In this document: in pieces, positions 1 through 64,000 of the stretch
How positions within the stretch are numbered: position 1 is the first letter of the stretch
How the letters are laid out: every line of letters begins with the position of its first letter
Assembly: GCF_002939305.1 (NCBI RefSeq)
Contig: NZ_MVDI01000003.1
Location: 248,001-312,000 of the forward strand
Direction of reading: 5' to 3'
Length of the DNA: 64,000 bases
Origin: Chroococcidiopsis sp. TS-821
Lineage (GTDB): Bacteria > Cyanobacteriota > Cyanobacteriia > Cyanobacteriales > Chroococcidiopsidaceae
Notes under the pieces: model-generated
Databases searched by the model: none
The model's input: only the letters and a program-made list of their open reading frames with translations
What the model was told of the DNA's origin: nothing
Made by a program: the position numbers and the translations under genes

Positions 1-893
1 AACTCAGTTACAAATGACAAATAGTAAACAAACAGCGCAAAGTCTCCTACACTGATTTCGATTGCACTTCTTGATAATGCACTTACTAGCAAGATTAACC
101 CTGTGCCGACGCTAACAAGATTCTGTAAAATTGAATTCAGGATCGCGGTAAACACTTGATCCTGCACCATTAATCGCTGCCGTTGTTGATTAAGTTGCCG
201 AAACCGCGTTAGTACAGGTTGTTCTGCACCAGCAACTTGAATTGCTTGTACGGAATTAAAAATTTCACCAATTAAGCCTGTCACGTTTTGCGTCGCTTGA
301 CGACTCGCACGACGATAGCGTTTGATGCGGGTTTCAGCACGTTGAATGACGATCGCGATCGCAACTAATGGCAGAAATACAAATAAAGTCAACCACACAT
401 TGACGCTGAAAAGGATCGCCAACGCAACAAACGCAAAGACTCCTTCGCCTAAAATTTCATTTGTACCAACGACGTTATCTTCAACTTGGGTAGCATCTTC
501 GCGAAAATAACTCAATACTTCTCCAGGAGATACTGTATCAATATCTGCTGTACTTAAAGGTTGTGCGCCTGGGCGTTGTAGCAATTGTGATAAAAGATTG
601 TGACGTAGCAGCGAACTCATCGTAAACCGATGCTGAGTTTTGGTCACGCGACCTGAAAAAATTGCGAGAATTCTTGCTAACCCTGTTGCTAATAAGAAGG
701 CAATAAGTGTTTGCGGAGATACGTTGAGTTGTGAGTTATTAGTGAGAGTATTAAAGAACTCGCGGATAAGTAAGCCTGGAATCGCAGGTAATCCCATGAT
801 AAATAGCCACAGGATGGTGTCGGCTGAATAAAGTCTTGGCGCATACAGAATCATCCGCCAAAGAAGTTGCCAAATAGAAACAGAGTTTTTCAT
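1..893 (-). CDS. ABC exporter half-transporter, partial (membrane domain)
   Basis: The reading frame opens at an ATG at 893 and runs off the left edge, so only about 297 N-terminal residues are visible and the ATPase domain lies outside the window. The translation has the hydrophobic segments and the long charged intracellular stretches of a type I ABC exporter membrane domain, including the segment that begins SPGEVLSYFRED and the coupling-helix-like ETRIKRYRRASR. It lies 123 bases downstream of another exporter half-transporter on the same strand, which suggests that the two form a heterodimeric exporter. The substrate cannot be read from the sequence. Confidence 0.8.
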   Translation of the reverse strand, partial: MKNSVSIWQLLWRMILYAPRLYSADTILWLFIMGLPAIPGLLIREFFNTLTNNSQLNVSPQTLIAFLLATGLARILAIFSGRVTKTQHRFTMSSLLRHNLLSQLLQRPGAQPLSTADIDTVSPGEVLSYFREDATQVEDNVVGTNEILGEGVFAFVALAILFSVNVWLTLFVFLPLVAIAIVIQRAETRIKRYRRASRQATQNVTGLIGEIFNSVQAIQVAGAEQPVLTRFRQLNQQRQRLMVQDQVFTAILNSILQNLVSVGTGLILLVSALSRSAIEISVGDFALFVYYLSFVTE

Positions 894-1016
894 TCAGATA
901 AGGACGGGGCGATCGCCATACTTCACATCTTTGTAACTATGTTGCCAACTTGTGTAAATGAGAAGATTTCTTATTAAGCATTTCAGTATGGTAATATGAA
1001 ATAACATTATCGGAAT

Positions 1017-2795
1017 TTACACCAAAAAATCAGTTGTTCCTGCTTTTAATAATTGGGAGAAACGAGAATGCGGGTTATTGAGCAAGCTTTGGCGATCGCC
1101 GTACTCTAGTATGCGTCCTCGATCTAAAATCAAAATTTGATCGGCGCGTTGTACCGTTTGTAAGCGATGGGCAATAATAATTCCTGTGCAGCGGTTGAGT
1201 AATCTATCGATAGCTTGTTCAATTAAGTGTTCAGTGACAGGATCGAGGCGTGAAGATGCTTCATCAAGAATGACTAAACCAGGGTTTTTGAGAAAAACGC
1301 GGGCGAAAGTTAAAAGTTGTGCTTGTCCAGCAGAAAGTCCACCGCTATTAGAATCAAGCTGAGTGTCGAGTTCTTCAGGAAGCGATCGCAACCAAGTTCC
1401 GAGTCCTAACATTTCTAAGGTCTGCTGAATTTGGACATCAGAAATTGTGGAATCAAAAAAGGTCAGATTATCACGCACACTCGCTTGAAAGAGTTGCACA
1501 TCTTGCGTAACTAAACCAACACGTTGTCGCAGTGTTGTGAGTGGGGTTTGGGCGATCGCCACATCTCCTAAACGAATGCAGCCTAATTGCGCGTCATAAA
1601 ACCTTAGTAACAATCGCGCTAATGTGGTTTTACCACTACCTGTACGACCTAACAAACCTAAAACTTGACCCGCAGGAAGATAAAACGAGATGTCTTGAAG
1701 TGTCCATTCTTGAGGCGTAAGGTAATTTGAAGCTGTTTGCTGCACTAATTCGTAAGAGAACCAAATTTGTTCGCAAGATACTGATAGCGCACCTTGGGGA
1801 AGAATGCGATCGCCTCCTGTACTTAAACGCGACTGTACTTGTAAGATTTCGCGGATGCGGTGAATACTCGCTTCGACTTGTTGCAATTCTTCGAGTTCTT
1901 CGCGGATGCGCTCGATAGGTTGATTGAGTAAGTTAGTGTAGTGAAAAATCAGGTAAGCACTGCCAATAGTAATCGCGTTTTGATTCCAAAGGTACGCACT
2001 TACTGCAAGGGCGATCGCATTTCCAACTGTGAATAAACCAACAGAAGTTGACCAAAGTATCGTACTTGTCAACCGAGCTTTTTGGTAAACTGGCAACCAG
2101 CGTTGCAAAATTTGATGAAAACGCCGCATTACGTAGCTAACAGCACCATTCGCCCGAATATCTTCTCTTCCGACTAAGTGTTCTCCAATAAAGCCAAAAA
2201 ATTCCGCACTGACTTGTAAATAAGTTGTCCAAGGTGCTACCGCAAAAGAATGTAAACTCAGTAATATCGTTAAGGCAAAGAGCGAAAATAGCGTTAAGCT
2301 AAATCCTGCTAACTCATTCTCGAAAAACAGCGCAACTAAAATACCTACTAAGAGGATGGCATTACCTAATGTATGAATTGCTAATTGCGAAAAGAAGCGC
2401 GATAAAACGTTGACATCACCATCTACTCTTTCTAATAGTTCGCCCGATGTACGTGATTTATAAAACGATAAATCTAATTGAATGCAGTGTTCTACAATAT
2501 CTGCTCTAAGTGCATTAGTTGCAGTCCACGCAACGTTTTCGCCTAAATAGGTTGCAACAACCGATAATATCTGTGTTAAGAATGCAGCACCAATGAAAAG
2601 TAGCGCTGCAACAAATAAAACTTGCCCAGATGCGCCAGCAATTGAAGTATCAATAAAATATCCTAGAATTTGCGGACTCAGAACTTGTAAGCCAATACTT
2701 GTCAGCAATGCAACTGCAAACAGCGTAACGCGTCCTTGCTGCGGCTTTAAATAGCCACCTAGTAGCTTGGTATACAGTTTAATAGGAACATTCAT
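1017..2795 (-). CDS. ABC exporter half-transporter (permease + ATPase)
   Basis: This is a 592-residue fused membrane and nucleotide-binding protein. The N-terminal ~320 residues hold the transmembrane segments of a type I exporter. The ATPase domain shows Walker A GRTGSGKT, a degenerate signature LSAGQ (usual LSGGQ), Walker B LVILDEAS followed by the D-loop SRLD, and the H-loop IIAHRL. The altered signature suggests a heterodimer with one weaker catalytic site, and the partial half-transporter just downstream is the obvious partner. Exporters of this type move lipids, peptides or drugs outward; the cargo here is unknown. Confidence 0.9.
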   Translation of the reverse strand: MNVPIKLYTKLLGGYLKPQQGRVTLFAVALLTSIGLQVLSPQILGYFIDTSIAGASGQVLFVAALLFIGAAFLTQILSVVATYLGENVAWTATNALRADIVEHCIQLDLSFYKSRTSGELLERVDGDVNVLSRFFSQLAIHTLGNAILLVGILVALFFENELAGFSLTLFSLFALTILLSLHSFAVAPWTTYLQVSAEFFGFIGEHLVGREDIRANGAVSYVMRRFHQILQRWLPVYQKARLTSTILWSTSVGLFTVGNAIALAVSAYLWNQNAITIGSAYLIFHYTNLLNQPIERIREELEELQQVEASIHRIREILQVQSRLSTGGDRILPQGALSVSCEQIWFSYELVQQTASNYLTPQEWTLQDISFYLPAGQVLGLLGRTGSGKTTLARLLLRFYDAQLGCIRLGDVAIAQTPLTTLRQRVGLVTQDVQLFQASVRDNLTFFDSTISDVQIQQTLEMLGLGTWLRSLPEELDTQLDSNSGGLSAGQAQLLTFARVFLKNPGLVILDEASSRLDPVTEHLIEQAIDRLLNRCTGIIIAHRLQTVQRADQILILDRGRILEYGDRQSLLNNPHSRFSQLLKAGTTDFLV

Positions 2796-2820
2796 ACTAA
2801 TTTAAAAATTATAATCTTAG

Positions 2821-3059
2821 TGGTAATTGGTGATTGGTAATAGATAAGATTTACTACTAAGTAAGCAGTTGCTAGTTATTGAGTTCTCTAGTTAGTTATT
2901 TCTAGTTAATCGTTAAGTTATATATCAATCAATCAAATTTTGCTGAAGGTCGGTTCTGTAACAATTCCTATACAAAACTTCCCTAAATTTAGCGCAATAG
3001 AAGCTTAAAGTAATTAGCATCATCATTACTATTACCCATTACCAATTACCTATTACCAG
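2821..3059. repeat. Heptamer-based inverted repeat, copy A
   Basis: The left arm (2821-2843) is built from TGGTAAT/TGGTGAT-like units and the right arm (3028-3059) from ATTACCC/ATTACCA units, so the arms are roughly complementary. About 185 bases lie between them. The right arm runs into the 3' end of the next gene and supplies its stop codon (3053-3055). Similar pairs occur near 26.95, 27.8 and 54.4 kb. Such heptamer repeats are common in cyanobacterial spacers. Confidence 0.6.
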
Positions 3060-3478
3060 TTCCTCATAAAGACATACTTTTCAGCTACTTTCCAATAACG
3101 AGAAAAACGCTTGAGGTCAATATAGCCGTCATAATCTAAGAATGGTTCAACAGCTAGTACTTCTAATGACATCGAGTTTTCAATTCGATCGCAAATCGTA
3201 TTAAAGCGCGGGCTAGGACTTTCTGCGGTGACAACAAGGTTAGCACTGTGTTCTTGCGCGAACGCCATAACTTCGGTTGCGACATCTCCTCGCCGGATAG
3301 TAACAGGTAATTCGAGTAAGCACTCGTAAATAAAAGTTATGCGCTTAAGGCTTAATTGCCATTCTGCAATCAGTGCATCATCCCAAACCCAAATTGCTGG
3401 TGCATCTGGGTAAGCTTTTAGTGCAGGATTGTATGGGCTGAGACAATCACCGTGTACCCAAATAATCGGTTTATTCAT
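3053..3478 (-). CDS. Stand-alone photolyase-like N-terminal (alpha/beta) domain protein
   Basis: This 141-residue protein opens with PIIWVHGDCLSPYNPAL, which has the spacing of the N-terminal motif of DNA photolyases and cryptochromes (W-x-R-x-D-L-R-x-x-D-N-P-A-L). The rest reads as an alternating alpha/beta fold, and there is no FAD domain. A separate FAD-domain gene lies on the same strand at 6553-7428, about 3 kb away, so the two may be a split photolyase-like pair. Of the bulky C-terminal features of full photolyases it keeps none. The family call rests on motif shape alone. It could instead be another HUP/USP-like fold protein. Confidence 0.55.
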   Translation of the reverse strand: MNKPIIWVHGDCLSPYNPALKAYPDAPAIWVWDDALIAEWQLSLKRITFIYECLLELPVTIRRGDVATEVMAFAQEHSANLVVTAESPSPRFNTICDRIENSMSLEVLAVEPFLDYDGYIDLKRFSRYWKVAEKYVFMRNW

Positions 3479-3608
3479 GCAAATTCTAAAAGAGTATTTG
3501 TAGTAGCTAGAAAATTATGCCATTAGCTGCTATTGAATAGATGATGCTTGAAAACGTATTTTTTTTGCTCTAGTAGACGAGAAGTTCGCTACATTTACTT
3601 CGATCCTG

Positions 3609-4664
3609 ATGAAAAGCTCGTTTAGGAATATTATTCTTGGGGCGATCGCGTTTGTCTCCACCATTATCGTTGCAGTGATGGGGTATATTCTCGCAGGCTG
3701 GAGTTTGTTGGATGCAATTTATATGTCAGCTATCACCATTTTTGGTGTAGGCTATGGCGAAGTACGCCCAATCACTTCACCCGCACTGCGAGTTTTTACA
3801 ATCTTGGTAATAGTTGCAGGCTATACTTCTGTCGTCTTTATCGTCAGTGGTATCGTGCAGATGGTGACAGAAGGTGAAATTAATAAAGCGCTACACTCTC
3901 GACGCAGGGAACGCGAAATGGAAAAGCTACAGCAGCACGTCATCATTTGTGGTTTTGGGCGTATTGGGGAGATCTTGGCACGACGTTTAGTACGCGTCAA
4001 TCAGCCTTTTGTCGTGATAGATAGTAATGGCGATCGCGTTGCGAAAGCCGAAGCCAAAGGTTATTTTGTCAAGCAAGGTAATGCAGCGGATGAGACCATA
4101 TTACATGCCGTCGGAATTCAACGAGCAAAAGCTTTAGCAACTGTCCTTCCTGATGATGCGATTAATGTCTTTATCACGCTAACCGCCCGCGAACTTAACC
4201 CCAATTTACAAATCATTGCGCGTGGCGAGTTACCATCAACCGAGAAGAAACTTCGCCTAGCTGGTGCAGATCAAGTTGTTTTACCAGCGGCGATCGGTGC
4301 TGAGAGAATGGCACATATGATTACGCATCCTGCTGCAATGGACTTTTTAGAGCAAGATGACGGGCGCAATACTCTAAACGAACTGCTTGCAGAAATTGAC
4401 GTACAAGTTGATGAATTGGCAATTCCCGCAGATTCACCTTTGGCAAATCAAACAGTAAGCGATATCGAAATTCGCGGAAAAGGTGCTTTTATTGTCGTCG
4501 CCTTGCGTAAAAACGACGGTACAATGATTATCCATCCCAAACACGAAATGTTACTCGAAGTTGGCGATACAGTAATTGTCATGGGACATCGCGGCGATAT
4601 CCCCCAGTTTGCTAAGAATTACGTGTTAAGACGCGATATTAGATACCGAGGTTCGCGAAAATAG
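3609..4664 (+). CDS. Two-TM potassium channel with RCK (TrkA-N/TrkA-C) domains
   Basis: The 351-residue protein has one N-terminal membrane helix (about residues 7-29), a pore loop with the filter-like TIFGVGYGE, a second helix (about 62-86), then a cytosolic RCK_N domain with the dinucleotide motif GFGRIG and a C-terminal RCK_C domain. This is the MthK-like layout, in which ligand binding to the RCK ring gates the pore. The filter core is GVGYGE instead of the usual TVGYGD, though similar variants occur in bacterial TrkA-N channels. It probably functions in potassium homeostasis in the plasma membrane. The gene is transcribed alone. Confidence 0.88.
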   Translation: MKSSFRNIILGAIAFVSTIIVAVMGYILAGWSLLDAIYMSAITIFGVGYGEVRPITSPALRVFTILVIVAGYTSVVFIVSGIVQMVTEGEINKALHSRRREREMEKLQQHVIICGFGRIGEILARRLVRVNQPFVVIDSNGDRVAKAEAKGYFVKQGNAADETILHAVGIQRAKALATVLPDDAINVFITLTARELNPNLQIIARGELPSTEKKLRLAGADQVVLPAAIGAERMAHMITHPAAMDFLEQDDGRNTLNELLAEIDVQVDELAIPADSPLANQTVSDIEIRGKGAFIVVALRKNDGTMIIHPKHEMLLEVGDTVIVMGHRGDIPQFAKNYVLRRDIRYRGSRK

Positions 4665-4772
4665 GAAGAGTGTAGCTTTTGCTTATTTAGTGCAAATCCA
4701 TCTAGAGTTAGGCTTTATTTCTCCACTAGGCTCATTATTCTTGAATAGAATGATCTGCTATCTTGAGCCAGA

Positions 4773-6464
4773 ATGAAAGCTTCCGAAACGACTCTCCGTA
4801 ATTTACTAGAAGGTACTAAACAATTTCAAATCCCACTTTTTCAGCGATCGTACTCTTGGAAAAAGGAAAATTGGGAAACACTGTGGGAAGACTTAATGAG
4901 TCTCTACAGAGAAGAAATCAAAGGCTTTTATTTTTTAGGACCAATAGTAACTCAAGCTATACCTGGTACTGCTGACGGAATCTCACCATTTGTTGTTATT
5001 GATGGACAACAACGCTTAACAACGTTAACAATTGTTTTGGCAGTTTTACGAAACCATTTTAAAAAAATTGACAAAAGCGTGGCAAATGAAGTTCAAGAAT
5101 TGTATTTAATTAATAAATTTAAGAAAGATAATGATATTTACAAGTTATTACCAACACAAAGCGATCGCGAAGTTTATCAAAGTATTATTATAGCAAAAAC
5201 AGTTAAAGATATCAATAAAGTCGGCTTAGTCTACGAAGCTTATAAATTTTTTGAGAACAAATTTAAAAAACCAGGATTTGAGGACGGCAATATATTAGAT
5301 CTCAATAAGTTTAAAGCGATTCTTCTAGAACAGATTTTGTTAGTTAATATTACCTCTGATGAGGGTGATAACCCTTATCTTATTTTTGAAAGTTTAAATA
5401 ATAAAGGAGAAGAATTAAGTCAAATAGACCTGGTACGAAATTACATCTTTATGAAGATACCTGCTCGCGAACAAGAAGTAGTATACAACAATCTTTGGCT
5501 TCCCTTGCAATTAAAATTTAAGGATTATACAGGAGATTACTTTGCAAATGAATTAACAAATGCCTTTTGGTTTTACGTTCGTAAAGATGGTAATGCAATT
5601 AGTCAAAAGGAAGTATATAAAGCGATTAAGCAAAAATTTGATTCATCTCAAGCAGATGCAATCAGCCAACTTGAAGAAATTATTCAGTTTGCTAATTATT
5701 ACTTACGCCTCAACTTTGAAGATGAAGAACCGAATAAAAACTTAAAAAAATGGTTCAAACGACTCAAAAGGTTAGATTTTACGACTTGTCATATATTCTT
5801 ACTCAACGTGTATCGAGATTATGAAGAAGGAAAAATAGCGCTAGCAGAGTTTGAAGAAATTATAAGGTACTTAGAGTCCTATTTTGTCCGGCGTTGGATA
5901 ACTGGAATTTCTACTAGAACGCTAGGTACAGTTTTTAATGATTTATATAAAACCGTAAAAGAGAAAGAACCCAACAATTTAGTTGAAGGCTTACGTCAAA
6001 CTCTAAGAAGCTTTAAAACTACTAAAATTTTTCCAGAAGATGCAAAGTTTCGTGAAGCACTTATTCACAAAGCTTTATATAGTAAAACTTCTGGACTAAA
6101 TGATAGAGTTAAGCTGCTGCTAGAAAGTATTGAAGCCATGCTAACTAGAGAGCAAGTCAATTTTGAAAATTTGAATTTAGAGCATATTATGCCTCAAACT
6201 TTAAATAAGCAGTGGCAAGCAGATTTAGGAGCTAACTATAATAAAATTCATAAAGAATGGTTACATAATTTAGGTAATTTAACATTAACAGGTTACAATC
6301 CTGAACTGTCTAATAAAAGTTTTGCTGAAAAGCGATCGCTCTTGGATGCTAGTAACTTATCCTTAAACCAATATTTTAAAAATTTTACTACTTGGAACGA
6401 AGAAGCAATCAAAAAGCGTGCCGAATATTTAGCTGATATAGCTCTAAAAATTTGGCTTCGATGA
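4773..6464 (+). CDS. DUF262/DUF1524 protein, GmrSD-like nuclease (probable defence)
   Basis: This 563-residue protein has an N-terminal DUF262 domain with the ParB-like motif IDGQQRLTTL, and the family's IFESLNNKG segment near residue 205. The C-terminal DUF1524 HNH-type nuclease domain shows LEHIMPQ and then HNLGNLTLT with a downstream N and S/N. The single-chain fusion corresponds to GmrSD type IV restriction enzymes, which use a nucleotide to cut modified (for example glucosylated) phage DNA. The coding sequence is clearly richer in A+T than its neighbours, consistent with horizontal acquisition. It sits between the two photolyase-like genes. The target modification cannot be predicted. 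Confidence 0.85.
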   Translation: MKASETTLRNLLEGTKQFQIPLFQRSYSWKKENWETLWEDLMSLYREEIKGFYFLGPIVTQAIPGTADGISPFVVIDGQQRLTTLTIVLAVLRNHFKKIDKSVANEVQELYLINKFKKDNDIYKLLPTQSDREVYQSIIIAKTVKDINKVGLVYEAYKFFENKFKKPGFEDGNILDLNKFKAILLEQILLVNITSDEGDNPYLIFESLNNKGEELSQIDLVRNYIFMKIPAREQEVVYNNLWLPLQLKFKDYTGDYFANELTNAFWFYVRKDGNAISQKEVYKAIKQKFDSSQADAISQLEEIIQFANYYLRLNFEDEEPNKNLKKWFKRLKRLDFTTCHIFLLNVYRDYEEGKIALAEFEEIIRYLESYFVRRWITGISTRTLGTVFNDLYKTVKEKEPNNLVEGLRQTLRSFKTTKIFPEDAKFREALIHKALYSKTSGLNDRVKLLLESIEAMLTREQVNFENLNLEHIMPQTLNKQWQADLGANYNKIHKEWLHNLGNLTLTGYNPELSNKSFAEKRSLLDASNLSLNQYFKNFTTWNEEAIKKRAEYLADIALKIWLR

Positions 6465-6552
6465 CTTCGTTATCATAGACATATATAATAGAAAGCGAGG
6501 AGCGTTATCGAAGATTTTAACACAGCAATTGTGCACTTTTCTTCGCTAGCCG

Positions 6553-7428
6553 CTAGTTACTCTTTCGCATTTCACTGCTTCCTTTCCCCTTTTTTCCTCT
6601 TTGCCAACTTTGACTACCACGGTTGTTACTAAACTCTCCTTTAGGAAATAACCGTTTCTCTAACTCTTCGTAACTACCTTCAAAGTCACAATTACCATAC
6701 AAAGGACATTGACGACAATACACTCCTTCGGTGTAGCGTTCCAAATTCTCGCGGTTGAAATAATACGGCTTATGACTAAACGTACTTGCAACCCACTGCC
6801 ATGACATATTATTACTCGCTGGATCGCCGTCTAAAAGATGTTCTAAAAACCACTTTGCGCCAGTTTGCCAACGCACGCGTCGCCAATGCACAATGTATGC
6901 TGCTAGCCACATCCGCACATGATTGTGTAAATAGCCAATTTCTCTTAAATCGCGGCTAAAGCTATCAATACAAACTCGTCCACTTGTTCCATTAGCAACA
7001 TCGTCGGGGAGTTCTTGTTGATATTCTTCTACTTTATAGCCAGTTTTATAAGGTTCTCGATCTTCCCAAATACCATCACCTATTTTGACATATAATCGCT
7101 GCCAATAATCACGCCAACCTAGTTCATTGATCAGTTTAGTTGCTTCATCTTGATTCACTTTTTGTAAAACATAGTCTCGAATTTCAGCTAAACTAAGGAC
7201 TCCGTAACGAATATACGGTGAAAGCCTTGTGACTGCGCCTGTTAAGAAATTGCGCGATTTAGCATACTGGGCTGCATCTACCTTTTCTAGTGCGGCTTCT
7301 GCGGCTTTTCGTCCTCCTCTGATTTGAGAAATGCGATCGCCACGTTTTACTGTTTCTGGAAATTGTTCGCGTAAGTAGGCAACTAACTCATCACGGCTAC
7401 CAAATTCACGCTGCATATTTTTACTCAT
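6553..7428 (-). CDS. FAD-binding domain protein of the photolyase/cryptochrome family, lacking the N-terminal domain
   Basis: This 291-residue protein starts directly in the helical FAD domain. It contains LSPYIRYGVLS, ELGWRDYWQRLY, the HNHVRM segment and the signature DGDPASNNMSWQWVAST, which in photolyases lines the FAD and substrate pocket. Full photolyases are about 450-500 residues; the alpha/beta antenna domain is missing here. A lone gene for such a domain is at 3053-3478. The tail has a cysteine cluster (CRQCPLYGNC) and ends in a basic, low-complexity stretch. Light-dependent DNA repair or signalling is plausible; which of the two cannot be told from sequence. Confidence 0.85.
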   Translation of the reverse strand: MSKNMQREFGSRDELVAYLREQFPETVKRGDRISQIRGGRKAAEAALEKVDAAQYAKSRNFLTGAVTRLSPYIRYGVLSLAEIRDYVLQKVNQDEATKLINELGWRDYWQRLYVKIGDGIWEDREPYKTGYKVEEYQQELPDDVANGTSGRVCIDSFSRDLREIGYLHNHVRMWLAAYIVHWRRVRWQTGAKWFLEHLLDGDPASNNMSWQWVASTFSHKPYYFNRENLERYTEGVYCRQCPLYGNCDFEGSYEELEKRLFPKGEFSNNRGSQSWQRGKKGKGSSEMRKSN

Positions 7429-7542
7429 TTGAACTATGTCTTCTATAATTTAAATATCAATAATTGATTAAAGTTGAGTTTTTTTAAAGCATACCTATAA
7501 AAGATAGCACAAAATAATTTAATATTTTTGTTAGTCAAGAAA

Positions 7543-8172
7543 ATGATTCAAGTTATCCAAGCTCGTAATATTGGTATTGCTTACTTAGAAGAAAAGTTTG
7601 GTCTTCATCTCGTTAATGAGGAACAATTCTTTGCAGAATGCTTATTAGAACCTTATTATATAGAACCTACTGAACAAGAAAAGTACTATTTAGACAGAGT
7701 TAAATCAAATTACTTAAATCTTGCTAAGCAACGCCCGATTTCCGAAGAAGTAAAAATGGTTGTGTTATCACCGCTACTTGATTTAGCAGGGTTTTATCGT
7801 CCTCCTTTTTATGTAGAAACAGAAGAATCTATAGAAATTATCCAAGAAGACGAAGGGGAAATACTAAAAGGCAAAATTGATGTTTTAGTTTTTAAAAAAC
7901 AGTTTTGGCTACTTGTTATTGAATCGAAAAGTACCATATTTTCTTTATTTACAGCAATACCGCAAGCGTTAGCTTATATGCTAAGCAACCCTTATCCAGA
8001 AAATCCAGTATTTGGATTAGTTACGAACGGTAGTGAATTTATATTTCTCAAGCTTCTTAAACAAGATATTCCTCAATATGCATTATCTGAACAGTTTACG
8101 CTTCTCAAGCGTGAAAATGAGTTATACAAAGTTCTGGGTATATTAAAAAATATAAGACAAGTATTAAGTTAA
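7543..8172 (+). CDS. Type I restriction R-subunit N-terminal-like nuclease-fold protein
   Basis: I chose the ATG at 7543 (209 residues) over an in-frame TTG 15 bases upstream. The core reads PISEEVKMVVLSPLL, then GKIDVLVF, then LLVIESKS, which gives the D...E-x-K arrangement of a PD-(D/E)xK nuclease fold as in HsdR N-terminal domains. No helicase or methylase genes accompany it. Small stand-alone proteins of this kind are numerous in cyanobacteria, and their role is unproven. The gene ends 5 bases before the cysteine desulfurase ATG, and its A+T richness resembles the DUF262 gene. Confidence 0.65.
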   Translation: MIQVIQARNIGIAYLEEKFGLHLVNEEQFFAECLLEPYYIEPTEQEKYYLDRVKSNYLNLAKQRPISEEVKMVVLSPLLDLAGFYRPPFYVETEESIEIIQEDEGEILKGKIDVLVFKKQFWLLVIESKSTIFSLFTAIPQALAYMLSNPYPENPVFGLVTNGSEFIFLKLLKQDIPQYALSEQFTLLKRENELYKVLGILKNIRQVLS

Positions 8173-8177
8173 GAAAA

Positions 8178-9344
8178 ATGGTGAGTCGTCCAATTTATTT
8201 AGATAATCATGCAACGACACCTGTAGATGAGCGCGTATTAGCGGCAATGATACCGTATTTCACCGAGCGCTTTGGCAATCCAGCAAGCACGAGTCACCTT
8301 TATGGTTGGGAAGCGGAGGCGGCGGTTAAACAAGCACGAAATATCTTAGCAGAGGCGATTGCGGCGACACCAGAAGAAATTATTTTTACGAGTGGGGCGA
8401 CAGAGGCGAATAACTTAGCGATTAAAGGAGTTGCTGAAGCTTACTTCCAAAAAGGGCGGCATCTTATTACGGTACAAACTGAGCATAACGCAGTACTCGA
8501 TCCGTGTGAGTATTTGCGATCGCTTGGTTTTGAAATCACATTGTTACCGGTACAAAACGACGGACTAATCGATTTAACTCTCTTAGAAAAAGCCTTTCGC
8601 CCTGATACAGTTTTAGTTTCTGTGATGGCGGCTAATAATGAAATCGGCGTGTTGCAGCCATTGGCAGAAATTGGGCAAATGTGCCGCGATCGCAACGTAC
8701 TATTTCACACTGATGCTGCGCAAGCAATTGGTAAAATTCCCCTCGACGTGCAGGCAATGAAGATAGATTTATTATCGATGACTGCCCACAAAGTTTATGG
8801 TCCTAAAGGTATTGGTGCATTATACGTGCGGCGGCGCAATCCGAGAGTCCAACTTGCGCCACAGTTACACGGTGGGGGACACGAACGCGGAATGCGATCG
8901 GGAACGTTGTATCCACCGCAGATTGTTGGATTTGCGAAAGCGGTCGAAATTGCTTTAGCCGAACAAGCAACGGAAACACAGCGCTTGACGATGTTAAGGG
9001 ATAAGTTGTGGCAAAAGTTGAGTCAAGTTCCTGGAATTTACCTCAATGGACATCCTACGCAAAGATTACCAGGAAATTTGAATGTCTCGGTTGAGGGTGT
9101 AGATGGTGCAGCGTTGTTACTGGGATTGCAGCCTGTCATGGCGGTTTCTTCAGGCGCGGCGTGTTCTTCGGCAAAAACAGCACCTTCTCACGTTTTGCTA
9201 GCGTTGGGACGTACTGAGAGTTTAGCTTATGCGTCGGTTCGGTTTGGAATTGGGCGGTTTAATACAGCAGAGGAGATGGAACGCGTGGGAGAATATGCGA
9301 TCGCAACGATTGCAAGTTTGCGTCAGCAGGCGATGATGGTGTAA
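8178..9344 (+). CDS. iscS: Cysteine desulfurase, IscS/NifS family
   Basis: This PLP enzyme of 388 residues releases sulfur from cysteine as a persulfide for Fe-S clusters and thiolated tRNAs. Visible features are YLDNHATTPVD at the N terminus, TSGATEANN, the H-D of FHTDAAQ, the PLP lysine in SMTAHKVYGPKG, and the persulfide cysteine in SSGAACSSAK within a long mobile loop, which marks group I (IscS/NifS) over SufS. No scaffold or nif genes are adjacent, so a housekeeping role is more likely than a nitrogenase-specific one. The symbol follows the family and is not proven by orthology. Confidence 0.88.
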   Translation: MVSRPIYLDNHATTPVDERVLAAMIPYFTERFGNPASTSHLYGWEAEAAVKQARNILAEAIAATPEEIIFTSGATEANNLAIKGVAEAYFQKGRHLITVQTEHNAVLDPCEYLRSLGFEITLLPVQNDGLIDLTLLEKAFRPDTVLVSVMAANNEIGVLQPLAEIGQMCRDRNVLFHTDAAQAIGKIPLDVQAMKIDLLSMTAHKVYGPKGIGALYVRRRNPRVQLAPQLHGGGHERGMRSGTLYPPQIVGFAKAVEIALAEQATETQRLTMLRDKLWQKLSQVPGIYLNGHPTQRLPGNLNVSVEGVDGAALLLGLQPVMAVSSGAACSSAKTAPSHVLLALGRTESLAYASVRFGIGRFNTAEEMERVGEYAIATIASLRQQAMMV

Positions 9345-9348
9345 CGAA

Positions 9349-10383
9349 CTACTGAGGGGGGGTTGGTAGGGTAGCGTAGAGTTCTTTTAGTTTTTGAATG
9401 TCGTGGTGAAACCAGGTGTGTAGCCAGTGATTGTAGGCTTGAATGGCGATTTGTTCTGGTTGGGCGTGGTTGAAGATTTGGGTAATTATGTGTCCTGCCA
9501 TCATACCGGACATAATGGCTTTAAGGACACCGTGCGAGGCGGCGGGATCGAGTACGGATGCTGCGTCGCCAACGAGAAAGTAACCTTTACCTGCTGGCTG
9601 TTCAACAATGCGCCAGGTGACATCGGCGGCGTTGGTTCGTATTGGTTGTAGTTGGGCAAATTCTGGGGGAATCCAGCGTTTATCAATTTGTTGGTTGAAA
9701 GATAGTCGCGTCCATTGATACAGTTGGGGGCGTACTTGGACTGTCCATGTCCAACCTTGGTTATCTGCGGCGATCGCGGGTGAAGATTGGGGAATTTCTC
9801 CTGTAGCGTAGCCGTAGCGGGCAATGAGACGCGGGCTATAGTAAGTAATTGGTAATTTTAACTGACGTGCTAGCCAGTGGTGACTTCCGGTTGCATCGAC
9901 AACAAAGGTTGAATGTAATGCACCTTGCGATGTTTTTACTCCTGCAACTCGATCGGCACTCAGAAGTAGCGCTGTAGGATAGCAGGGTTGTAGTACTTTG
10001 ACTCCCAACTTTTTAGCATGGTTGAGTAAAGCCGCGTCAAAATCTGCCCGCCATATTTGAAAGCCGCGCCATACACCTGTATCGTCTTTACCAAAAGGGA
10101 CAAAGTGCGCTTGATTCCATTGCACCCAAATTCCAGGGTGACGTAGCAAGTCAGGAGTCAAAGTTTGTTCAGCAACGCCTAGTTGTTGTAGCAAAGGCTC
10201 AATTCCTGGGTGTAGAGTTTCTCCAGGGCGATCGCGCGGAAATTGTTCGCGTTCGACGATCGCGACATCAAGTCCAGCTTGAGCGCATTGTATCGCGGTT
10301 GCTGTACCTGCGGGTCCCGCACCGAGAATGAGGACATCCGTTGCTGCTTCAGATCGCATTGACTTCACATCGAAATTCACCAT
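9349..10383 (-). CDS. FAD-dependent oxidoreductase, halogenase/LodB-like
   Basis: The 344-residue flavoprotein has the FAD dinucleotide motif LGAGPAGTATA near the N terminus, the conserved RPGETLHPG, and the second FAD motif FLVGDAASVLDP before the C terminus. This layout is shared by geranylgeranyl-reductase-like, tryptophan-halogenase-like and LodB-type flavoproteins. I do not see the halogenase WxWxIP motif, so halogenation is not supported. The start lies inside the 3' end of the 752-residue gene; an alternative ATG at 10359 overlaps that stop by 11 bases. Either way the two genes are translationally coupled, which implies that their products act together. Substrate unknown. Confidence 0.75.
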   Translation of the reverse strand: MVNFDVKSMRSEAATDVLILGAGPAGTATAIQCAQAGLDVAIVEREQFPRDRPGETLHPGIEPLLQQLGVAEQTLTPDLLRHPGIWVQWNQAHFVPFGKDDTGVWRGFQIWRADFDAALLNHAKKLGVKVLQPCYPTALLLSADRVAGVKTSQGALHSTFVVDATGSHHWLARQLKLPITYYSPRLIARYGYATGEIPQSSPAIAADNQGWTWTVQVRPQLYQWTRLSFNQQIDKRWIPPEFAQLQPIRTNAADVTWRIVEQPAGKGYFLVGDAASVLDPAASHGVLKAIMSGMMAGHIITQIFNHAQPEQIAIQAYNHWLHTWFHHDIQKLKELYATLPTPPQ

Positions 10384-12607
10384 CGTCTTGTTGCCAACAC
10401 AAAGTATCTTGCGTTATCTGACACGTGAAACGATTACGTACGCGCAGACGTTTGCGGCGGACATCGTCGGTAATTTGTTCGCTTCCTTGCACTGTGGCGA
10501 AGACGTATAAATAGCCAGAACCTTGCAATGTCGATCGGGCGCGATCGCTTCTTTGTGTCCAATCGGCAATTTTTTCCGCAGCGACAAGTAACAATTGAGT
10601 TGTACTGACTGTATCGTTTGGTGGTAACACGCGAATGCAAAAACGCAAGGCTTCCATGCGGCGAATAAGTTCTGCACTATCTACCTGCGCCAGTTCTGAT
10701 ACGCGAATTTGTCCTGCAAGCGCATTAGAAATATAGTCGGAACGGTCTTTATTCGCAAAATTGACGACTAACCCGTCAAAGTCTTCAAAAAACGAACCAT
10801 ACTCGCCATCCCATCCTCGTTGTGACATGACTTCTCCAGCTTTCACGCGGGGATGTTGTGGATGATAACCAAGTTCGCTATCAAGTAATGGTAACGCTGT
10901 CGGTGCAGAAAGAATCGCGAAAGTTCGCGCTGCATCGGGTGCTACCGCAGGCCAAAATGAATTCAGTGCAGCACAAAGTTTAGCATCTTCAGGAAAAGGA
11001 CTACCCAAGCCATAAGCTGCGTAAAAGTTACCTTGGCGGTCTTGTCCTAACGAAACATCCCAGCCAGGGGCAAAAACATTAGAAGCAGCATCTGGTAAAA
11101 AACTGACTAAACTATCAGATTGCAAGCGCTTGGGTAGATCGTTAGTACGAGGCGCGCTACCAACAATTGCGGCGATCGCTGTTTCATTGCGTCGAAAAGC
11201 TTTCGTCTCGCTATCAGGTAAAGGTAAATCTGGATTGGGAGGTTGTCTTCCTTTGGATAAGGGTGATGGTCCACCTTGACTAAATTGAGCGCGCAAAGTG
11301 GGTAAAAACTCATCTACCCAATGTTCAATCGCAATTTGATCCGCAAGTGGAAAGAAATCTGGCGCTGTTACTAAAGAATACGCTGGACGTACGGCAAGTC
11401 TCGCTAAACCATTGACTCTGACACTAATGCAACCATCACAGGAATTATCGCTAAAGTGTGCGGCTTCATAACCTCCTTGGGCAAGAAACTGTAAAAATTC
11501 GTCTTCTGAGGCAATTTCTTGATTTAAATCAACTAATTTTTGCTCACTCGCACTTGTTTCTACCAGATGTCGCATATTGACGTATTCAGGTGCTTCGCGT
11601 CCTCTGCCATTAGCGGCAATTTGATAAGATGTCCAAAATCGATTGTTGAAGTTTTCTGGTGGTACCTGAAATCGGACAATTTCATCGCGTCCCGTCACAG
11701 AATTTCGCTGCGTTGAGGTGTAAACTAACCGTGGTGTGGGTTGCGGTACGAGTAAAACTGAGGCGTTGACGGGTTGTAATTCTACCAAATCCCGCGAACG
11801 ACGCGAATCGCGCACAAATGGGGCTTGATTAATATCAAATCCATCTAATATGGGAATTCCACCATGCGTATGTACGCGCTGTAGTTTCTCATTGCGGTGA
11901 TACTCGAGAAACTCTAAGGTAATATTGACATCGCGCAAGCACTCATCACCAGGAAATAATTTATGCACAGGAAACAAAAATCGGCGCGTGCGATCGCCTG
12001 GTTGTTCTTCTAAAATCGCATCATCAACACTTAAGCGACGTTCTACCGCCAGAAAAGCCGCATAACGTGCAGGCATTACCGCAAGGCGACCGTCTTCGGA
12101 TTCTACCCAAAAACTTCGTCGAAAGCCGCTGTAATTTGCTGTTGTTGTTCCTACACGCGCAACTCCAGTACGCGAAAACGCCATATCAGCATGAATTCCG
12201 TGCGGACTTCGTGAAGCAATGCGATACTGATACGCAAATACTGCAATTACGGCATTAGGAAAATCAGCTAAACTACGATTTGTGAGGCTATAGATGTAGT
12301 TTTCGATGGCATCCAACTCTGCTAAAGTCGGATAAGCGCCATTATTACCAACCGGATGCACTGCCGAACTTGCTAAGGCGTGATATAACAAACTACGTGC
12401 GGGGCTTCCTGGTTCAATACCGCGAATTCCATCTGATGCAAAGTCGGTAAATCCTGCAAGATTGCGGTCAATTGAGGGTAATTCTTTGGCAAGTTCTTGC
12501 TGTAAATCAGTTGCAGTAATATCTAAACCGTGTTGTAAAAGTAAGTCTCGCCATCCTTGAGACGCTAGGCGATCGCAAACTTGTTTTACTTCATCAATTA
12601 AAGCCAT
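10349..12607 (-). CDS. Uncharacterised 752-residue protein, partner of the overlapping flavoprotein
   Basis: I do not recognise this family. No signal peptide or membrane helix is visible. Candidate ligand or reactive motifs are HGIHAD (136-141), VHTHGG (245-250), CDGC (390-393) and a Cys545/Trp552 pair in LCAALNSFWP. A proline-rich segment (about 446-465) may separate two domains. The start is supported by GGGAGAG just upstream of the ATG. The end overlaps the flavoprotein start. The haem peroxidase gene lies upstream on the same strand but a terminator-like hairpin separates them. The size, the His and Cys motifs and the redox neighbours suggest an oxidase or a modified-residue enzyme; this is inference only. 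Confidence 0.7.
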   Translation of the reverse strand: MALIDEVKQVCDRLASQGWRDLLLQHGLDITATDLQQELAKELPSIDRNLAGFTDFASDGIRGIEPGSPARSLLYHALASSAVHPVGNNGAYPTLAELDAIENYIYSLTNRSLADFPNAVIAVFAYQYRIASRSPHGIHADMAFSRTGVARVGTTTANYSGFRRSFWVESEDGRLAVMPARYAAFLAVERRLSVDDAILEEQPGDRTRRFLFPVHKLFPGDECLRDVNITLEFLEYHRNEKLQRVHTHGGIPILDGFDINQAPFVRDSRRSRDLVELQPVNASVLLVPQPTPRLVYTSTQRNSVTGRDEIVRFQVPPENFNNRFWTSYQIAANGRGREAPEYVNMRHLVETSASEQKLVDLNQEIASEDEFLQFLAQGGYEAAHFSDNSCDGCISVRVNGLARLAVRPAYSLVTAPDFFPLADQIAIEHWVDEFLPTLRAQFSQGGPSPLSKGRQPPNPDLPLPDSETKAFRRNETAIAAIVGSAPRTNDLPKRLQSDSLVSFLPDAASNVFAPGWDVSLGQDRQGNFYAAYGLGSPFPEDAKLCAALNSFWPAVAPDAARTFAILSAPTALPLLDSELGYHPQHPRVKAGEVMSQRGWDGEYGSFFEDFDGLVVNFANKDRSDYISNALAGQIRVSELAQVDSAELIRRMEALRFCIRVLPPNDTVSTTQLLLVAAEKIADWTQRSDRARSTLQGSGYLYVFATVQGSEQITDDVRRKRLRVRNRFTCQITQDTLCWQQDDGEFRCEVNAI

Positions 12608-12748
12608 AGTGTCTCTCCCATGTGCTAACTTATACGCTCATTTCTTGTTTTGCAGAAGTTCTTTTTTTAGTTTTTTGTACATTTTTTAGCAATGCTGTCA
12701 AACTTTAGATATTGCTTGTAATGACTAGACATTACATTGTTTGAAGAA

Positions 12749-12788
12749 AGAGCAGGGTGAAGAGGGATTTTCCCCTACTCTTTGCTCT
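12749..12788 (-). terminator. Terminator-like hairpin after the peroxidase gene
   Basis: AGAGCA (12749-12754) pairs with TGCTCT (12783-12788), enclosing a second GC-rich stem (GAGGGA with TCCCCT). On the minus strand it is followed by TTCTTC. It lies 17 bases beyond the peroxidase stop and argues that the peroxidase is a separate or only partly read-through unit relative to the 752-residue gene. Confidence 0.6.
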
Positions 12789-12804
12789 TATGTTGAGCGC
12801 TTAA

Positions 12805-14400
12805 TTAATCACCAATTGGATTAATATCTCCAACAAACCTTAATAAGTCAACCATTGTGAATGTTCCTGGCTTTTGTGCAGGGAGTGTTGGTTTCCAATC
12901 AGGTTTCCTTACCAAAAAAGAACTGCTATCTTTTTGAAGTAATCCTACAAACACTTCAGCAACAATACGACTACCAACCTGCCCTAGATGTTCGCCGTCA
13001 CCTTGAATTTCTGCTTCTTTGAGAATGTAGTACCACAATGGAGATTCAATATCAAAACCATGTTGTTTGGCAACTTCTCCATCTTTTCCTGTTGCAATCT
13101 CAGCAGGTGATAAAGGGTCAAATCCCATAAATCTTGCAACACTTTGACCAGGTGGTAGACCTACTTTTAATCCGCGTAGTAAGTTTCTTACTGCTAAAGA
13201 TCTCGGTTCAGGAACGTTGGGTAAATCTTTTAAAGGATCGACAAGTAAAGGGTCTAATTTACGACTTAAACCTACTGGTATATTTGGGTCAATTTCAAAA
13301 AACCTGCGCCAATCAATCACCCAGTTTGTTGGCAGTGTGGGGTTAAGTCCTAATTCAGTATCTCTTCTTCCTGATTTGGCAGTAAATTCAAAAAGGAGTT
13401 GTAGCGTTGCACTTGCAAGTTTACTATCTGTTTCTAGAAAAGTGAAGACACGATTGTAGTCATACGCTGCGCGTACCATGCTGTGTCCGAGGCGATAAGC
13501 AGCAACAGAAAACTCTAGCGGAATAAACGCATCGCCTGTAGGTTTATAAAAAGAGGGTCCTTGCTTGAGGACAAGACCAAGTTGTTCGTTATCAAGAATG
13601 CGAGTTAGAAAATCATGGATAACAATCCATTGATAATGCCAAATAACGAGATCTCTAGCTTCTTCAAATGCAGACTTGCGAATTGGGGACTCTTGTTGAA
13701 TTGTGCCATCTTTAATTCCTTGCACTACTTTGTTATGAAATTTAAGGAATGCAAGATGTAATTGCGAAACAATCAAATTTTCATCATTACGAGGATCGCC
13801 GAGTAGCCCTAGCATACTTGATGCGCGGGGAATATCATTCGGTAGTACGCCTAGTTGTTCGCCTTGTCTTCCTGTCGGACTTTCAGTCGTTTGTCCAAGT
13901 AGGAAAAACTCTGGTCTTTCCAGTTCATAAAGATATGGTTGCACCTCAGGTCCTGCACCGTAAAGGCTATCCAAGTCAACCATTGGAGTGCGGAAGTTTC
14001 TTAACGCTAGAGGATCGTTGAGCGTTTCTTGCAGCGAAGTGATATCAAAGGTAATGTCGTGATCGATAAATTGACCTAAATAGGTGTAACCAGCAGGAAC
14101 AGTTTTGTTGTCGTTTGCAGGGTCGTTTTCACTTGGATCGTCTAGAAACCGAGGATCGTTCATCGCATTTCCTAATGCTTCCAGACTCTTTTGAAACTCT
14201 TCTAAACTTTTATTGACAGGTGATAGCGGACGCAGTTCGGGAAACAATCTACCAAACTTTCCTGTAGGAACAAATTGTCCAATCGGTTGGTTATCTTCTT
14301 TGCGCGGACTAAAGCCATGCATTCTCCCGACTCGTTCTCCCGCAGGTTTACGCGGAGTAAAGCCTTGAATTTTGTTTTGAATTTTTTGCTGTATATTCAT
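12805..14400 (-). CDS. Haem peroxidase of the animal (cyclooxygenase/myeloperoxidase) superfamily
   Basis: I chose the ATG at 14400 (531 residues), which has AGAAG upstream; an in-frame ATG at 14469 would add 23 residues but lacks a binding site. The distal region reads TYLGQFIDHDITFD with the distal His next to Asp, and the proximal region reads YRLGHSMVRAAYDYN. An N-terminal repeat-like stretch (GFTPRKPAGERVGR, then GFSPRKEDNQ) precedes the fold. Bacterial members oxidise halides, phenols or lipids with peroxide. There is no signal peptide, so it is probably cytosolic or exported by an unusual route. Confidence 0.88.
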   Translation of the reverse strand: MNIQQKIQNKIQGFTPRKPAGERVGRMHGFSPRKEDNQPIGQFVPTGKFGRLFPELRPLSPVNKSLEEFQKSLEALGNAMNDPRFLDDPSENDPANDNKTVPAGYTYLGQFIDHDITFDITSLQETLNDPLALRNFRTPMVDLDSLYGAGPEVQPYLYELERPEFFLLGQTTESPTGRQGEQLGVLPNDIPRASSMLGLLGDPRNDENLIVSQLHLAFLKFHNKVVQGIKDGTIQQESPIRKSAFEEARDLVIWHYQWIVIHDFLTRILDNEQLGLVLKQGPSFYKPTGDAFIPLEFSVAAYRLGHSMVRAAYDYNRVFTFLETDSKLASATLQLLFEFTAKSGRRDTELGLNPTLPTNWVIDWRRFFEIDPNIPVGLSRKLDPLLVDPLKDLPNVPEPRSLAVRNLLRGLKVGLPPGQSVARFMGFDPLSPAEIATGKDGEVAKQHGFDIESPLWYYILKEAEIQGDGEHLGQVGSRIVAEVFVGLLQKDSSSFLVRKPDWKPTLPAQKPGTFTMVDLLRFVGDINPIGD

Positions 14401-15009
14401 AATTTTTAACTTCTGTCGTCTTGTTGAGATTGATGAGGAAAAGTCATTCTGCTTTTGCAGCAAATACAATGTGTTATTCAGAAAGTGCTAGTTCTGAATA
14501 AGGTGCAAGAAGCGATCGCGCGACACTTTATTGGGGTTTACATGTCTTAAGATTGTCGCGATTATGACTCTTGCAATAAACTGTGAGTGTAATCATGTCT
14601 ACTCTTTGCCAAGAGAAGATTTCGGAATTTTTACTAATTTTTTTGTAAATATTTTTATCAACAATTTATTGATAGGGCGTCGCGGCTTGAAGTATCAATA
14701 TCCGGTACAGATTGCCCATTGCTAATGTCTAATTGCCCTGAGTTTTAATCTTCGGACATGAGTATTAATAATCTGCGACTGGCGCACAAAAAGCGTGTCA
14801 TTCTTGAGTGTTTACTCTAAGAAAATTTCGTCAACTTCTGTCGTGACTTGTTCAAGTCCGCCTAATTATTGTATGTTGTTTCTACTTTCAGCAGGTTTCT
14901 TTATGAACTTGGTAGTACTGAGTTTTTAGTGTAAATACTGGATCTAAAATCCCTGCACAAAACTGTATAAGCCAACTTGAAGTGAAGTTCGTCCATAGGA
15001 AAACAGCTA
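14401..15009. other. Divergent spacer without a recognisable gene
   Basis: This 609-base spacer lies between the divergent peroxidase and acyltransferase-like genes. It is A+T-rich and has no open frame with coding character. One 64-codon frame (14531-14725) has an unconvincing composition. It must hold the promoters of both neighbours, but I see no defined box. Confidence 0.5.
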
Positions 15010-15870
15010 ATGAGTGACTTGCAGATAAAGCATGTATCTGAATCTGAGCTAATTTCAATGACAGAACAAGAAATGGTCAACTGGCGTCGTCAGCAGGGCG
15101 CGCATATTATCTATCATCATGGTCGTTACTGGGAAGAGGTAGTGCCAGGCTTTTATCAACCAATTCATTTGATGGCTCGGTTAAGCACTGAAGAAGCAAC
15201 ACGCCCTACACCTTGGTGTTGGGGATTTAGGGCAGCATTAGATACTAAGGATGCCGTAACTGCTAATGGCTCAGTACCCGTTCACTTGTTGTCTGATGTT
15301 GCCAACTATGACTTGCAAAGCTTACCTCAGAAACGTAGAACTCACCTGCGCAAATGTTATAAATTTGTTACGATTGTCCAATTAACTGGTCCAGCGCTAT
15401 TGCAACAACAAGGATATGAAGTTTTTCGCTCTTCACTGCAACGCACAAAGCACAAGAAACCACCCTCAAAAGCAACTTATCTGGCAAGTTTAAAAAACAT
15501 CACCCCCGACAAATATCGACTGGTGTTAGCAGGTCTAATTGGCGACAAGTTGGGCGGCTATATTGATGGATATGCTGTAAATGGCACTGCGTACATGGTT
15601 AATGGCTACTATGCAACTGATGCCTTACCGACTAGTATTGTCACTGGATTGAGCTATGAGTTTGTCCAAGTCTGTCGTCGTTCCGGCAAAATTCACGAAA
15701 TTGTAGACGGTTTGCACGTGCGCGAAAATGCCACGCAAGATTTACCCAAAAAAACGATGGGGTTTTCAGTGGAGTATATTCCCAGTAAGGTTTGGATAAA
15801 TTCAGTAATGAAAAATCTTGTCCGCTGGCGATATCCACATAAATACTATCGCTTAACTGGACAAGGTTAA
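15010..15870 (+). CDS. Possible GNAT/FemAB-like acyltransferase
   Basis: This 286-residue soluble protein is not confidently recognised. The central part (LPQKRRTHLRKCYKF, then a segment with LQRTKHKKPPSKATYL) and the later GYIDGYAVNGTAYMVNGYY resemble the two-half fold of FemAB or GNAT-type acyltransferases found in surface-polysaccharide or lipid gene sets. The ATG is preceded by AGGAAAAC. It is followed by rpiA after 150 bases with no sign of a functional link. The product and substrate are unknown. Confidence 0.4.
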   Translation: MSDLQIKHVSESELISMTEQEMVNWRRQQGAHIIYHHGRYWEEVVPGFYQPIHLMARLSTEEATRPTPWCWGFRAALDTKDAVTANGSVPVHLLSDVANYDLQSLPQKRRTHLRKCYKFVTIVQLTGPALLQQQGYEVFRSSLQRTKHKKPPSKATYLASLKNITPDKYRLVLAGLIGDKLGGYIDGYAVNGTAYMVNGYYATDALPTSIVTGLSYEFVQVCRRSGKIHEIVDGLHVRENATQDLPKKTMGFSVEYIPSKVWINSVMKNLVRWRYPHKYYRLTGQG

Positions 15871-16020
15871 CTTTCAAATCCACAAATAACGCGTGGCGCA
15901 TACCATCGTCACGCTTAGCTAGAACTTCAGTTGCTTGGCAATTCTCAAAAATCTTGTTTAGAAGCGTGCAACTGCCACGTAAGATGGACAATAGCTGATA
16001 TTACTTGAGGAGTTTGGCGA

Positions 16021-16731
16021 ATGACCGCAGGCGCAGATCCCGTGAAATTGATGAAGCAGGAAGTCGGTAAAGCTGCTGCCGATCGCGTGCAATCAGGGAC
16101 AATTGTTGGACTAGGAACGGGGTCAACTACAGCGTACACAATTCAATTTTTAGGCGATCGCCTCAAGTCTGGCGAACTCAAAGATATTGTTGGGATTCCC
16201 ACATCATTCCAAGCCGAAGTTCTCGCCAAACAGTACGGTATTCCCTTAACAACTCTTGATGCAGTTGACCATATTGATATTGCGATCGATGGTGCTGATG
16301 AAGTCGATCCGCAAAAAAATCTCATTAAAGGCGGCGGCGCGGCGCATACCCGTGAAAAAATTGTGGATTACTTAGCCGATCAATTTATCGTTGTTGTCGA
16401 TAGCTCTAAACTTGTCGATCGCTTGGGTTCTACTTTCGCGGTTCCTGTAGAAGTAATTCCTATGGCAATTTCTCCAGTCATGCGCGCGATTGAGAAACTT
16501 GGCGGTAAACCGGAATTACGTATGGGCGTAAAAAAAGCGGGACCCGTAATCACCGATCAAGGGAACATGGTCGTTGATGTTAAGTTTGATAGAATTGACA
16601 ATCCCGCTGAGTTAGAAAAAACACTCAACAACATCCCTGGCGTTTTAGAAAACGGAATTTTTGTCGGCGTAACAGATTTAGTTCTGATTGGTGAAGTCCA
16701 AGACGGTAAGCCGGTAGTGAAGGAGATGTAG
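16021..16731 (+). CDS. rpiA: Ribose-5-phosphate isomerase A
   Basis: RpiA interconverts ribose-5-phosphate and ribulose-5-phosphate, serving both the Calvin cycle and the oxidative pentose phosphate route. The 236-residue sequence has the phosphate-binding GLGTGSTT near residue 30, the catalytic-loop AIDGADEVD, and [12 protein letters not shown] with the catalytic base region. The length is normal for the family. The ATG is preceded by TTGAGGAG. It stands alone between the acyltransferase-like gene and a toxin-antitoxin pair. Confidence 0.96.
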
Positions 16732-16836
16732 TAGAACCCTTAAAAGTTTCTAGTAGCATAGCGGTGGCAGCGATACAAGAAGCCTACGTCGTAATCTCGA
16801 AGAGATTTTGCGCTAGATACCTCATCAAGGGCATTT

Positions 16837-17031
16837 ATGAAAGTGCGTGAAGTCATTAAGCGACTAGAGCAAGACGGCTGGTATCTCGCTCGAACAAATG
16901 GCAGTCACCGCCATTTCAAACATCCAATCAAACCTGGTATTGTTACTGTTGCAGGTAAGCCGAGTATTGACATACCAATTGGTACACTAAAAAGTATCTG
17001 GCGACAGGCTCAAATTGAGGAGGAGCGATGA
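16837..17031 (+). CDS. hicA: HicA-type mRNA interferase toxin
   Basis: This 64-residue protein has the double-stranded RNA-binding-like HicA fold: KVREVIKRLEQDGW, then GSHRHFKHP with the catalytic His24, then the strand region IDIPIGTLKSIWRQA. HicA toxins cleave mRNA and are neutralised by HicB. The last four bases overlap the antitoxin start (ATGA), and a strong GAGGAGGAG inside hicA serves as the hicB ribosome binding site. Toxin-first order is typical for this family. Confidence 0.9.
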   Translation: MKVREVIKRLEQDGWYLARTNGSHRHFKHPIKPGIVTVAGKPSIDIPIGTLKSIWRQAQIEEER

Positions 17032-17243
17032 GTTATGCAATCATTATCGAAAAAGGAGAAACTAGCTATGGAGCATATGTGCCGGATCTACCAGGTTGCG
17101 TAGCGGTTGCTGAAACCAGAGAGGAAGTTGAATTTCTCATCAAAGAAGCTATTCAGTTTCACTTGGAAATGCTACAGGCAGAAAATCTCCCAATTCCTAC
17201 ACCAACGCCCAATGAAGCCAATGCTAAAAGAAGTTTAAACTAG
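17028..17243 (+). CDS. hicB: HicB-type antitoxin (short form)
   Basis: This 71-residue protein has the partial RNase-H-like HicB fold: GAYVPDLPGCVAVAET, then EAIQFHLEML. The usual C-terminal DNA-binding domain (ribbon-helix-helix or HTH) is absent; a short proline-rich tail (PIPTPTP) ends the protein. It therefore probably neutralises HicA by direct binding, and autoregulation would need another factor. It is translationally coupled to hicA. Confidence 0.88.
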   Translation: MSYAIIIEKGETSYGAYVPDLPGCVAVAETREEVEFLIKEAIQFHLEMLQAENLPIPTPTPNEANAKRSLN

Positions 17244-17278
17244 CGTGGAGCTTCAACCCAACTCGAGGAAGAACAAAT

Positions 17279-17546
17279 ACGGAGCTTTCATCGGAAGATT
17301 ACGAACTGATTGCCAAGGCAAAGCAGGCTGTAGACATTTTGCTATCTTGAAGGAGTTCATGAAGTAGTTGCTGTACGAATAGCAGTGGCAGTGTTTGGTA
17401 ATGGGAGAAGCGAATATTGTCTATTTACACCATGTGGTAGATGCTGAGAAGTCATGAACGATTTTTAGCCAAAAGCATGGGTCACAGTGAGTATGTTGGA
17501 ACCATATAAAAGGGCAGTGTCTGACCTGTTACTACTCAAACATTAA
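17279..17546 (+). pseudogene. Decayed cytidine deaminase-like gene
   Basis: Three out-of-register pieces read like one cytidine deaminase: SSEDYELIAKAKQAVD near 17288-17335, then VHEVVAVRIA and YCLFTPCGRC around 17355-17441 in another frame, then EVMNDF, PKAWVTV and LEPYKRAVSDLLLLKH up to a TAA at 17544-17546. The PCGRC followed by E-V-M-N-D-F matches the zinc-ligand end of the family (PCGxCRE...). The middle, with the catalytic His-Ala-Glu, is missing, and several in-frame stops interrupt it. I see no way for it to make an active enzyme. Confidence 0.75.
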
Positions 17547-17562
17547 AGATTGGGTCTTTAAT
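17542..17562 (+). terminator. Hairpin at the end of the deaminase remnant
   Basis: A perfect 8-base inverted repeat (ATTAAAGA and TCTTTAAT, 5-base loop) covers the remnant's stop codon. It may be the old terminator. The stem is A+T-rich and no long U tract follows. Confidence 0.4.
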
Positions 17563-17676
17563 ATTTGAGGTTCATAGCAATGTTGGCAAACACCAAAATA
17601 TTCAGTTTAGTTGTCAGCAAAATTTATAGCTTTTAGATTCTAGATAGGAGTTCAATCTAAAATCCAAAATTCAGTG

Positions 17677-18858
17677 ATGCAATACAGACGATTTGGACGT
17701 ACGCAAATCCAAATGCCAGTGTTTTCCTGCGGGGGAATGCGCTATCAATTTAAATGGCAAGATGTCCCAGCATGGCAAATTCCGAGGCATAATCAAAAAA
17801 ACCTCGAAGCAACAATCCGTAGAGCCATAGAAGTTGGTATAAATCATATCGAAACTGCCCGCGGTTATGGCACTTCAGAGTATCAGCTAGGGCGAATTTT
17901 ACCGAGTTTTCCCCGCGAGCAACTAATCGTCCAAACTAAAATTAATCCGAGTGACAACGCTAGAGACTTTCAGCAGAAGTTCGAGCAGTCACTCAAAAAT
18001 CTGCGGTTAGATTACGTGGATCTACTCGCAATTCACGGTATTAACGATGCTGAGTCGTTGCAGCAAAGCGTGCGTCCTGGCGGTTGTGTGGAAGTTGTGC
18101 AAAAGTTACAGGCTCAAGGAAAGGTTAGGTTTATTGGCTTTTCCACGCACGGACCTACAGACATTATTGTAGAGGCGATCGCAACCAATTTATTCGACTA
18201 CGTTAACCTGCACTGGTACTACATCAATCAGACTAACTGGGCGGCGATTGCAGCTGCTACTCAACACGACATGGGCGTATTTATTATTAGCCCGTCGGAT
18301 AAAGGCGGTAAGCTTTATCAACCACCGCAAAAACTTGTAGACTTGTGCAGTCCCTTAAGTCCCATCGTTTTCAATAATCTCTTTTGTCTGAGTCATTCGC
18401 AAGTACACACGTTAAGTGTCGGTGCTGCACGTCCGCAAGACTTTGACGAACATTTAAAAACGCTAGCACTCCTTGACCGTGCAGATGAGATTTTACCGCC
18501 AATTTTGGCACGTTTAGAACAAGCGGCGATCGCATCCCTTGGCGAAAGTTGGGCAAAAACTTGGCACGTCGGTTTACCCAAATACAGCGAAACACCTGGC
18601 AATGTGAATATTCCCGTAATTTTGTGGCTGAGAAACTTAGCGATCGCCTACGATATGGTTGACTACGCAAAAATGCGCTACAACCTCTTAGGGAATGGTG
18701 GTAGCTGGTTTCCTGGTGCAAATGCTGCCAATGTCAACCAACTCGATTTACGCCATTGTCTCAGAAATAGTCCTCACGCTGAAACAATTCCTACTATCTT
18801 GCAAGAAGCTCATCAATTATTGAGCGGTGCTGCTATCCAACGCTTATCTAAGCAATAA
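17677..18858 (+). CDS. Aldo/keto reductase
   Basis: This 393-residue protein begins MQYRRFGRTQIQMPVFSCGGM, the usual start of the AKR fold; a GTG one codon upstream is less likely. HIETARGYG carries the region of the catalytic Tyr, VQTKI has the catalytic Lys, and LLAIHGIND the His. The C-terminal ~100 residues go beyond the standard barrel and are typical of a cyanobacterial subgroup. The reaction is probably NADPH-linked reduction of a carbonyl; the substrate is unknown. No iron-sulfur CxxC tail is evident. Confidence 0.88.
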   Translation: MQYRRFGRTQIQMPVFSCGGMRYQFKWQDVPAWQIPRHNQKNLEATIRRAIEVGINHIETARGYGTSEYQLGRILPSFPREQLIVQTKINPSDNARDFQQKFEQSLKNLRLDYVDLLAIHGINDAESLQQSVRPGGCVEVVQKLQAQGKVRFIGFSTHGPTDIIVEAIATNLFDYVNLHWYYINQTNWAAIAAATQHDMGVFIISPSDKGGKLYQPPQKLVDLCSPLSPIVFNNLFCLSHSQVHTLSVGAARPQDFDEHLKTLALLDRADEILPPILARLEQAAIASLGESWAKTWHVGLPKYSETPGNVNIPVILWLRNLAIAYDMVDYAKMRYNLLGNGGSWFPGANAANVNQLDLRHCLRNSPHAETIPTILQEAHQLLSGAAIQRLSKQ

Positions 18859-19153
18859 AAACTAATCTTTTTTAAGCTGACTCAATTATTTCTTCTCAAG
18901 CTAATACCGCTAGTTTCAATAATTCCTAAAACTATCATTTTGCGCCTTTTTATATTTTAGGTTGCAGCAAGCCGTTAATTTGACGACTACAGACATTTTT
19001 ATTGAAAATTGTCAATTTATAAATCGTAGTTTATTTTCACTTCTCTCTGCCAATTGCTAGTAAAGAATATTATCAAATTTATATCTGGTATAACCCGTTA
19101 CTGAGAAAATAAAAAATAAACAAATTGGATTAATTGAGTAGCATTTATTGCTT

Positions 19154-19900
19154 ATGACTCTTAATCGACGGAATTTATTATTTCTTTTAGGGGCAAGTGC
19201 TGGTGCGGTTGCCATTGATACACTGCGTCCGCATGGATTGTGGCAAACTGCCTTAGCAGCGGAAACTCCTAGTCGCAGTGGCAGTTTTGAGTTACCACCT
19301 CTACCTTACGCATACAACGCACTCGAACCACACATTGATGCTGCAACGATGCGCTTTCACCACGATCGCCACCATGCAACGTACGTCAAAAACTTAAACG
19401 CGGCGATAGAAAAGCATCCGCAACTTAAAGGTCGAAGCGCAGAACAACTCTTAAGCAATCTTAACAGCGTTCCAGAAGATATCCGCACGAGTGTACGTAA
19501 CAATGGCGGCGGTCACGTTAATCACTCGATGTTTTGGCGAATTATGAGTCCTGACGGTGGCGGCGAACCCACAGGACAAATCGCTGATGTCATTAACCAA
19601 AATTTTGGCAGCTTTGCAGAATTTAAAAAACAATTCAATGCGGCGGGCGAGGGGCGTTTTGGTAGTGGTTGGGTATGGTTAGTGCGCACTCAGGATGGTA
19701 ATTATCAGATTACCAGTACCGCAAACCAAGATAGCCCTATTATGGAGGGTAACTATCCGGTTATGGGCAATGACGTGTGGGAACACGCTTACTATCTCAA
19801 ATACCAAAATCGTCGTGCAGAATATCTCAACGCCTGGTGGAACGTTGTGAATTGGAACGAGATAAACCAACGATTAGCCCAAGCAACAAAAACAGCGTAA
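19154..19900 (+). CDS. sodA: Tat-exported superoxide dismutase (Mn/Fe family, probably Mn)
   Basis: The ATG at 19154 (248 residues) is preferred to a TTG two codons earlier. The N terminus has a Tat-type motif [13 protein letters not shown] and a likely cleavage site after ALA. The mature part has all four metal ligands: His in [13 protein letters not shown], His in [11 protein letters not shown], and Asp and His in [11 protein letters not shown]. The [11 protein letters not shown] context is the manganese-type form. It would remove superoxide in the periplasm or thylakoid lumen. A strong hairpin lies just after the stop. Confidence 0.92.
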
Positions 19901-19907
19901 TGACAGG

Positions 19908-19930
19908 GGGGTTTGGTGGTGCCAAACCCC
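19908..19930. terminator. Perfect hairpin between convergent sodA and rsmG
   Basis: GGGGTTTGG (19908-19916) and CCAAACCCC (19922-19930) form a 9-bp stem with a 5-base loop in the 32-base space between two convergent genes. It can serve both directions. No strong U tract flanks it, so its efficiency is uncertain. Confidence 0.65.
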
Positions 19931-19932
19931 GC

Positions 19933-20607
19933 TCAAGAAATTTTCCGTAAATAGACGCAGTGGCGATCGCTATGACTTAGCGGTGTCACAAACTCTTCAA
20001 TTTTCTCAATGACACCCTTCAAAGGCTTAATTTTAGTTTGCAAAGCTTCCGTTTCATCGCTTGTCCAATGACCGCGATAGAGTACCGCTAAACCATTCGG
20101 CTGCAAAAAAGGCAAGGTATACTCAGCACAAAGATGCGGCGCACCTACAGCACGAATCAGCGCAACATCATAACTTTGATGATATTGCGGAAGTTTGTTG
20201 ATACTTTCTGCCCTACCTACCAGAGTAGTCGCGTTTTGAATACCAAGTTCGGCTAACAAATTATCCAGAAATGTCATTTTTTTGCGCGTCGAGTCGAGGA
20301 GAGTGACGTGTGAGTAAGGAAGGGCGATCGCAACAGGAATCCCTGGAAAACCTGCTCCTGTACCAACGTCAATTACTTTTATAGTTGTCTCAGGCGTAGA
20401 GAGATAGGGCGCAATTCCGCGCAGTGAATCCCACAAATGCTTCTCCCAAAATTCTAGAGGCGCAGTGATGCGGGTTAAATTCAGCTGACGATTTCCCGCC
20501 AAAATCAGTTCGTACAGGCGTTGAAACTTCTCTTGTTGCGCCGGTGTAGGTTGCCAATTGAGTTGCTGCCAATCTAACATTTGCGGCAGCAGTGGTGATG
20601 GTTCCAT
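19933..20607 (-). CDS. rsmG: 16S rRNA (guanine-527-N7)-methyltransferase
   Basis: RsmG (GidB) puts the N7 methyl on G527 of 16S rRNA with SAM. The 224-residue sequence has the motif I DVGTGAGFPGIPVAI and the following VTLLDSTRKKMTFLD, both diagnostic. KMTFLDNLL, VGRAE and ALIRAVG are also family blocks. The gene starts 18 bases after the stop of the ABC ATPase gene on the same strand, so they are probably co-transcribed. Confidence 0.95.
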   Translation of the reverse strand: MEPSPLLPQMLDWQQLNWQPTPAQQEKFQRLYELILAGNRQLNLTRITAPLEFWEKHLWDSLRGIAPYLSTPETTIKVIDVGTGAGFPGIPVAIALPYSHVTLLDSTRKKMTFLDNLLAELGIQNATTLVGRAESINKLPQYHQSYDVALIRAVGAPHLCAEYTLPFLQPNGLAVLYRGHWTSDETEALQTKIKPLKGVIEKIEEFVTPLSHSDRHCVYLRKIS

Positions 20608-20625
20608 GCCTCGATTTCGTCTACT

Positions 20626-21348
20626 CTAGCTTGCTTCTGAGGTTTCCTCAATTGTATAAACCGAGGTTTGATGGACAGTTGCACGAGTAGCTTGAGCTTT
20701 GACTGCAAGTAAAGCGGGATCGGGTACGGGTTCTAATACGCCATGATTAAGCGTCCAACAACTATCCGCAATACTTAATAAATCACTCGCATCGTGCGTG
20801 ACGACAAGTAGCGTCCAGTGCTGTTTGAGTTTTGCAAGTAGATTTACTACCTGTCGCCGCATTGACCAGTCTAAACCAGCAGTAGGCTCGTCTAGTAGTA
20901 GTAAATGCGGTTGACGAATAAGTTGCACAGCTAAAGCTAAACGCCGTTGCTGTCCACCACTTAGCGCGTGAGGTGCAGCGTGTAAAGATAAATGTTCTAA
21001 CCCAACTTCTTGTAAAGCTTGGCGTACTCTTTCTGTCCCTAATTCCGGATGTCCTAGGCGCAATTCCTCCAAAATCGTACCGCCGCAAAAATGACGTTCG
21101 GGAAATTGAAAAACCAAGCCACCGAGTTGTTGTAGATAATCAGCACTAAGTTCTTGATCGCGCCAAGCAATTTGACCTGACGTTGCTTCAACAAGTCCAG
21201 ATAAAATTTCTAGGAGCGTACTTTTGCCCGAACCACTTGGACCAATAATCAAACCTAAGTTCTGAGGTGCTAATTGCAGATTAATCGATTTGAGAATCGC
21301 TGTCTGGCTTGCGGGAGGGTGATATACGAGGTTTTTAAGATAGAGCAT
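20626..21348 (-). CDS. ABC transporter ATP-binding protein, CbiO/ECF-like
   Basis: The 240-residue single-domain ATPase has Walker A GPSGSGKS, Q-loop VFQFPERHF, signature LSGGQQRR and Walker B LLLLDEPTAGLD, then the H-loop VTHD. The Q-loop FPE is typical of energy-coupling-factor (CbiO/EcfA) ATPases for metals or vitamins. No permease gene is adjacent. Similar stand-alone ATPases are found in chloroplasts and cyanobacteria, and a metal-related role has been proposed for the plant forms. The actual cargo is unknown. It precedes rsmG closely. Confidence 0.85.
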   Translation of the reverse strand: MLYLKNLVYHPPASQTAILKSINLQLAPQNLGLIIGPSGSGKSTLLEILSGLVEATSGQIAWRDQELSADYLQQLGGLVFQFPERHFCGGTILEELRLGHPELGTERVRQALQEVGLEHLSLHAAPHALSGGQQRRLALAVQLIRQPHLLLLDEPTAGLDWSMRRQVVNLLAKLKQHWTLLVVTHDASDLLSIADSCWTLNHGVLEPVPDPALLAVKAQATRATVHQTSVYTIEETSEAS

Positions 21349-21595
21349 CCGTTAAGATTACCAAAAATTGAAACCAAATTAAGTTGTAGCTATTAGCCTT
21401 AGGCTTTTAGCATTGTGTTTATGCTAGTTCTTGTCTACTCTGATTAAACTCTGCTTTTGTGGGGAACACTAACAATGGTTTAAAGTTCATGAGTTCTTGT
21501 GCTGTATTTATTCTGGCATTGTTGCCGTTGACTTTTTAGGGCTAGGAAATTTGGAAGAGATCTCAGCTAGCTACGCAAATGACTGGAGGTTGAAA

Positions 21596-22516
21596 ATGCG
21601 TAAAAAATGGTTTTCTCAGGTACAATACGCCTTTGCGGCTTTAGCAAGTACAACTTTACTCACTCTTAGCGTAGGATTCAGCCCGACTTTAGCTCAAGAT
21701 CCATTCCGCGCGACTAACCAACGTCAAATTGGCGACAATACAGAAGCCGCGTTTAAAGCCATATTCGAGCAAGGTAATTATCAAGCAGCTGTCAATTATC
21801 TCAATCAAGCCGCGACAACTGAACCGAATGAACCTTTAGCTTTCGCAATGAAAGCTTCGTTGGCGTATACATTAAATAATGACATCAATGCGTTTAGTAA
21901 TTATGGCAAGCGTACCTTAGAAACAGGAAGACAGCTAATTGCGCAAGATCCCCTACGTGGTAATTTATATGCTGCTGTCGGTCACTTTTTACAAGGTGCA
22001 GCCGCTTTGGCACGCGAGGGGACAGTACGCGGTACACCACAAGCGCTATCCGAGTTAAGACAGGTTTATGCGTATTTAGACAAAGCCGAAGCCATTGCTC
22101 CCAACGATCCAGAACTAAATCTGCTGCGGGGCTATATGGATTTGATGTTAGCCGTCAATTTACCCTTTTCCAGTCCACAGCAAGCGATTGATAGACTTGT
22201 AAGATTTGCCGGACCTAGATATTTAGCCGATCGCGGTTTAGCAATTGGCTATCGCGATTTGGATCGATATACCGAAGCACTCACTTACGTCGATCGCGCA
22301 ATACAAGCAACTCCGAATAATCCTGAGTTGTACTATCTTAAAGCCCAAATCCTTGCTGAACAAGGAAACAAGCAAAATAATCCATCCGCATTGAAAGCCG
22401 CGGTGGAAAACTTTGACCGCGCGATCGCCAAAAAAGACCAACTTCCATCAAGTCTAGTCCAGCAAATCGAACGCGAACGAAATAGAACTGTCCAACGCGT
22501 CAGCGGCGCTAGTTAA
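21596..22516 (+). CDS. Exported TPR protein, Sll0314/Alr1548 family
   Basis: The ATG at 21596 is preceded by GGAGGT at a 5-base spacing, so I prefer it to an upstream in-frame start at 21497; this gives 306 residues. A signal peptide (KKWFSQVQYAFAALASTTLL, cleavage probably after LAQ) is followed by at least four tetratricopeptide-like units, for example YQAAVNYLNQAATTEPNEP and YTEALTYVDRAIQATPNNP. The family is found in cyanobacteria and has no defined function. It probably acts as a periplasmic scaffold. Confidence 0.85.
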   Translation: MRKKWFSQVQYAFAALASTTLLTLSVGFSPTLAQDPFRATNQRQIGDNTEAAFKAIFEQGNYQAAVNYLNQAATTEPNEPLAFAMKASLAYTLNNDINAFSNYGKRTLETGRQLIAQDPLRGNLYAAVGHFLQGAAALAREGTVRGTPQALSELRQVYAYLDKAEAIAPNDPELNLLRGYMDLMLAVNLPFSSPQQAIDRLVRFAGPRYLADRGLAIGYRDLDRYTEALTYVDRAIQATPNNPELYYLKAQILAEQGNKQNNPSALKAAVENFDRAIAKKDQLPSSLVQQIERERNRTVQRVSGAS

Positions 22517-22615
22517 TTCAACGCCAATTACCTGTTACACAAGAACCACTGCATCTCATAATTGATTAAGATTGTTGTAGAGTTGTCAATCTTCCTTAAT
22601 CATTACCCCAAAACG

Positions 22616-23077
22616 ATGCAGGTACAGTTCCGCGAGTTCGATCCTTTTGATGTGTGGATTTGGCTAGAGTTTACTACAGTTCCGTCTGAGATGGAGAAAC
22701 GCTATGTCGAAGAAGTCTTCAATTCCTGGTTTTATCTGGGTAAACTCGGTGCATTCAACGCGGAAAATCTACAAGTACAAGAGCAAGGTCTCGATCTCAG
22801 CTATATGCATTATGACGAACAGACAGCTGATGATACTTTAATGGCACTGATGCATAATATGGGAGAATTTGAGTATCAAGGAACATGGGGGCGTTGTTGG
22901 TTTGACCTAGGAACGAGCGATGCGATCGCGCTTGATATTCTCATTAATGCTCTAAAGCAACTCAGCCAGGAATATGTCAATATTGCAACGTTGTACATTG
23001 GCGGCGAAAATGAAGACTGGAAGGTAGAAGATAGCGAGAGTCGTTCGAGCTTTATCTACGACGGTAGTAACAATTAA
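22616..23077 (+). CDS. DUF3531 family protein
   Basis: The ATG at 22616 gives 153 residues starting MQVQFREFDPFDVWIWLEF, the usual start of this family; an upstream in-frame start at 22562 is less likely. Conserved blocks are NSWFYLGKLGAFN, then MHNMGEFEYQGTWGRCWFDLG. The protein is small and acidic with no signal peptide. The family is conserved across cyanobacteria and plastids, with no established function. It is followed 4 bases later by a Nudix gene, so the two are probably one transcript. Confidence 0.85.
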   Translation: MQVQFREFDPFDVWIWLEFTTVPSEMEKRYVEEVFNSWFYLGKLGAFNAENLQVQEQGLDLSYMHYDEQTADDTLMALMHNMGEFEYQGTWGRCWFDLGTSDAIALDILINALKQLSQEYVNIATLYIGGENEDWKVEDSESRSSFIYDGSNN

Positions 23078-23081
23078 CACA

Positions 23082-23510
23082 ATGCATAAACCTGGTGAGA
23101 TTCGTGTATTAGCTTTGGGTTTAGTTAAAAATAGCGAACGCGTTTTTCTGTCTCAAGGCTACGATCCTAGCAAGCAACAAACTTTTTATCGCGCGATGGG
23201 CGGTGGTGTTGAGTTTGGAGAGACGAGTCGCGACGCCCTACAAAGAGAATTTTACGAAGAAATCCAAGCAGAAATTACGAATATTCGCTACCTCGACTGC
23301 ATTGAAAGTTTGTTTACCTACAACGATAAACCAGGACATGAAATTCTTTTCGTTTATCAGTGCGATTTTGTCGATCCCAAATTTTATCAAATCGACACGC
23401 TTGATTTTCAAGAAGGTAAGCGCAAAAAAACCGCACTTTGGGTGGAGTGCGATCGTTTTAAAACTGGAGAACTCAAGTTAGTTCCTGAAGCGTTTCTAAA
23501 TTATTTGTAA
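23082..23510 (+). CDS. Nudix hydrolase
   Basis: This 142-residue protein has a full Nudix box: GGVEFGE, seven residues, then REFYEEIQAEI. Nudix enzymes hydrolyse nucleoside diphosphates linked to another group; the box gives the Mg-binding helix. The flanking sequence (YRAMGGGVEFGETS, LFTYNDKPGHEILFVYQC) is typical of a small bacterial subfamily of unknown substrate. It follows DUF3531 by 4 bases. Confidence 0.92.
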   Translation: MHKPGEIRVLALGLVKNSERVFLSQGYDPSKQQTFYRAMGGGVEFGETSRDALQREFYEEIQAEITNIRYLDCIESLFTYNDKPGHEILFVYQCDFVDPKFYQIDTLDFQEGKRKKTALWVECDRFKTGELKLVPEAFLNYL

Positions 23511-23670
23511 CGGTTATTCCCCTAGTCAAAGCAATAGAATGAAGAAATTCTCTAAACTATATTAATAATAATGAGGAAAAAACTTGTAAATTAAAACTAA
23601 TTTTGTTTGCTTGCAGAGTAGATGTTGAGCTCCTAGCTGTTAAAATTAATAACTTATCTTCAATATCAAC

Positions 23671-23697
23671 AAAAATAGGGGCGTTTCTTGCCCCTTA
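23671..23697 (-). terminator. prs: Intrinsic terminator of prs
   Basis: On the minus strand GGGGC, 7 bases, GCCCC is followed by TATTTTTG, ten bases past the prs stop. This is a textbook intrinsic terminator. Confidence 0.85.
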
Positions 23698-23706
23698 GTC
23701 GTCTAA

Positions 23707-24723
23707 TCAACGAAACATACTACTTACCGAACTATCTTCGTGAACGCGCCAGATGGTTTCACCGATGAGATTTGCTACTGAAAGTACTGTGAGTTGCTCA
23801 AAACGATGATCTTCAGGAACAGGAATTGTGTTTGTGACAATGACTTCTTCAAAAATCCCGCTTGATAATCGCTCGATTGCTGGTGGTGAAAACACAGCGT
23901 GCGTCGCACACGCATAAACTTGACGCGCTCCTTGTTCGCGCAATAACTTAGCACCCTCAGAGATTGTACCGCCAGTATCGATCATATCGTCTACTAATAC
24001 CGCAGTTTTGCCTTCAACATCACCAATAACGTTAAGAACTTCTGCGACATTGTGCGCTTGACGGCGTTTATCGATAATTGCCAGTGGTGCGTCATCTAAC
24101 TTTTTGGCAAATGCTCTTGCGCGAGCAACACCCCCGACATCAGGCGAAACGACAACTAAGTCAGGAAGTTGCTTACTTGCTAAGTAATTAATGAGAACTG
24201 GCGAGGCATAAACATGATCGAAGGGAATATCGAAGTAGCCTTGAATTTGCGCGGAATGTAAATCCATCGCTACGATGCGATTAGCTCCTGCTTGAGTAAT
24301 CAAGTTGGCTACTAATTTAGCAGTAATCGATTCGCGCCCCGCTGTTTTACGATCAGCCCTCGCGTAACCATAGTAGGGAATAACGGCTGTAATCTGCCGC
24401 GCCGAAGCCCGACGACAGGCATCGATCATAATTAGCAATTCCATTAAATTATCATTAACGGGATGGCAAGTTGGTTGAATGAGATAAACATCACAACCGC
24501 GAATGGATTCTTGAATTTGAATGTAAAGTTCGCCATCTGCGAAGCGCTTTCTAATCATCGGTCCCAATTCCATGCCCAAATAACGAGCGACTTCTTGGGA
24601 GAACGGTACATTAGCAGAGCCAGAAAATAAGCGCAGACGGTTATTATCAGCAACCGCGGTAGGAGCTGACTGAAGTGTCAAAGTTGCAGAACTGAGCACG
24701 GCAGACCCTCGGAGCACCTTCAT
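23707..24723 (-). CDS. prs: Ribose-phosphate pyrophosphokinase
   Basis: PRPP synthase joins ribose-5-phosphate and ATP to give PRPP for nucleotides, His, Trp and NAD. The 338-residue sequence has the flexible-loop KRFADGEL, the ATP-site YYGYARADRK, the DLHSAQIQGYFDIP segment, and the PRPP-binding loop VLVDDMIDTGGT. It is slightly longer at the N terminus than most bacterial forms; the extra ~25 residues are poorly ordered in look. A clear terminator follows. Confidence 0.97.
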   Translation of the reverse strand: MKVLRGSAVLSSATLTLQSAPTAVADNNRLRLFSGSANVPFSQEVARYLGMELGPMIRKRFADGELYIQIQESIRGCDVYLIQPTCHPVNDNLMELLIMIDACRRASARQITAVIPYYGYARADRKTAGRESITAKLVANLITQAGANRIVAMDLHSAQIQGYFDIPFDHVYASPVLINYLASKQLPDLVVVSPDVGGVARARAFAKKLDDAPLAIIDKRRQAHNVAEVLNVIGDVEGKTAVLVDDMIDTGGTISEGAKLLREQGARQVYACATHAVFSPPAIERLSSGIFEEVIVTNTIPVPEDHRFEQLTVLSVANLIGETIWRVHEDSSVSSMFR

Positions 24724-25035
24724 TGAAATCTTATCATCACTGCTTTAGTGATTTGTTGCACAATCGCAGGGAACTTCAATTATAAGCTTGGATAAAGTTT
24801 TTAGTAATAGCAATTTAAACTATTTTTTTGACTTTTGAATGATTGGCTTGTAGGAATTAGAATACGAACTGTGTTGAAAACTATGCCAAATATTTGTTAC
24901 TGCTTGAATCGAGCGAGTAATAAAGAATCTGATTGCGAAGTTACAGGTTGACCGAGAAACTTTTAGGTAAAATTACTTGGTCTTAAAAAGTGAACTGTCG
25001 AACTTTGACGAATAGCTTAAGATTTAGCAAAAACG
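24724..25035. other. Divergent spacer between prs and the kinase gene
   Basis: This 312-base A+T-rich spacer has no coding frame. It should hold the promoters of prs and of the kinase gene. I see no distinctive operator or RNA motif. Confidence 0.5.
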
Positions 25036-26943
25036 ATGCAACCACCTATTCCACTGGGAAGTGTACTACAAAACCGTTACCGCATAACTCAAATTTTGGG
25101 TCAAGGAGGATTTGGGCGTACGTACTTAGCGCAAGACCAAGGGCGTTTTGGCGAACTCTGCGCGCTAAAAGAATTGATTCCCAACCAAAACGATAGTTTT
25201 CTTTTGGAAAAGTCAAAAGAACTATTTCAACGCGAAGCCGCAACTTTATATCAAATCCAACATCCTCAAGTACCGCAATTTCGTGCCAATTTTGAAGAGG
25301 ATCAACGTTTATTTCTAGTGCAAGATTACGTTGAAGGCAAAACCTACCGTGACTTACTAGAAGAACGCAAAGCCCAAGGGCAAACTTTTTCGGAAGCTGA
25401 GGTGTTGCAGTTAATTAGACAATTATTACCAGTACTCGCGCATTTACACACCCGTGGCATTATTCACCGCGATATTTCACCCGACAATATTATTTTGCGC
25501 GAAAGCGACAATAAACCCGTACTAATTGATTTTGGTGTAGTCAAAGAATTAGCAACGCAGTTTCAATCAGCACAAAATCTATCACAACCGACTACTGTCG
25601 GCAAGTTGGGTTATGCGCCAAGCGAACAATTACAAACAGGAAAAGCGTACCCGAATAGCGATTTGTATGCTTTAGCCGTAACTGCGGTCGTACTACTCAC
25701 GGGAAAAGAACCGCAAGAATTATTTGACGATACTGAACTGACTTGGAATTGGCAACAGTGGGTCACAGTCAGCCCAGAATTTGCAGTGGTGTTGAACCGA
25801 ATGTTGAGTATTCGCCCAGGCGATCGCTACCAATCGGTTGTGGAAGTTGCCAAAGCCTTATCTGCTGTGGACCGTCAAGCGACAAATCCGCAACTACCTA
25901 ATCTGCAACGCAGCGCAATCGCATCTACAGAAGCATCCACCCCTGCAACAACCGCACCCGAAGTATCGCAAATTCAAACCATCGCCGTCGGTCGTCGTCC
26001 TGACCTAATTGTGCCAAATTCTCGTCAACCAAGGCAAACAGATCCTGTCATTCCTGCACCGCGAAAACGCGAAATCTGGGAAAATCCGTGGGCGGTGATT
26101 GGAATCGGAATTTGTGTTGCTTTAGTCGCTGGATTTGGTTCGTTATTCCTTGTCAGTTATTTTCTCAGTACCCGCAGCACTCCAGAACCTCAGTCGTTTC
26201 CCTCTCCTGTTGTCCCCGAAAGCCCTACACCAACGGTAACTGAAACCCCCTCTCCTGAACCGACAACTTTTAGTCAACAATTGAATCTCGTACCTGGTGC
26301 GACAGCAACTGTTTCCGGTACGCTGCAAGCTAATGCAACGGCAAACTATACGTTTAACGGCGAACAAGGACAACAATTGAGTGCTACCCTCGCGCAAGAA
26401 GGCGTTCTTTTAACAGTATTGGGACCTAATCAAGCACCGATTGAAGACTTAGCCCGCAGGGTAACGCGCTATCAAGGAACATTGCCATTTACTGGCGAGT
26501 ATACAATTCAACTTAGCCCTGTGCAAGGTATCGAAGAAAGTAGCTATCAGCTTGATATTTTACTGGAAAATCCTGTTATTCCAACACCTACACCAACGCC
26601 GACAGAAACACCACCATCAACCGTAGTACCAACTGTCGTCCCTGAACGAATTACAGTAAATCCTGGAGAAACTGTTACGCCATCCGGTATCACAGGACCC
26701 CAGCAAATTACCCGTTATCTAGTTAACGTACAAGAAGGGCAAGTTTTATCGGTAGCGGTAGCCCAAGGAAATGTTTCTTTAGATATTCGCGATCCGGACG
26801 GACAACTCATCGAAGGTGCTACAAATTTATTGAACTGGCAATCACAAGTGTCGCAAACTGGCGATTATCAAATTGATGTAATTCCCACAGTAGAAGAGGA
26901 CGTTGACTTTGCAGTAAATATCGGCATCCAAAATTTACAATAG
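25036..26943 (+). CDS. Membrane-anchored Ser/Thr protein kinase with PPC-like sensor domains
   Basis: The 635-residue protein starts with a Hanks-type kinase domain (about 1-280): glycine loop LGQGGFGRTYLA, Lys in CALKELIP, catalytic HRDISPDN, DFG in LIDFGVVKEL and YAPSEQ as the APE-like motif. One membrane helix lies near 350-375. Then come two PPC-like beta domains (about 410-510 and 530-630) separated by Thr/Pro linkers (PTPTPTPTETPP). This topology puts the sensors outside the cytoplasm. Such kinases are abundant in cyanobacteria. Target proteins are unknown. Confidence 0.9.
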   Translation: MQPPIPLGSVLQNRYRITQILGQGGFGRTYLAQDQGRFGELCALKELIPNQNDSFLLEKSKELFQREAATLYQIQHPQVPQFRANFEEDQRLFLVQDYVEGKTYRDLLEERKAQGQTFSEAEVLQLIRQLLPVLAHLHTRGIIHRDISPDNIILRESDNKPVLIDFGVVKELATQFQSAQNLSQPTTVGKLGYAPSEQLQTGKAYPNSDLYALAVTAVVLLTGKEPQELFDDTELTWNWQQWVTVSPEFAVVLNRMLSIRPGDRYQSVVEVAKALSAVDRQATNPQLPNLQRSAIASTEASTPATTAPEVSQIQTIAVGRRPDLIVPNSRQPRQTDPVIPAPRKREIWENPWAVIGIGICVALVAGFGSLFLVSYFLSTRSTPEPQSFPSPVVPESPTPTVTETPSPEPTTFSQQLNLVPGATATVSGTLQANATANYTFNGEQGQQLSATLAQEGVLLTVLGPNQAPIEDLARRVTRYQGTLPFTGEYTIQLSPVQGIEESSYQLDILLENPVIPTPTPTPTETPPSTVVPTVVPERITVNPGETVTPSGITGPQQITRYLVNVQEGQVLSVAVAQGNVSLDIRDPDGQLIEGATNLLNWQSQVSQTGDYQIDVIPTVEEDVDFAVNIGIQNLQ

Positions 26944-26948
26944 TTTAA

Positions 26949-27031
26949 CTGGTAACTGGTAACTGGTCATTGGTCATTGGAAAGAATATCTATTACTCAT
27001 TACCCATTACCTATTACCCATTACCCACTAC
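26949..27031. repeat. Heptamer-based inverted repeat, copy B (5' of bioD)
   Basis: Units of GGTAACT/GGTCATT on the left and ATTACCC on the right, joined by AAGAATATCT. The same joining sequence occurs in copy C at 27.8 kb, so the two copies bracket bioD. Confidence 0.6.
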
Positions 27032-27045
27032 TTAAGTAAATTGAC

Positions 27046-27714
27046 ATGAATGCATTACTGATTACGGGAACAGATACCGACGCAGGAAAAACTGTTTTAA
27101 CAACAGCGTTGGCTGCATACTGGCGAAATCATTTTCGTAACTTTGCAATTATGAAGCCGATTCAATCGGGAGTGGGCGATCGCGAACTTTACGCGCAGCT
27201 ATTTTCATTCAATCAATCCATCACGGAAATTACGCCACTTTATTTTGCAGCTCCGCTAGCGCCACCAATCGCCGCTGCGAAGGAAAATCGCGATATCGAT
27301 TTGGCAATTGTCTGGCGAACGTTCCAACAATTAAAGGCGTCGCGAGATTTTGTGCTGGTAGAAGCTTTAGGCGGATTAGGTTCGCCTGTAACGGCTGAGT
27401 TTACTGTTGCAGACTTAGCGGCTGAATGGCGCTTACCTACAGTGCTTGTCGTTCCTGTACGTTTAGGTGCGATCGCCGCTGCTGTTGCTAATGTCGCACT
27501 AGCCCGACAAACCCGCGTTCTGCTTAAAGGAATTGTTCTCAATTGCACGCAAGCGCGATCGCTACAGGAAATTGAAGATTTAACGCCGCCTGAATTAATT
27601 CAATCGCTGACAAATATCCCAGTTCTAGGTTGCTTGCCTTATTTTACTGATCCTACCGATTTAGATAAATTATCTGAAGCTGCTGCGGCTTTGGACTTGG
27701 ATCTAATGTCATAG
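27046..27714 (+). CDS. bioD: Dethiobiotin synthase
   Basis: BioD carboxylates 7,8-diaminopelargonic acid with ATP, the penultimate step of biotin synthesis. The 222-residue sequence has the P-loop GTDTDAGKT, the KPIQSG motif, and the later E-A-L-G-G-L-G-S-P switch region. It lies alone, apart from other bio genes in this window. It is flanked on both sides by members of the same inverted-repeat family. Confidence 0.93.
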   Translation: MNALLITGTDTDAGKTVLTTALAAYWRNHFRNFAIMKPIQSGVGDRELYAQLFSFNQSITEITPLYFAAPLAPPIAAAKENRDIDLAIVWRTFQQLKASRDFVLVEALGGLGSPVTAEFTVADLAAEWRLPTVLVVPVRLGAIAAAVANVALARQTRVLLKGIVLNCTQARSLQEIEDLTPPELIQSLTNIPVLGCLPYFTDPTDLDKLSEAAAALDLDLMS

Positions 27715-27767
27715 AGTTAGAAATCATACTAACAATTGCGCAAATGAGAATAAGCTTAAATTGAAAC

Positions 27768-27833
27768 CAGGTGATTGATAACTGGTAATTGGCAAGAATA
27801 TCTGTTTAGCTATTACTTATTCCCTATTACCAG
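27768..27833. repeat. Heptamer-based inverted repeat, copy C (3' of bioD)
   Basis: The left arm (GTGATTGATAACTGGTAATT), the AAGAATATCT joint and a right arm of TATTACTTATTCCCTATTACC repeat the design of copy B on the other side of bioD. Confidence 0.55.
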
Positions 27834-27847
27834 CAAAGCAAAGTACT

Positions 27848-28519
27848 ATGCAACTTGCCTTAAAACACTTAGCCACGACAAATACTGACATTCTCCTCAG
27901 CGTACCTGTAGGAAAAAGTGTCTTATTAGAAAATGTTGACTGGCAGACATTTGAGAAGATCTTAACTCAATTGGGAGACCATCGTGCTGCTCGACTTGCG
28001 TATGACCAAGGAATCCTAGAAATTATGGCTCCTCTCCCAGAACATGAATACTACAAAGAAGCAGTTGGAGTTTTAGTACAAGATTTAGCAGATGTCCTCG
28101 ATATTGATTACGAAACTCTTGGTTCAACAACTTGGAAACGCCCAGACTTGTTAGCAGGAGTAGAACCCGATAACTGTTTTTACTTTCAACACGAGTCAGT
28201 CATTCGCGGTAAATTAGATTTTGACCTTACCCAAGATCCACCACCCGATTTAGTTTTAGAAATTGACATTACGAGTAAATCACTCGATCGAATGCCGATT
28301 TATGCAAAATTAGGCGTTCCTGAAATTTGGCGTTACGATAAAGGACAAATTAAAATTTACCAACTTCAGGGCGAAGCATATGTCGAAACCGGTATAAGTC
28401 TCGCCTTTCCCATGATTCCAGTACAGCAAATTATTCCTTTTATTCAGCAACATCGAGCCGCAGGGAAAAAAGCAATGCGCCGTGCCTTCCGTGAATGGGT
28501 TAGGCTACAGATAGCGTAA
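27848..28519 (+). CDS. Uma2 (DUF820) family putative endonuclease
   Basis: This 223-residue protein belongs to the Uma2 family. It has the usual LEIMAPLPEHE, DLVLEIDITSKS (D...E-x-D/T of a PD-(D/E)xK-like core), and LGVPEIWRYD. The family is greatly expanded in cyanobacteria, often near mobile or unknown genes; nuclease activity is predicted by fold and not demonstrated for most. It has a basic C-terminal end. Confidence 0.85.
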   Translation: MQLALKHLATTNTDILLSVPVGKSVLLENVDWQTFEKILTQLGDHRAARLAYDQGILEIMAPLPEHEYYKEAVGVLVQDLADVLDIDYETLGSTTWKRPDLLAGVEPDNCFYFQHESVIRGKLDFDLTQDPPPDLVLEIDITSKSLDRMPIYAKLGVPEIWRYDKGQIKIYQLQGEAYVETGISLAFPMIPVQQIIPFIQQHRAAGKKAMRRAFREWVRLQIA

Positions 28520-28565
28520 GCAGTATCAATCGCATGCTGTAGCACATTTATCTAGTTAAAGAGTA

Positions 28566-29795
28566 ATGGTTTCTACTTCCTCAAAACCTCTTAATATTGA
28601 TTTATCTCGTATTCGCTCAGATATTCAAGCTTTACAACCGCAGTTAGTTGCGTGGCGGCGCAAGTTGCATCAACGCCCAGAACTAGGGTTTCAAGAACAC
28701 TTGACTGCCGAATTTGTTGCCGAAAAACTGCAAGAATGGGGCATTGAGCATCAAACAGGAATTGCTAAAACAGGAATTGTTGCGACTATTAGAGGTCAGA
28801 GGTCAGAGGTTAGACAGAAAGAAAAAGAAACTGTGTTGGCGATTCGAGCGGATATGGATGCGTTACCGATTCAGGAAGAAAATGACGTGCCTTACCGTTC
28901 GCAGCACGATGGAGTAATGCACGCCTGCGGTCACGACGGTCATACTGCGATCGCTCTTGGTACGGCTTACTATCTTTCACAACACCTTGATACGTTTAGC
29001 GGTACTGTAAAAATTATCTTCCAGCCAGCAGAAGAAGGACCAGGAGGCGCTAAACCAATGATTGAGGCGGGAGTATTAAAAAATCCCGATGTTGATGCAA
29101 TCGTTGGTTTACATTTATGGAATAATCTGCCTTTGGGTACGGTAGGCGTTCGCAGTGGTGCGCTGATGGCAGCTGTCGAAAAGTTTCATTGCACAATCTT
29201 AGGTAAAGGCGGGCATGGTGCCATGCCGCATCAAACGATTGATTCAGTAGTTGTAGCTGCCCAAATTGTCAATGCTTTGCAAACAATCGTAGCACGAAAT
29301 GTCGATCCAATTGAATCAGCAGTTGTAACTGTAGGCGAACTTCATGCGGGGACAGCGCTGAATGTAATTGCAGATACTGCCAGAATGAGCGGTACAGTAC
29401 GATATTTTAACCCGAAGTTGGAGGGGTATTTTGCTCAACGCATCGAGCAAGTTATTGCGGGAATTTGCCAAAGTCATGGTGCAAAGTATGAATTGAATTA
29501 CTCGCACCTCTATCCTCCAGTGATTAACGATCCTGGTATGGCAGAATTTGTGCGATCGCAAGCTGTCAGAGTTGTGGAAACACCGCTAGGAATTGTCCCT
29601 GAGTGTCAAACTATGGGAGGCGAAGATATGTCGTTCTTTTTGCAGCAAGTTCCTGGATGCTACTTCTTTTTAGGTGCGGCAAATCTGAGTAAAAACTTGG
29701 CGTATCCCCACCACCATCCCCGTTTTGACTTTGATGAAACCGCTTTAGGAATGGGGGTAGAGATCTTTGTACGCTGTGTGGAGAATTTTAGTTAA
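28566..29795 (+). CDS. M20 family amidohydrolase (IAA-amino acid hydrolase/hippurate hydrolase-like)
   Basis: The 409-residue enzyme has the di-metal motifs RADMDALP, HACGHDGH and PAEEGPGGAK, and a C-terminal HHHPRFDFDE. The family removes acyl groups from N-acyl amino acids. An insertion encoding about ten residues (RGQRSEVRQKEKE) sits between ATIRG and the strand before RADMD; it contains a 7-base tandem repeat (AGAGGTC x3, 28791-28811). The reading frame stays open. Confidence 0.92.
   Translation: MVSTSSKPLNIDLSRIRSDIQALQPQLVAWRRKLHQRPELGFQEHLTAEFVAEKLQEWGIEHQTGIAKTGIVATIRGQRSEVRQKEKETVLAIRADMDALPIQEENDVPYRSQHDGVMHACGHDGHTAIALGTAYYLSQHLDTFSGTVKIIFQPAEEGPGGAKPMIEAGVLKNPDVDAIVGLHLWNNLPLGTVGVRSGALMAAVEKFHCTILGKGGHGAMPHQTIDSVVVAAQIVNALQTIVARNVDPIESAVVTVGELHAGTALNVIADTARMSGTVRYFNPKLEGYFAQRIEQVIAGICQSHGAKYELNYSHLYPPVINDPGMAEFVRSQAVRVVETPLGIVPECQTMGGEDMSFFLQQVPGCYFFLGAANLSKNLAYPHHHPRFDFDETALGMGVEIFVRCVENFS
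28791..28811 (+). repeat. In-gene heptamer tandem repeat
   Basis: Three AGAGGTC-type units, the third ending in T. Three units of seven keep the frame; gain or loss of one would shift it. Confidence 0.7.
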
Positions 29796-29796
29796 A

Positions 29797-30379
29797 GGAC
29801 TTCCATTCGGCGCTGTTGCATGGTTTCTACTCAGCATTTAAGATGGAGATGATTTTCTAACGTTAAGCCTTGAAAGTCATAAAGGGCTATCCAAGAATAA
29901 GTTGCAAGATCTGCAATCGAGTAATCACCGCAAAGAAATTCATGATTGACCAGTTGTTTATCAAGTACGCCGTAAAGTCGTAATATTTCTTTTTCGTAGC
30001 GTTCAATTGCGTAGGGGATTTTTTCAGGAGCAAACTTTTTAAAGTGGTTGAGTTGACCAAACATTGGTCTAACACTAGCCATTTGTAGCATTAGCCATTC
30101 CAAAACTTGAAAACGTTATTTTAGATCTGTGTGTAGCAGGTTTCCAATTTTTGCAGCTAAATAAACTAAAATTGCTCCTGATTCAAAAGCTGTTATTTCT
30201 GTCTGTTAGTCAATAATTGCAGAAATTTTACTATTTGGATTAATTGCAACATCCTCTAGCGTAAATTGATCGTCCTTCGTAATATCAATCACATGAACGC
30301 TGTCAGGAAGTTCTACTTCCTCCAACATAATCGAAGCCTTACATCCATTTGGAGTCGTGAAGGTGTAGAGGTCAATCAT
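29797..30379 (-). pseudogene. Decayed glutathione S-transferase gene
   Basis: Read from an ATG at 30379, the sequence gives MIDLYTFTTPNGCKASIMLEE, NPNSKISAIID, then an in-frame TAA, then TEITAFESGAILVYLAAKIG, a second stop, then VLEWLMLQM, FGQLNHFKKFAPEKIPYAI and DYSIADLATYSW. A third stop at 29831 precedes a short tail-like remnant (MQQRRMEV). This is the order of a Ure2/YfcG-type glutathione transferase with three stops and a missing central block. The longest intact piece (29831-30103) has 90 codons and would lack the glutathione site. Confidence 0.85.
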
Positions 30380-30414
30380 GATAGTAATTTAAGTTAAGTC
30401 TTGCCAAATAAGCA

Positions 30415-31392
30415 ATGAGCGATCGCATACACGAGTCTAAATATCTTCCTGGGCGTGTCGTTGTGACGTCCTCCGGTAACTTAGCACAGCGGATAGCTCA
30501 TCATTTTTCTACTGGAACTGTCATCACTTTACCGCACGATCGCGTTGTTCTCGATGCGCCTGATACATTTGCCTTGGTTCCAGGTATTCAACCTGTCGAT
30601 GCACTGCTGATGGATAGCTTACCGCAACTCAAACTAATTCAACGTTCAGGCGTTGGGGTGGAAAATGTTGATATTCCAGCAGCAACACAACGCGGTATCT
30701 ATGTCGCTAATGTTCCCTCGGCGGGGACAGGTAATGCAGAATCAGTCGCAGAACTTGTAATCTTACATATGCTAGCTTTAGCGCGAAACTATCGCGGTGG
30801 TGAACTTAACTGGAATCAACCTGAAGGACAAAGTTTGTGGAAAAAAACGGTTGGTATCTACGGTTTGGGCGGTATTGGACAAGCACTTGCACGCAGATTA
30901 CGGGCTTTTGAGGTGCAACTACTAGGAATTAAGCGACAACTCGATCCACAATTAGCTCATACCCTTGGTTTAGAGTGGCTGGGAACTCCAACTGAGCGAT
31001 CGCATTTACTACAACACTCCGATTTTGTCGTTATTGCGGCTTCAGCGGATAATGTTACGCAACCTTTTGGTTGGGAAGACTTTCAACAAATGAAATCTAG
31101 TGCGTATCTCATCAACGTGACTCGCGGTGCGTGGGTAGATGAAAGCGCTTTAGTAACAGCCTTACAAAATAAAGTCATTGCAGGTGCAGGACTTGACGTC
31201 TTTCAACAAGAACCATTACCAGCCGATTCCCCACTTCTGCAAGCAAACTTGCATCTAACACTCACTCCACATTTAGGCGGACATACAGATACTGCTTCCA
31301 CAGGAATTGCCAAGGCTGTCGTGACAAATATTCTACGAGTCGCACAAGGTCAAACACCAGAAAATTGTCTTAACGTGGAAGTACAGGGATAA
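30415..31392 (+). CDS. D-2-hydroxyacid dehydrogenase family protein
   Basis: This 325-residue protein has the NAD-binding motif GIYGLGGIGQALARR, the conserved INVTRGAWVDE with the catalytic Arg, a Glu in LDVFQQEPLP, and the catalytic His in PHLGGHTDT. The N-terminal half has VQRSGVGVENVD-like substrate-domain features (here IQRSGVGVENVDI). The substrate may be a 2-keto acid such as hydroxypyruvate or phosphoglycerate; none can be singled out. The stop is 17 bases before the next gene's ATG. Confidence 0.9.
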   Translation: MSDRIHESKYLPGRVVVTSSGNLAQRIAHHFSTGTVITLPHDRVVLDAPDTFALVPGIQPVDALLMDSLPQLKLIQRSGVGVENVDIPAATQRGIYVANVPSAGTGNAESVAELVILHMLALARNYRGGELNWNQPEGQSLWKKTVGIYGLGGIGQALARRLRAFEVQLLGIKRQLDPQLAHTLGLEWLGTPTERSHLLQHSDFVVIAASADNVTQPFGWEDFQQMKSSAYLINVTRGAWVDESALVTALQNKVIAGAGLDVFQQEPLPADSPLLQANLHLTLTPHLGGHTDTASTGIAKAVVTNILRVAQGQTPENCLNVEVQG

Positions 31393-31408
31393 TCTATTGA
31401 ATGAGAAC

Positions 31409-33643
31409 ATGCAAGCATCGCATCCGATTGTCAAGGACTTGGTGTTGATTGGTGGCGGACACAGCCATGCGATCGCCCTCAGAATGTTTGGGATGAAACC
31501 ACTTCCTGGAGTTCGCATCACCCTCATTAGCGAAGCATCGGATACGCCTTATTCGGGAATGTTACCAGGTCATGTTGCAGGTTTTTACTCGCGCGAGGAA
31601 TGTCATATTGATTTGCGTCGTTTAGCGCAATTTGCTCAAGCGCAGCTATATATTGACCAAGCCATCGGTTTAGACTTGGAAAACAAGCAAGTGATCTGCG
31701 CGCATCGTCCACCTGTAGCGTTTGATGTCGTTTCGCTCGATATTGGCAGTACTCCAGCAACCGTATCTGTACCTGGTGCTACTGAGTATGCGATCGCTGC
31801 AAAACCAATCTCAAAATTACTCGCGCAGTGGGATCAATTTGTTGAAAATGTCAAGCAAAATCCGCAACAGTCCGTTCGTATCGGTGTGGTTGGTGGAGGT
31901 GCAGGTGGTGTCGAGTTAACACTTTCACTGCAAAGTCACTTACAAAAAATTCTGGCGCAGCATTCTTCTAACTTAGAAATTCACTTGTTTCATCGCGATG
32001 CGGAACTCATGCCCAGTTATAACAAGTGGGTACGCCATCGTTTTCAGGAAATTTTACAACAGCGAAAGGTTCAATTACATTTACAAGAAACTGTCTCAGA
32101 AGTGCAACCGCACAAAGTCGTTTGCGAGTCAGGATTAAAAGTCGAGTGCGATCGCATATTTTGGGTAACGCAAGCATCCGCCCCCAAATGGTTGCGCGAA
32201 TCAGGGCTTGCAACGGATGCAGATGGATTTGTGCAAGTCAACAACAATTTACAGTCAATTTCGCATCCTCAGGTCTTCGCCGCCGGAGATGTGGCGACAA
32301 TGGTCGACCATCCGCGCCCAAAAGCAGGCGTATTTGCAGTTCGTCAAGGAAAACCTTTGTTTGAGAACTTGCAACGAAGTTTATTAGAAAAACCGCTAAA
32401 ACCTTATAAACCACAGAAACAATATTTAAGTTTAATCGGTACAGGTGACGGCAAAGCGATCGCTACTCGTGGTTCTTTTGGTTTTGGTCCTCTTCAACTT
32501 TTATGGCGTTGGAAAGACTGGATCGATCGCCGTTTCATGCAACGCTTCGACGATCTACCAGAAATGACATCAGAGGACGCCCTATCTTCCCCCCATTCCG
32601 CTACAATGCGCTGCGCTGGTTGTGGTTCTAAAGTAGGAAGTACAGTTTTAGCGCGTGTCTTGCAACGAATTGAACAACCGTTAAAGGGCGATCGCCCAGA
32701 TATTTTAATTGGGTTAGATGCGCCGGATGATGCTGCGGTAGTGCAAGTCCCCGCAAACTTGGCAATGGTGCATACAATCGATTATTTTCGCGCTTTAATT
32801 AACGATCCGTACCTGTTTGGGCAGATTAGTGCAAATCACTGCTTGAGTGATATTTTTGCCATGGGTGCAGTACCGCAAAGTGCATTGGCGATCGCGACGA
32901 TACCTTATGCGTTGGAAGCAAAAGTCATAGAAACGCTGTTTCAACTTTTATCAGGTGCGATCAAAGTTTTAGCACAAGCAAATACACCACTAGTCGGCGG
33001 ACACACGACAGAAGGTGCAGAACTCGCATTTGGTTTATCGTGTAACGGTCTAGTTCATCCTGATAAACTATTACGTAAAAGTGGAATGGAACCAAGTCAA
33101 GTCCTGATCCTCACTAAAGCACTGGGAACAGGAACGTTATTCGCTGCGCAGATGCGCCAAAAGGCTAGAGGGAAATGGATTGATAGCGCGATCGCCTCAA
33201 TGTTACTCTCTAATGCTGCTGCTGCAACCTGTTTTTTAGAACATGGCGCTACAGCTTGTACGGATATTACAGGTTTTGGCTTACTAGGACATTTAATCGA
33301 AATGGTGCGAGCATCGCGTGTAGCAGTTGAATTACACTTGCCAGCAATTCCAGTTTTAGATGGTGCGATCGCGACAACACAGCAAGGAATTTTCAGTTCG
33401 CTACATCCCGAAAATTTGCGATTTTCGCGCTATGTTTCTAATCCGACTGCTGCAGAGACTTGTCAGCACTATCCTTTGCTTTTCGATCCTCAAACCTCAG
33501 GTGGTCTTTTAGCAGCACTTCCGCAGCAGAAAGCAAATGATTGTCTAGCAGCACTGCAGAAATTAGGTTATTCTGACTGCCAGATGATTGGTGAAGTTAA
33601 AGAACTAGTAGAAGAACTGAATTTAGTGACCCTAGTACTATAG
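31409..33643 (+). CDS. selD: Selenide, water dikinase fused to an NADH-dehydrogenase-like flavoprotein
   Basis: I chose the ATG at 31409 (744 residues) over a TTG 12 bases earlier. Residues ~10-370 are a pyridine-nucleotide/FAD oxidoreductase (GGGHSHAIAL, GVVGGGAGGVELTL, VFAAGDVATM). From about residue 400 the SelD part begins with RCAGCGSKVG, which keeps the catalytic Cys405 and Lys408, followed by GLDAPDDAAV, DYFRALINDPYLFG and DPQTSGG. SelD makes selenophosphate. This fusion is known in cyanobacteria and some algae. The catalytic residue is Cys, not selenocysteine. Confidence 0.93.
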   Translation: MQASHPIVKDLVLIGGGHSHAIALRMFGMKPLPGVRITLISEASDTPYSGMLPGHVAGFYSREECHIDLRRLAQFAQAQLYIDQAIGLDLENKQVICAHRPPVAFDVVSLDIGSTPATVSVPGATEYAIAAKPISKLLAQWDQFVENVKQNPQQSVRIGVVGGGAGGVELTLSLQSHLQKILAQHSSNLEIHLFHRDAELMPSYNKWVRHRFQEILQQRKVQLHLQETVSEVQPHKVVCESGLKVECDRIFWVTQASAPKWLRESGLATDADGFVQVNNNLQSISHPQVFAAGDVATMVDHPRPKAGVFAVRQGKPLFENLQRSLLEKPLKPYKPQKQYLSLIGTGDGKAIATRGSFGFGPLQLLWRWKDWIDRRFMQRFDDLPEMTSEDALSSPHSATMRCAGCGSKVGSTVLARVLQRIEQPLKGDRPDILIGLDAPDDAAVVQVPANLAMVHTIDYFRALINDPYLFGQISANHCLSDIFAMGAVPQSALAIATIPYALEAKVIETLFQLLSGAIKVLAQANTPLVGGHTTEGAELAFGLSCNGLVHPDKLLRKSGMEPSQVLILTKALGTGTLFAAQMRQKARGKWIDSAIASMLLSNAAAATCFLEHGATACTDITGFGLLGHLIEMVRASRVAVELHLPAIPVLDGAIATTQQGIFSSLHPENLRFSRYVSNPTAAETCQHYPLLFDPQTSGGLLAALPQQKANDCLAALQKLGYSDCQMIGEVKELVEELNLVTLVL

Positions 33644-33704
33644 CGGTGGCATCACAACATTTTATCAAGATCTCTTGAATTAAGTGTTAAAAGGCTAGTA
33701 TTTC

Positions 33705-33746
33705 GTAACTTTTGATACATCTTATTTACCAGAGTATTGATAGTAT
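33705..33746 (+). promoter_or_regulatory. NtcA-type promoter
   Basis: GTA (33705-33707), 8 bases, TAC (33716-33718), exactly 22 bases, then TAGTAT (33741-33746), which fits TAN3T. This is the canonical architecture of promoters activated by the cyanobacterial nitrogen regulator NtcA. Transcription would begin a few bases later, upstream of the riboswitch. A chance match of the full architecture within this short spacer is possible but unlikely. Confidence 0.75.
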
Positions 33747-33799
33747 TTAGAGGTATGTCAAAACAGTTTAGATGTCAATTACTGTCATACCTACAATTA

Positions 33800-33949
33800 A
33801 ATTGCCTCTAGGGTTCCGATTCAAAGTCGTTACGATATTTAGGTAAAAATTTGAATGTCTGGTCCAAGAGAGGCAGGCTAGTACTTGCAAAAAAATATTG
33901 ACATAGAAATTTACTAGCTACACGGCGGGAGAAAAACCCGGGAGGAATT
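33800..33949 (+). ncRNA. Guanidine-I (ykkC) riboswitch
   Basis: The conserved blocks of the ykkC RNA appear in order: CTAGGGTTCCG at about 33808-33818, GGTCCAAGAGAG (33861-33872), and ACACGGCGGGAGAAAAACCC then GGGAGGA at the 3' end. AATTGCCTC and GAGGAATT can form the closing helix. ykkC subtype 1 binds guanidine and switches on import, export or breakdown genes. The ABC importer follows about 210 bases later. Confidence 0.9.
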
Positions 33950-33988
33950 ATAGTTGTCTAATGCAACTAGTTTCTTTCGGGTTTTCTC
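33929..33988 (+). terminator. Riboswitch-controlled alternative hairpin
   Basis: GAGAAAAACCCG (33929-33940), a part of the conserved aptamer core, is nearly complementary to CGGGTTTTCTC (33978-33988), with an inner stem TAGTTG/CAACTA. Formation would break the aptamer, so ligand binding should prevent it and allow read-through. No long U tract follows, so either weak intrinsic termination or another mechanism is used. Confidence 0.6.
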
Positions 33989-34159
33989 TATTGCAGTTAT
34001 CTATGCTTGATTGTTAATCTGCAAATTTGGGAATGATTATAATGACGAAAAATCTTCTTATTAAGGACACAAAAAGGCTATAAATCAGGGATTGATAATT
34101 CATACTTAAAGCTCGATTATTAACAACTGGAAAATCATCATATTTTTGATAAAAATCTT

Positions 34160-35203
34160 ATGAAGAGGCGATCGCTCCTATCCTACTGCATTCTCTTTTG
34201 GGTTACCTTAAGTTTTGTTGTAGGATGTGTCAATCCTGCAGTTTACATCCAAACCACAACCGAAAGTGGAGCAGCGCCCTCCACCATGGCTGGTGCGCTT
34301 CGCCTAGGGTTCAGTGCTTGGCCTGGTTGGTTTCCTTGGCAAGTTGCCCAAGAACGCAGGATATTTGCTACGCACAATGTTCCTGTTGACTTGAGGTGGT
34401 TTGATGGATACTTGGAATCTATCAATGCTCTAACAGCTGGACAAATTGATGCGAATAGTCAAACGTTAGGCGATACAGTCAGTTCAGTTTCTGGTGGTGC
34501 CGATCAAGTCATTGTTCTTGTCAACGACAACTCGACTGGCAATGACAAGGTGATTGTGCGAGAAGGTATCAACTCAGTAGCAGATCTTAGAGGAAAACAA
34601 GTTGCTGCCGAGGAAGGCACTGTCGATCATTTTCTATTACTCTTAGGGCTAGAAAGAGCAGGATTATCAGCGCAAGATATTCAATTTGTTCCGCTAGAAA
34701 CAGGAAGGGCTGCAGCGGCATTTGTGGCAGGGCAAGTTGATGCGGTAGCAGTGTTTGCTCCTTTTACAACTCAAGCCCTAAAGCGTCCTGGGAGTAGAGA
34801 ACTTTTTAGTTCCGCAGATTTTCCTGGAGCTATTTCCGATCACTTAGTATTTACACGTCAATATATTGAGCAACACCCCGATCGCGTACAAGCAGTTGTG
34901 GATGCTTGGTTTAGCACGCTGGACTACATTCAAAATAATCGAGAGGAAGCTTACGCGATTATGGCAAAACGCGCAGGAGTCAGCATTGACGAATACAGAG
35001 AATATGCAGAAGGAACAAAGCTTTTCACAATAGAAGAAAACTTGCAAGCCTTTCAACCAGGAAACGACATGACCTCTTTGTACTTTGCAGCCGAACAAAT
35101 CAGTCAGTTTCTCACCGCAACTGGTTTAGCCGCATCAACACCTGATACGCGCAGGTTATTCGACGATCGCTTTGTCAAAGCCCACGCTGCACAAATGAGG
35201 TAG
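34160..35203 (+). CDS. ABC importer substrate-binding lipoprotein (probable guanidine)
   Basis: This 347-residue protein has a lipoprotein signal ending SFVVGC and an SsuA/NMT1-like fold: LGFSAWPGWFPWQVAQE, TAGQIDANSQTLGD, GTVDHFLLLLGLERAG, GQVDAVAVFAPF. The LGFSAWPGW form is the one found in transporters near urea carboxylase genes. The upstream guanidine riboswitch makes guanidine or a close relative the likely substrate. It starts the three-gene transporter set. The stop is 103 bases before the permease ATG. Confidence 0.88.
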   Translation: MKRRSLLSYCILFWVTLSFVVGCVNPAVYIQTTTESGAAPSTMAGALRLGFSAWPGWFPWQVAQERRIFATHNVPVDLRWFDGYLESINALTAGQIDANSQTLGDTVSSVSGGADQVIVLVNDNSTGNDKVIVREGINSVADLRGKQVAAEEGTVDHFLLLLGLERAGLSAQDIQFVPLETGRAAAAFVAGQVDAVAVFAPFTTQALKRPGSRELFSSADFPGAISDHLVFTRQYIEQHPDRVQAVVDAWFSTLDYIQNNREEAYAIMAKRAGVSIDEYREYAEGTKLFTIEENLQAFQPGNDMTSLYFAAEQISQFLTATGLAASTPDTRRLFDDRFVKAHAAQMR

Positions 35204-35306
35204 GTAGGCGTAATTGATTGCTCGCGTGTTTTATGCTCTATTAACCATTAATCATCCTCATTTATTTCATAAATTCTCATCTTCGCTTCTTTACTACAGG
35301 AAAATC

Positions 35307-36158
35307 ATGAGTCACAGCGTCAATCATCGCTCAATTCGGGCGCTAATCAAGCCCAAGACAATGCGCCATACTGTTTTCTGGCGGTTGAATGAAGACATTC
35401 CCAAATCGCTGAGCAGTGTATTAATCGTTACATCAATCGCATTGCCATTAATATTATGGTGGTTAGTAACGACGTTCGGTAATATCGATCCAACATTTTT
35501 ACCTTCACCTGCGGATGTTATAGCGGCTTTTGGGCGGTTGTGGAGTACTCGCGAACTTTTGAAAGATACTGTTGCAAGTTTATGGCGAGTTGGAGTTGGA
35601 TTTCTCTTTGCTGCTCTTGTCTCAATTCCAATCGGGGTGCTCATGGGTAGTTTTCCGAGCATTCGTGCTTTGCTCGAACCGCTCTTTGGCTTGATGCGCT
35701 ATATGCCTGCACCTGCATTTATTCCCTTACTTATTCTTTATTTAGGCATTGGCGAGGAGCCAAAAATTACGCTGATCTTTATCGGTGTCTTTTTCTTTAA
35801 CTCTTTAATGGTGATGGATACAGTAAAGTTCGTCCCTAAAGACTTAATTGAAGCGACTTATATGTTAGGAGGAACTCGCTGGGAAACTCTCACGCAAGTA
35901 ATTGTCCCCCATGTTCTTCCAGGAATTATTGACGCGTGCCGAATCAACTTAGCCGCCGCCTGGCAACTCGTAATTGTCTCAGAACTTATTGCCGCAAACG
36001 AAGGTTTAGGCAGAAGAATTAGTGTTGCTGGTCGATTTTTGCGCACCGATGAAATTTTTGTCGGGTTAATTGTTATTGGCGTGATTGGCTTGGCATTTGA
36101 CTTACTGTTTCAGTATTTACTGCGCATTTCGTGTAAATGGGCAAGTCAGAAACGATAG
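35307..36158 (+). CDS. ABC importer permease (SsuC/TauC-like)
   Basis: The ATG at 35307 has AGGA seven bases upstream, giving 283 residues; an upstream in-frame start at 35214 is weaker. At least five membrane helices follow an N-terminal polar segment. The EAA-like loop reads EATYMLGGTRWETLTQVIVPHVLPGI, shown here as its EATYMLGG start and IVPHVLPGI end. The C-terminal half has LAAAWQLVIVSELIAA, common to the SsuC/TauC/NrtB family. It pairs with the SBP upstream and the ATPase downstream. Confidence 0.9.
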   Translation: MSHSVNHRSIRALIKPKTMRHTVFWRLNEDIPKSLSSVLIVTSIALPLILWWLVTTFGNIDPTFLPSPADVIAAFGRLWSTRELLKDTVASLWRVGVGFLFAALVSIPIGVLMGSFPSIRALLEPLFGLMRYMPAPAFIPLLILYLGIGEEPKITLIFIGVFFFNSLMVMDTVKFVPKDLIEATYMLGGTRWETLTQVIVPHVLPGIIDACRINLAAAWQLVIVSELIAANEGLGRRISVAGRFLRTDEIFVGLIVIGVIGLAFDLLFQYLLRISCKWASQKR

Positions 36159-36193
36159 TCGTAGTGTCTAAATACAACATGGAGACTTAGTAT

Positions 36194-36970
36194 ATGTTTT
36201 TGGAAATTAATAATCTCAGCAAGCACTTCGCGACAAAAGAAGGAACGCTCGTTGTTCTCAAAGATATTAATATGTCGATTGAGCGCGGCGAGTTTATCTG
36301 CGCGGTGGGCGCCTCAGGTTCTGGTAAGTCTACACTGTTGCGTCAGATTGCAGGACTTGATATGCCGACGAAAGGAGAGGTCAGAATTGATGGCAAGCAG
36401 ATTACATCCCCAGGACCCGATCGCGGCATGGTGTTTCAGCATTATACGCTTTACCCGTGGATGAACGTGCAGGAAAATACAGAGTTTGGTTTGAAGCTGC
36501 AAGGCGTACCTAAAAAGGCACGACGCGAACAAGCGAGTTACTATCTTAACGTAGTTGGGCTGACACGATTTGCAAGAGCTTTACCGAAAGAACTCTCAGG
36601 TGGGATGAAGCAGCGAGTTGCGATCGCGCGGGCGCTAGCCTCAGAACCTGATATTTTGTTAATGGACGAACCTTTCGGCGCATTGGATGTTCACACAAAA
36701 GAGTCGATGCACGAATTCATGCTCGATCTTTGGCAGCGTACTAACATTACAATTTTTATGATCACGCACGATGTTGAAGAAGCGGTCTTTCTCTCAAATC
36801 GCATCTATGCACTAGGTGCGCGTCCTGGTACTGTCCGCAAAGAGCTTGTTATCAACTTACCGCATCGCAGCCACACAGTAAAGCGCCACTCAAGTTTCCA
36901 CGATTACCGAGACGAATTAATGGAGTTACTCCGCAGACACGGACAAGAAGCGGTTGCGGCAATAGCTTAA
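36194..36970 (+). CDS. ABC importer ATP-binding protein (SsuB/TauB-like)
   Basis: This 258-residue ATPase has Walker A GASGSGKS, Q-loop MVFQHYTLYPW, signature LSGGMKQR, Walker B LLMDEPFGALD and H-loop MITHDVEEAVFL, all in the form of the nitrate/taurine/sulfonate importer branch. No fused regulatory domain is present. It completes the riboswitch-controlled transporter and starts 35 bases after the permease. There is no obvious enzyme gene after it. Confidence 0.92.
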   Translation: MFLEINNLSKHFATKEGTLVVLKDINMSIERGEFICAVGASGSGKSTLLRQIAGLDMPTKGEVRIDGKQITSPGPDRGMVFQHYTLYPWMNVQENTEFGLKLQGVPKKARREQASYYLNVVGLTRFARALPKELSGGMKQRVAIARALASEPDILLMDEPFGALDVHTKESMHEFMLDLWQRTNITIFMITHDVEEAVFLSNRIYALGARPGTVRKELVINLPHRSHTVKRHSSFHDYRDELMELLRRHGQEAVAAIA

Positions 36971-37399
36971 CTAAAAATCATGCAATTTGACAGCATTTTG
37001 AAGCCAAAACTAGTTTTCGTACACATTACACCAAGGAATATACAAGCTTTGACATAGTTATTCAAATTTGGGAAGTCAATAATATCCTTTGTTGTTTGTG
37101 TCTAGCACTACCTTGCTCCGTCGCCACAATAGAACGCATGGGGCATTGTTTTGTTGTTTACTTGACGTACACCACCATAAGTTGCCGAATTAATTGTCAA
37201 TGGCTAATGCTAGGGTTTTACGGGCATTTAGCTAATTTAATTGTTTTCATAGCCCTCGATCCGTGAAATTGAGGATGCTATCAAGCTAGCTATCAGGGTA
37301 TTAATAAAATACTCTAGTACCTAAAAATAGAGCATTGCACAACTAACAACTCATTTTTTTAAACCACTTTTCAACAGCAAACAACTCTGGTAAACAAAT
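36971..37399 (+). other. Spacer before the globin gene
   Basis: This 429-base A+T-rich region lies between the ATPase and globin genes. I see no convincing ORF, no strong terminator and no GTA-N8-TAC site. It should contain the globin promoter. Confidence 0.45.
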
Positions 37400-38098
37400 A
37401 TGGCTCTTCAGGTTGAAGTTTTAGAACAAAGTTTTGAGCGTGTCAAACCTTATGCTAATGAGTTTGCTGCTAGCTTTTACAACAATCTACTTACCGATTA
37501 CCCTCAACTTCAACCTTTATTTGCCAAAACTGATATGCAGCAACAGCATCAAAAGCTGATTATGTCCTTGATATTGGTAATTGGTAATCTACGCAATCCT
37601 GAAATTTTGAAAGTAACGCTGCAAAATCTTGGTGCAAGGCACGTCAGCTATGGCACGCTACAGCAACACTATCCGATGGTGGGTGCAGCGTTGTTAAAAA
37701 CCTTTGAATCGTACTTGGGTACAGATTGGACACCAGAAGTTAAGCAAGCATGGACAGATGCGTATGAAGTCCTGGCGAATATGATGCTCGAGGGAGCCCA
37801 GTTGGCGGAGAAATCGTTAAATTTACAACCACCTCAGTTGAATACTCCAATGGCAAGCCCGGCTTTTGCATCTGCCAATTTACAGCCACAGCAGGAATTG
37901 CCACAGTACGTTCAAAACGTTAAAAGCAGCGAAGCTGTTGTGTCAACTTCCGCTAGTGCGTCTACTCTAAATCTGAAATTAATACTGTTGGTTGCTATCG
38001 TAGCTGGTTTACTAGGTTTAGGAATTTTCTACTACTCTCGTTCGCAACAAAACAGTAGTAATATAAGATCTGTTACCGAATCTGCAAAACTTACATAG
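37400..38098 (+). CDS. Globin with C-terminal membrane anchor
   Basis: The first ~140 of 232 residues form a flavohaemoglobin-like globin domain: LEQSFERVKPYANEFAASFY, FAKTDMQQQHQKL (E-helix), and the proximal His81 in GARHVSYG followed by HYPMVGAALL. No reductase domain follows. A 50-residue Gln/Ser/Pro-rich linker leads to one membrane helix (about 192-212, LKLILLVAIVAGLLGLGIFYY, here cited in part) and a short polar tail. The protein should be tail-anchored with the haem domain in the cytosol. NO or oxygen sensing or detoxification is plausible. Confidence 0.85.
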   Translation: MALQVEVLEQSFERVKPYANEFAASFYNNLLTDYPQLQPLFAKTDMQQQHQKLIMSLILVIGNLRNPEILKVTLQNLGARHVSYGTLQQHYPMVGAALLKTFESYLGTDWTPEVKQAWTDAYEVLANMMLEGAQLAEKSLNLQPPQLNTPMASPAFASANLQPQQELPQYVQNVKSSEAVVSTSASASTLNLKLILLVAIVAGLLGLGIFYYSRSQQNSSNIRSVTESAKLT

Positions 38099-38217
38099 AA
38101 TGACTTGCAGATACTTTGTCACTGAAGTCACGGTTATACAGACAAAGTATGCCTGCGCACACTCTATAAAATAGGAGTAAATTTAGTTGCGATCGCGCTG
38201 CGATTGGTATTTCAGTA

Positions 38218-39375
38218 TCAATGTAATGGTCCTGCCAAAATCACTTTAGAAATTGCACTTGTAACATCGATGGGATCTTCTTGTGCGAGTTGCTGATACC
38301 ACTTCTGGGTGATGTCTGGATCGACACCGTGAATCATTTCTGCTCGTCTGCGTGCCTTTTGGACAACAGCACTCGTTCGCTCTTTGCGTTCGGTTTCATA
38401 ACGCCGCAAGGCGTATTCTACACCTAAGTTAGTTGTCAATAGATATTGCGTTAAGACAAGTGCGTCTTCCATCGCTTGACAACCACCTTGTCCTAAATCG
38501 GGACATGTGGCGTGGGCAGAATCTCCTAATAAGGCTACTCTACCGCGTACCATTTTATTTATAGGTCCAACATCGTGAATTTCAACGCGGTTGGTTTGAG
38601 AGGGATCGAAACGCTCAATCAGTAATTGAACTGGTTGTGCCCATCCTTGAAAGTGTTTTGCGAGATCTGCACGATAATCAGGGTTCACAGGCGTTCCTTT
38701 AGGTAGGGGTACGTCAAAGAAGAAATAAAAGCGATCGCGTGCTACTGGCATCATCGATACGCGCTTGTGATCTCCGACATAAATTGCCCAACTGTTCTTT
38801 GGTGCTAAATCTTCACTTGCAGGCACTAAGCCGTTCCAGTTAACATAAGTGCCGTATTTAGGCTGCAATTCTTCATTTAACACATAGCGCCGCAAAATTG
38901 AATGAATTCCATCAGCAGCAACGAGTAGATCGCCTGTCGCGCGATGTCCGTTCTCAAAAATGGCGGTGACTTTTTGCGCATCCTCTTCTACCCCGATACA
39001 TTTATGATTGAGGTTCACCTCACCTGGATAGGCTTCCAGTAGCATTTGTTGCAAATCTGTCCGCGCTACAGGATAGGGACGCTGTCCAACTTCTTCAACT
39101 AAGGGTTGTAAATCGATATCATTGAGTAATTCGCCGGTTTTAGTCAGATACTGCATTCGATCCATCTGTCCGCCGATTTGTGCCATTCTTTCACCCAAAC
39201 CGAGGCGATTGAGAACCTTTACCCCGTTAGACCATAGCGAAATTCCTGCGCCTGCAGGACGTAATTCTTTGACGCGATCGTAAATTTCTACCTCAAATCC
39301 TGCTTGACGTAGCGCGATTCCTGCAGTTAAACCACCGATTCCTGCACCAATGACCACAACTTTGAGGTTATACAT
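38218..39375 (-). CDS. hpxO: FAD-dependent urate hydroxylase
   Basis: HpxO converts urate to 5-hydroxyisourate with NADH and oxygen. The 385-residue sequence has GAGIGGLTAGIALRQ, ISLWSNGVKVLNRLG, the HpxO-like YVNWNGLV and HKRVSMMPV with Arg205 at the place of the specificity Arg of the Klebsiella enzyme, and GDSAHATCPDLGQGGCQAMEDA. The tail (VILAGPLH) matches HpxO as I know it. Adjacent urate permease and uraH support the call over a generic aromatic hydroxylase or zeaxanthin epoxidase. It is 70 bases behind the permease. Confidence 0.85.
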   Translation of the reverse strand: MYNLKVVVIGAGIGGLTAGIALRQAGFEVEIYDRVKELRPAGAGISLWSNGVKVLNRLGLGERMAQIGGQMDRMQYLTKTGELLNDIDLQPLVEEVGQRPYPVARTDLQQMLLEAYPGEVNLNHKCIGVEEDAQKVTAIFENGHRATGDLLVAADGIHSILRRYVLNEELQPKYGTYVNWNGLVPASEDLAPKNSWAIYVGDHKRVSMMPVARDRFYFFFDVPLPKGTPVNPDYRADLAKHFQGWAQPVQLLIERFDPSQTNRVEIHDVGPINKMVRGRVALLGDSAHATCPDLGQGGCQAMEDALVLTQYLLTTNLGVEYALRRYETERKERTSAVVQKARRRAEMIHGVDPDITQKWYQQLAQEDPIDVTSAISKVILAGPLH

Positions 39376-39445
39376 CGTGTTTGCCTCTGCTGATAACTAA
39401 GTTCTCGTAGTTTCTCGTACAATTTATTGAACGCCGCGATCGCTT

Positions 39446-40879
39446 TTACGTTTCAGAAGCTAAGTCCTCTGAACTCATCTCGTCTTCTGCGCTACTTTCG
39501 CCAAGTTCGTGAGGGAGTATCCAGTTCAAAACAATTGCTGTCAGTCCACCAGCCGAAATTCCTGAAGAAAAGATACTTCTCACTAGCGTTGGCGTCGCAT
39601 CAAGAATCTCAGGAACATAAGTAACGCCTAACCCAATTGCTAGAGATGTCCCGACAACAATTAGCGCGCGGCGATCGAGTTGAACTGATGAAAGAATATT
39701 GATACCAGCGACAACGATGGAGCCAAACATAATGATCGTCGCGCCACCCAAAACAGGCTGCGGTAAGCTGCGAAAAATACCGCCAACAATCGGAAATAAA
39801 CCGAGTAAGGCAAGAATAACCGCAATAAAATAACCGATATAGCGGCTACCAACTCCTGTAATTTGAATCACGCCATTATTTTGACTAAAAGTCGTATTTG
39901 GAAATGTATTAAATACCGCAGCAATGAGTGAATTTACTCCATCTCCTAGCACGCCCCCTTTGATTCTCCGAATATATACGCTACCTTTGATCGGTTCGCC
40001 GGATACTGCTGATGTGGCTGTCAAATCGCCAATCGATTCAATCGTTGTGATCAGATAAAGCAGAATAAACGGAATAAACGCGGCAAAGTTGAAACTAAGT
40101 CCGTATCGAAATGGTATAGGAGCTGCGATCGCAGGTAATCCTTGCAAACCACTAAAGTTAACCATTCCTAAAAAACTAGCAACAACATAACCGACAATGA
40201 GTCCTATAACAACGGAACTCATGCGTAAAATTGGATTCTTGCTGATATTGAGCGCGACGATCGTCACGAGTACTAACGCTGCGACTCCTAGACTTTGAGG
40301 GCTACCGAAAGTATTATTCCGTTGTGCAACGACTCCTCCACCGATACTAATGATAGCCGTCTTGATCAGCGTCAACCCAATGATGCTAACGATTGTACCT
40401 GTAACCAGTGGGGTAATGATCTTCCTTACCAAATGCAGAAAGCGACTCAAGATAATTTCGATAAATGAGCCAAAGAAGCATAAACCAAAGATGAGACTTA
40501 ATGCATTTTCAGTCGTACCCCCAGCTTCAGTGATTGCCGTTCCTGTTGCAATAATGGGACCTAAAAATGAGAAGCTCGTCCCCTGAATACTTAATAAACC
40601 TGAGCCAATTGGCCCTATTTTTTTCGCCTGAATAAATGTTGCAACGCCTGAAATAAACAGCGACATACTCACAATGTAAGCTGTATCTGCTGGAGATAGC
40701 TGCAACGCATTACTAATCAAAAGTGGTGGCGTAATGATACCAACAAATATTGCGAGGACATGCTGTGCTGCTGCTAGTGCAGCTTCTACAAATGGGGGTC
40801 TATCGTTTAAACCATAAATCAACCCATTTGCTGGTTTGATATCAACACGTTCTTCAGGTGTAACTTCAACTTTTGCCAT
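39446..40879 (-). CDS. NCS2 family urate/xanthine permease
   Basis: The 477-residue membrane protein has the NCS2 fold: AAQHVLAIFVGI near residue 35 (the QH motif), SIQGTSFSFLGP, a glutamate in TTIESIGDLTATS, and NNGVIQITGVGSRYIG, the conserved QxTGVxSR signature. These features place it in the xanthine/urate (XanQ/UacT/PucJK) group rather than the uracil group. It is a proton- or sodium-coupled purine importer. The neighbouring urate hydroxylase and 5-hydroxyisourate hydrolase make urate the probable substrate. Confidence 0.9.
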   Translation of the reverse strand: MAKVEVTPEERVDIKPANGLIYGLNDRPPFVEAALAAAQHVLAIFVGIITPPLLISNALQLSPADTAYIVSMSLFISGVATFIQAKKIGPIGSGLLSIQGTSFSFLGPIIATGTAITEAGGTTENALSLIFGLCFFGSFIEIILSRFLHLVRKIITPLVTGTIVSIIGLTLIKTAIISIGGGVVAQRNNTFGSPQSLGVAALVLVTIVALNISKNPILRMSSVVIGLIVGYVVASFLGMVNFSGLQGLPAIAAPIPFRYGLSFNFAAFIPFILLYLITTIESIGDLTATSAVSGEPIKGSVYIRRIKGGVLGDGVNSLIAAVFNTFPNTTFSQNNGVIQITGVGSRYIGYFIAVILALLGLFPIVGGIFRSLPQPVLGGATIIMFGSIVVAGINILSSVQLDRRALIVVGTSLAIGLGVTYVPEILDATPTLVRSIFSSGISAGGLTAIVLNWILPHELGESSAEDEMSSEDLASET

Positions 40880-41416
40880 TTTATTTAACTTTAAGACTGT
40901 ATTAAAACAAAATTCGAAGTAAATTTTTATCTTATCTCCTTAATTTTTAATACTTACTTATACTACATTTGAGCATTATTTTAACTGCTATTCTATTGGT
41001 GAACTAAAGCTAATTTTTAATCTTTTGAAGCATTGATGATATATAGTTTTTGAGGCTGTAGATGCGAGTGCGAAGACAGACTTTGGACATTTTTGCCTGA
41101 AGTAGAGAATTATTCAGCCAGTAATGAATAAATAATACTTAACAAGCCAAGATGTCAGTGTATTCTGTATACTGCTATAACAGTACAAATCATAAAGTAT
41201 AACTATGTTTAGCTAGTTTTTGTATTTAAAGTAACAAAAATAGCTGCTCTTACAGAAGACTAATCGCGAAAGTACTTGCAAGAAGTACATGATGAAGGTA
41301 TTGACCAACTACTGATAATGAATATTTTGTTTTGACTAGTAATAGATACTTACTTTTTACCAGTACTTATTTTCAGAATCCTCTGATAGGGTTGCAGAGG
41401 TTTACTGACAGTGATA
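40880..41416. other. Spacer between uraH and the permease gene
   Basis: This 537-base A+T-rich spacer has no credible ORF. A small inverted repeat GTACTT-GCAAG-AAGTAC is at 41272-41288. I searched for GTA-N8-TAC and found none (one near miss has seven central bases). The length suggests that uraH and the permease-hpxO pair have separate promoters. Confidence 0.5.
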
Positions 41417-41779
41417 TTAGCTACCGCGATAGGTACTGTACGACCAAGGAGATACTAGTAAGGGAACGTGATAGTGTGCCATAGGGTCAGCAATACCAAA
41501 TTGCAGCGGGATCCGGTTTAGAAAAGGTGGATTAGGCAAATTAGCTAACTTTTGTGCAAAATAATCATGCACGACGAAAACTAATTCATATACGCCGACT
41601 TTGAGTTCTTCATCAGATAGCAAAGGTGCATCGGTGCGACCATCATTGTTTGTTGTGACAGTTTTCAGCAGTGTTTTTTGCCCAGATTGAGTATCCATCA
41701 ACCATAGTTCGACAACCAGATTATCAGCCGGACAGCCGTGCGCTGTATCAAGAACATGGGTAGTTAATTTACCTGCCAT
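41417..41779 (-). CDS. uraH: 5-hydroxyisourate hydrolase
   Basis: The 120-residue transthyretin-like enzyme hydrolyses 5-hydroxyisourate, the product of urate hydroxylase. It has the N-terminal [14 protein letters not shown] with His8, the Arg of NDGRTDAP, the His of AHYHVPLL, and the C-terminal signature YRGS. All of the catalytic positions are present. It is upstream of the urate permease and hpxO on the same strand. The next enzyme, OHCU decarboxylase, is not in the window. Confidence 0.95.
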
Positions 41780-42398
41780 AGTTAACCATACTTTTCTGCC
41801 GAATTAATCTATATTAACAAGTTTTCACGTGCAAAAGTACAGTTTTATTTGTCTTACAGCTAGATAAAAGTACAGAGACTTGATCGCTTTTATTCAACTT
41901 CTCGGCGAAGTGAAGGTTATTCAGGATGAATAGAACATAAACTTTACTACATTGACAATCCTTGGCGTTTCAAAGAATAATATGAATAATTATGTTTGGT
42001 TAGATTTAAGTCATTATATTGCTAATAGCTTGAATGCCCTATAAGAGGTAATCTAGCTCAGCGTAAGGAAAGTATTAGCCTTAAAATCTTTATCCTAAAT
42101 AGGAAATTACTGGATGCTGTTAGAAAATTAGTAACTTTTGATTAAATCTAGCTTCTTTGTCATATTTCTCTTATAAAATAAGAGCAAGTATACTGATAAA
42201 GTAGGTAGAAGTAAGGCAAACAAAAAACAGATATTTTGAATAGAAAACTAGGGCATTATTAGCTTTATTTGAATTAGCTTTACAATAAAATATTTTTTAA
42301 TAATTAGTGGTTGCGATCGGACTAGTGCTAAAAGATACTCTCAGAGCTTACTCTGTATCAAAAAACAGCTCTATTTTAAATATTGCAGGTTGAATTCA
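41780..42398. other. A+T-rich spacer upstream of uraH
   Basis: This 619-base region is A+T-rich and lacks ORFs above about 20 codons apart from trivial ones. It should contain the uraH promoter (minus strand). I see no NtcA site or riboswitch in it. Confidence 0.45.
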
Positions 42399-42560
42399 AT
42401 GTTTTTAACAGGGTTTATAGTTGGTTTTGTTACTGCTTTCTTTAGTTCGTTTGTAATTTCGATATTTATTATGAGTTTATTAAGATTTAATTCGCAAGTT
42501 CCCAAAGAATCAAAACGCCACTTATCTGTATGGATGAATAAATCAAAAGAGAGTCAATAA
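42399..42560 (+). CDS. Small single-helix membrane protein
   Basis: A 53-codon frame runs from ATG (42399) to TAA. AGGT lies 8 bases upstream. The product starts MFLTGFIVGFVTAFFSSFV, one hydrophobic helix to about residue 28, and ends with a polar Lys/Ser-rich tail (PKESKRHLSVWMNKSKES). The pattern looks like a genuine small membrane protein. I do not recognise a family. Confidence 0.5.
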   Translation: MFLTGFIVGFVTAFFSSFVISIFIMSLLRFNSQVPKESKRHLSVWMNKSKESQ

Positions 42561-42869
42561 TGCATGAAAATCTGTGTCATTATAAACCAATTTGACTAAT
42601 AATATTTTTGTTATTTTCCCACTCAATCTCGAATTTAACTGTAAATCAAGTGTACTATGCAAAGGCACGTAAATGTCAAATCATTGGCTCTAAGCTTTTC
42701 ATCTGCGTAAAGCTTTGTGTTTTGAGAATACAGTAATCAAAGCGTAGGCGAAGATAATAGAGTAGCTTAAAGATATTATTCTGTCTCAGTTATAATACAC
42801 CAGCTTACGACATCTAGAATATCTCATTTGCACTCAGTAAATTGAGCGAGATCTTTTCTGGAGATAGTG
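42561..42869 (+). other. Spacer upstream of the epimerase gene
   Basis: This 309-base A+T-rich spacer has no open frame of interest. It should hold the epimerase promoter. Confidence 0.4.
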
Positions 42870-43430
42870 ATGAAATTTATAAAAATGAAACTCAACAATG
42901 CATTTATTATTGACTTAGAACAACAACGAGACCATCGAGGATTCTCTGCTCAAACCTTCTGTGCGCGCGAATTTGCAGCACATGGTCTGAAGCCAGTTGT
43001 TGCACAATGCAATTTGACGTTCAACTATAAGAAGGGAACGCTACGGGGAATGCACTATCAAGTTGCTCCAGCCCGTGTAGCAAAGTTAGTTCGTTGTACT
43101 CAAGGCGCAATTTATGACGTTGTTATTGATATGCGACCTGACTCGCCAACTTTTCTCAAACACATTGATGTAGAATTAACTGCAGAAAATCGTTGGGCTT
43201 TGTACGTACCAGCGATGTGCGCGCACGGCTATCAAACCCTTGTCGATAATACTGAGGTAGTGTCTCAAGTGAGCGGGTTTTATTCTCCACACTATGAGCG
43301 CGGTCTGCGCTATGACGATCCAACCTTTAGTATTACATGGCCGCTGCCTGTCAGTGAAATTTCGCAAAAAGATTTGGCTTGGTGTTTATTTCAATCTTTT
43401 TTGCTAGAAGTTGACCCGCGATCGCTATAG
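42870..43430 (+). CDS. rfbC: dTDP-4-dehydrorhamnose 3,5-epimerase family protein
   Basis: The ATG at 42870 has GGAGA upstream and gives 186 residues; a GTG one codon earlier is possible. The cupin core reads GTLRGMHYQ with the catalytic His, VVIDMRPDSPTF, and YVPAMCAHGYQTL. These match RfbC/RmlC enzymes that epimerise dTDP-4-keto-6-deoxyglucose for rhamnose. Other rhamnose genes are not adjacent, so the exact sugar is uncertain; a related epimerase or sugar ketoisomerase is an alternative. Confidence 0.85.
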   Translation: MKFIKMKLNNAFIIDLEQQRDHRGFSAQTFCAREFAAHGLKPVVAQCNLTFNYKKGTLRGMHYQVAPARVAKLVRCTQGAIYDVVIDMRPDSPTFLKHIDVELTAENRWALYVPAMCAHGYQTLVDNTEVVSQVSGFYSPHYERGLRYDDPTFSITWPLPVSEISQKDLAWCLFQSFLLEVDPRSL

Positions 43431-43595
43431 AAGCCAATAACAGCGCGTGCTGCGGCTAGCAATCTTGTCAAAGTGGGTATAATTGTCGCCAGCATGAAGA
43501 ACGCGCAAGTCGTTTCCACGAAGACTCACAGCAATTCTTTGAGCGATTTGCGGTGCGGATTCTAGATTGCTAGCTCTAAGATTGGGGTTTTCCAT
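43425..43595 (-). CDS. Putative 56-residue protein, antisense-adjacent to rfbC
   Basis: A 57-codon frame runs from ATG at 43595 to TAG at 43425, overlapping the rfbC end by six bases. The product, which includes QIAQRIAVSLRGNDLRV and HAGDNYTHFDKIA, has a balanced composition unlike random A+T-rich spacer. There is no clear ribosome binding site. It could be a remnant of a longer gene. Confidence 0.3.
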   Translation of the reverse strand: MENPNLRASNLESAPQIAQRIAVSLRGNDLRVLHAGDNYTHFDKIASRSTRCYWLL

Positions 43596-43929
43596 GCCGA
43601 TCGTCAGGCATAGTCTTAATCATCTCTTAATTATCACTAGTAGCTCTGTGTTGTTCGCAACCAATCCTTGCAGATTTATGCAGTGCGATCGCTCGATTTT
43701 TTAACACTCAATAACCATATAAAAATAATGTCGAGTTGAGGTGTTTTTATATGCATTTTTGCACTATGCACAGGAAAAAATAGAATTTCTGTGCTACTAT
43801 TAATAAACATAAGAGTGAAGTTCGGTTGCAGCGTTTGTTTTTAGAATTGATGGGCTTTTTCCTTTTAGTCTTGACAGGCTTCTCTCCGAAATCTAGAGCT
43901 CTACAACTTTCCGATCTAGGAGACAAGGT
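43596..43929 (+). other. Upstream region of the RNA-binding protein gene
   Basis: This 334-base region precedes the RRM gene. A long 5' leader is likely; such leaders are common for cold-induced cyanobacterial RRM genes. It ends in AGGAG nine bases before the ATG. I see no further defined element. Confidence 0.45.
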
Positions 43930-44235
43930 ATGTCAGTTTATGTAGGTAACTTATCCTACGAGGTTACGCAAGAAGATCTTAGTGCAGTTTTTGCAGAATA
44001 TGGTTCTGTGAAACGCGTTCAATTACCCACTGACCGCGAAACGGGTCGAGTACGTGGCTTCGGCTTTGTAGAAATGAATACAGAAGCAGAAGAAGAATTA
44101 GCGATTGATGCGCTTGACGGTGCAGAATGGATGGGGCGGACTTTGCGAGTAAACAAAGCAAAACCCAGAGAAAATCGCAGTTCATTTAATAGTGGTGGTA
44201 ATCGTCGAAACGGCAACTATTCGGCTCGCTACTAA
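43930..44235 (+). CDS. RRM RNA-binding protein (Rbp family)
   Basis: This 101-residue protein has a single RRM with RNP2 VYVGNL and RNP1 RGFGFVEM, followed by a short Gly/Arg/Asn-rich tail (NSGGNRRNGNYSARY). Cyanobacterial Rbp proteins bind single-stranded RNA; some are cold-induced and others localise thylakoid mRNAs. The tail places this one with the glycine-rich group. A terminator follows at 44332. Confidence 0.93.
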   Translation: MSVYVGNLSYEVTQEDLSAVFAEYGSVKRVQLPTDRETGRVRGFGFVEMNTEAEEELAIDALDGAEWMGRTLRVNKAKPRENRSSFNSGGNRRNGNYSARY

Positions 44236-44331
44236 ATACACGAGGCGAGTGCACTGGGGTAACTGCGATCGCCCTTAGCATTGTTAAAGGATGGCGCAGA
44301 CGTACAATCTCGTAAACTAATATGATGTAGG

Positions 44332-44361
44332 AGGCTTAGGCAAATTGCTTGAGCCTTTTTT
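44332..44361 (+). terminator. Intrinsic terminator after the Rbp gene
   Basis: AGGCTTAGGCAA and GCTTGAGCCT form an imperfect stem followed by six T, about 97 bases past the Rbp stop. The structure and U tract are typical. Confidence 0.8.
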
Positions 44362-44458
44362 GTATGAATAGTACCTATAAGCTAGCAGCTTTGAGAAGCA
44401 CAAAGTGTAAACTCAGATGTTGCACTCACAAAAATCTAAGATGACGGAGATTTAAACC

Positions 44459-45100
44459 TTGGGTATAGAATTACGCAGTTATGTATTTCTAGACAGGTTA
44501 CAGCCTCAACACGCAGCTTATATGGGGACAGTAGCGCTAGGTTTCTTACCATTGCCAGGCGATGCTTCACTGTGGATTGAAATATCACCTGGTATTGAAA
44601 TCAACCGAATTATGGACATTGCCCTCAAATCAACTTCTGTACGTCCAGGAGTGCAAGTTGTCGAGCGTCTTTACGGACTTCTCGAAGTTCATTCGAGTAA
44701 CCAAGGCGATACGCGGACTGCGGGTAAAGCAATTTTAGAGGCATTAGGTGTCCGCGAACGCGAGCGTCTCAAGCCCTACGTTATTTCCAGCCAAATTATC
44801 CGCAACATAGATCCCCATCATACACAGCTGATCAATCGTACGCGTAGAGGACAAATGATTTTAGCAGGGCAAACGCTTTATGTCATGGAAGTTCAACCAG
44901 CGGCTTATGCAGCTTTAGCAGCAAATGAAGCCGAGAAAGCAGCTTTGATTAATATCTTAGAAATTCAGGCAGTTGGTAGTTTTGGACGCCTTTATTTAGG
45001 AGGAGAAGAACGAGATATTTTAGCAGGTTCGAGTGCTGCATTAGCAGCGATAGAAAACGTTGTAGGGCGGGATAACCCCGCAATGGGGCGTCGGGAATAG
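44459..45100 (+). CDS. ccmP: Carboxysome shell protein CcmP (tandem BMC domain)
   Basis: The 213-residue protein has two bacterial-microcompartment domains, with hallmarks [34 protein letters not shown]-like [33 protein letters not shown] and [20 protein letters not shown], each cited in short. CcmP trimers stack to form gated pores in beta-carboxysome shells. The start is a TTG with GGAG nine bases upstream; it gives the N terminus M-G-I-E-L-R expected for the family, and there is no ATG. The gene is a satellite locus away from the main ccm cluster. Confidence 0.92.
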
Positions 45101-45155
45101 TCGAGTCATAAGTTAAAGTTGAAAGTTGGTGCTGCTAGATTGAAGGAGATTTTGG

Positions 45156-46013
45156 ATGGCGAATATTGAGCATCTTGCGTTGCTACAGCAAGGTGCAGTG
45201 CGGTGGCTTGAGTGGAGGAAGAAAAACATCCAAATAAAACCAGATCTGAGCGAAGTTGATTTAAGTGAAGGTAACTTTCGAGGTGCCAATTTAGTCGCAG
45301 TCAACCTCCGCAGGGCAGATCTTAGCAAGACTAAACTGATTGCCGCTCATTTGACTCAAGCAAACTTAAGTGCGGCTAATCTCAACAAATCTGAACTCAT
45401 TGACGCCAATCTTCAATACGTTGAACTTGTTGATGCTCAGTTAAGGGATGCTCAGATGACAGGAGCAGATTTAAGCTACGCTAATCTTATTGGAGCCGAT
45501 CTCAAAGGCGCAGACTTAAGACGAGTTGATTTGAGTCACGCTAATTTAATTGCGACTGAGCTACGCGGCGCTAATTTAAGAGAGGCAGATCTCAATGCAG
45601 CCAATTTAAGACGAGCGAATTTCAGTTATGCTAACTTGATGGCAGCGAATTTGAGTTATGCAGACTTGGGTCATGCTAACCTCCACGAAGCTGAGCTAAT
45701 TGGCGCTCATTTATACATGGCAAAGCTTGAGCAAGCAAATCTTAGTGAAGCGCATCTTGCTGGTGCTTATCTTTTTGGTACTAACTTTATCGGAGCAAAT
45801 CTTTTCAAGGCTGACTTGCGATGGACAAACCTCAGCAAAGCCAATTTTACTGGCGCTGATTTAAGCAAAGCTAATTTCACTGGGGCAAACTTGAGTAAGG
45901 CTAATTTTACTGGTGCTGTGCTTGACGAAGTTGATTTTACAGGAGCGAACTTGAGCAAAGCAAACTTCCAAGACGCGATTATGACAAACCGCGATCGCGC
46001 GAAGGAAATTTGA
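45156..46013 (+). CDS. Pentapeptide repeat protein
   Basis: From about residue 30 to the end the 285-residue sequence is built of A(D/N)LxX repeats, for example SKANFTGADL repeated near the C terminus. These fold into a right-handed quadrilateral beta helix. The N-terminal ~25 residues (VRWLEWRKKNI-like) form a separate start. Functions in cyanobacteria are mostly unknown. The last repeats (45841-45965) are nearly identical at DNA level, which suggests recent duplication. Confidence 0.92.
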   Translation: MANIEHLALLQQGAVRWLEWRKKNIQIKPDLSEVDLSEGNFRGANLVAVNLRRADLSKTKLIAAHLTQANLSAANLNKSELIDANLQYVELVDAQLRDAQMTGADLSYANLIGADLKGADLRRVDLSHANLIATELRGANLREADLNAANLRRANFSYANLMAANLSYADLGHANLHEAELIGAHLYMAKLEQANLSEAHLAGAYLFGTNFIGANLFKADLRWTNLSKANFTGADLSKANFTGANLSKANFTGAVLDEVDFTGANLSKANFQDAIMTNRDRAKEI

Positions 46014-46021
46014 TGCACGTA

Positions 46022-46094
46022 TGGAGAATAGGGAACTCGAATCCCTGACCTCTGCGGTGCGATCGCAGCGCTCTACCAACTGAGCTAATTCCCC
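46022..46094 (-). tRNA. tRNA-Ala (anticodon CGC)
   Basis: A cloverleaf reads from 46094 to 46022 on the minus strand. The acceptor stem has the G3:U70 pair that identifies alanine tRNA, the D arm is AGCTCAGTTGGTAGAGC, and the anticodon stem CTGCG/CGCAG holds the loop ATCGCAC with anticodon CGC. The discriminator is A; CCA is not encoded. The T stem closes with A53:T61 instead of the usual G53:C61. The anticodon arm contains a perfect HIP1 octamer GCGATCGC-type core (TGCGATCGCA). Confidence 0.95.
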
Positions 46095-46155
46095 AACTGC
46101 TCATTATTTTAGCATCTCATAACACTGCTTTTTTCGACGCTGTAGGCGACAAGGT

Positions 46156-47772
46156 TTATAATTGCGCTGCCTTTCTTGCTTTGAGACACATACCCAAGAC
46201 AACTTCAGCCGCGAGACGACCTGTCTGAGCCGCACCATTCATGTACCCATAGAACTCGTCGCTTAAATGTTCGCCAGCAAAAACCAAATTTCCAACGTTG
46301 ACATCTTGGCGTTCTTCAGGATCGTCTGATTCAATATAGAAAAAATCGGCAAACTCCGTCAGTTGTCCTGGCTGAAAACTAGTATAAGAGCCTTTAATAA
46401 AAGGATCTTGAGTCCATTGAGTCCGCAAAAACCTTTCGTTGGCAACTCCTTGAGCACCAGGGACGATCTTCTCAAATCGATCGAGAAACTTCCTACCTTG
46501 CGATCGCGTACTACCAGATTGCATTGCTACAACTTCGTTACCGCCAAAGAAGAAAGTCAATGCGCCATTTTTTCTATCGACTTGTCGTTGCGTTCCATCC
46601 CACGCAGCAGAAAATCCGAGATCTGTCCAAACTTCCTTCACAAATCCTGTTTCGCGTCGCCACACTTTCTCGTCAAATCCAGCGTATATCTTTTCATTTG
46701 CACCGAGATTGACTTCGTTAATAAAACGCCGCAACTGTCTTGGTAAATCTACTCGAATTTTAATATCGCGTAGGACAGTAAAAGGAATCGCGATAATGAC
46801 ATAATCGGCATCAACTTCATAACCACCGGAAAAAGTCAAGTGAAAGCTTCTCCCCCGTGACTGAATCTGCATCAAACGCCTACCAGTGAAAATTTGTCCT
46901 GATAGCGCCTGCGCCAGACTGTCAATAATTCTACCGCTACCACCCTCAACGACAAAGGTTTCATCCGAGTTACCCAATATTTCTACTTTGTTACCATCAA
47001 CTGTAGGAAGATTAAATAACAGTTGCAGTGCTGAAGATTTGTCAGGTTCGACACCGTATTCTGTGCGAATTGTATTTTCAACTAGGTCTCGAATAAACTG
47101 CTCTGAAATCCGATCGGCGTGTTTGTCTAGATACTGAGCAACAGATAGGCGGTCAAATTGTAGCGCGAACTTGTCGTAGTCTCGATCGAGTAAGTCGGCA
47201 TCGCGGGAAATTTGCCGAGCGAGTGGACGCAATTTATCGGCAACGTCAGCTTCAGAACGCAGCTTACCATCAAAATAATAAGCTGTTTCAGCAAAAGGAA
47301 AGCGCTCTGCATCTTTAGTACGATCAAAGAGATTCAAACCAAATTCTTTGACTAACTCTAAGATATCTGCGTGGTCTGTATTGATAAAGTGAGCGCCTGG
47401 ATCGATGACAAGACCTTCACCCACAACACCCGTGACTGATAGTACGCGTCCTCCTAAGCGCTGTTTAGCTTCATAAACAGAAGCCGTCAAGCCAGCTTTT
47501 TTGAGTTGGTACGCCGCGTTTAATCCAGCAAGTCCGCCCCCAATAATGGCAATTCTAGCGTTTTGCCGATCGCGGCTCCAAGCTGCATAAGGTAACGCAT
47601 TAGTGGCGAGTGCGCTTCCTGACGCAAGGGCTAATAATTTGAGCAAGCGCCTGCGCGTCCGTGAAACTCGCTGTTTTGTTAATGGTGGAGATTTTCCTTC
47701 CGCTTTGAGGTTCTCCCTTTGTGCTTGCTGTAGAACGCGAATGAATTGGCGAAACTGCGGTGTATGCGCCAT
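46156..47772 (-). CDS. Tat-exported flavin amine/amino acid oxidase
   Basis: The 538-residue protein has a Tat-like signal (RTRRRLLKLLALASGSALA, about residues 38-57) after a 37-residue lead. The FAD domain begins with IAIIGGGLAGLNAAYQLKKAG and has LGGRVLS, and the C-terminal FAD site is VFAGEHLSDEFYGYMNGA. This is the monoamine/L-amino acid oxidase fold. In cyanobacteria similar enzymes oxidise basic amino acids such as arginine; I cannot confirm this substrate. It stands alone. Confidence 0.88.
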   Translation of the reverse strand: MAHTPQFRQFIRVLQQAQRENLKAEGKSPPLTKQRVSRTRRRLLKLLALASGSALATNALPYAAWSRDRQNARIAIIGGGLAGLNAAYQLKKAGLTASVYEAKQRLGGRVLSVTGVVGEGLVIDPGAHFINTDHADILELVKEFGLNLFDRTKDAERFPFAETAYYFDGKLRSEADVADKLRPLARQISRDADLLDRDYDKFALQFDRLSVAQYLDKHADRISEQFIRDLVENTIRTEYGVEPDKSSALQLLFNLPTVDGNKVEILGNSDETFVVEGGSGRIIDSLAQALSGQIFTGRRLMQIQSRGRSFHLTFSGGYEVDADYVIIAIPFTVLRDIKIRVDLPRQLRRFINEVNLGANEKIYAGFDEKVWRRETGFVKEVWTDLGFSAAWDGTQRQVDRKNGALTFFFGGNEVVAMQSGSTRSQGRKFLDRFEKIVPGAQGVANERFLRTQWTQDPFIKGSYTSFQPGQLTEFADFFYIESDDPEERQDVNVGNLVFAGEHLSDEFYGYMNGAAQTGRLAAEVVLGMCLKARKAAQL

Positions 47773-48089
47773 AGTATCTCCTTATTACTTAAATTTGGAG
47801 GAACCCTTTTATGTAGTTTTACTAAGTAGCGCACCCACTTCAGACCGTTTTACGTTGAGGTCGATTCTAATAGAAAGCCTCGCGAGCTAGGAGAAGTTAT
47901 TTGTAACTCTCGTAGAGTGAAATAGTACTATAGCTATAGATACTCAGTTGAGTTTTGTTCAGCAATTGTTTTATATAGGCTGCAATTGCTTAACTTCTAG
48001 TAAAACGTATACTAGGGCAGTTCATTTAAAAACCCGACGCCACAATTATTTACGAGTAGATTCCAGCAATATCTGCGTTTTCTTAGTGC
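47773..48089. other. Spacer between the oxidase and HAD genes
   Basis: This 317-base spacer lies upstream of the oxidase and downstream of the HAD gene (both minus strand). It has no coding frame of note. It should hold the oxidase promoter. Confidence 0.45.
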
Positions 48090-48806
48090 CTATGCGACAT
48101 ACTGATGGCGATGCGTGTAAACTTGTTGTACGTACTCTAGGTCTAAATCAGACAAGTAATCTACCGTCCAGTTAGCTTGACGTTGTAGCATATGAAATGG
48201 ATAAGTATTTGCAACTCCAACGACAGGAATTCCGGCACGTTTAGCTGCGGAAATTCCAGCTGGAGTATCTTCAATCGCAAGGCACTCTGCGGGTTGTAGG
48301 TTTAAGCTAGGTTCGATCTCGTTGAGTTTTTTTACGGCAAGCAGATAACCATCAGGATCGGGTTTACTCGCGGTAATATCATCACCAGCGACGATCGCAC
48401 AAAAATATTCTGCTAAACTCTGGCGCTGTAATACAAGTTCAACTTCCGAACGCAATGCACCACTTACTACTGCTAGTTTAAGACCGCGCGATCGCACTTG
48501 AAAAATCAAATCTTCTAAACCTGGATACGTCGGTAACTTTTCAAGTTTTGCTAATTCTTGTTGATACGCTTCAGCTTTGCGTTTAATAATTTGCGTTAGA
48601 TAGTCTTCGCTCACAACTCGACCGCGACGCTGTAACAATTCGCGAATACACGCGCGATCGCTACGCCCCAAACAAACTTGACGGTACTCCCCTGGCTTAG
48701 GGCGCAAATTTTCGGCAATTAAAACTTGGTCGATTAGTTGCTGGTGAATTGGTTCGTCGTTAATAATCACGCCATTAAAATCAAACAAAATTGCTTTCAG
48801 TGCCAT
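48090..48806 (-). CDS. HAD superfamily hydrolase, phosphoglucomutase-like
   Basis: This 238-residue protein has the HAD motifs LFDFNGVIINDEP (I), VVSGALRSE (II), SKPDPDGY (III) and IEDTPAGISAAKRAG (IV), with a cap like beta-phosphoglucomutase. Motif I is D-x-N instead of D-x-D: the residue that acts as general acid/base in most phosphatases is Asn here. It follows the methyltransferase gene after 15 bases, so they are co-transcribed. Substrate unknown. Confidence 0.9.
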   Translation of the reverse strand: MALKAILFDFNGVIINDEPIHQQLIDQVLIAENLRPKPGEYRQVCLGRSDRACIRELLQRRGRVVSEDYLTQIIKRKAEAYQQELAKLEKLPTYPGLEDLIFQVRSRGLKLAVVSGALRSEVELVLQRQSLAEYFCAIVAGDDITASKPDPDGYLLAVKKLNEIEPSLNLQPAECLAIEDTPAGISAAKRAGIPVVGVANTYPFHMLQRQANWTVDYLSDLDLEYVQQVYTHRHQYVA

Positions 48807-48821
48807 ACGTTACTGCCTCAA

Positions 48822-49688
48822 TTAAGCCGGAGAAGGTATCCAACCTTCAAGTGGAATGTCTTCTTCAGTGCGATCGCCAACTCCTGACTTTTGGATTAAT
48901 GGTTTTACCCCGCGCGTGACTTGATGAATCAACCACAAATCTTTTGTCTGTACCGCTGCAAACCCTGCTGCAATCGTACTTGTATCGATACTTTCTGCTG
49001 CAAAGTCGCGGATATAAGGTTCTTCAAACACATTATTCAGCCAATCGAGTTGACGTAGCGTTTTTTGATTTCCGTCCAAGATTAACACTTCTCCACCAAC
49101 ACTCAGTAAGCGGAAACTTTCTTGCAATATTGCTTGTGTAACTGTGGGTGGTGTTTCGTGAAATAATAACGAAGCTGTTACTACATCAAAACTAGCGTCC
49201 GGAAAACCTGTATGTTCTGCATTTCCATGACGCCATTTGATATCCAAATTAGCAGCTTGTGCCTTACGTTCCGCCATTACTAACATATACGGCGACAAAT
49301 CTAAACCGATCACCTCAGCCGCTGGAAACGCCTGTTTGAGCATTAACGTTGTCGATCCTGTACCGCAGCCTAAATCGAGAATGCGGCGGGGTTGACTGTG
49401 AATTGTCTTAATTAATTCTTGCCGTACGAGTGTTTCATTCGGTAATAACACGTACTGGGTAATCGGATCGTACGATACTGCTGCGCCAGGATTGAGATAG
49501 CCGCCTTTAATACCGTGAAAGTTTTGACTGCTGTAGTAGAAAGGTGTTTCTACATCTACCCGCTGGAATCTTTTTGCTTCTTGCTGCCAATCAATACTTT
49601 CATAAAGCTGCTGTAGTTCTTGTTCATTGATAAAGAACCGCACAACAGGTGCAAGAAAACGTTCCCAAATCGTATCTTGATTTGACAT
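48822..49688 (-). CDS. Class I SAM-dependent methyltransferase
   Basis: The 288-residue protein has motif I RILDLGCGTGSTTL, the motif II Asp in IGLDLSPYM, and a downstream NAEHTGFPDASFDVV. The N-terminal ~95 residues form a non-Rossmann extension. Small-molecule methylation (UbiE/COQ5-like) is likely; the acceptor cannot be assigned. It is the first gene of a pair with the HAD hydrolase. Confidence 0.88.
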   Translation of the reverse strand: MSNQDTIWERFLAPVVRFFINEQELQQLYESIDWQQEAKRFQRVDVETPFYYSSQNFHGIKGGYLNPGAAVSYDPITQYVLLPNETLVRQELIKTIHSQPRRILDLGCGTGSTTLMLKQAFPAAEVIGLDLSPYMLVMAERKAQAANLDIKWRHGNAEHTGFPDASFDVVTASLLFHETPPTVTQAILQESFRLLSVGGEVLILDGNQKTLRQLDWLNNVFEEPYIRDFAAESIDTSTIAAGFAAVQTKDLWLIHQVTRGVKPLIQKSGVGDRTEEDIPLEGWIPSPA

Positions 49689-50029
49689 AGGAGTATGCTC
49701 TCAGTAGGCGTAGATAGCGATCGCTTCTAGGTTATCATTCTTTCTTTACAAATTGTAATATACAACCGCCAAGAAATGAGTGTATTCTTGTTCTAATTTT
49801 TTGTACTCATTAAAGTATTGCAATTGCAGTTTTCACACTAAAAAATAATCGTCTAAATTGTAGAACGCCTTCATGAAAAAGATATTTATTTCTTTTGAGG
49901 AATGCTATTAGTTTATGAGTGTCTCAGTGCTAAAATTAGTAGCAATGCTAATTTGAATTAAATTTAAAAATTATTAATATTGCGGTAACTCAGTTAGCCA
50001 ATAAGGTTATTGACTCTTAAGAACGTATC
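49689..50029. other. Divergent A+T-rich spacer
   Basis: This 341-base spacer lies between the divergent methyltransferase and DUF3891 genes. It is very A+T-rich and should hold both promoters. I see no gene or defined site. Confidence 0.45.
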
Positions 50030-50806
50030 ATGCTACATCGCCAAGAATCAGCCGGACTTGTCGTCATCACTCAACCTACGCATTCTTGGGTTGCAGGTTG
50101 CATAGCTAGAGTATGGGGAAATGAAAAATTTGGCGTATTTGCACCTAGAGAAGAAGTTTGTCTTGGTGCGGAACAGCATGATATTGGCTGGGTAGTTTGG
50201 GAAACGGCACCTACCTTAAATCCCAAGACGGGCTACCCTTATAACTTTATGGAATTACCAACAGAAACACATACAAAAATTTGGTCAGGGGCAAAACAGC
50301 TAGCACTACCATTTGGGAGATATGCAACACTGCTCGTCTCACTTCATGGTACAGGACTATTTGAGCGTCGCAATTGGCAAACGTCTTTAGAATCTTCTCG
50401 CTTAGTTCAAGCCTATTTGGACCAAGAATATGCTTTTCAAGAACAGTTAATCGCCAATTTAGAATGCGATTCGTATTATGCAGCGTATGCGACTCCAGAA
50501 AATATTCAACGCAATCGTTCTTTAGTAGCTACCTGGGATACACTATCGCTAGCTTTGTGTATGGGATTGCGGGAAGAAAAGAAGTTTCATCAAGTTCCTA
50601 CAGCTTTAGGTGAAATTACACTAACTTTAACTCCTGTAGAAGAAAACGTCATAAAAGTTTCTCCTTGGGTGTTTCAACAGGATACAGTAAAGCTTGTTTA
50701 CGAAGGGCGACTATTACAAAAGAAATTTACAGATGAAGCCGCGATGCGACAAGCATTAAACAATGCATCATGGGTTAATATTACTAATACATTAATTTCA
50801 AATTGA
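50030..50806 (+). CDS. DUF3891 family protein
   Basis: This 258-residue protein fits the DUF3891 family, with EQHDIGWVVWETAP, NPKTGYPYNF and LLVSLHGTGLFERR. The conserved EQHD and SLHG histidines resemble metal ligands of an HD-like fold, but no enzyme activity has been established. There is no signal peptide. It stands alone. Confidence 0.85.
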   Translation: MLHRQESAGLVVITQPTHSWVAGCIARVWGNEKFGVFAPREEVCLGAEQHDIGWVVWETAPTLNPKTGYPYNFMELPTETHTKIWSGAKQLALPFGRYATLLVSLHGTGLFERRNWQTSLESSRLVQAYLDQEYAFQEQLIANLECDSYYAAYATPENIQRNRSLVATWDTLSLALCMGLREEKKFHQVPTALGEITLTLTPVEENVIKVSPWVFQQDTVKLVYEGRLLQKKFTDEAAMRQALNNASWVNITNTLISN

Positions 50807-50997
50807 TCGAAGTGAGATTAAACGCGATCGCCTGTATTGCAATCATAAGGCAAATCTCGATTTGTTCAGCAAACTGATTATTGATATAAGTATCGCTATT
50901 TTCAGTAATTCCTCAGTAGTATTCATTATGCTAGATGCGCTAGAACTTTATACCAGTTAGAACTGCAAGTATTGGGTATAAAGGAGTACAATGCATA

Positions 50998-52245
50998 ATG
51001 CATATTCAAGGTGTAGCAAACTTTAGAATTATAAATATTAGTCTCTTGACATTCTTCTTCTTTGCTGGCTCGTCACAAAGATTACTGGCTGAGGATGGAA
51101 TACAGATAACTAATGTAACAGCGCAGGAGTTGAATCAGTTAAAATTTGCCCCAAATACAAATATTATATCTACTCAGAATGGTATAAGGTTCCAAAACTC
51201 TAAAATAGAGGAAATGACGGATGAAATAACGTTTGCGGATCGAATTTTTGATAGTGATTTAGTAACAGTTGAATCAAAAGAAACACAACATTTTACATTC
51301 AATAAGACAAGCGAATTTGAAAACTCTAAATTCACCCCAAATTCTCAATCAATAGAAGCTTCAAACAACGCAGCGGATTTATTAGCAGAGAATACTTCAA
51401 ACCTATCCGATTCCACTTTAGAACAGCAGCTATTAGCAAGCGAAGTCGATTTAGACACACTCTGTCAGACTTTTCCATTGAATTCTCGCTGCGCTGGCTA
51501 CCAGCAAACGTCCCAACAGCAGCAACGATTACTACAACGATTGCAATTACAATCAGATCGACAAAGATTAGAATCACGCCTATTAGAAAGGTTAGCACTC
51601 GCACCAGAAGCACCTGCGCGAAGCGGATTTGCTCTTGGAGGTAAAGTTAGTAGTTTGGGTGTAGGGATTGAGGGAGTTGGTGCAATTTCACCAAATTTTA
51701 ATGGCAGGCTAGGATTTAATTACTTAGGATTTAGTGGCGGATTTACACAAAATCAAATTGATTACGACGGCGATGTGCAATTACTCAATGCAACTGGAAT
51801 GCTTGATTGGTTTCCCTCAAGTAGTAGTGGTTTTCGCGTTACTGGCGGGTTACTATATCAAAATAATCGAGTTGATGCGATCGCACGCCCCGCCGAAGTA
51901 TTAGAAATTGGTGGTTTTGAATTTCCGCTAGCTGCCGTTGGTCAACTCGAAGGTTCGCTAACATTTCCTAATACTATCGCACCTTATATCGGCATTGGTT
52001 ATGGTAATCCTGTCCGGCGTGGCAGTGCTTTTAGCTTTAATATCGATCTAGGAGTGCTATTTGCCGGTTCACCACAAGCCGATTTGCAAGCGTCAGGTCC
52101 AGTTGTAGATATTATTACAGGAATTCCTGTATTGAATAACTTATTAGAAGATGCGATCGCCCAGGAAGAACAAGACATTGAAGATAACTTAAGTTGGCTT
52201 GGTGTCTATCCAGTAATTTCTATTGGCGTTTCTTACCAGTTTTAA
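50998..52245 (+). CDS. Probable outer-membrane beta-barrel protein
   Basis: The 415-residue protein has a signal-like N terminus (hydrophobic to about residue 30), an acidic middle, a Gln/Arg/Leu-rich coiled segment near 165-200 (QQQQRLLQRLQLQSDRQR), and then a Gly/Asn/Phe-rich region of alternating strands ending in VSYQF. A final aromatic residue is typical of outer membrane proteins inserted by the BAM machinery. The family is not recognised. Confidence 0.6.
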   Translation: MHIQGVANFRIINISLLTFFFFAGSSQRLLAEDGIQITNVTAQELNQLKFAPNTNIISTQNGIRFQNSKIEEMTDEITFADRIFDSDLVTVESKETQHFTFNKTSEFENSKFTPNSQSIEASNNAADLLAENTSNLSDSTLEQQLLASEVDLDTLCQTFPLNSRCAGYQQTSQQQQRLLQRLQLQSDRQRLESRLLERLALAPEAPARSGFALGGKVSSLGVGIEGVGAISPNFNGRLGFNYLGFSGGFTQNQIDYDGDVQLLNATGMLDWFPSSSSGFRVTGGLLYQNNRVDAIARPAEVLEIGGFEFPLAAVGQLEGSLTFPNTIAPYIGIGYGNPVRRGSAFSFNIDLGVLFAGSPQADLQASGPVVDIITGIPVLNNLLEDAIAQEEQDIEDNLSWLGVYPVISIGVSYQF

Positions 52246-52307
52246 AACAAACAACGGGAGATTCTTGTAGCTGGGCGATCGCATAAGGAAGAGACACTTC
52301 CTTCTCA

Positions 52308-52850
52308 TTAAGAAAGTTTATCTCGTAGGTTTTGCAGACGCCCTTCTATTTCACTGAGTTGGCGGTAAGCACTCTCTAGCTTGTCTCCTTCTACCTGCAC
52401 TACATTGGTTGGATAGTGTTGAATTATATTTATCAAACTGAGATTGCCATCAGAACGGATAGAATTCATCAAAGCAGAGTGCAAAGCTTGTCGATCGTCT
52501 TGACCGGAGGGTGTATGAATTGCTTGACTTATTTTATCGAGTGCAACGTTCCCAATCGGACTATCTAGCAAGCGCTCTAATAAAACAGGGTTAATTTTTA
52601 TCGGAGTTGTCAAATAGCGACGCACAACCTCTTTGTCTTGTTGCGCCAAAGCTAAATTGGCTTGCAGTAACATTGAGGCTTCGCCAGTTTCAGCTAAGGT
52701 GGATAAATCCTTAACGGGAATTGATTCCGAAAAGATGCGGTACTTAAGGACAACGCGATCGGCAGCAAGTGCCGTGGTGCTGAAAAGCATCACGCTGAAG
52801 CTTACCAATAAAAATAATGCTAGACGCTGCAACCAAAAACGTAGGCTCAT
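52308..52850 (-). CDS. Exported DUF1400-like protein
   Basis: This 180-residue protein has a signal peptide (cleavage after ALA, before ADRVVLKYRIFSESIPV) and a helical domain like the DUF1400 module that precedes alpha/beta hydrolases in cyanobacteria. No hydrolase domain follows here: the protein ends after a charged helix (ESAYRQLSEIEGRLQNLRD). The role of this domain is unknown. Confidence 0.7.
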   Translation of the reverse strand: MSLRFWLQRLALFLLVSFSVMLFSTTALAADRVVLKYRIFSESIPVKDLSTLAETGEASMLLQANLALAQQDKEVVRRYLTTPIKINPVLLERLLDSPIGNVALDKISQAIHTPSGQDDRQALHSALMNSIRSDGNLSLINIIQHYPTNVVQVEGDKLESAYRQLSEIEGRLQNLRDKLS

Positions 52851-53058
52851 CTGTTGAGTTCTGAAATACTTGTTTTTACTTTGCCAGTCATTTTCTTATT
52901 GCGTCTCTCTCAACAGATAGATGAGATCGTACGAATAAAACTCATTTCGCACAATTTTGAGCGTCCTTGCCTTGCAATCCCCTAAACTTTTCAAGTTTAC
53001 TAGCGTGTATCTGCAATTTTAGCCACTAGGCATTCATTAGCATTGCGTACGGAGAACT

Positions 53059-54246
53059 TTACAGCCAAACAACGCGCGATCGCTCTTGCATTACCTGATT
53101 GTAGACACTCTCTGTTTGCTGTGCTAATTTATACCAATTAAACCGTCGATCTAAATCTTCGTAGGCATTATCAACTAACCACTGCTTGTAACCAGGATTT
53201 TTTAAGACTTCCAAAATGCCCCAAGCGAGTGAATCTGGATTATTCGTCCAAGTGACAATCCCTGTCTTGGTGTGTTGAACGACTTCTGGTAAACCACCTG
53301 TATCAGAAACTACAACCGGAACGCGTGCAGCAAAGCTTTCGAGGGCGACAATGCCAAAAGGTTCATACAGGCTAGGAAATACGGCACAATCTGCGATTGT
53401 TTGAAATTTATTGAGTGGCTCGTCACTCATAAAACCTGTGAAGTAGCACTTATCCCAGATTCCTAAATCCCATGCTTGACGCTTCAAGTGGTCAACATTG
53501 CCACCTCCAATGAGGACAAACTTGACATAGCCGCCCATTTCCCATAACACTTTAGGAGCCGCATTGAGTAAGACTGAAACGCCTTTTTCATAGGTCATGC
53601 GACCTACATAGTAAACAATTTTTTCGCCATCTTCCGCGAACTGGCGGCGAAAGTCGATCGCATCAAAATCTTGACGACGCTTTTTCTCAGGGCGAATCCC
53701 GTTGTAGATCACATCAATTTTGTTCCAGGGAGTTTGTAGCGCCCATTCCACTTCTCGACGCATATAGTCGGTACACACAATCACGCGCCAAGCGTTGTAG
53801 GCTAATAGCTTTTCTTTACCATCAATATATCTTTGCGTTTCATTATGAATACCGTTATGACGACCGTGTTCGGTTGCATGAATTGTGGCAATTAGGGGAA
53901 CTTTAAAGTTATGCTTGAGCGCGATCGCTGCATCTCCTACCAACCAGTCATGCGCGTGGATAATATCAAAAGGACCGTCTTCAAGCATTAGCTTTGCGCC
54001 ATGACGCCCCATGCTTTCGTTAAAATTGACGACCCAGTGAAAAAAGTCGTTGGCTGGCGCTACGGGTACGCGATGTACGTGAATTCCGTCTACAACTTCG
54101 TATAAAGGAGCTTGCCCAAATTCTACTGTCATTAAATGAATTTCATGCCCGAGCTTGACGAGTTCTGGATACAACTCCGCTACGTGGCGGGCAATTCCCC
54201 CAACAATTCGAGGTGGAAACTCCCAGGTCAAAACGAGAATTTTCAT
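53059..54246 (-). CDS. GT4 family glycosyltransferase
   Basis: The 395-residue protein has the two-Rossmann GT-B fold: WEFPPRIVGGIARHV at the N terminus (sugar acceptor loop), HAHDWLVGDAAIALK, the donor-side YVGRMTYEKGVSVLL and PSLYEPFGIVALE with the E-x7-E motif. The retaining GT4 family includes sucrose and glycogen synthases and many polysaccharide enzymes. The WEFPP-IVGG opening resembles starch/glycogen-synthase-like members. Donor and acceptor are unknown. Confidence 0.9.
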   Translation of the reverse strand: MKILVLTWEFPPRIVGGIARHVAELYPELVKLGHEIHLMTVEFGQAPLYEVVDGIHVHRVPVAPANDFFHWVVNFNESMGRHGAKLMLEDGPFDIIHAHDWLVGDAAIALKHNFKVPLIATIHATEHGRHNGIHNETQRYIDGKEKLLAYNAWRVIVCTDYMRREVEWALQTPWNKIDVIYNGIRPEKKRRQDFDAIDFRRQFAEDGEKIVYYVGRMTYEKGVSVLLNAAPKVLWEMGGYVKFVLIGGGNVDHLKRQAWDLGIWDKCYFTGFMSDEPLNKFQTIADCAVFPSLYEPFGIVALESFAARVPVVVSDTGGLPEVVQHTKTGIVTWTNNPDSLAWGILEVLKNPGYKQWLVDNAYEDLDRRFNWYKLAQQTESVYNQVMQERSRVVWL

Positions 54247-54401
54247 CTACCTCAATCCCACCTGTTTATTATTTCAAGATATATACAACTATCTAAAGAC
54301 ATATATCTGTAAATTTAATTCGTGGAATTACGGAAATCTTAATGTATCTTAACAATATAGTGATGTATTAGCTTTGACAAATGTTAAGATTCTCATACTT
54401 A

Positions 54402-54488
54402 ATGGTAACTGGTAATTGGCAATTGGTAGTTAAATCAAATCACTCATAACAGGGTAACGATACCGAATTACCGCATTTCACATTACCA
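54402..54488. repeat. Heptamer-based inverted repeat, copy D
   Basis: Left GGTAACTGGTAATTGG units and right AATTACCGCA...ATTACC units, in the spacer downstream of the sensor-kinase gene (minus strand). The joining sequence is different from copies B and C. Confidence 0.5.
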
Positions 54489-54490
54489 AG

Positions 54491-57400
54491 TTATCTAATT
54501 AAGTTGGCGATCGCCTGCACTAACTTCTCTGGTTCTACAGGCTTAGCAAGATGATTCTGAAATCCGGCGGCGAGTGCTTGTTTTTGGTCGTACTCTCCAG
54601 CGTAGGCGGTAAGGGCGATCGCTGGTACTTCTGATCGCTGTCTAATTTGTTGCATCAGCATATAACCGTCAACATCGGGCATACCAATATCGCTAATTAA
54701 AATATCCGGTTGGAATGAATTAAGCAGCAGCAATGCCTCAGTGGCGGATGCCGCAACGCGGACTTCGGCTTCATACTCTTCTAAAATAGCTAGCAGCAAC
54801 TCTTGCATATCAACTTCATCGTCTACAACAAGAACCCGCACGTCTTGTAAATGTAAAGTATTAGAGGAACGCCTCGAATCAGTCTTATTCGCCTCTTGGT
54901 TATGCTTGAGTAAGGGTAACTGCACGGTAAAAGTTGCGCCTTGTCCTTCTCCTAAGCTTTCAGCTTTGACAGTACCGCCGTGCAACTCAGTAATTTGACG
55001 AACAATCGCAAGTCCTAAACCCAACCCGCCAAACTTACGCGTTGTTGTGCCATCCTCTTGGCGGAAGTATTCAAATACGTACGGTAAAAAATCAGGATGA
55101 ATTCCCTTACCAGTATCCTGAACTTGAATTTGTGCATAGTTGCCAACCTGCTGCAATCGCACTTGAATGCATCCGCCTGTAGGAGTAAACTTAACCGCAT
55201 TCGATAATAAATTCCACGCGACTTGTTGCAAGCGACTACTATCTCCCGATACGACAACCTCAGAGGCAAATTCCTTTTGAATCTGGATATCTTTTGCTGC
55301 TGCGGCTAAGCGTACCGTTTCTGAAGCCGCTTCAATGACGCTCACTAAATTGACTGGTGTAACATTGAGAGCCATTTTGCCGCGTAAAATTCGCGAGACA
55401 TCAAGCAAGTCTTCAATCAATTGCGTTTGTAACTTGGCATTGCGTTCAATCGTGGCTAAAGCTTTAGCGGTTGCTTGTTCGTCAAATTTACGCGACTGTA
55501 ACAGTTTAACCCAACCCAAGATCGGGTTAAGCGGCGATCGCAATTCGTGCGACAGCACTGCCAAAAATTCATCTTTAATTCGATTTGCGGTTTCGGCTGA
55601 TTCGCGGGCGGCTTTTTCGCGCGCTAACAGCTCTTCGCGTTCTCGTTCAACTTGCTTGCGTTCGGTAATATCTTGCGCAACTCCCGCCACTCGATACGGT
55701 TCTCCGTTGTCATTGTTAATGACGAAGCCGCGATCGCGTATCCAACAAATCGAACCATCAGGACGCACAACGCGATATTCTTGCTCAAAATAGCCATTTT
55801 GCAGACATCGCGCTGCTGCATTTTTGACCTGCGGCTGATCTTCAGGATGAATCGTCTCAATCCATTTGTGAGGATTTTGATAGACAATCTCGCGAGAACG
55901 TCCCCAAATGCGTTCATACGCAGGGCTGATATAAAGATGTCGATTTTCCTGTATATTCCATAGCCAAAAGGCATCGTGAATCGTCTCTGCCATTTGACGA
56001 AATCGCGCTTCGCTCTCACGTAATGCGGCTTCAGCTTGTTTGCGGTCTGTAATCTCGGTAACGAACATTGAAACGCCGTTTGCCGAAGGATAAACTCGAT
56101 TCTCAAACCAACGTTGCCATTTAGGGTAATAATATTCAAACTGAACAGGAGTTTGCTCGGTAACGGCGCGTTGCAGTTCAGCATGAAACTGTGTATCAAC
56201 TAAATCTGGAAAGACATCCCAAAGCGTTTTCCCCATGAAATCTTCCTGACGCATTCCAGAAGTTTCTAGGGTGCGGCGATTGATATAGGTATAGTACCAA
56301 TCGCGATCGAACGTCATGAAAACATCGTTGATGCTTGCCAAAACTGTTTCTAACTTTTCATTTGCAGTTTCCGCCGCAATACGTAACTCATACTCGCGCT
56401 GGGCTGCCTCTCGCCGCAACTGTGCCATACTCAGATTAGCTTCGACTCGTGCTAATAACTCACGTGCTGAAAACGGTTTCGTAAGATAGTCATCGGCTCC
56501 TGCTGCCAAACCTTCAACCCGCGACTCTTCGCCAGCTTGCGCCGATAGTAGAATAATTGGAATTTCTCTTGTCTGCGAATTAGCTCTTAACGCCTGCAAT
56601 AACTCCAATCCGTTCATTCGAGGCATCATAATATCAGTCAACACCAAATCCGGCGGGTTTTGTTTGATAGCATTAAGCGCAGCCACGCCATCAGCAACCG
56701 TCTCCACTGCATATCGCTGACTCAGCAATCGCTTGACATAATCGCGCATATCTGCATTATCATCAGCGAGTAAAATCCGAGGAGAACTAGAAGCGATTTG
56801 ATTCTCCCCTGCTTTTCTGCTTTTCTGCTTTTCTGCTTCTTCTGGTAACCAGCGTAATGCCTCTTCTATATACGAAGCAACTCCTGAGACTGTTGATCTT
56901 TGCGATCTACCAATGCGATCTTGCGGTAGATGAGCGCGTCCTGTTGGAATTAATACGGTAAAGCAACTACCTTGTCCTAGGGTACTATCGACTGCGACTG
57001 TTCCGCCGTGCAGCTTGACTAATTCTTGTACGAGTGATAACCCAATACCCGAACCTTCATAACTACGTCCTTGTGCTTCCTTGACGCGATGAAACCGTTC
57101 AAATAAATGCGGAATTTCTGCTGGGGGAATACCAATACCCGTGTCGCGCACAGCTAGCTCGACATAGTTTTGAGTTTTGAGTTTCAGCGAAACTTCAATT
57201 TCCCCTTTAAAGGTAAACTTAAAAGCGTTAGAAAGCAAATTCAAAACAATCTTTTCCCACATCTGCGGATCGACGTACACAGGTTCAGGAAGCGTTGGAC
57301 AATCAACGATTAAACGCATTCCAGCACGTTCTACCGCAGCACGAAATGTACTTGCTAATTCGGTGGTAAGCTGGGCAAGGTCTGTCGGTTCGTACATCGC

Positions 57401-58087
57401 CTGCATCCTTCCAGCCTCAATCCGCGAAAAATCAAGCAGTGTGTTGACTAGCTTGAGTAACCGCAGCGAATTGCGATGTGCCATTTCAACTTGTTGCAAT
57501 TTGTCTTGAGGTAGCCCTACAGAATCTTCAAGGATTGCTTCCAACGAACCTAGCATCAGCGTCAGTGGCGTACGAAACTCGTGGCTAATGTTGCTAAAAA
57601 AAGCTGTACGAGCTTGTTCTAGCTCTTCTCGCGCCTTCTCATCTAATTTCTCTTGAGTGATGTCTCGAACTTCGATGATTGTACCGACAATACCATTTCC
57701 TTCGCGAATAGGACTTGCTGTATACGCAACAGGATAAAAACTGCCATCTTTGTGAACAAAAACTTCTTCGCCTTGCTCTTGATTATTTTGCGGAAATGCG
57801 CGGTCGATGGGACACTCTTCGAGGGGATAATGACTGCCGTCAGGGCGAGTATGGTGAATAATATCATGCAAAGCCTGTCCCTGCACCTCGCTAAGGGTGA
57901 AACCTGTTAACTTCTCTGCTGCGGGATTCATGTAAACACACTGTTGGCGATCGTCCATGATGAAGATCGCGAGTGTAGCGTTATTGCAGACAACTTCGAG
58001 GTAACGTTTGTAGTAATCTGCATTCAGCATCTCCATCTGCGACATTGAATGCGCTTCGTCAGGTAGAAATCTACTTTCCAATGCCAT
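54491..58087 (-). CDS. Double hybrid sensor histidine kinase with PAS domains
   Basis: This 1198-residue protein carries two kinase modules. Order: PAS (about 25-145), HisKA with SHEFRTP (His169), ATPase (VRDTGIGIPP), receiver 1 (RILLADDNADMRDYV, phospho-Asp in LVLTDIMMPRMNG), a PAS domain (SINDVFMTFDRDW), a second PAS (ETIHDAFWLWNI), HisKA with SHELRSP, ATPase (VQDTGKGI), receiver 2 (VRVLVVDDEVDMQ, phospho-Asp in ILISDIGMPDVDG). No membrane helix is visible, so it is soluble. The segment between the first ATPase and receiver 1 contains an 8-base tandem repeat. Signal unknown. Confidence 0.93.
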   Translation of the reverse strand: MALESRFLPDEAHSMSQMEMLNADYYKRYLEVVCNNATLAIFIMDDRQQCVYMNPAAEKLTGFTLSEVQGQALHDIIHHTRPDGSHYPLEECPIDRAFPQNNQEQGEEVFVHKDGSFYPVAYTASPIREGNGIVGTIIEVRDITQEKLDEKAREELEQARTAFFSNISHEFRTPLTLMLGSLEAILEDSVGLPQDKLQQVEMAHRNSLRLLKLVNTLLDFSRIEAGRMQAMYEPTDLAQLTTELASTFRAAVERAGMRLIVDCPTLPEPVYVDPQMWEKIVLNLLSNAFKFTFKGEIEVSLKLKTQNYVELAVRDTGIGIPPAEIPHLFERFHRVKEAQGRSYEGSGIGLSLVQELVKLHGGTVAVDSTLGQGSCFTVLIPTGRAHLPQDRIGRSQRSTVSGVASYIEEALRWLPEEAEKQKSRKAGENQIASSSPRILLADDNADMRDYVKRLLSQRYAVETVADGVAALNAIKQNPPDLVLTDIMMPRMNGLELLQALRANSQTREIPIILLSAQAGEESRVEGLAAGADDYLTKPFSARELLARVEANLSMAQLRREAAQREYELRIAAETANEKLETVLASINDVFMTFDRDWYYTYINRRTLETSGMRQEDFMGKTLWDVFPDLVDTQFHAELQRAVTEQTPVQFEYYYPKWQRWFENRVYPSANGVSMFVTEITDRKQAEAALRESEARFRQMAETIHDAFWLWNIQENRHLYISPAYERIWGRSREIVYQNPHKWIETIHPEDQPQVKNAAARCLQNGYFEQEYRVVRPDGSICWIRDRGFVINNDNGEPYRVAGVAQDITERKQVEREREELLAREKAARESAETANRIKDEFLAVLSHELRSPLNPILGWVKLLQSRKFDEQATAKALATIERNAKLQTQLIEDLLDVSRILRGKMALNVTPVNLVSVIEAASETVRLAAAAKDIQIQKEFASEVVVSGDSSRLQQVAWNLLSNAVKFTPTGGCIQVRLQQVGNYAQIQVQDTGKGIHPDFLPYVFEYFRQEDGTTTRKFGGLGLGLAIVRQITELHGGTVKAESLGEGQGATFTVQLPLLKHNQEANKTDSRRSSNTLHLQDVRVLVVDDEVDMQELLLAILEEYEAEVRVAASATEALLLLNSFQPDILISDIGMPDVDGYMLMQQIRQRSEVPAIALTAYAGEYDQKQALAAGFQNHLAKPVEPEKLVQAIANLIR
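56811..56834 (-). repeat. Octamer tandem repeat inside the sensor-kinase gene
   Basis: Three copies of GCTTTTCT (plus strand) in a row inside coding sequence, in the linker before receiver 1. Twenty-four bases preserve the frame, but gain or loss of one unit would cause a frameshift and cut off receiver 1 and everything after it. Confidence 0.8.
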
Positions 58088-58388
58088 ACTCTTCCTCTAA
58101 CCGTTTCTACGATGAATAAATCTCCTGCGAAGCTGTTAAATTCCAGCCTAATATCTCTTCTAAGTCAGCGCTGTTGATTAGTTTTGCTGATAACTTAGTT
58201 CAGTCTTATGACGGTATATTCAATTATCTGTCAATAGATATAAGTATTTTTCTTCCTTGAGACAGAGTTTAAATCAGAATAGAAGTTGGGATTTAAAGTC
58301 AGTGACTGATCGTTAGCGAAGCCACCGCACGCCTAATGAGATGTTCTAGACGAAACGGCGGTCATTATACAGTAACCATACGTCAAAC
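58088..58388. other. Spacer between the kinase and DUF2079 genes
   Basis: This 301-base spacer contains no coding frame of note. It should hold the promoter of the sensor kinase (minus strand). I see no defined site. Confidence 0.4.
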
Positions 58389-60002
58389 TTATGACTTGGC
58401 AATTTGTTGTCGAAAAGTTAGCCACGCAGCTATTGCTTGAGGTTGCGAAGTAACGCCGCGCTGCATCAAAATGACACCATCTTGAAAACCAATAATGCCG
58501 TATTGCTGGTTAGTTGTAAGTTGGTCGATCGCCGCAATGCTAGTTTTTAATAGTTGTCTCTCTTCATCAAACGCGGCTTGATATTGTTGCAATTGCCATA
58601 AGTCTGCGATCGCATACTCCATCTCAATCACTTCTCGCGCATCGTTGCGTAAGTGTAACATGGGCCAACGCAAGATTTCGCGACGACTGGAAAGATGCGG
58701 TACTATATATGTCGTTGCAGACACGCTCGCATTTGCCGGAATTTGGTCAAGCAGCGATCGCATTTGTCTGACATGATGCCATTGTTGCGGTAGCGAAACG
58801 TAAACCCAAGGATTAAACGAATCGGGTAATAAAAAGTAAAAACTGCGATTGAGACTTGAAGTGCTAGAAGTAAACGAGAAAAACAGCGATAAACAAATAC
58901 AAGCTACCCAAAAGCGACGAAATGGGGGTTTAAACTTTCGAGGATGTCTCGACCACCACAGAATTGCACCATAAAATAAACCTGGAACAACCGTCATCGC
59001 ATAGCGAATGTTGATTGCTAATACTGATTGTCCTTGACCTAAGAATAGTTTAAGTAACGGAAATCCTGCGATCGCCCACGATGCAGGCGCAATAGCAGGT
59101 ACAAACGCTAACGGCAACCATTGACCGATTAAATATTTAATTGTGCCAAAAAACGGTGTAAATAATTCAACAATCAACCGCCAGGGGTTACTAATCATTC
59201 CCCAAATAATATCTAATGTCGAAGCTTCTGAACCATCTGCGTACTGTCCAAATCGTTCTAACATGAAGCGGCGGGAAATATCTTGCGAAAATAAGGGCAT
59301 GATCGCATTTGTCAGTACCAGCATATAACCAAAGCTAAGCGCACACACTGCCAGCCCAATACGCGGATACCGTCTACTAGCAATTAAATAAAAACCAACT
59401 CCAAATAATACAATTCCGCTATCTTCCCGTACTGCTAAAGTTAAAATCGCAAGTAGCCAAAATAGCCGCCACCAGCGTTTTTCCATTGCTAGAAGTAGCC
59501 CAAAGACAAATAAAGGAATTTGGCTGATATCGTGAAAATTCGATTGCGTTGGACCTAAAACTGCATTCGCCGCGTAGAAACTCGCAGTCACCATCGCTGC
59601 GATTGGCGGTGCAAGATATTGTCGTGCTAGCGCATACAACACTAAACCCGCCGCCGTCACAAATGTCACTTGTAACACTGTAAGCGTCGCTGGCGAAGGA
59701 AACAAGGCGTAAATCGGTAGCCACAATAGTAATGCTGGGGTAAAGTGCTGTCCTAGACGGTGATAGTAAACTTCAGGAATTTCGCCGCTATGTACGACAT
59801 TCGTAGACAAACTTGAAGAAAGCGAACTTTGAAAGAATCTACCGTGGAGATTGTTCCAGAATACTTGATTAAAAATACCTTGGTCAAACGTTGCGTAGAA
59901 GCTGTAGTAACGATGCAAGCCTAAAATGAGGTTTAGCACAAAAAATGCGATCGCCGCCCCAATCAATAATCTAATTCCTGGCTTCTGTGATTTGAATAAC
60001 AT
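58389..60002 (-). CDS. DUF2079 membrane protein
   Basis: The 537-residue protein has about ten membrane helices and the DUF2079 opening: YYSFYATFDQGIFNQVFWN, followed by HFTPALLLWLPIYALFPSP. The last ~150 residues are a soluble domain. The DUF2079 family is thought to belong to the GT-C-like integral membrane glycosyltransferases, without proven function. There is no partner gene next to it. Confidence 0.88.
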   Translation of the reverse strand: MLFKSQKPGIRLLIGAAIAFFVLNLILGLHRYYSFYATFDQGIFNQVFWNNLHGRFFQSSLSSSLSTNVVHSGEIPEVYYHRLGQHFTPALLLWLPIYALFPSPATLTVLQVTFVTAAGLVLYALARQYLAPPIAAMVTASFYAANAVLGPTQSNFHDISQIPLFVFGLLLAMEKRWWRLFWLLAILTLAVREDSGIVLFGVGFYLIASRRYPRIGLAVCALSFGYMLVLTNAIMPLFSQDISRRFMLERFGQYADGSEASTLDIIWGMISNPWRLIVELFTPFFGTIKYLIGQWLPLAFVPAIAPASWAIAGFPLLKLFLGQGQSVLAINIRYAMTVVPGLFYGAILWWSRHPRKFKPPFRRFWVACICLSLFFSFTSSTSSLNRSFYFLLPDSFNPWVYVSLPQQWHHVRQMRSLLDQIPANASVSATTYIVPHLSSRREILRWPMLHLRNDAREVIEMEYAIADLWQLQQYQAAFDEERQLLKTSIAAIDQLTTNQQYGIIGFQDGVILMQRGVTSQPQAIAAWLTFRQQIAKS

Positions 60003-60144
60003 GACTCACTCGCGCTCACACTCAATACGGACAAGAGCGTCAGCGAGTATTGTAAAGCCTAATAATGAACGCGATCGCAGCTTGTTTATTTAAAAGATTT
60101 AGCAATGTTCTTTTTAAGAATAATATATATGCGATCGCTAAAAT

Positions 60145-60678
60145 TTATTCTTTCGTAAAACAACGCCCTCGACAACGAGTACTATATTGTGCAATATGAT
60201 ATCCGCGAGAAGTATAAAAATCTACTGTTAGCGGTTCAGAACCGTATTCATTAAGATAATCCCACCACATATTTTCTCTAGCACTTTTACGTTCTTGCGT
60301 AGTTAGTTCAGCCCAAGTAGGTGTTTGTCTAACCGTAATTACAATACCTCCATTAGTCATACTAAATTTTTCGGTGTATGGATAACGACCTCCAGAATTA
60401 GTAGCAGGCGATCGACGACAATCTGTGCCAATCATGTTTCCACTTACCCAGCCATTGTGAGGATAAGTAATTCTTAGCCAACCTCCAGACCTACCTACAA
60501 CATTAACGTCACTACCTTCATAGGCGCGTCCTACAATAGAATGCTGTGTACTAGGACCTGTACGAACATTGACATAGCCATCTTCAATAACATAGTTACG
60601 GCAAGCTTGAGCTTTTGATGGAGTTGTAATACTTAGCGAAAGCACTCCTAAACCCAGTGAAATTAAATATTTATTCAT
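60145..60678 (-). CDS. Exported SH3-domain protein
   Basis: The 177-residue protein has a signal peptide (to about SKAQA) and a bacterial SH3 domain, YVNVRTGPSTQHSIVGRAYEG through GWLRITYPHNGWVSG. Four to five cysteines may form disulfides. The C-terminal domain (VITVRQTPTWAELTTQERK...) is not recognised. It probably acts in the periplasm or at the cell wall. Confidence 0.85.
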   Translation of the reverse strand: MNKYLISLGLGVLSLSITTPSKAQACRNYVIEDGYVNVRTGPSTQHSIVGRAYEGSDVNVVGRSGGWLRITYPHNGWVSGNMIGTDCRRSPATNSGGRYPYTEKFSMTNGGIVITVRQTPTWAELTTQERKSARENMWWDYLNEYGSEPLTVDFYTSRGYHIAQYSTRCRGRCFTKE

Positions 60679-61037
60679 ACATATTAAAACATATTTATTA
60701 TTTGATAATAGTGATTATATTACAGACCAACATCGGTATTTTTACAGAAATAGATGTTGACTATTTTTTTAAAAGATATAGAATTTGATAGTCATTCAAA
60801 ATCTTTTATGAAGTTTTCTTTATCTTCTTTCTATGTTTTCTGTGATGAAGCTTGGCACGTTATTTTTTTTAACGAATCAATTGGAAAAGACAGGCAAGAA
60901 TATATCTAAAAAGTCTTACTAGTCTAGCCAATAGAAAACAAAGTATATATAAAATTAGCTAAAGTTAAGACATATACGTAAGGCTAACTGTCCAAATTAA
61001 TTGCACAATAGAAGCAGTTCGTCAAAAGCTGCTGAAT
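60679..61037 (+). other. Divergent spacer upstream of tldD
   Basis: This 359-base A+T-rich spacer separates the divergent SH3 and tldD genes and should carry both promoters. I see no gene. Confidence 0.4.
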
Positions 61038-62435
61038 ATGCCTTCACCACTAGCTAATGCTCAAAACTTATTAACCGACTTGATCGCGCGGTATGCTCAT
61101 CGCGTCGATTATCTGATGATTCGCCTTGAAGAGTCGGAAGGCACTGATATTTTACTGCGTGGCAACAGGGTAGAAACCCTCAGTGAAGGAATTTCGATTG
61201 GCGGACAAGTGCGGGCTTGCTACAAAGGTGGCTGGGGTTTTAGTAGCTTTAATCAGCTAGAAACGATCGCGGAAAGAATCGAGGAAGCTGTTTCAGCTGC
61301 ACGGATCGTTGGTGATGAAGAAACGCGCTTAGCAGAGGTAAAACCTGTACAAGATAGCTGTTTTGTGCCTTTAAGCGGTACCGATCCGCGAAACATTTCT
61401 TTAGCGACGAAAAAAGCACTGTGCGATCGCTACAGCGAAATGCTCAAAAGTGTTGATTCGCGCATTACGACAACCTCGGTACGTTACAGCGATAGCGCGC
61501 AACGAATTATCCTCGCCAGTTCCGAGGGGACTCTCATTGAACAAGCGTGGGTAGATATGGAAATGCGCTTTGCAGCTACCGCCAGAGACGGCGACACCGT
61601 ACAAACGGGAAGAGAAACGACAGGTTCGCGCAAAGCCTACGAAGATCTCACCAGTTTAGACGAACAAGTGATTGGCGCAGCGCAACGCGCGATCGCGGCT
61701 TTATCCCTACCATCGGTCAAAGGTAACACTTACACCGTCGTCATTGACCCAATTTTAAGCGGTTTGTTCGTCCACGAAGCTTTTGGTCATCTGTCAGAAG
61801 CAGACATGGCTTACGAAAACCCCGACTTGCTAGAAGCGATGAGTATTGGGCGCAGATTTGGTCCTGAAGAATTGCAAATTTTTGATGGTGCAGCACCTGC
61901 GGGACATCGTGGCAGTTATTTTTATGATGATGAGGGTACGCCTGCAACAACAACGCAACTGATTAAAGACGGCGTGTTAGTCGGGCGCTTGCACTCGCGC
62001 GAAACTGCTGGCAAATTAGATGAAACACCAACGGGGAATGCACGGTGTCTCAATTACCACTACGCGCCGATTGTCCGCATGACGAATACGTGGATTGAAC
62101 CAGGGAAAACGCCCGTAGCAGATTTATTTACAGGTATCAAAGAAGGAGTTTATGCGCGTAACTGGCTAGGAGGAATGACAAATGGTGAAATGTTTACCTT
62201 CAGTGCGGGTGAAGCTTGGATGATTCGCAACGGGCAAATTGCCGAACCTGTACGCGATGTGACGTTATCAGGAAATGTGTTTCAAACATTAGCAGATATT
62301 GAAGCGATCGGCGATGATTTCTATTGGGATGAATCTGGCGGTTGCGGTAAAGGCGGACAAAATGGCTTACCTGTTGGTTGTGGCGGTCCTAGTTTACGAA
62401 TTCGCGATGTCGTCGTTGGTGGTGAAGCAGTATAA
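61038..62435 (+). CDS. tldD: TldD-family metalloprotease
   Basis: TldD with TldE forms a protease that degrades unfolded peptides and matures some peptide toxins. The 465-residue sequence has FVHEAFGHLSEAD with the HExxxH zinc motif, and GNARCLNYHYAPIVRMTN with the family block before the C-terminal Gly-rich GCGKGGQNGLPVGCGGP. No tldE partner gene is adjacent. Length is normal. Confidence 0.93.
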   Translation: MPSPLANAQNLLTDLIARYAHRVDYLMIRLEESEGTDILLRGNRVETLSEGISIGGQVRACYKGGWGFSSFNQLETIAERIEEAVSAARIVGDEETRLAEVKPVQDSCFVPLSGTDPRNISLATKKALCDRYSEMLKSVDSRITTTSVRYSDSAQRIILASSEGTLIEQAWVDMEMRFAATARDGDTVQTGRETTGSRKAYEDLTSLDEQVIGAAQRAIAALSLPSVKGNTYTVVIDPILSGLFVHEAFGHLSEADMAYENPDLLEAMSIGRRFGPEELQIFDGAAPAGHRGSYFYDDEGTPATTTQLIKDGVLVGRLHSRETAGKLDETPTGNARCLNYHYAPIVRMTNTWIEPGKTPVADLFTGIKEGVYARNWLGGMTNGEMFTFSAGEAWMIRNGQIAEPVRDVTLSGNVFQTLADIEAIGDDFYWDESGGCGKGGQNGLPVGCGGPSLRIRDVVVGGEAV

Positions 62436-62461
62436 ATAAATCGTATTGGGAGGCACGTAGG

Positions 62462-63214
62462 ATGTCTATAGAAACGACAACCGAAAACCAGACTTGGGAT
62501 GATGTAGATTGGCAGCCTCCTATGCCACCTACAGACTTAATTTTCGACGATGGAGAACCCTTGGAAACGAACCGCCACCGCATTGCTATAAATGTCTTGA
62601 TCCGTTCGTTAAAACATCACTGGGCTGAACGCACAGATTTCTTTGCGGGTGGTAATATGTTCGTCTACTACAGTAGCCGCCAAGCTAAAAATCGCGATTT
62701 TCGCGGACCTGATTTTTTTGTCGTCTTAGGAGTCGATAGCAATCCTTCTCGTCTTGGTTGGGTTGTCTGGGAGGAAGGCGGACGTTATCCTGATGTCATT
62801 GTTGAATTACTATCAGCAAGTACTAAGGAAGTTGACTTAGGAGCAAAGAAAACCTTATACGAGCAGGTATTTAGAACGCGTGACTATTTTGTCTTCGATC
62901 CTTTTGATGCTAACTCACTACAAGGATGGCATTTAGATCTCGACCGAGGCTATCAACCTATTGCAGCTAATGAGCAAAACTTACTGTGGAGTCACGCATT
63001 AGGTTTATGGTTAGGTACGTGGACTGGAGTCGTTGAGGATGATAACGCTACATGGCTGCGGTTTTATGACTCATCGGGACTCGTGCTGTTACCTGAAGAA
63101 GCTGAACGCCAACGCGCTGAAGCTGAACGCCAACGTGCTGAAGCTGAACGCCAAAAATCTGAAAGACTCGCAGCAAGATTACGCGAATTGGGTGAAGATC
63201 CAGATATTTTGTAA
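62462..63214 (+). CDS. Uma2 family protein with charged coiled-coil tail
   Basis: The 250-residue protein carries the Uma2-type core: WQPPMPPTDLIFDDGEPLETN, then GPDFFVVLGVD, PDVIVELLSAST and LYEQVFRTRDYFVFDP. The last ~35 residues (AERQRAE repeats, then LAARLRELGEDPDIL) form a coil coded by a 21-base tandem repeat. This tail is common in the cyanobacterial family. Nuclease activity is a fold-based prediction. The gene is 26 bases past tldD. Confidence 0.85.
   Translation: MSIETTTENQTWDDVDWQPPMPPTDLIFDDGEPLETNRHRIAINVLIRSLKHHWAERTDFFAGGNMFVYYSSRQAKNRDFRGPDFFVVLGVDSNPSRLGWVVWEEGGRYPDVIVELLSASTKEVDLGAKKTLYEQVFRTRDYFVFDPFDANSLQGWHLDLDRGYQPIAANEQNLLWSHALGLWLGTWTGVVEDDNATWLRFYDSSGLVLLPEEAERQRAEAERQRAEAERQKSERLAARLRELGEDPDIL
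63098..63156 (+). repeat. 21-base tandem repeat
   Basis: Nearly three copies of GAAGCTGAACGCCAACGCGCT-like units (given here by pattern only: GAAGCTGAACGCCAA plus six) encode AERQRAE in the tail of the Uma2 protein. The unit is a multiple of three, so copy changes alter coil length without frameshift. Confidence 0.85.
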
Positions 63215-63281
63215 GCTTGGCGAATGAATTCTACCGAATAAATCAAACAATGAAGCGCTTATCCTAGTGGCAGCCTCAACT

Positions 63282-63905
63282 TTAGTCAGAGGGAGTCTGC
63301 AATTCCTGTAAACGGTCTTTTGATAACAAAGCGGTATCAATTTGTTGCAATAATGCTTCTAGTGTAGAAGAGTTATCTAAAACAACATCGGCGCGGGATG
63401 CTTTTTCTGCTAGCGACATTTGACTATTAATGCGGGCTAGTGCTTGTTCGCGGGTAAGTTGATTGCGTTGCATCAATCTTGCAAGTTGCTGTTGTGGAGA
63501 ACAAACGACAACCCAAATTTCTGTCACTAAATGAGTCAGACCTGCCTCAAATAATAACGGAATCACGCAGACGATTGTTTGATACGGTTGTTGCATTGCT
63601 TCCGCAAAGCGATCGCGGACATATGGATGAATTTGTTGCTCTAACCAAGTTCGTTCTTCTGCGCTATTAAAAATGATATCGCCTAACTTCTTGCGATTCA
63701 GCGAACCATCTTCCTGAAAAATATCGATACCATAACGCTGGGCGATCGCGTCGTAAACTGGAGAACCAATTTTAACCGCTTCTCGTGCATAAACGTCTGC
63801 ATCAAAGATTGGTAGATGGTGATGCGTTGCTAAATAATGTGCAACAGTTGATTTTCCGGTTGCAATTCCACCTGTTAAACCAATAATGCGACGGTGAGTC
63901 GTCAT
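63282..63905 (-). CDS. coaE: Dephospho-CoA kinase
   Basis: CoaE phosphorylates dephospho-CoA in the last step of CoA synthesis. The 207-residue sequence (ATG at 63905 preferred over an upstream GTG at 63917) has IIGLTGGIATGKST (Walker A), FDADVYAREAV and the later IPLLFEAGLTHLVTE. The ATG overlaps the stop of the upstream partial gene (ATGA), so they are translationally coupled. Confidence 0.95.
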   Translation of the reverse strand: MTTHRRIIGLTGGIATGKSTVAHYLATHHHLPIFDADVYAREAVKIGSPVYDAIAQRYGIDIFQEDGSLNRKKLGDIIFNSAEERTWLEQQIHPYVRDRFAEAMQQPYQTIVCVIPLLFEAGLTHLVTEIWVVVCSPQQQLARLMQRNQLTREQALARINSQMSLAEKASRADVVLDNSSTLEALLQQIDTALLSKDRLQELQTPSD

Positions 63906-64000
63906 CGCTTTGCCCACTGCACAATTGCTTGTGTAAGCCCTTCTAAAGTGTATTCGCTAGCTTCAATATCGACTCGCCCAAAGTGTTGCTGACAAGCTTT
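63902..64000 (-). CDS. hemD: C-terminal fragment, probable uroporphyrinogen-III synthase
   Basis: Only the last 32 codons are inside the window. They read ...QQHFGRVDIEASEYTLEGLTQAIVQWAKR, cited in part: the EASEYTLEGLTQAIV pattern resembles the end of HemD. The TGA shares bases with the coaE start. A confident call needs the rest of the gene. Confidence 0.5.
   Translation of the reverse strand, partial: KACQQHFGRVDIEASEYTLEGLTQAIVQWAKR

Follow-up and report, generated by a model that had tools for sequence, protein, structure and literature searches.

LodA (L-lysine 6-oxidase; PDB 3WEU/2YMW) and GoxA (glycine oxidase; 6BYW) are oxidases (PMC4417212), and the gene of each quinoprotein is immediately followed by one for a halogenase-like FAD protein, LodB or GoxB. 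According to that paper, LodA depends on LodB for formation of cysteine tryptophylquinone (CTQ), and only one genome of the study lacks a lodB-like gene in the vicinity of its lodA-like gene; BLASTP at 1e-10 was the criterion for LodA-like sequences (PMC4417212). Another CTQ enzyme, QHNDH, is a dehydrogenase (PMC7876137). Its CTQ subunit, QhpC, is a protein of ~9 kDa that is cross-linked by QhpD and serves as substrate of the peptidyl-Trp dihydroxylase QhpG (PDB 7CTQ); it also has an Asp-x3-Cys motif and a short loop (Asp33, Cys37 and Trp43; PMC7876137). In the same paper, the Asp is described as conserved in tryptophylquinone enzymes and its role in CTQ formation as disputed, GoxA lacking this residue still forming CTQ (PMC7876137).

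Here we analysed a 64,000-nucleotide stretch of Chroococcidiopsis sp. TS-821 DNA (the window) that encodes a 752-aa protein beside a FAD protein (Table 1). We consider it likely that the large protein represents a very divergent, widespread and unannotated sister branch of the LodA/GoxA CTQ oxidases, matured by its own flavoprotein. It resembles LodA and GoxA in predicted fold, in the positions of Asp-x3-Cys and Trp-Pro, in size, and in having a flavoprotein gene directly downstream; in contrast, its sequence identity to them is only 15–17% within the structural alignment, and it falls below detection by the Pfam LodA_N and LodA_C models. A previous reading made from the DNA letters alone (hereafter, the sequence-only reading) had described a 752-residue ORF overlapping the gene of a FAD protein, with a haem peroxidase upstream, and ORF and Pfam analyses confirmed this arrangement. 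The stop codon of the large gene lies inside the flavoprotein ORF, giving an overlap of 35 nt from the first ATG of the flavoprotein, or 11 nt if translation begins at the second ATG, at about whose position the flavoprotein of a sister genome begins in the alignment. The peroxidase ORF extends to 14469 on the same strand (554 aa) if read from a TTG codon, with an ATG at 14400.

Table 1. Features of the locus (positions in the window)
Feature	Position	Strand	Remarks
Large ORF, proposed CTQ enzyme, LodA/GoxA-like	10349..12607	-	752 aa, ATG start; AF2 model and profile alignment
FAD protein, proposed Cys-Trp maturase	9349..10383	-	344 aa, ATG; likely start 10359
Animal-type haem peroxidase (PF03098), proposed H2O2 consumer	12805..14400	-	Pfam; 8 loci, this one included, have a relative close to the large gene
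Cofactor motif P537-x3-D541-x3-C545-x6-W552-P553-x3-P557	10937..10999	-	hhalign local alignment and relatives
Cys545 codon, proposed CTQ cysteine, LodA C516 position	10973..10975	-	76/76 relatives
Trp552 codon, proposed CTQ tryptophan, LodA W581 position	10952..10954	-	76/76 relatives
Stable hairpin in the interval from peroxidase to large gene, without U-tract	12747..12783 (about)	-	Folding energy versus shuffles

Sequence searches of the 752-aa protein against Pfam, NCBIfam, PHROGs and the PDB returned nothing significant, and none of seven relatives gave a Pfam match above cut-off. LodA in the PDB was matched neither by the protein itself (phmmer) nor by the family profile, and PF18417 and PF17990, the LodA_N/LodA_C models, had no match anywhere in the genome from which the window comes. 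Since no LodA_N/LodA_C sequence similarity is detectable, we speak of a sister branch and not of a member of the LodA/GoxA family as now defined. No paper on this large-protein family was found in open-licence PMC text, a scope that makes this weak evidence of absence.

Loci encoding the large protein with the flavoprotein occur across ten named phyla. In the 76 full-length relatives (a set that omits L007, split over two frames; L008, the same locus as L004; and the fragments L072, L074, L081, L083 and L084), the motif P-x3-D-x3-C-x6-W is unbroken in every sequence, and W-P-x3-P is present in 74. The Cys545/Trp552 pair pointed out by the sequence-only reading was found at the expected codons, with the same spacing throughout the family. 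The invariant Asp541 lies four residues before the Cys, as do LodA D512 and GoxA D678. Trp552 was absent from both search patterns used to collect the relatives, and Cys545 is also present in the 10 members without the search pattern that holds it. The check for selection rests on these 10 members, because a family search without pattern bias, run on 300 Burkholderiales genomes, found nothing beyond the genome on which it was centred. The spacing separates the family from LodA, which has 64 residues between Cys and Trp instead of six; in 14 of the 15 LodA-like sequences compared, the spacing is 8 to 36 residues, and one gave no value. Other motifs singled out from the letters fared less well: neither Cys of the CxxC motif is among the columns at least 90% conserved, and in H136-x2-H139-A-D141 only A140 (76/76) and D141 (73/76) reach that level. 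We therefore rejected metal roles for His-x-His and CxxC, as those Cys and His residues lie outside the conserved columns.

The full-length AlphaFold (AF2) model of the 752-aa protein had high confidence (pLDDT 94.5, pTM 0.93). Foldseek alone gave no match to this model at E <= 0.001. Like Pfam and the PDB sequence search, it revealed no strong resemblance to any unrelated family, the result that the sequence-only reading had named as refuting it. We then re-aligned the model with VIA-align against the 1000 best Foldseek chains, and among the best 50 entries listed GoxA or LodA occupied the first 14 (Z 9.7–7.1, 271–297 residues aligned; 9.7 for 6vmw and 9.1 for 2ymw). Next among the entries listed came QHNDH alpha (Z 4.6 and 4.3), and then unrelated chains at 3.7 or below. 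As the GoxA entries are variants of one protein, these matches count as two independent ones. Structure prediction, a check proposed by the sequence-only reading, does not support its statement that the large protein does not resemble LodA.

To compare the two families by sequence, we aligned the 76-row family profile with 15 LodA-like rows using hhalign (LodA numbering). The best local block (D-x3-DG ... PDF-x-P) scored 50.6 and the second, containing the cofactor motif, 32.0, above the best of 60 column-shuffled profiles (23.1), the reversed profile (16.3) and an unrelated flavoprotein profile (20.4); the corresponding hhalign probabilities were 65% and 3.7%. The shuffles were exceeded as well by a third alignment (26.9), which is non-colinear and covers some of the same query region. 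In the second block, P537-D541-C545-W552-P557 align with LodA P508-D512-C516-W581-P586, and W552-P553-x3-P557 falls on LodA W581-P582-x3-P586. A forced full-length alignment with 9 LodA-like rows placed the cofactor motif on a different LodA stretch, so that the correspondence is seen in the second local alignment only; an N-terminal GVARVG motif agrees in the forced alignment and carries no confidence. Given GoxA and LodA as best structural matches, two profile blocks above 60 shuffles, and the mapping of Asp-x3-Cys and Trp-Pro, the large protein is probably homologous to LodA/GoxA, and not merely analogous as had been proposed. A conserved P-x3-D-x3-C-x6-W in the context of the LodA cofactor motif coincides with a predicted fold that has GoxA and LodA as best PDB matches and with a near-constant partner FAD protein from a separate group. 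A putative flavoprotein-built Cys545-Trp552 quinone, the part of the earlier proposal that stood, is well supported as the best reading of the large protein.

Of the 81 loci, 13 have a peroxidase in the neighbourhood of the large gene, eight of the PF03098 type and five of the Dyp type. The one in the window matches PF03098 at 7.7e-20 (71.4 bits, against a gathering score of 25). In the eight PF03098 loci, which include the one in the window, the peroxidase gene is upstream of the large gene and has the same orientation, with a distance of 4 to 94 nt in three of them. Of the 16 such genes in the eight genomes concerned, 9 are at these loci, and five genomes that carry the large gene without a peroxidase association have none. 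In the window, the two genes are separated by 197 nt and a hairpin (region 12715–12804: -29.6 kcal/mol, z -6.0, 0/200 shuffles as stable). The sequence-only reading had called this hairpin terminator-like and had suggested that the peroxidase may be separate. The hairpin is indeed stable, but no U-tract follows it and a terminator scan did not report it. The gap and hairpin still separate the two genes here; the recurrence in eight loci weakens the view of the peroxidase as a wholly unrelated unit. These neighbours also bear on the type of reaction. The large protein could have a LodA-like fold and a modified Cys-Trp pair and nevertheless be no oxidase, for instance a dehydrogenase that hands electrons to another carrier and makes no H2O2. 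The precedent of QHNDH and the small fraction of loci with a peroxidase favour this alternative, but the nearest proteins of known function are both oxidases, and the peroxide-related neighbours, where identified, are haem peroxidases. We regard it as unlikely.

The flavoprotein was described in the sequence-only reading as halogenase- or LodB-like, which is borne out by a match to PF04820 (6.7e-21) and by sub-threshold matches in NCBIfam to QhpG (125.6 bits), CmlS (95), GoxB (90) and LodB (88.1). All are far under their cut-offs, which are 400 bits for the LodB and GoxB equivalogs (NF038171, NF038174) and 240 bits for QhpG (NF049967), yet QhpG is the best NCBIfam model for this protein and for four of five relatives tested. 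The conserved gene pairing that the sequence-only reading had proposed to check was confirmed: of 81 distinct loci, 73 carry the flavoprotein gene downstream of the large gene and three carry it upstream, in another it shares one frame with a partial large gene (77 paired in total), and no flavoprotein is visible in the available DNA of the remaining four (L005, L052, L068 and L083). In quick trees without bootstrap, the family flavoproteins group apart from rows chosen as LodB by their position beside LodA-like genes (SH-aLRT 99 with 32 family rows, 85 with 76; rows L126 and L131–L136 omitted). When 12 of 26 QhpG loci were included with 32 of the 76 family rows (the 76-row tree has no QhpG row), QhpG grouped with LodB, opposite the family flavoproteins (support 89, arbitrary root). 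The NCBIfam scores suggest QhpG as the nearest relative of the maturase and the tree does not, so we did not adopt this as fact. With its 752 aa, the large protein is also unlike the small, ~9-kDa QhpC.

At the residue level, each Trp of Trp211-x-Trp213 is present in 75 of 76 family rows, a motif shared with all 12 QhpG rows used. Trp213 is replaced by Tyr in 8/8 rows taken as LodB, and Trp257, invariant in the family (76/76), by Ser, Val or Thr. Trp-x-Trp-x-Ile-Pro is a hallmark motif of flavin-dependent halogenases. The window flavoprotein reads GWTWTVQ, whereas WFWTIP is found in five of six rows labelled as halogenases, a label based on this motif and not on a database; the remaining row (L122) has GWWY and groups with LodB. 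If the flavoprotein were an ordinary small-molecule halogenase or hydroxylase, the large protein would be an independent enzyme, or a scaffold, and its conserved Cys and Trp would have a structural role. Its likeness to CmlS-type FAD-dependent halogenases (PF04820) agrees with this, and a Cys-Trp bond is invisible in sequence. Against it stand the pairing of the genes across ten named phyla, the lack of Ile-Pro after Trp-x-Trp in the window flavoprotein and in all 11 family rows shown (of 76 aligned), and the location of Cys and Trp in a LodA P-x3-D-x3-C ... WP-x3-P context, which together make this explanation very improbable. Also very improbable is a superficial likeness to LodA, confined to an Ig-like beta domain, with a catalytic segment of different origin: matches around residues 112–424 do extend to QHNDH alpha and to numerous Ig/cadherin domains, the forced alignment misplaces the motif, and residues 425–665 modelled alone (pLDDT 76.6) gave 39 weak Foldseek matches, none of them LodA or GoxA, and no match in VIA-align of its 115 candidates, which lends the LodA fold no support, but in the full model the aligned ranges end at residues 643–727 and in the C-terminal part of GoxA/LodA, and the profile alignment of the cofactor block outscores the shuffles, with agreeing Asp-x3-Cys and Trp-Pro spacing.

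For a LodA/GoxA-like CTQ oxidase, the partner FAD protein would oxygenate Trp552, and a thioether to Cys545 would form beside Asp541, giving CTQ on an unusually short loop. The mature enzyme may then bind a primary amine or amino acid to the quinone as a Schiff base and oxidise it, and re-oxidation by O2 would release H2O2 and ammonia; the haem peroxidase, where encoded alongside, could use or remove the H2O2. A more specific and rather doubtful extension is that CTQ systems include a third kind, represented here by an oxidase of LodA fold with Cys and Trp seven positions apart (six in QhpC), in which a dedicated Trp-x-Trp flavoprotein hydroxylates the unmodified Trp directly at the FAD, in the manner of QhpG and not remotely as LodB/GoxB do, and which, with a co-encoded peroxidase, would supply the peroxide in an oxidase-peroxidase pair.

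If the proposed assignment is true, an unannotated branch in ten named phyla would join the few enzymes in which a quinone is formed from the protein's own Cys and Trp. The proposed maturases of the branch form a group of their own, and its Cys-Trp loop is shorter than in any LodA-like protein compared here; the branch would therefore offer a natural test of how flavoproteins build CTQ, either remotely, as with LodB/GoxB, or by hydroxylating the Trp directly, as with QhpG. Peroxidases recur among the neighbours, which suggests that source and sink of H2O2 come together, and the LodA superfamily may extend beyond the reach of the Pfam and NCBIfam models.

The 752-residue protein lies in the middle of three consecutive genes on a cyanobacterial contig whose nearest relative found was Gloeocapsopsis crepidinum. 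The sequence-only reading knew no family for it, and Pfam, NCBIfam and PDB sequence searches gave no significant match. The FAD protein resembles halogenases, LodB and QhpG (LodB matures the cysteine tryptophylquinone (CTQ)-dependent oxidase LodA; QhpG is the peptidyl-Trp dihydroxylase of quinohaemoprotein amine dehydrogenase), yet it scored under the cut-offs of those NCBIfam models.

The three consecutive genes of the window
Product	Position	Strand	Place in the cluster
Animal-type haem peroxidase	12805-14400	-	First
752-aa protein	10349-12607	-	Second
344-aa FAD protein	9349-10383	-	Third; its start and the large gene's end overlap

Pairing of the large gene with the flavoprotein, from which a matured Cys545/Trp552 enzyme had been proposed, is kept across genomes. 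Among 81 distinct loci (the window plus L004 to L084, with L004 and L008 merged) and accepting flavoprotein matches at E < 1e-25, a same-strand flavoprotein was found downstream of the large gene in 73. The two were separated by at most 50 nt or overlapped, except in L025, L026 and L081, where the gap is 164 to 303 nt; upstream extension of ORFs probably accounts for the largest apparent overlaps. The flavoprotein was upstream in three loci (L020 and L021, at ~1.2 kb; L035, overlapping), and no flavoprotein was detected in four: L005 and L083, with several kb viewed downstream, L052 (1.6 kb left) and L068 (0.3 kb left). In the remaining locus, from Pseudomonas edaphica (L084:6052-7578), a partial large gene (residues ~504-655) and the flavoprotein share one reading frame. 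An Edaphobacter MAG (L017:6001-10931) carries the large gene twice in tandem with a single flavoprotein, and these copies may possibly form a hetero-oligomer.

A plasmid search found large-protein relatives in Acaryochloris, Burkholderia and Cupriavidus. The pattern scan of the species-genome collection gave 77 loci, assigned to Pseudomonadota (41), Cyanobacteriota (9), Planctomycetota (6), Nitrospirota (6), Bacteroidota (5), Acidobacteriota (3), Actinomycetota (3), and Myxococcota, Bacillota and Verrucomicrobiota (1 each), with one unassigned. Members are rare: matches came from 2 of 292 cyanobacterial genomes, counting the window's own, and from 1 of 300 Burkholderiales genomes, this being the one used as centre.

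The predicted structure of the large protein speaks against the earlier view that it does not resemble LodA. An AlphaFold2 model from a 74-row alignment reached pLDDT 94.5 and pTM 0.93. Foldseek alone returned nothing at E <= 0.001 for the full model. VIA-align is no independent search but a re-alignment of the 1000 best Foldseek chains; in it, the CTQ-dependent oxidases GoxA and LodA took places 1-14, with Z from 9.7 down to 7.1, 271 to 297 aligned residues, rmsd of 3.8 to 5.5 Å and 15-17% identity. The alpha subunit of quinohaemoprotein amine dehydrogenase followed (Z 4.6 and 4.3), and unrelated chains scored at most 3.7. Since the GoxA chains represent a single protein in variant forms, these amount to two independent structural matches. 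Residues 425-665 folded alone (pLDDT 76.6) had no match in Foldseek or VIA-align, and structural support for the predicted catalytic part comes from the full-length alignment, with ranges ending at residues 643-727.

The large protein was also compared by profile with 15 LodA-like proteins gathered via Pfam LodA_C. In hhalign, D-x3-DG ... PDF-x-P of the large protein aligned with DD-x2-DG ... PPDYAP of LodA at a score of 50.6 (E 6e-5, probability 65%). In a second alignment, PGWDVS ... SPFPEDAKLC ... FWPAVAP matched PGIEVT ... IPWQADFFDC ... YWWPPQSP (score 32.0, probability 3.7%). Both scores lay above those of the controls: 23.1 for the best of 60 LodA profiles with shuffled columns, 16.3 for the reversed profile and 20.4 for a flavoprotein profile with no relation to LodA. 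Isolated weak blocks call for caution, because a third alignment, non-colinear and overlapping, reached 26.9. When a full-length alignment with nine LodA-like rows was forced, the N-terminal GVARVG motif matched and EDAKLC fell on a different LodA stretch, no confidence being attached to either part.

The second block contains LodA D512, C516 and W581 (chain numbering), and LodA and the 752-aa family share the P-x3-D-x3-C and W-P-x3-P spacing. The P-x3-D-x3-C-x6-W segment is present in all 76 full-length relatives, followed by W-P-x3-P in 74; Cys545 is the family's sole invariant cysteine, and Trp552 is one of three invariant tryptophans. Conservation of the Asp and Cys is partly selected, as both sit inside one of the two search patterns, but they are retained in all 10 members without that pattern, and Trp552 lies outside both patterns. 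Six residues separate Cys from Trp, in contrast to 64 in LodA and 8 to 36 in 14 of the 15 LodA-like proteins (one gave no value); in QhpC, the small CTQ subunit of the amine dehydrogenase, five lie between Cys37 and Trp43 (PMC7876137).

Quick trees, built without bootstrap, set the partners apart from the rows of LodB and halogenase-like proteins (SH-aLRT 85; 76 family rows) and from QhpG rows (SH-aLRT 99; 32 of the 76 family rows, 12 of 26 QhpG loci). Each Trp of Trp211-x-Trp213 is found in 75/76 family rows, whereas LodB rows, chosen by position beside LodA-like genes, have Trp-x-Tyr (8/8) and five halogenase-like rows WFWTIP; Trp257 is present in 76/76 partners and in zero LodB rows. QhpG rows share Trp-x-Trp (12/12). 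Grouping the partners with QhpG was favoured by NCBIfam score, QhpG being the best model for the window flavoprotein and 4/5 relatives, but not by tree placement.

The peroxidase had been read as possibly separate. A stable hairpin without a U-tract does lie between it and the large gene in the window, and 68/81 loci had neither a PF03098 nor a Dyp peroxidase in the flanking DNA examined. However, relatives of the window's PF03098 peroxidase lie upstream on the same strand in eight loci (window, L008, L010, L015, L038, L047, L065, L073). Their distance to the large-gene ORF is 4 to 94 nt in L047, L038 and L010, 197 nt for the window's own copy and at least 0.5 kb elsewhere. In L008 a weakly lipase-like gene intervenes, and L038 carries an additional copy on the opposite strand. 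Nine of the 16 PF03098 genes in the eight PF03098 carrier genomes fall within these loci, and five other carrier genomes have none. Given these positions, strands and counts, the peroxidase probably belongs to the biology of those lineages. Dyp-type peroxidases occur in five more loci, upstream on the same strand within ~0.45 kb in L016, L017 and L063, and on the opposite strand in L012 and L005. The latter is the Acaryochloris marina plasmid pREC1, typed conjugative, whose large gene lacks a flavoprotein neighbour; its maturase was not found, and one PF03098 peroxidase lies ~9 kb away.

Other neighbours recurred. A family of 315-406 aa proteins lies upstream of the large gene in L041, L045, L046, L050, L068, L069, L081 and L082 (six of them Nitrospira/Nitrospiraceae), on the same strand except in L069; two members run in Pfam had no match. 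Ten Burkholderiaceae loci (L006 (2885-4969), L023, L027-L030, L033, L075, L078, L080) have a protein-kinase-like protein in the flank; the only copy run in Pfam, from L023, matched Pkinase at 1.3e-43. Near the Burkholderia stagnalis pair, an ORF (L006:11428-12015, minus strand) with a double-glycine-leader-like stretch, ELSHKEMASVSGG, is perhaps a peptide precursor.

LodA oxidises lysine and GoxA glycine, both releasing H2O2, and each requires its partner flavoprotein (PMC4417212, PMC7876137). By homology, the flavoprotein would oxygenate Trp552, and a thioether to Cys545 would then form to give CTQ, with Asp541 predicted beside the cofactor; the need for such an Asp in CTQ formation is treated as disputed in the Discussion of PMC7876137. 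The mature protein would oxidise an amine or amino acid and pass electrons to O2, and the peroxidase, where present, may use or remove the H2O2. In this scheme, computation establishes the motif, the fold prediction and the gene pairing, and the modification, the activity and the peroxidase's role are inferred. Because no LodA sequence model tried detects the 752-aa family, it stands outside LodA/GoxA as defined by sequence. Nevertheless, it most likely works like LodA/GoxA, and is probably a sister branch of the LodA-like quinoproteins, widespread but unannotated to date, that has its own dedicated maturase.
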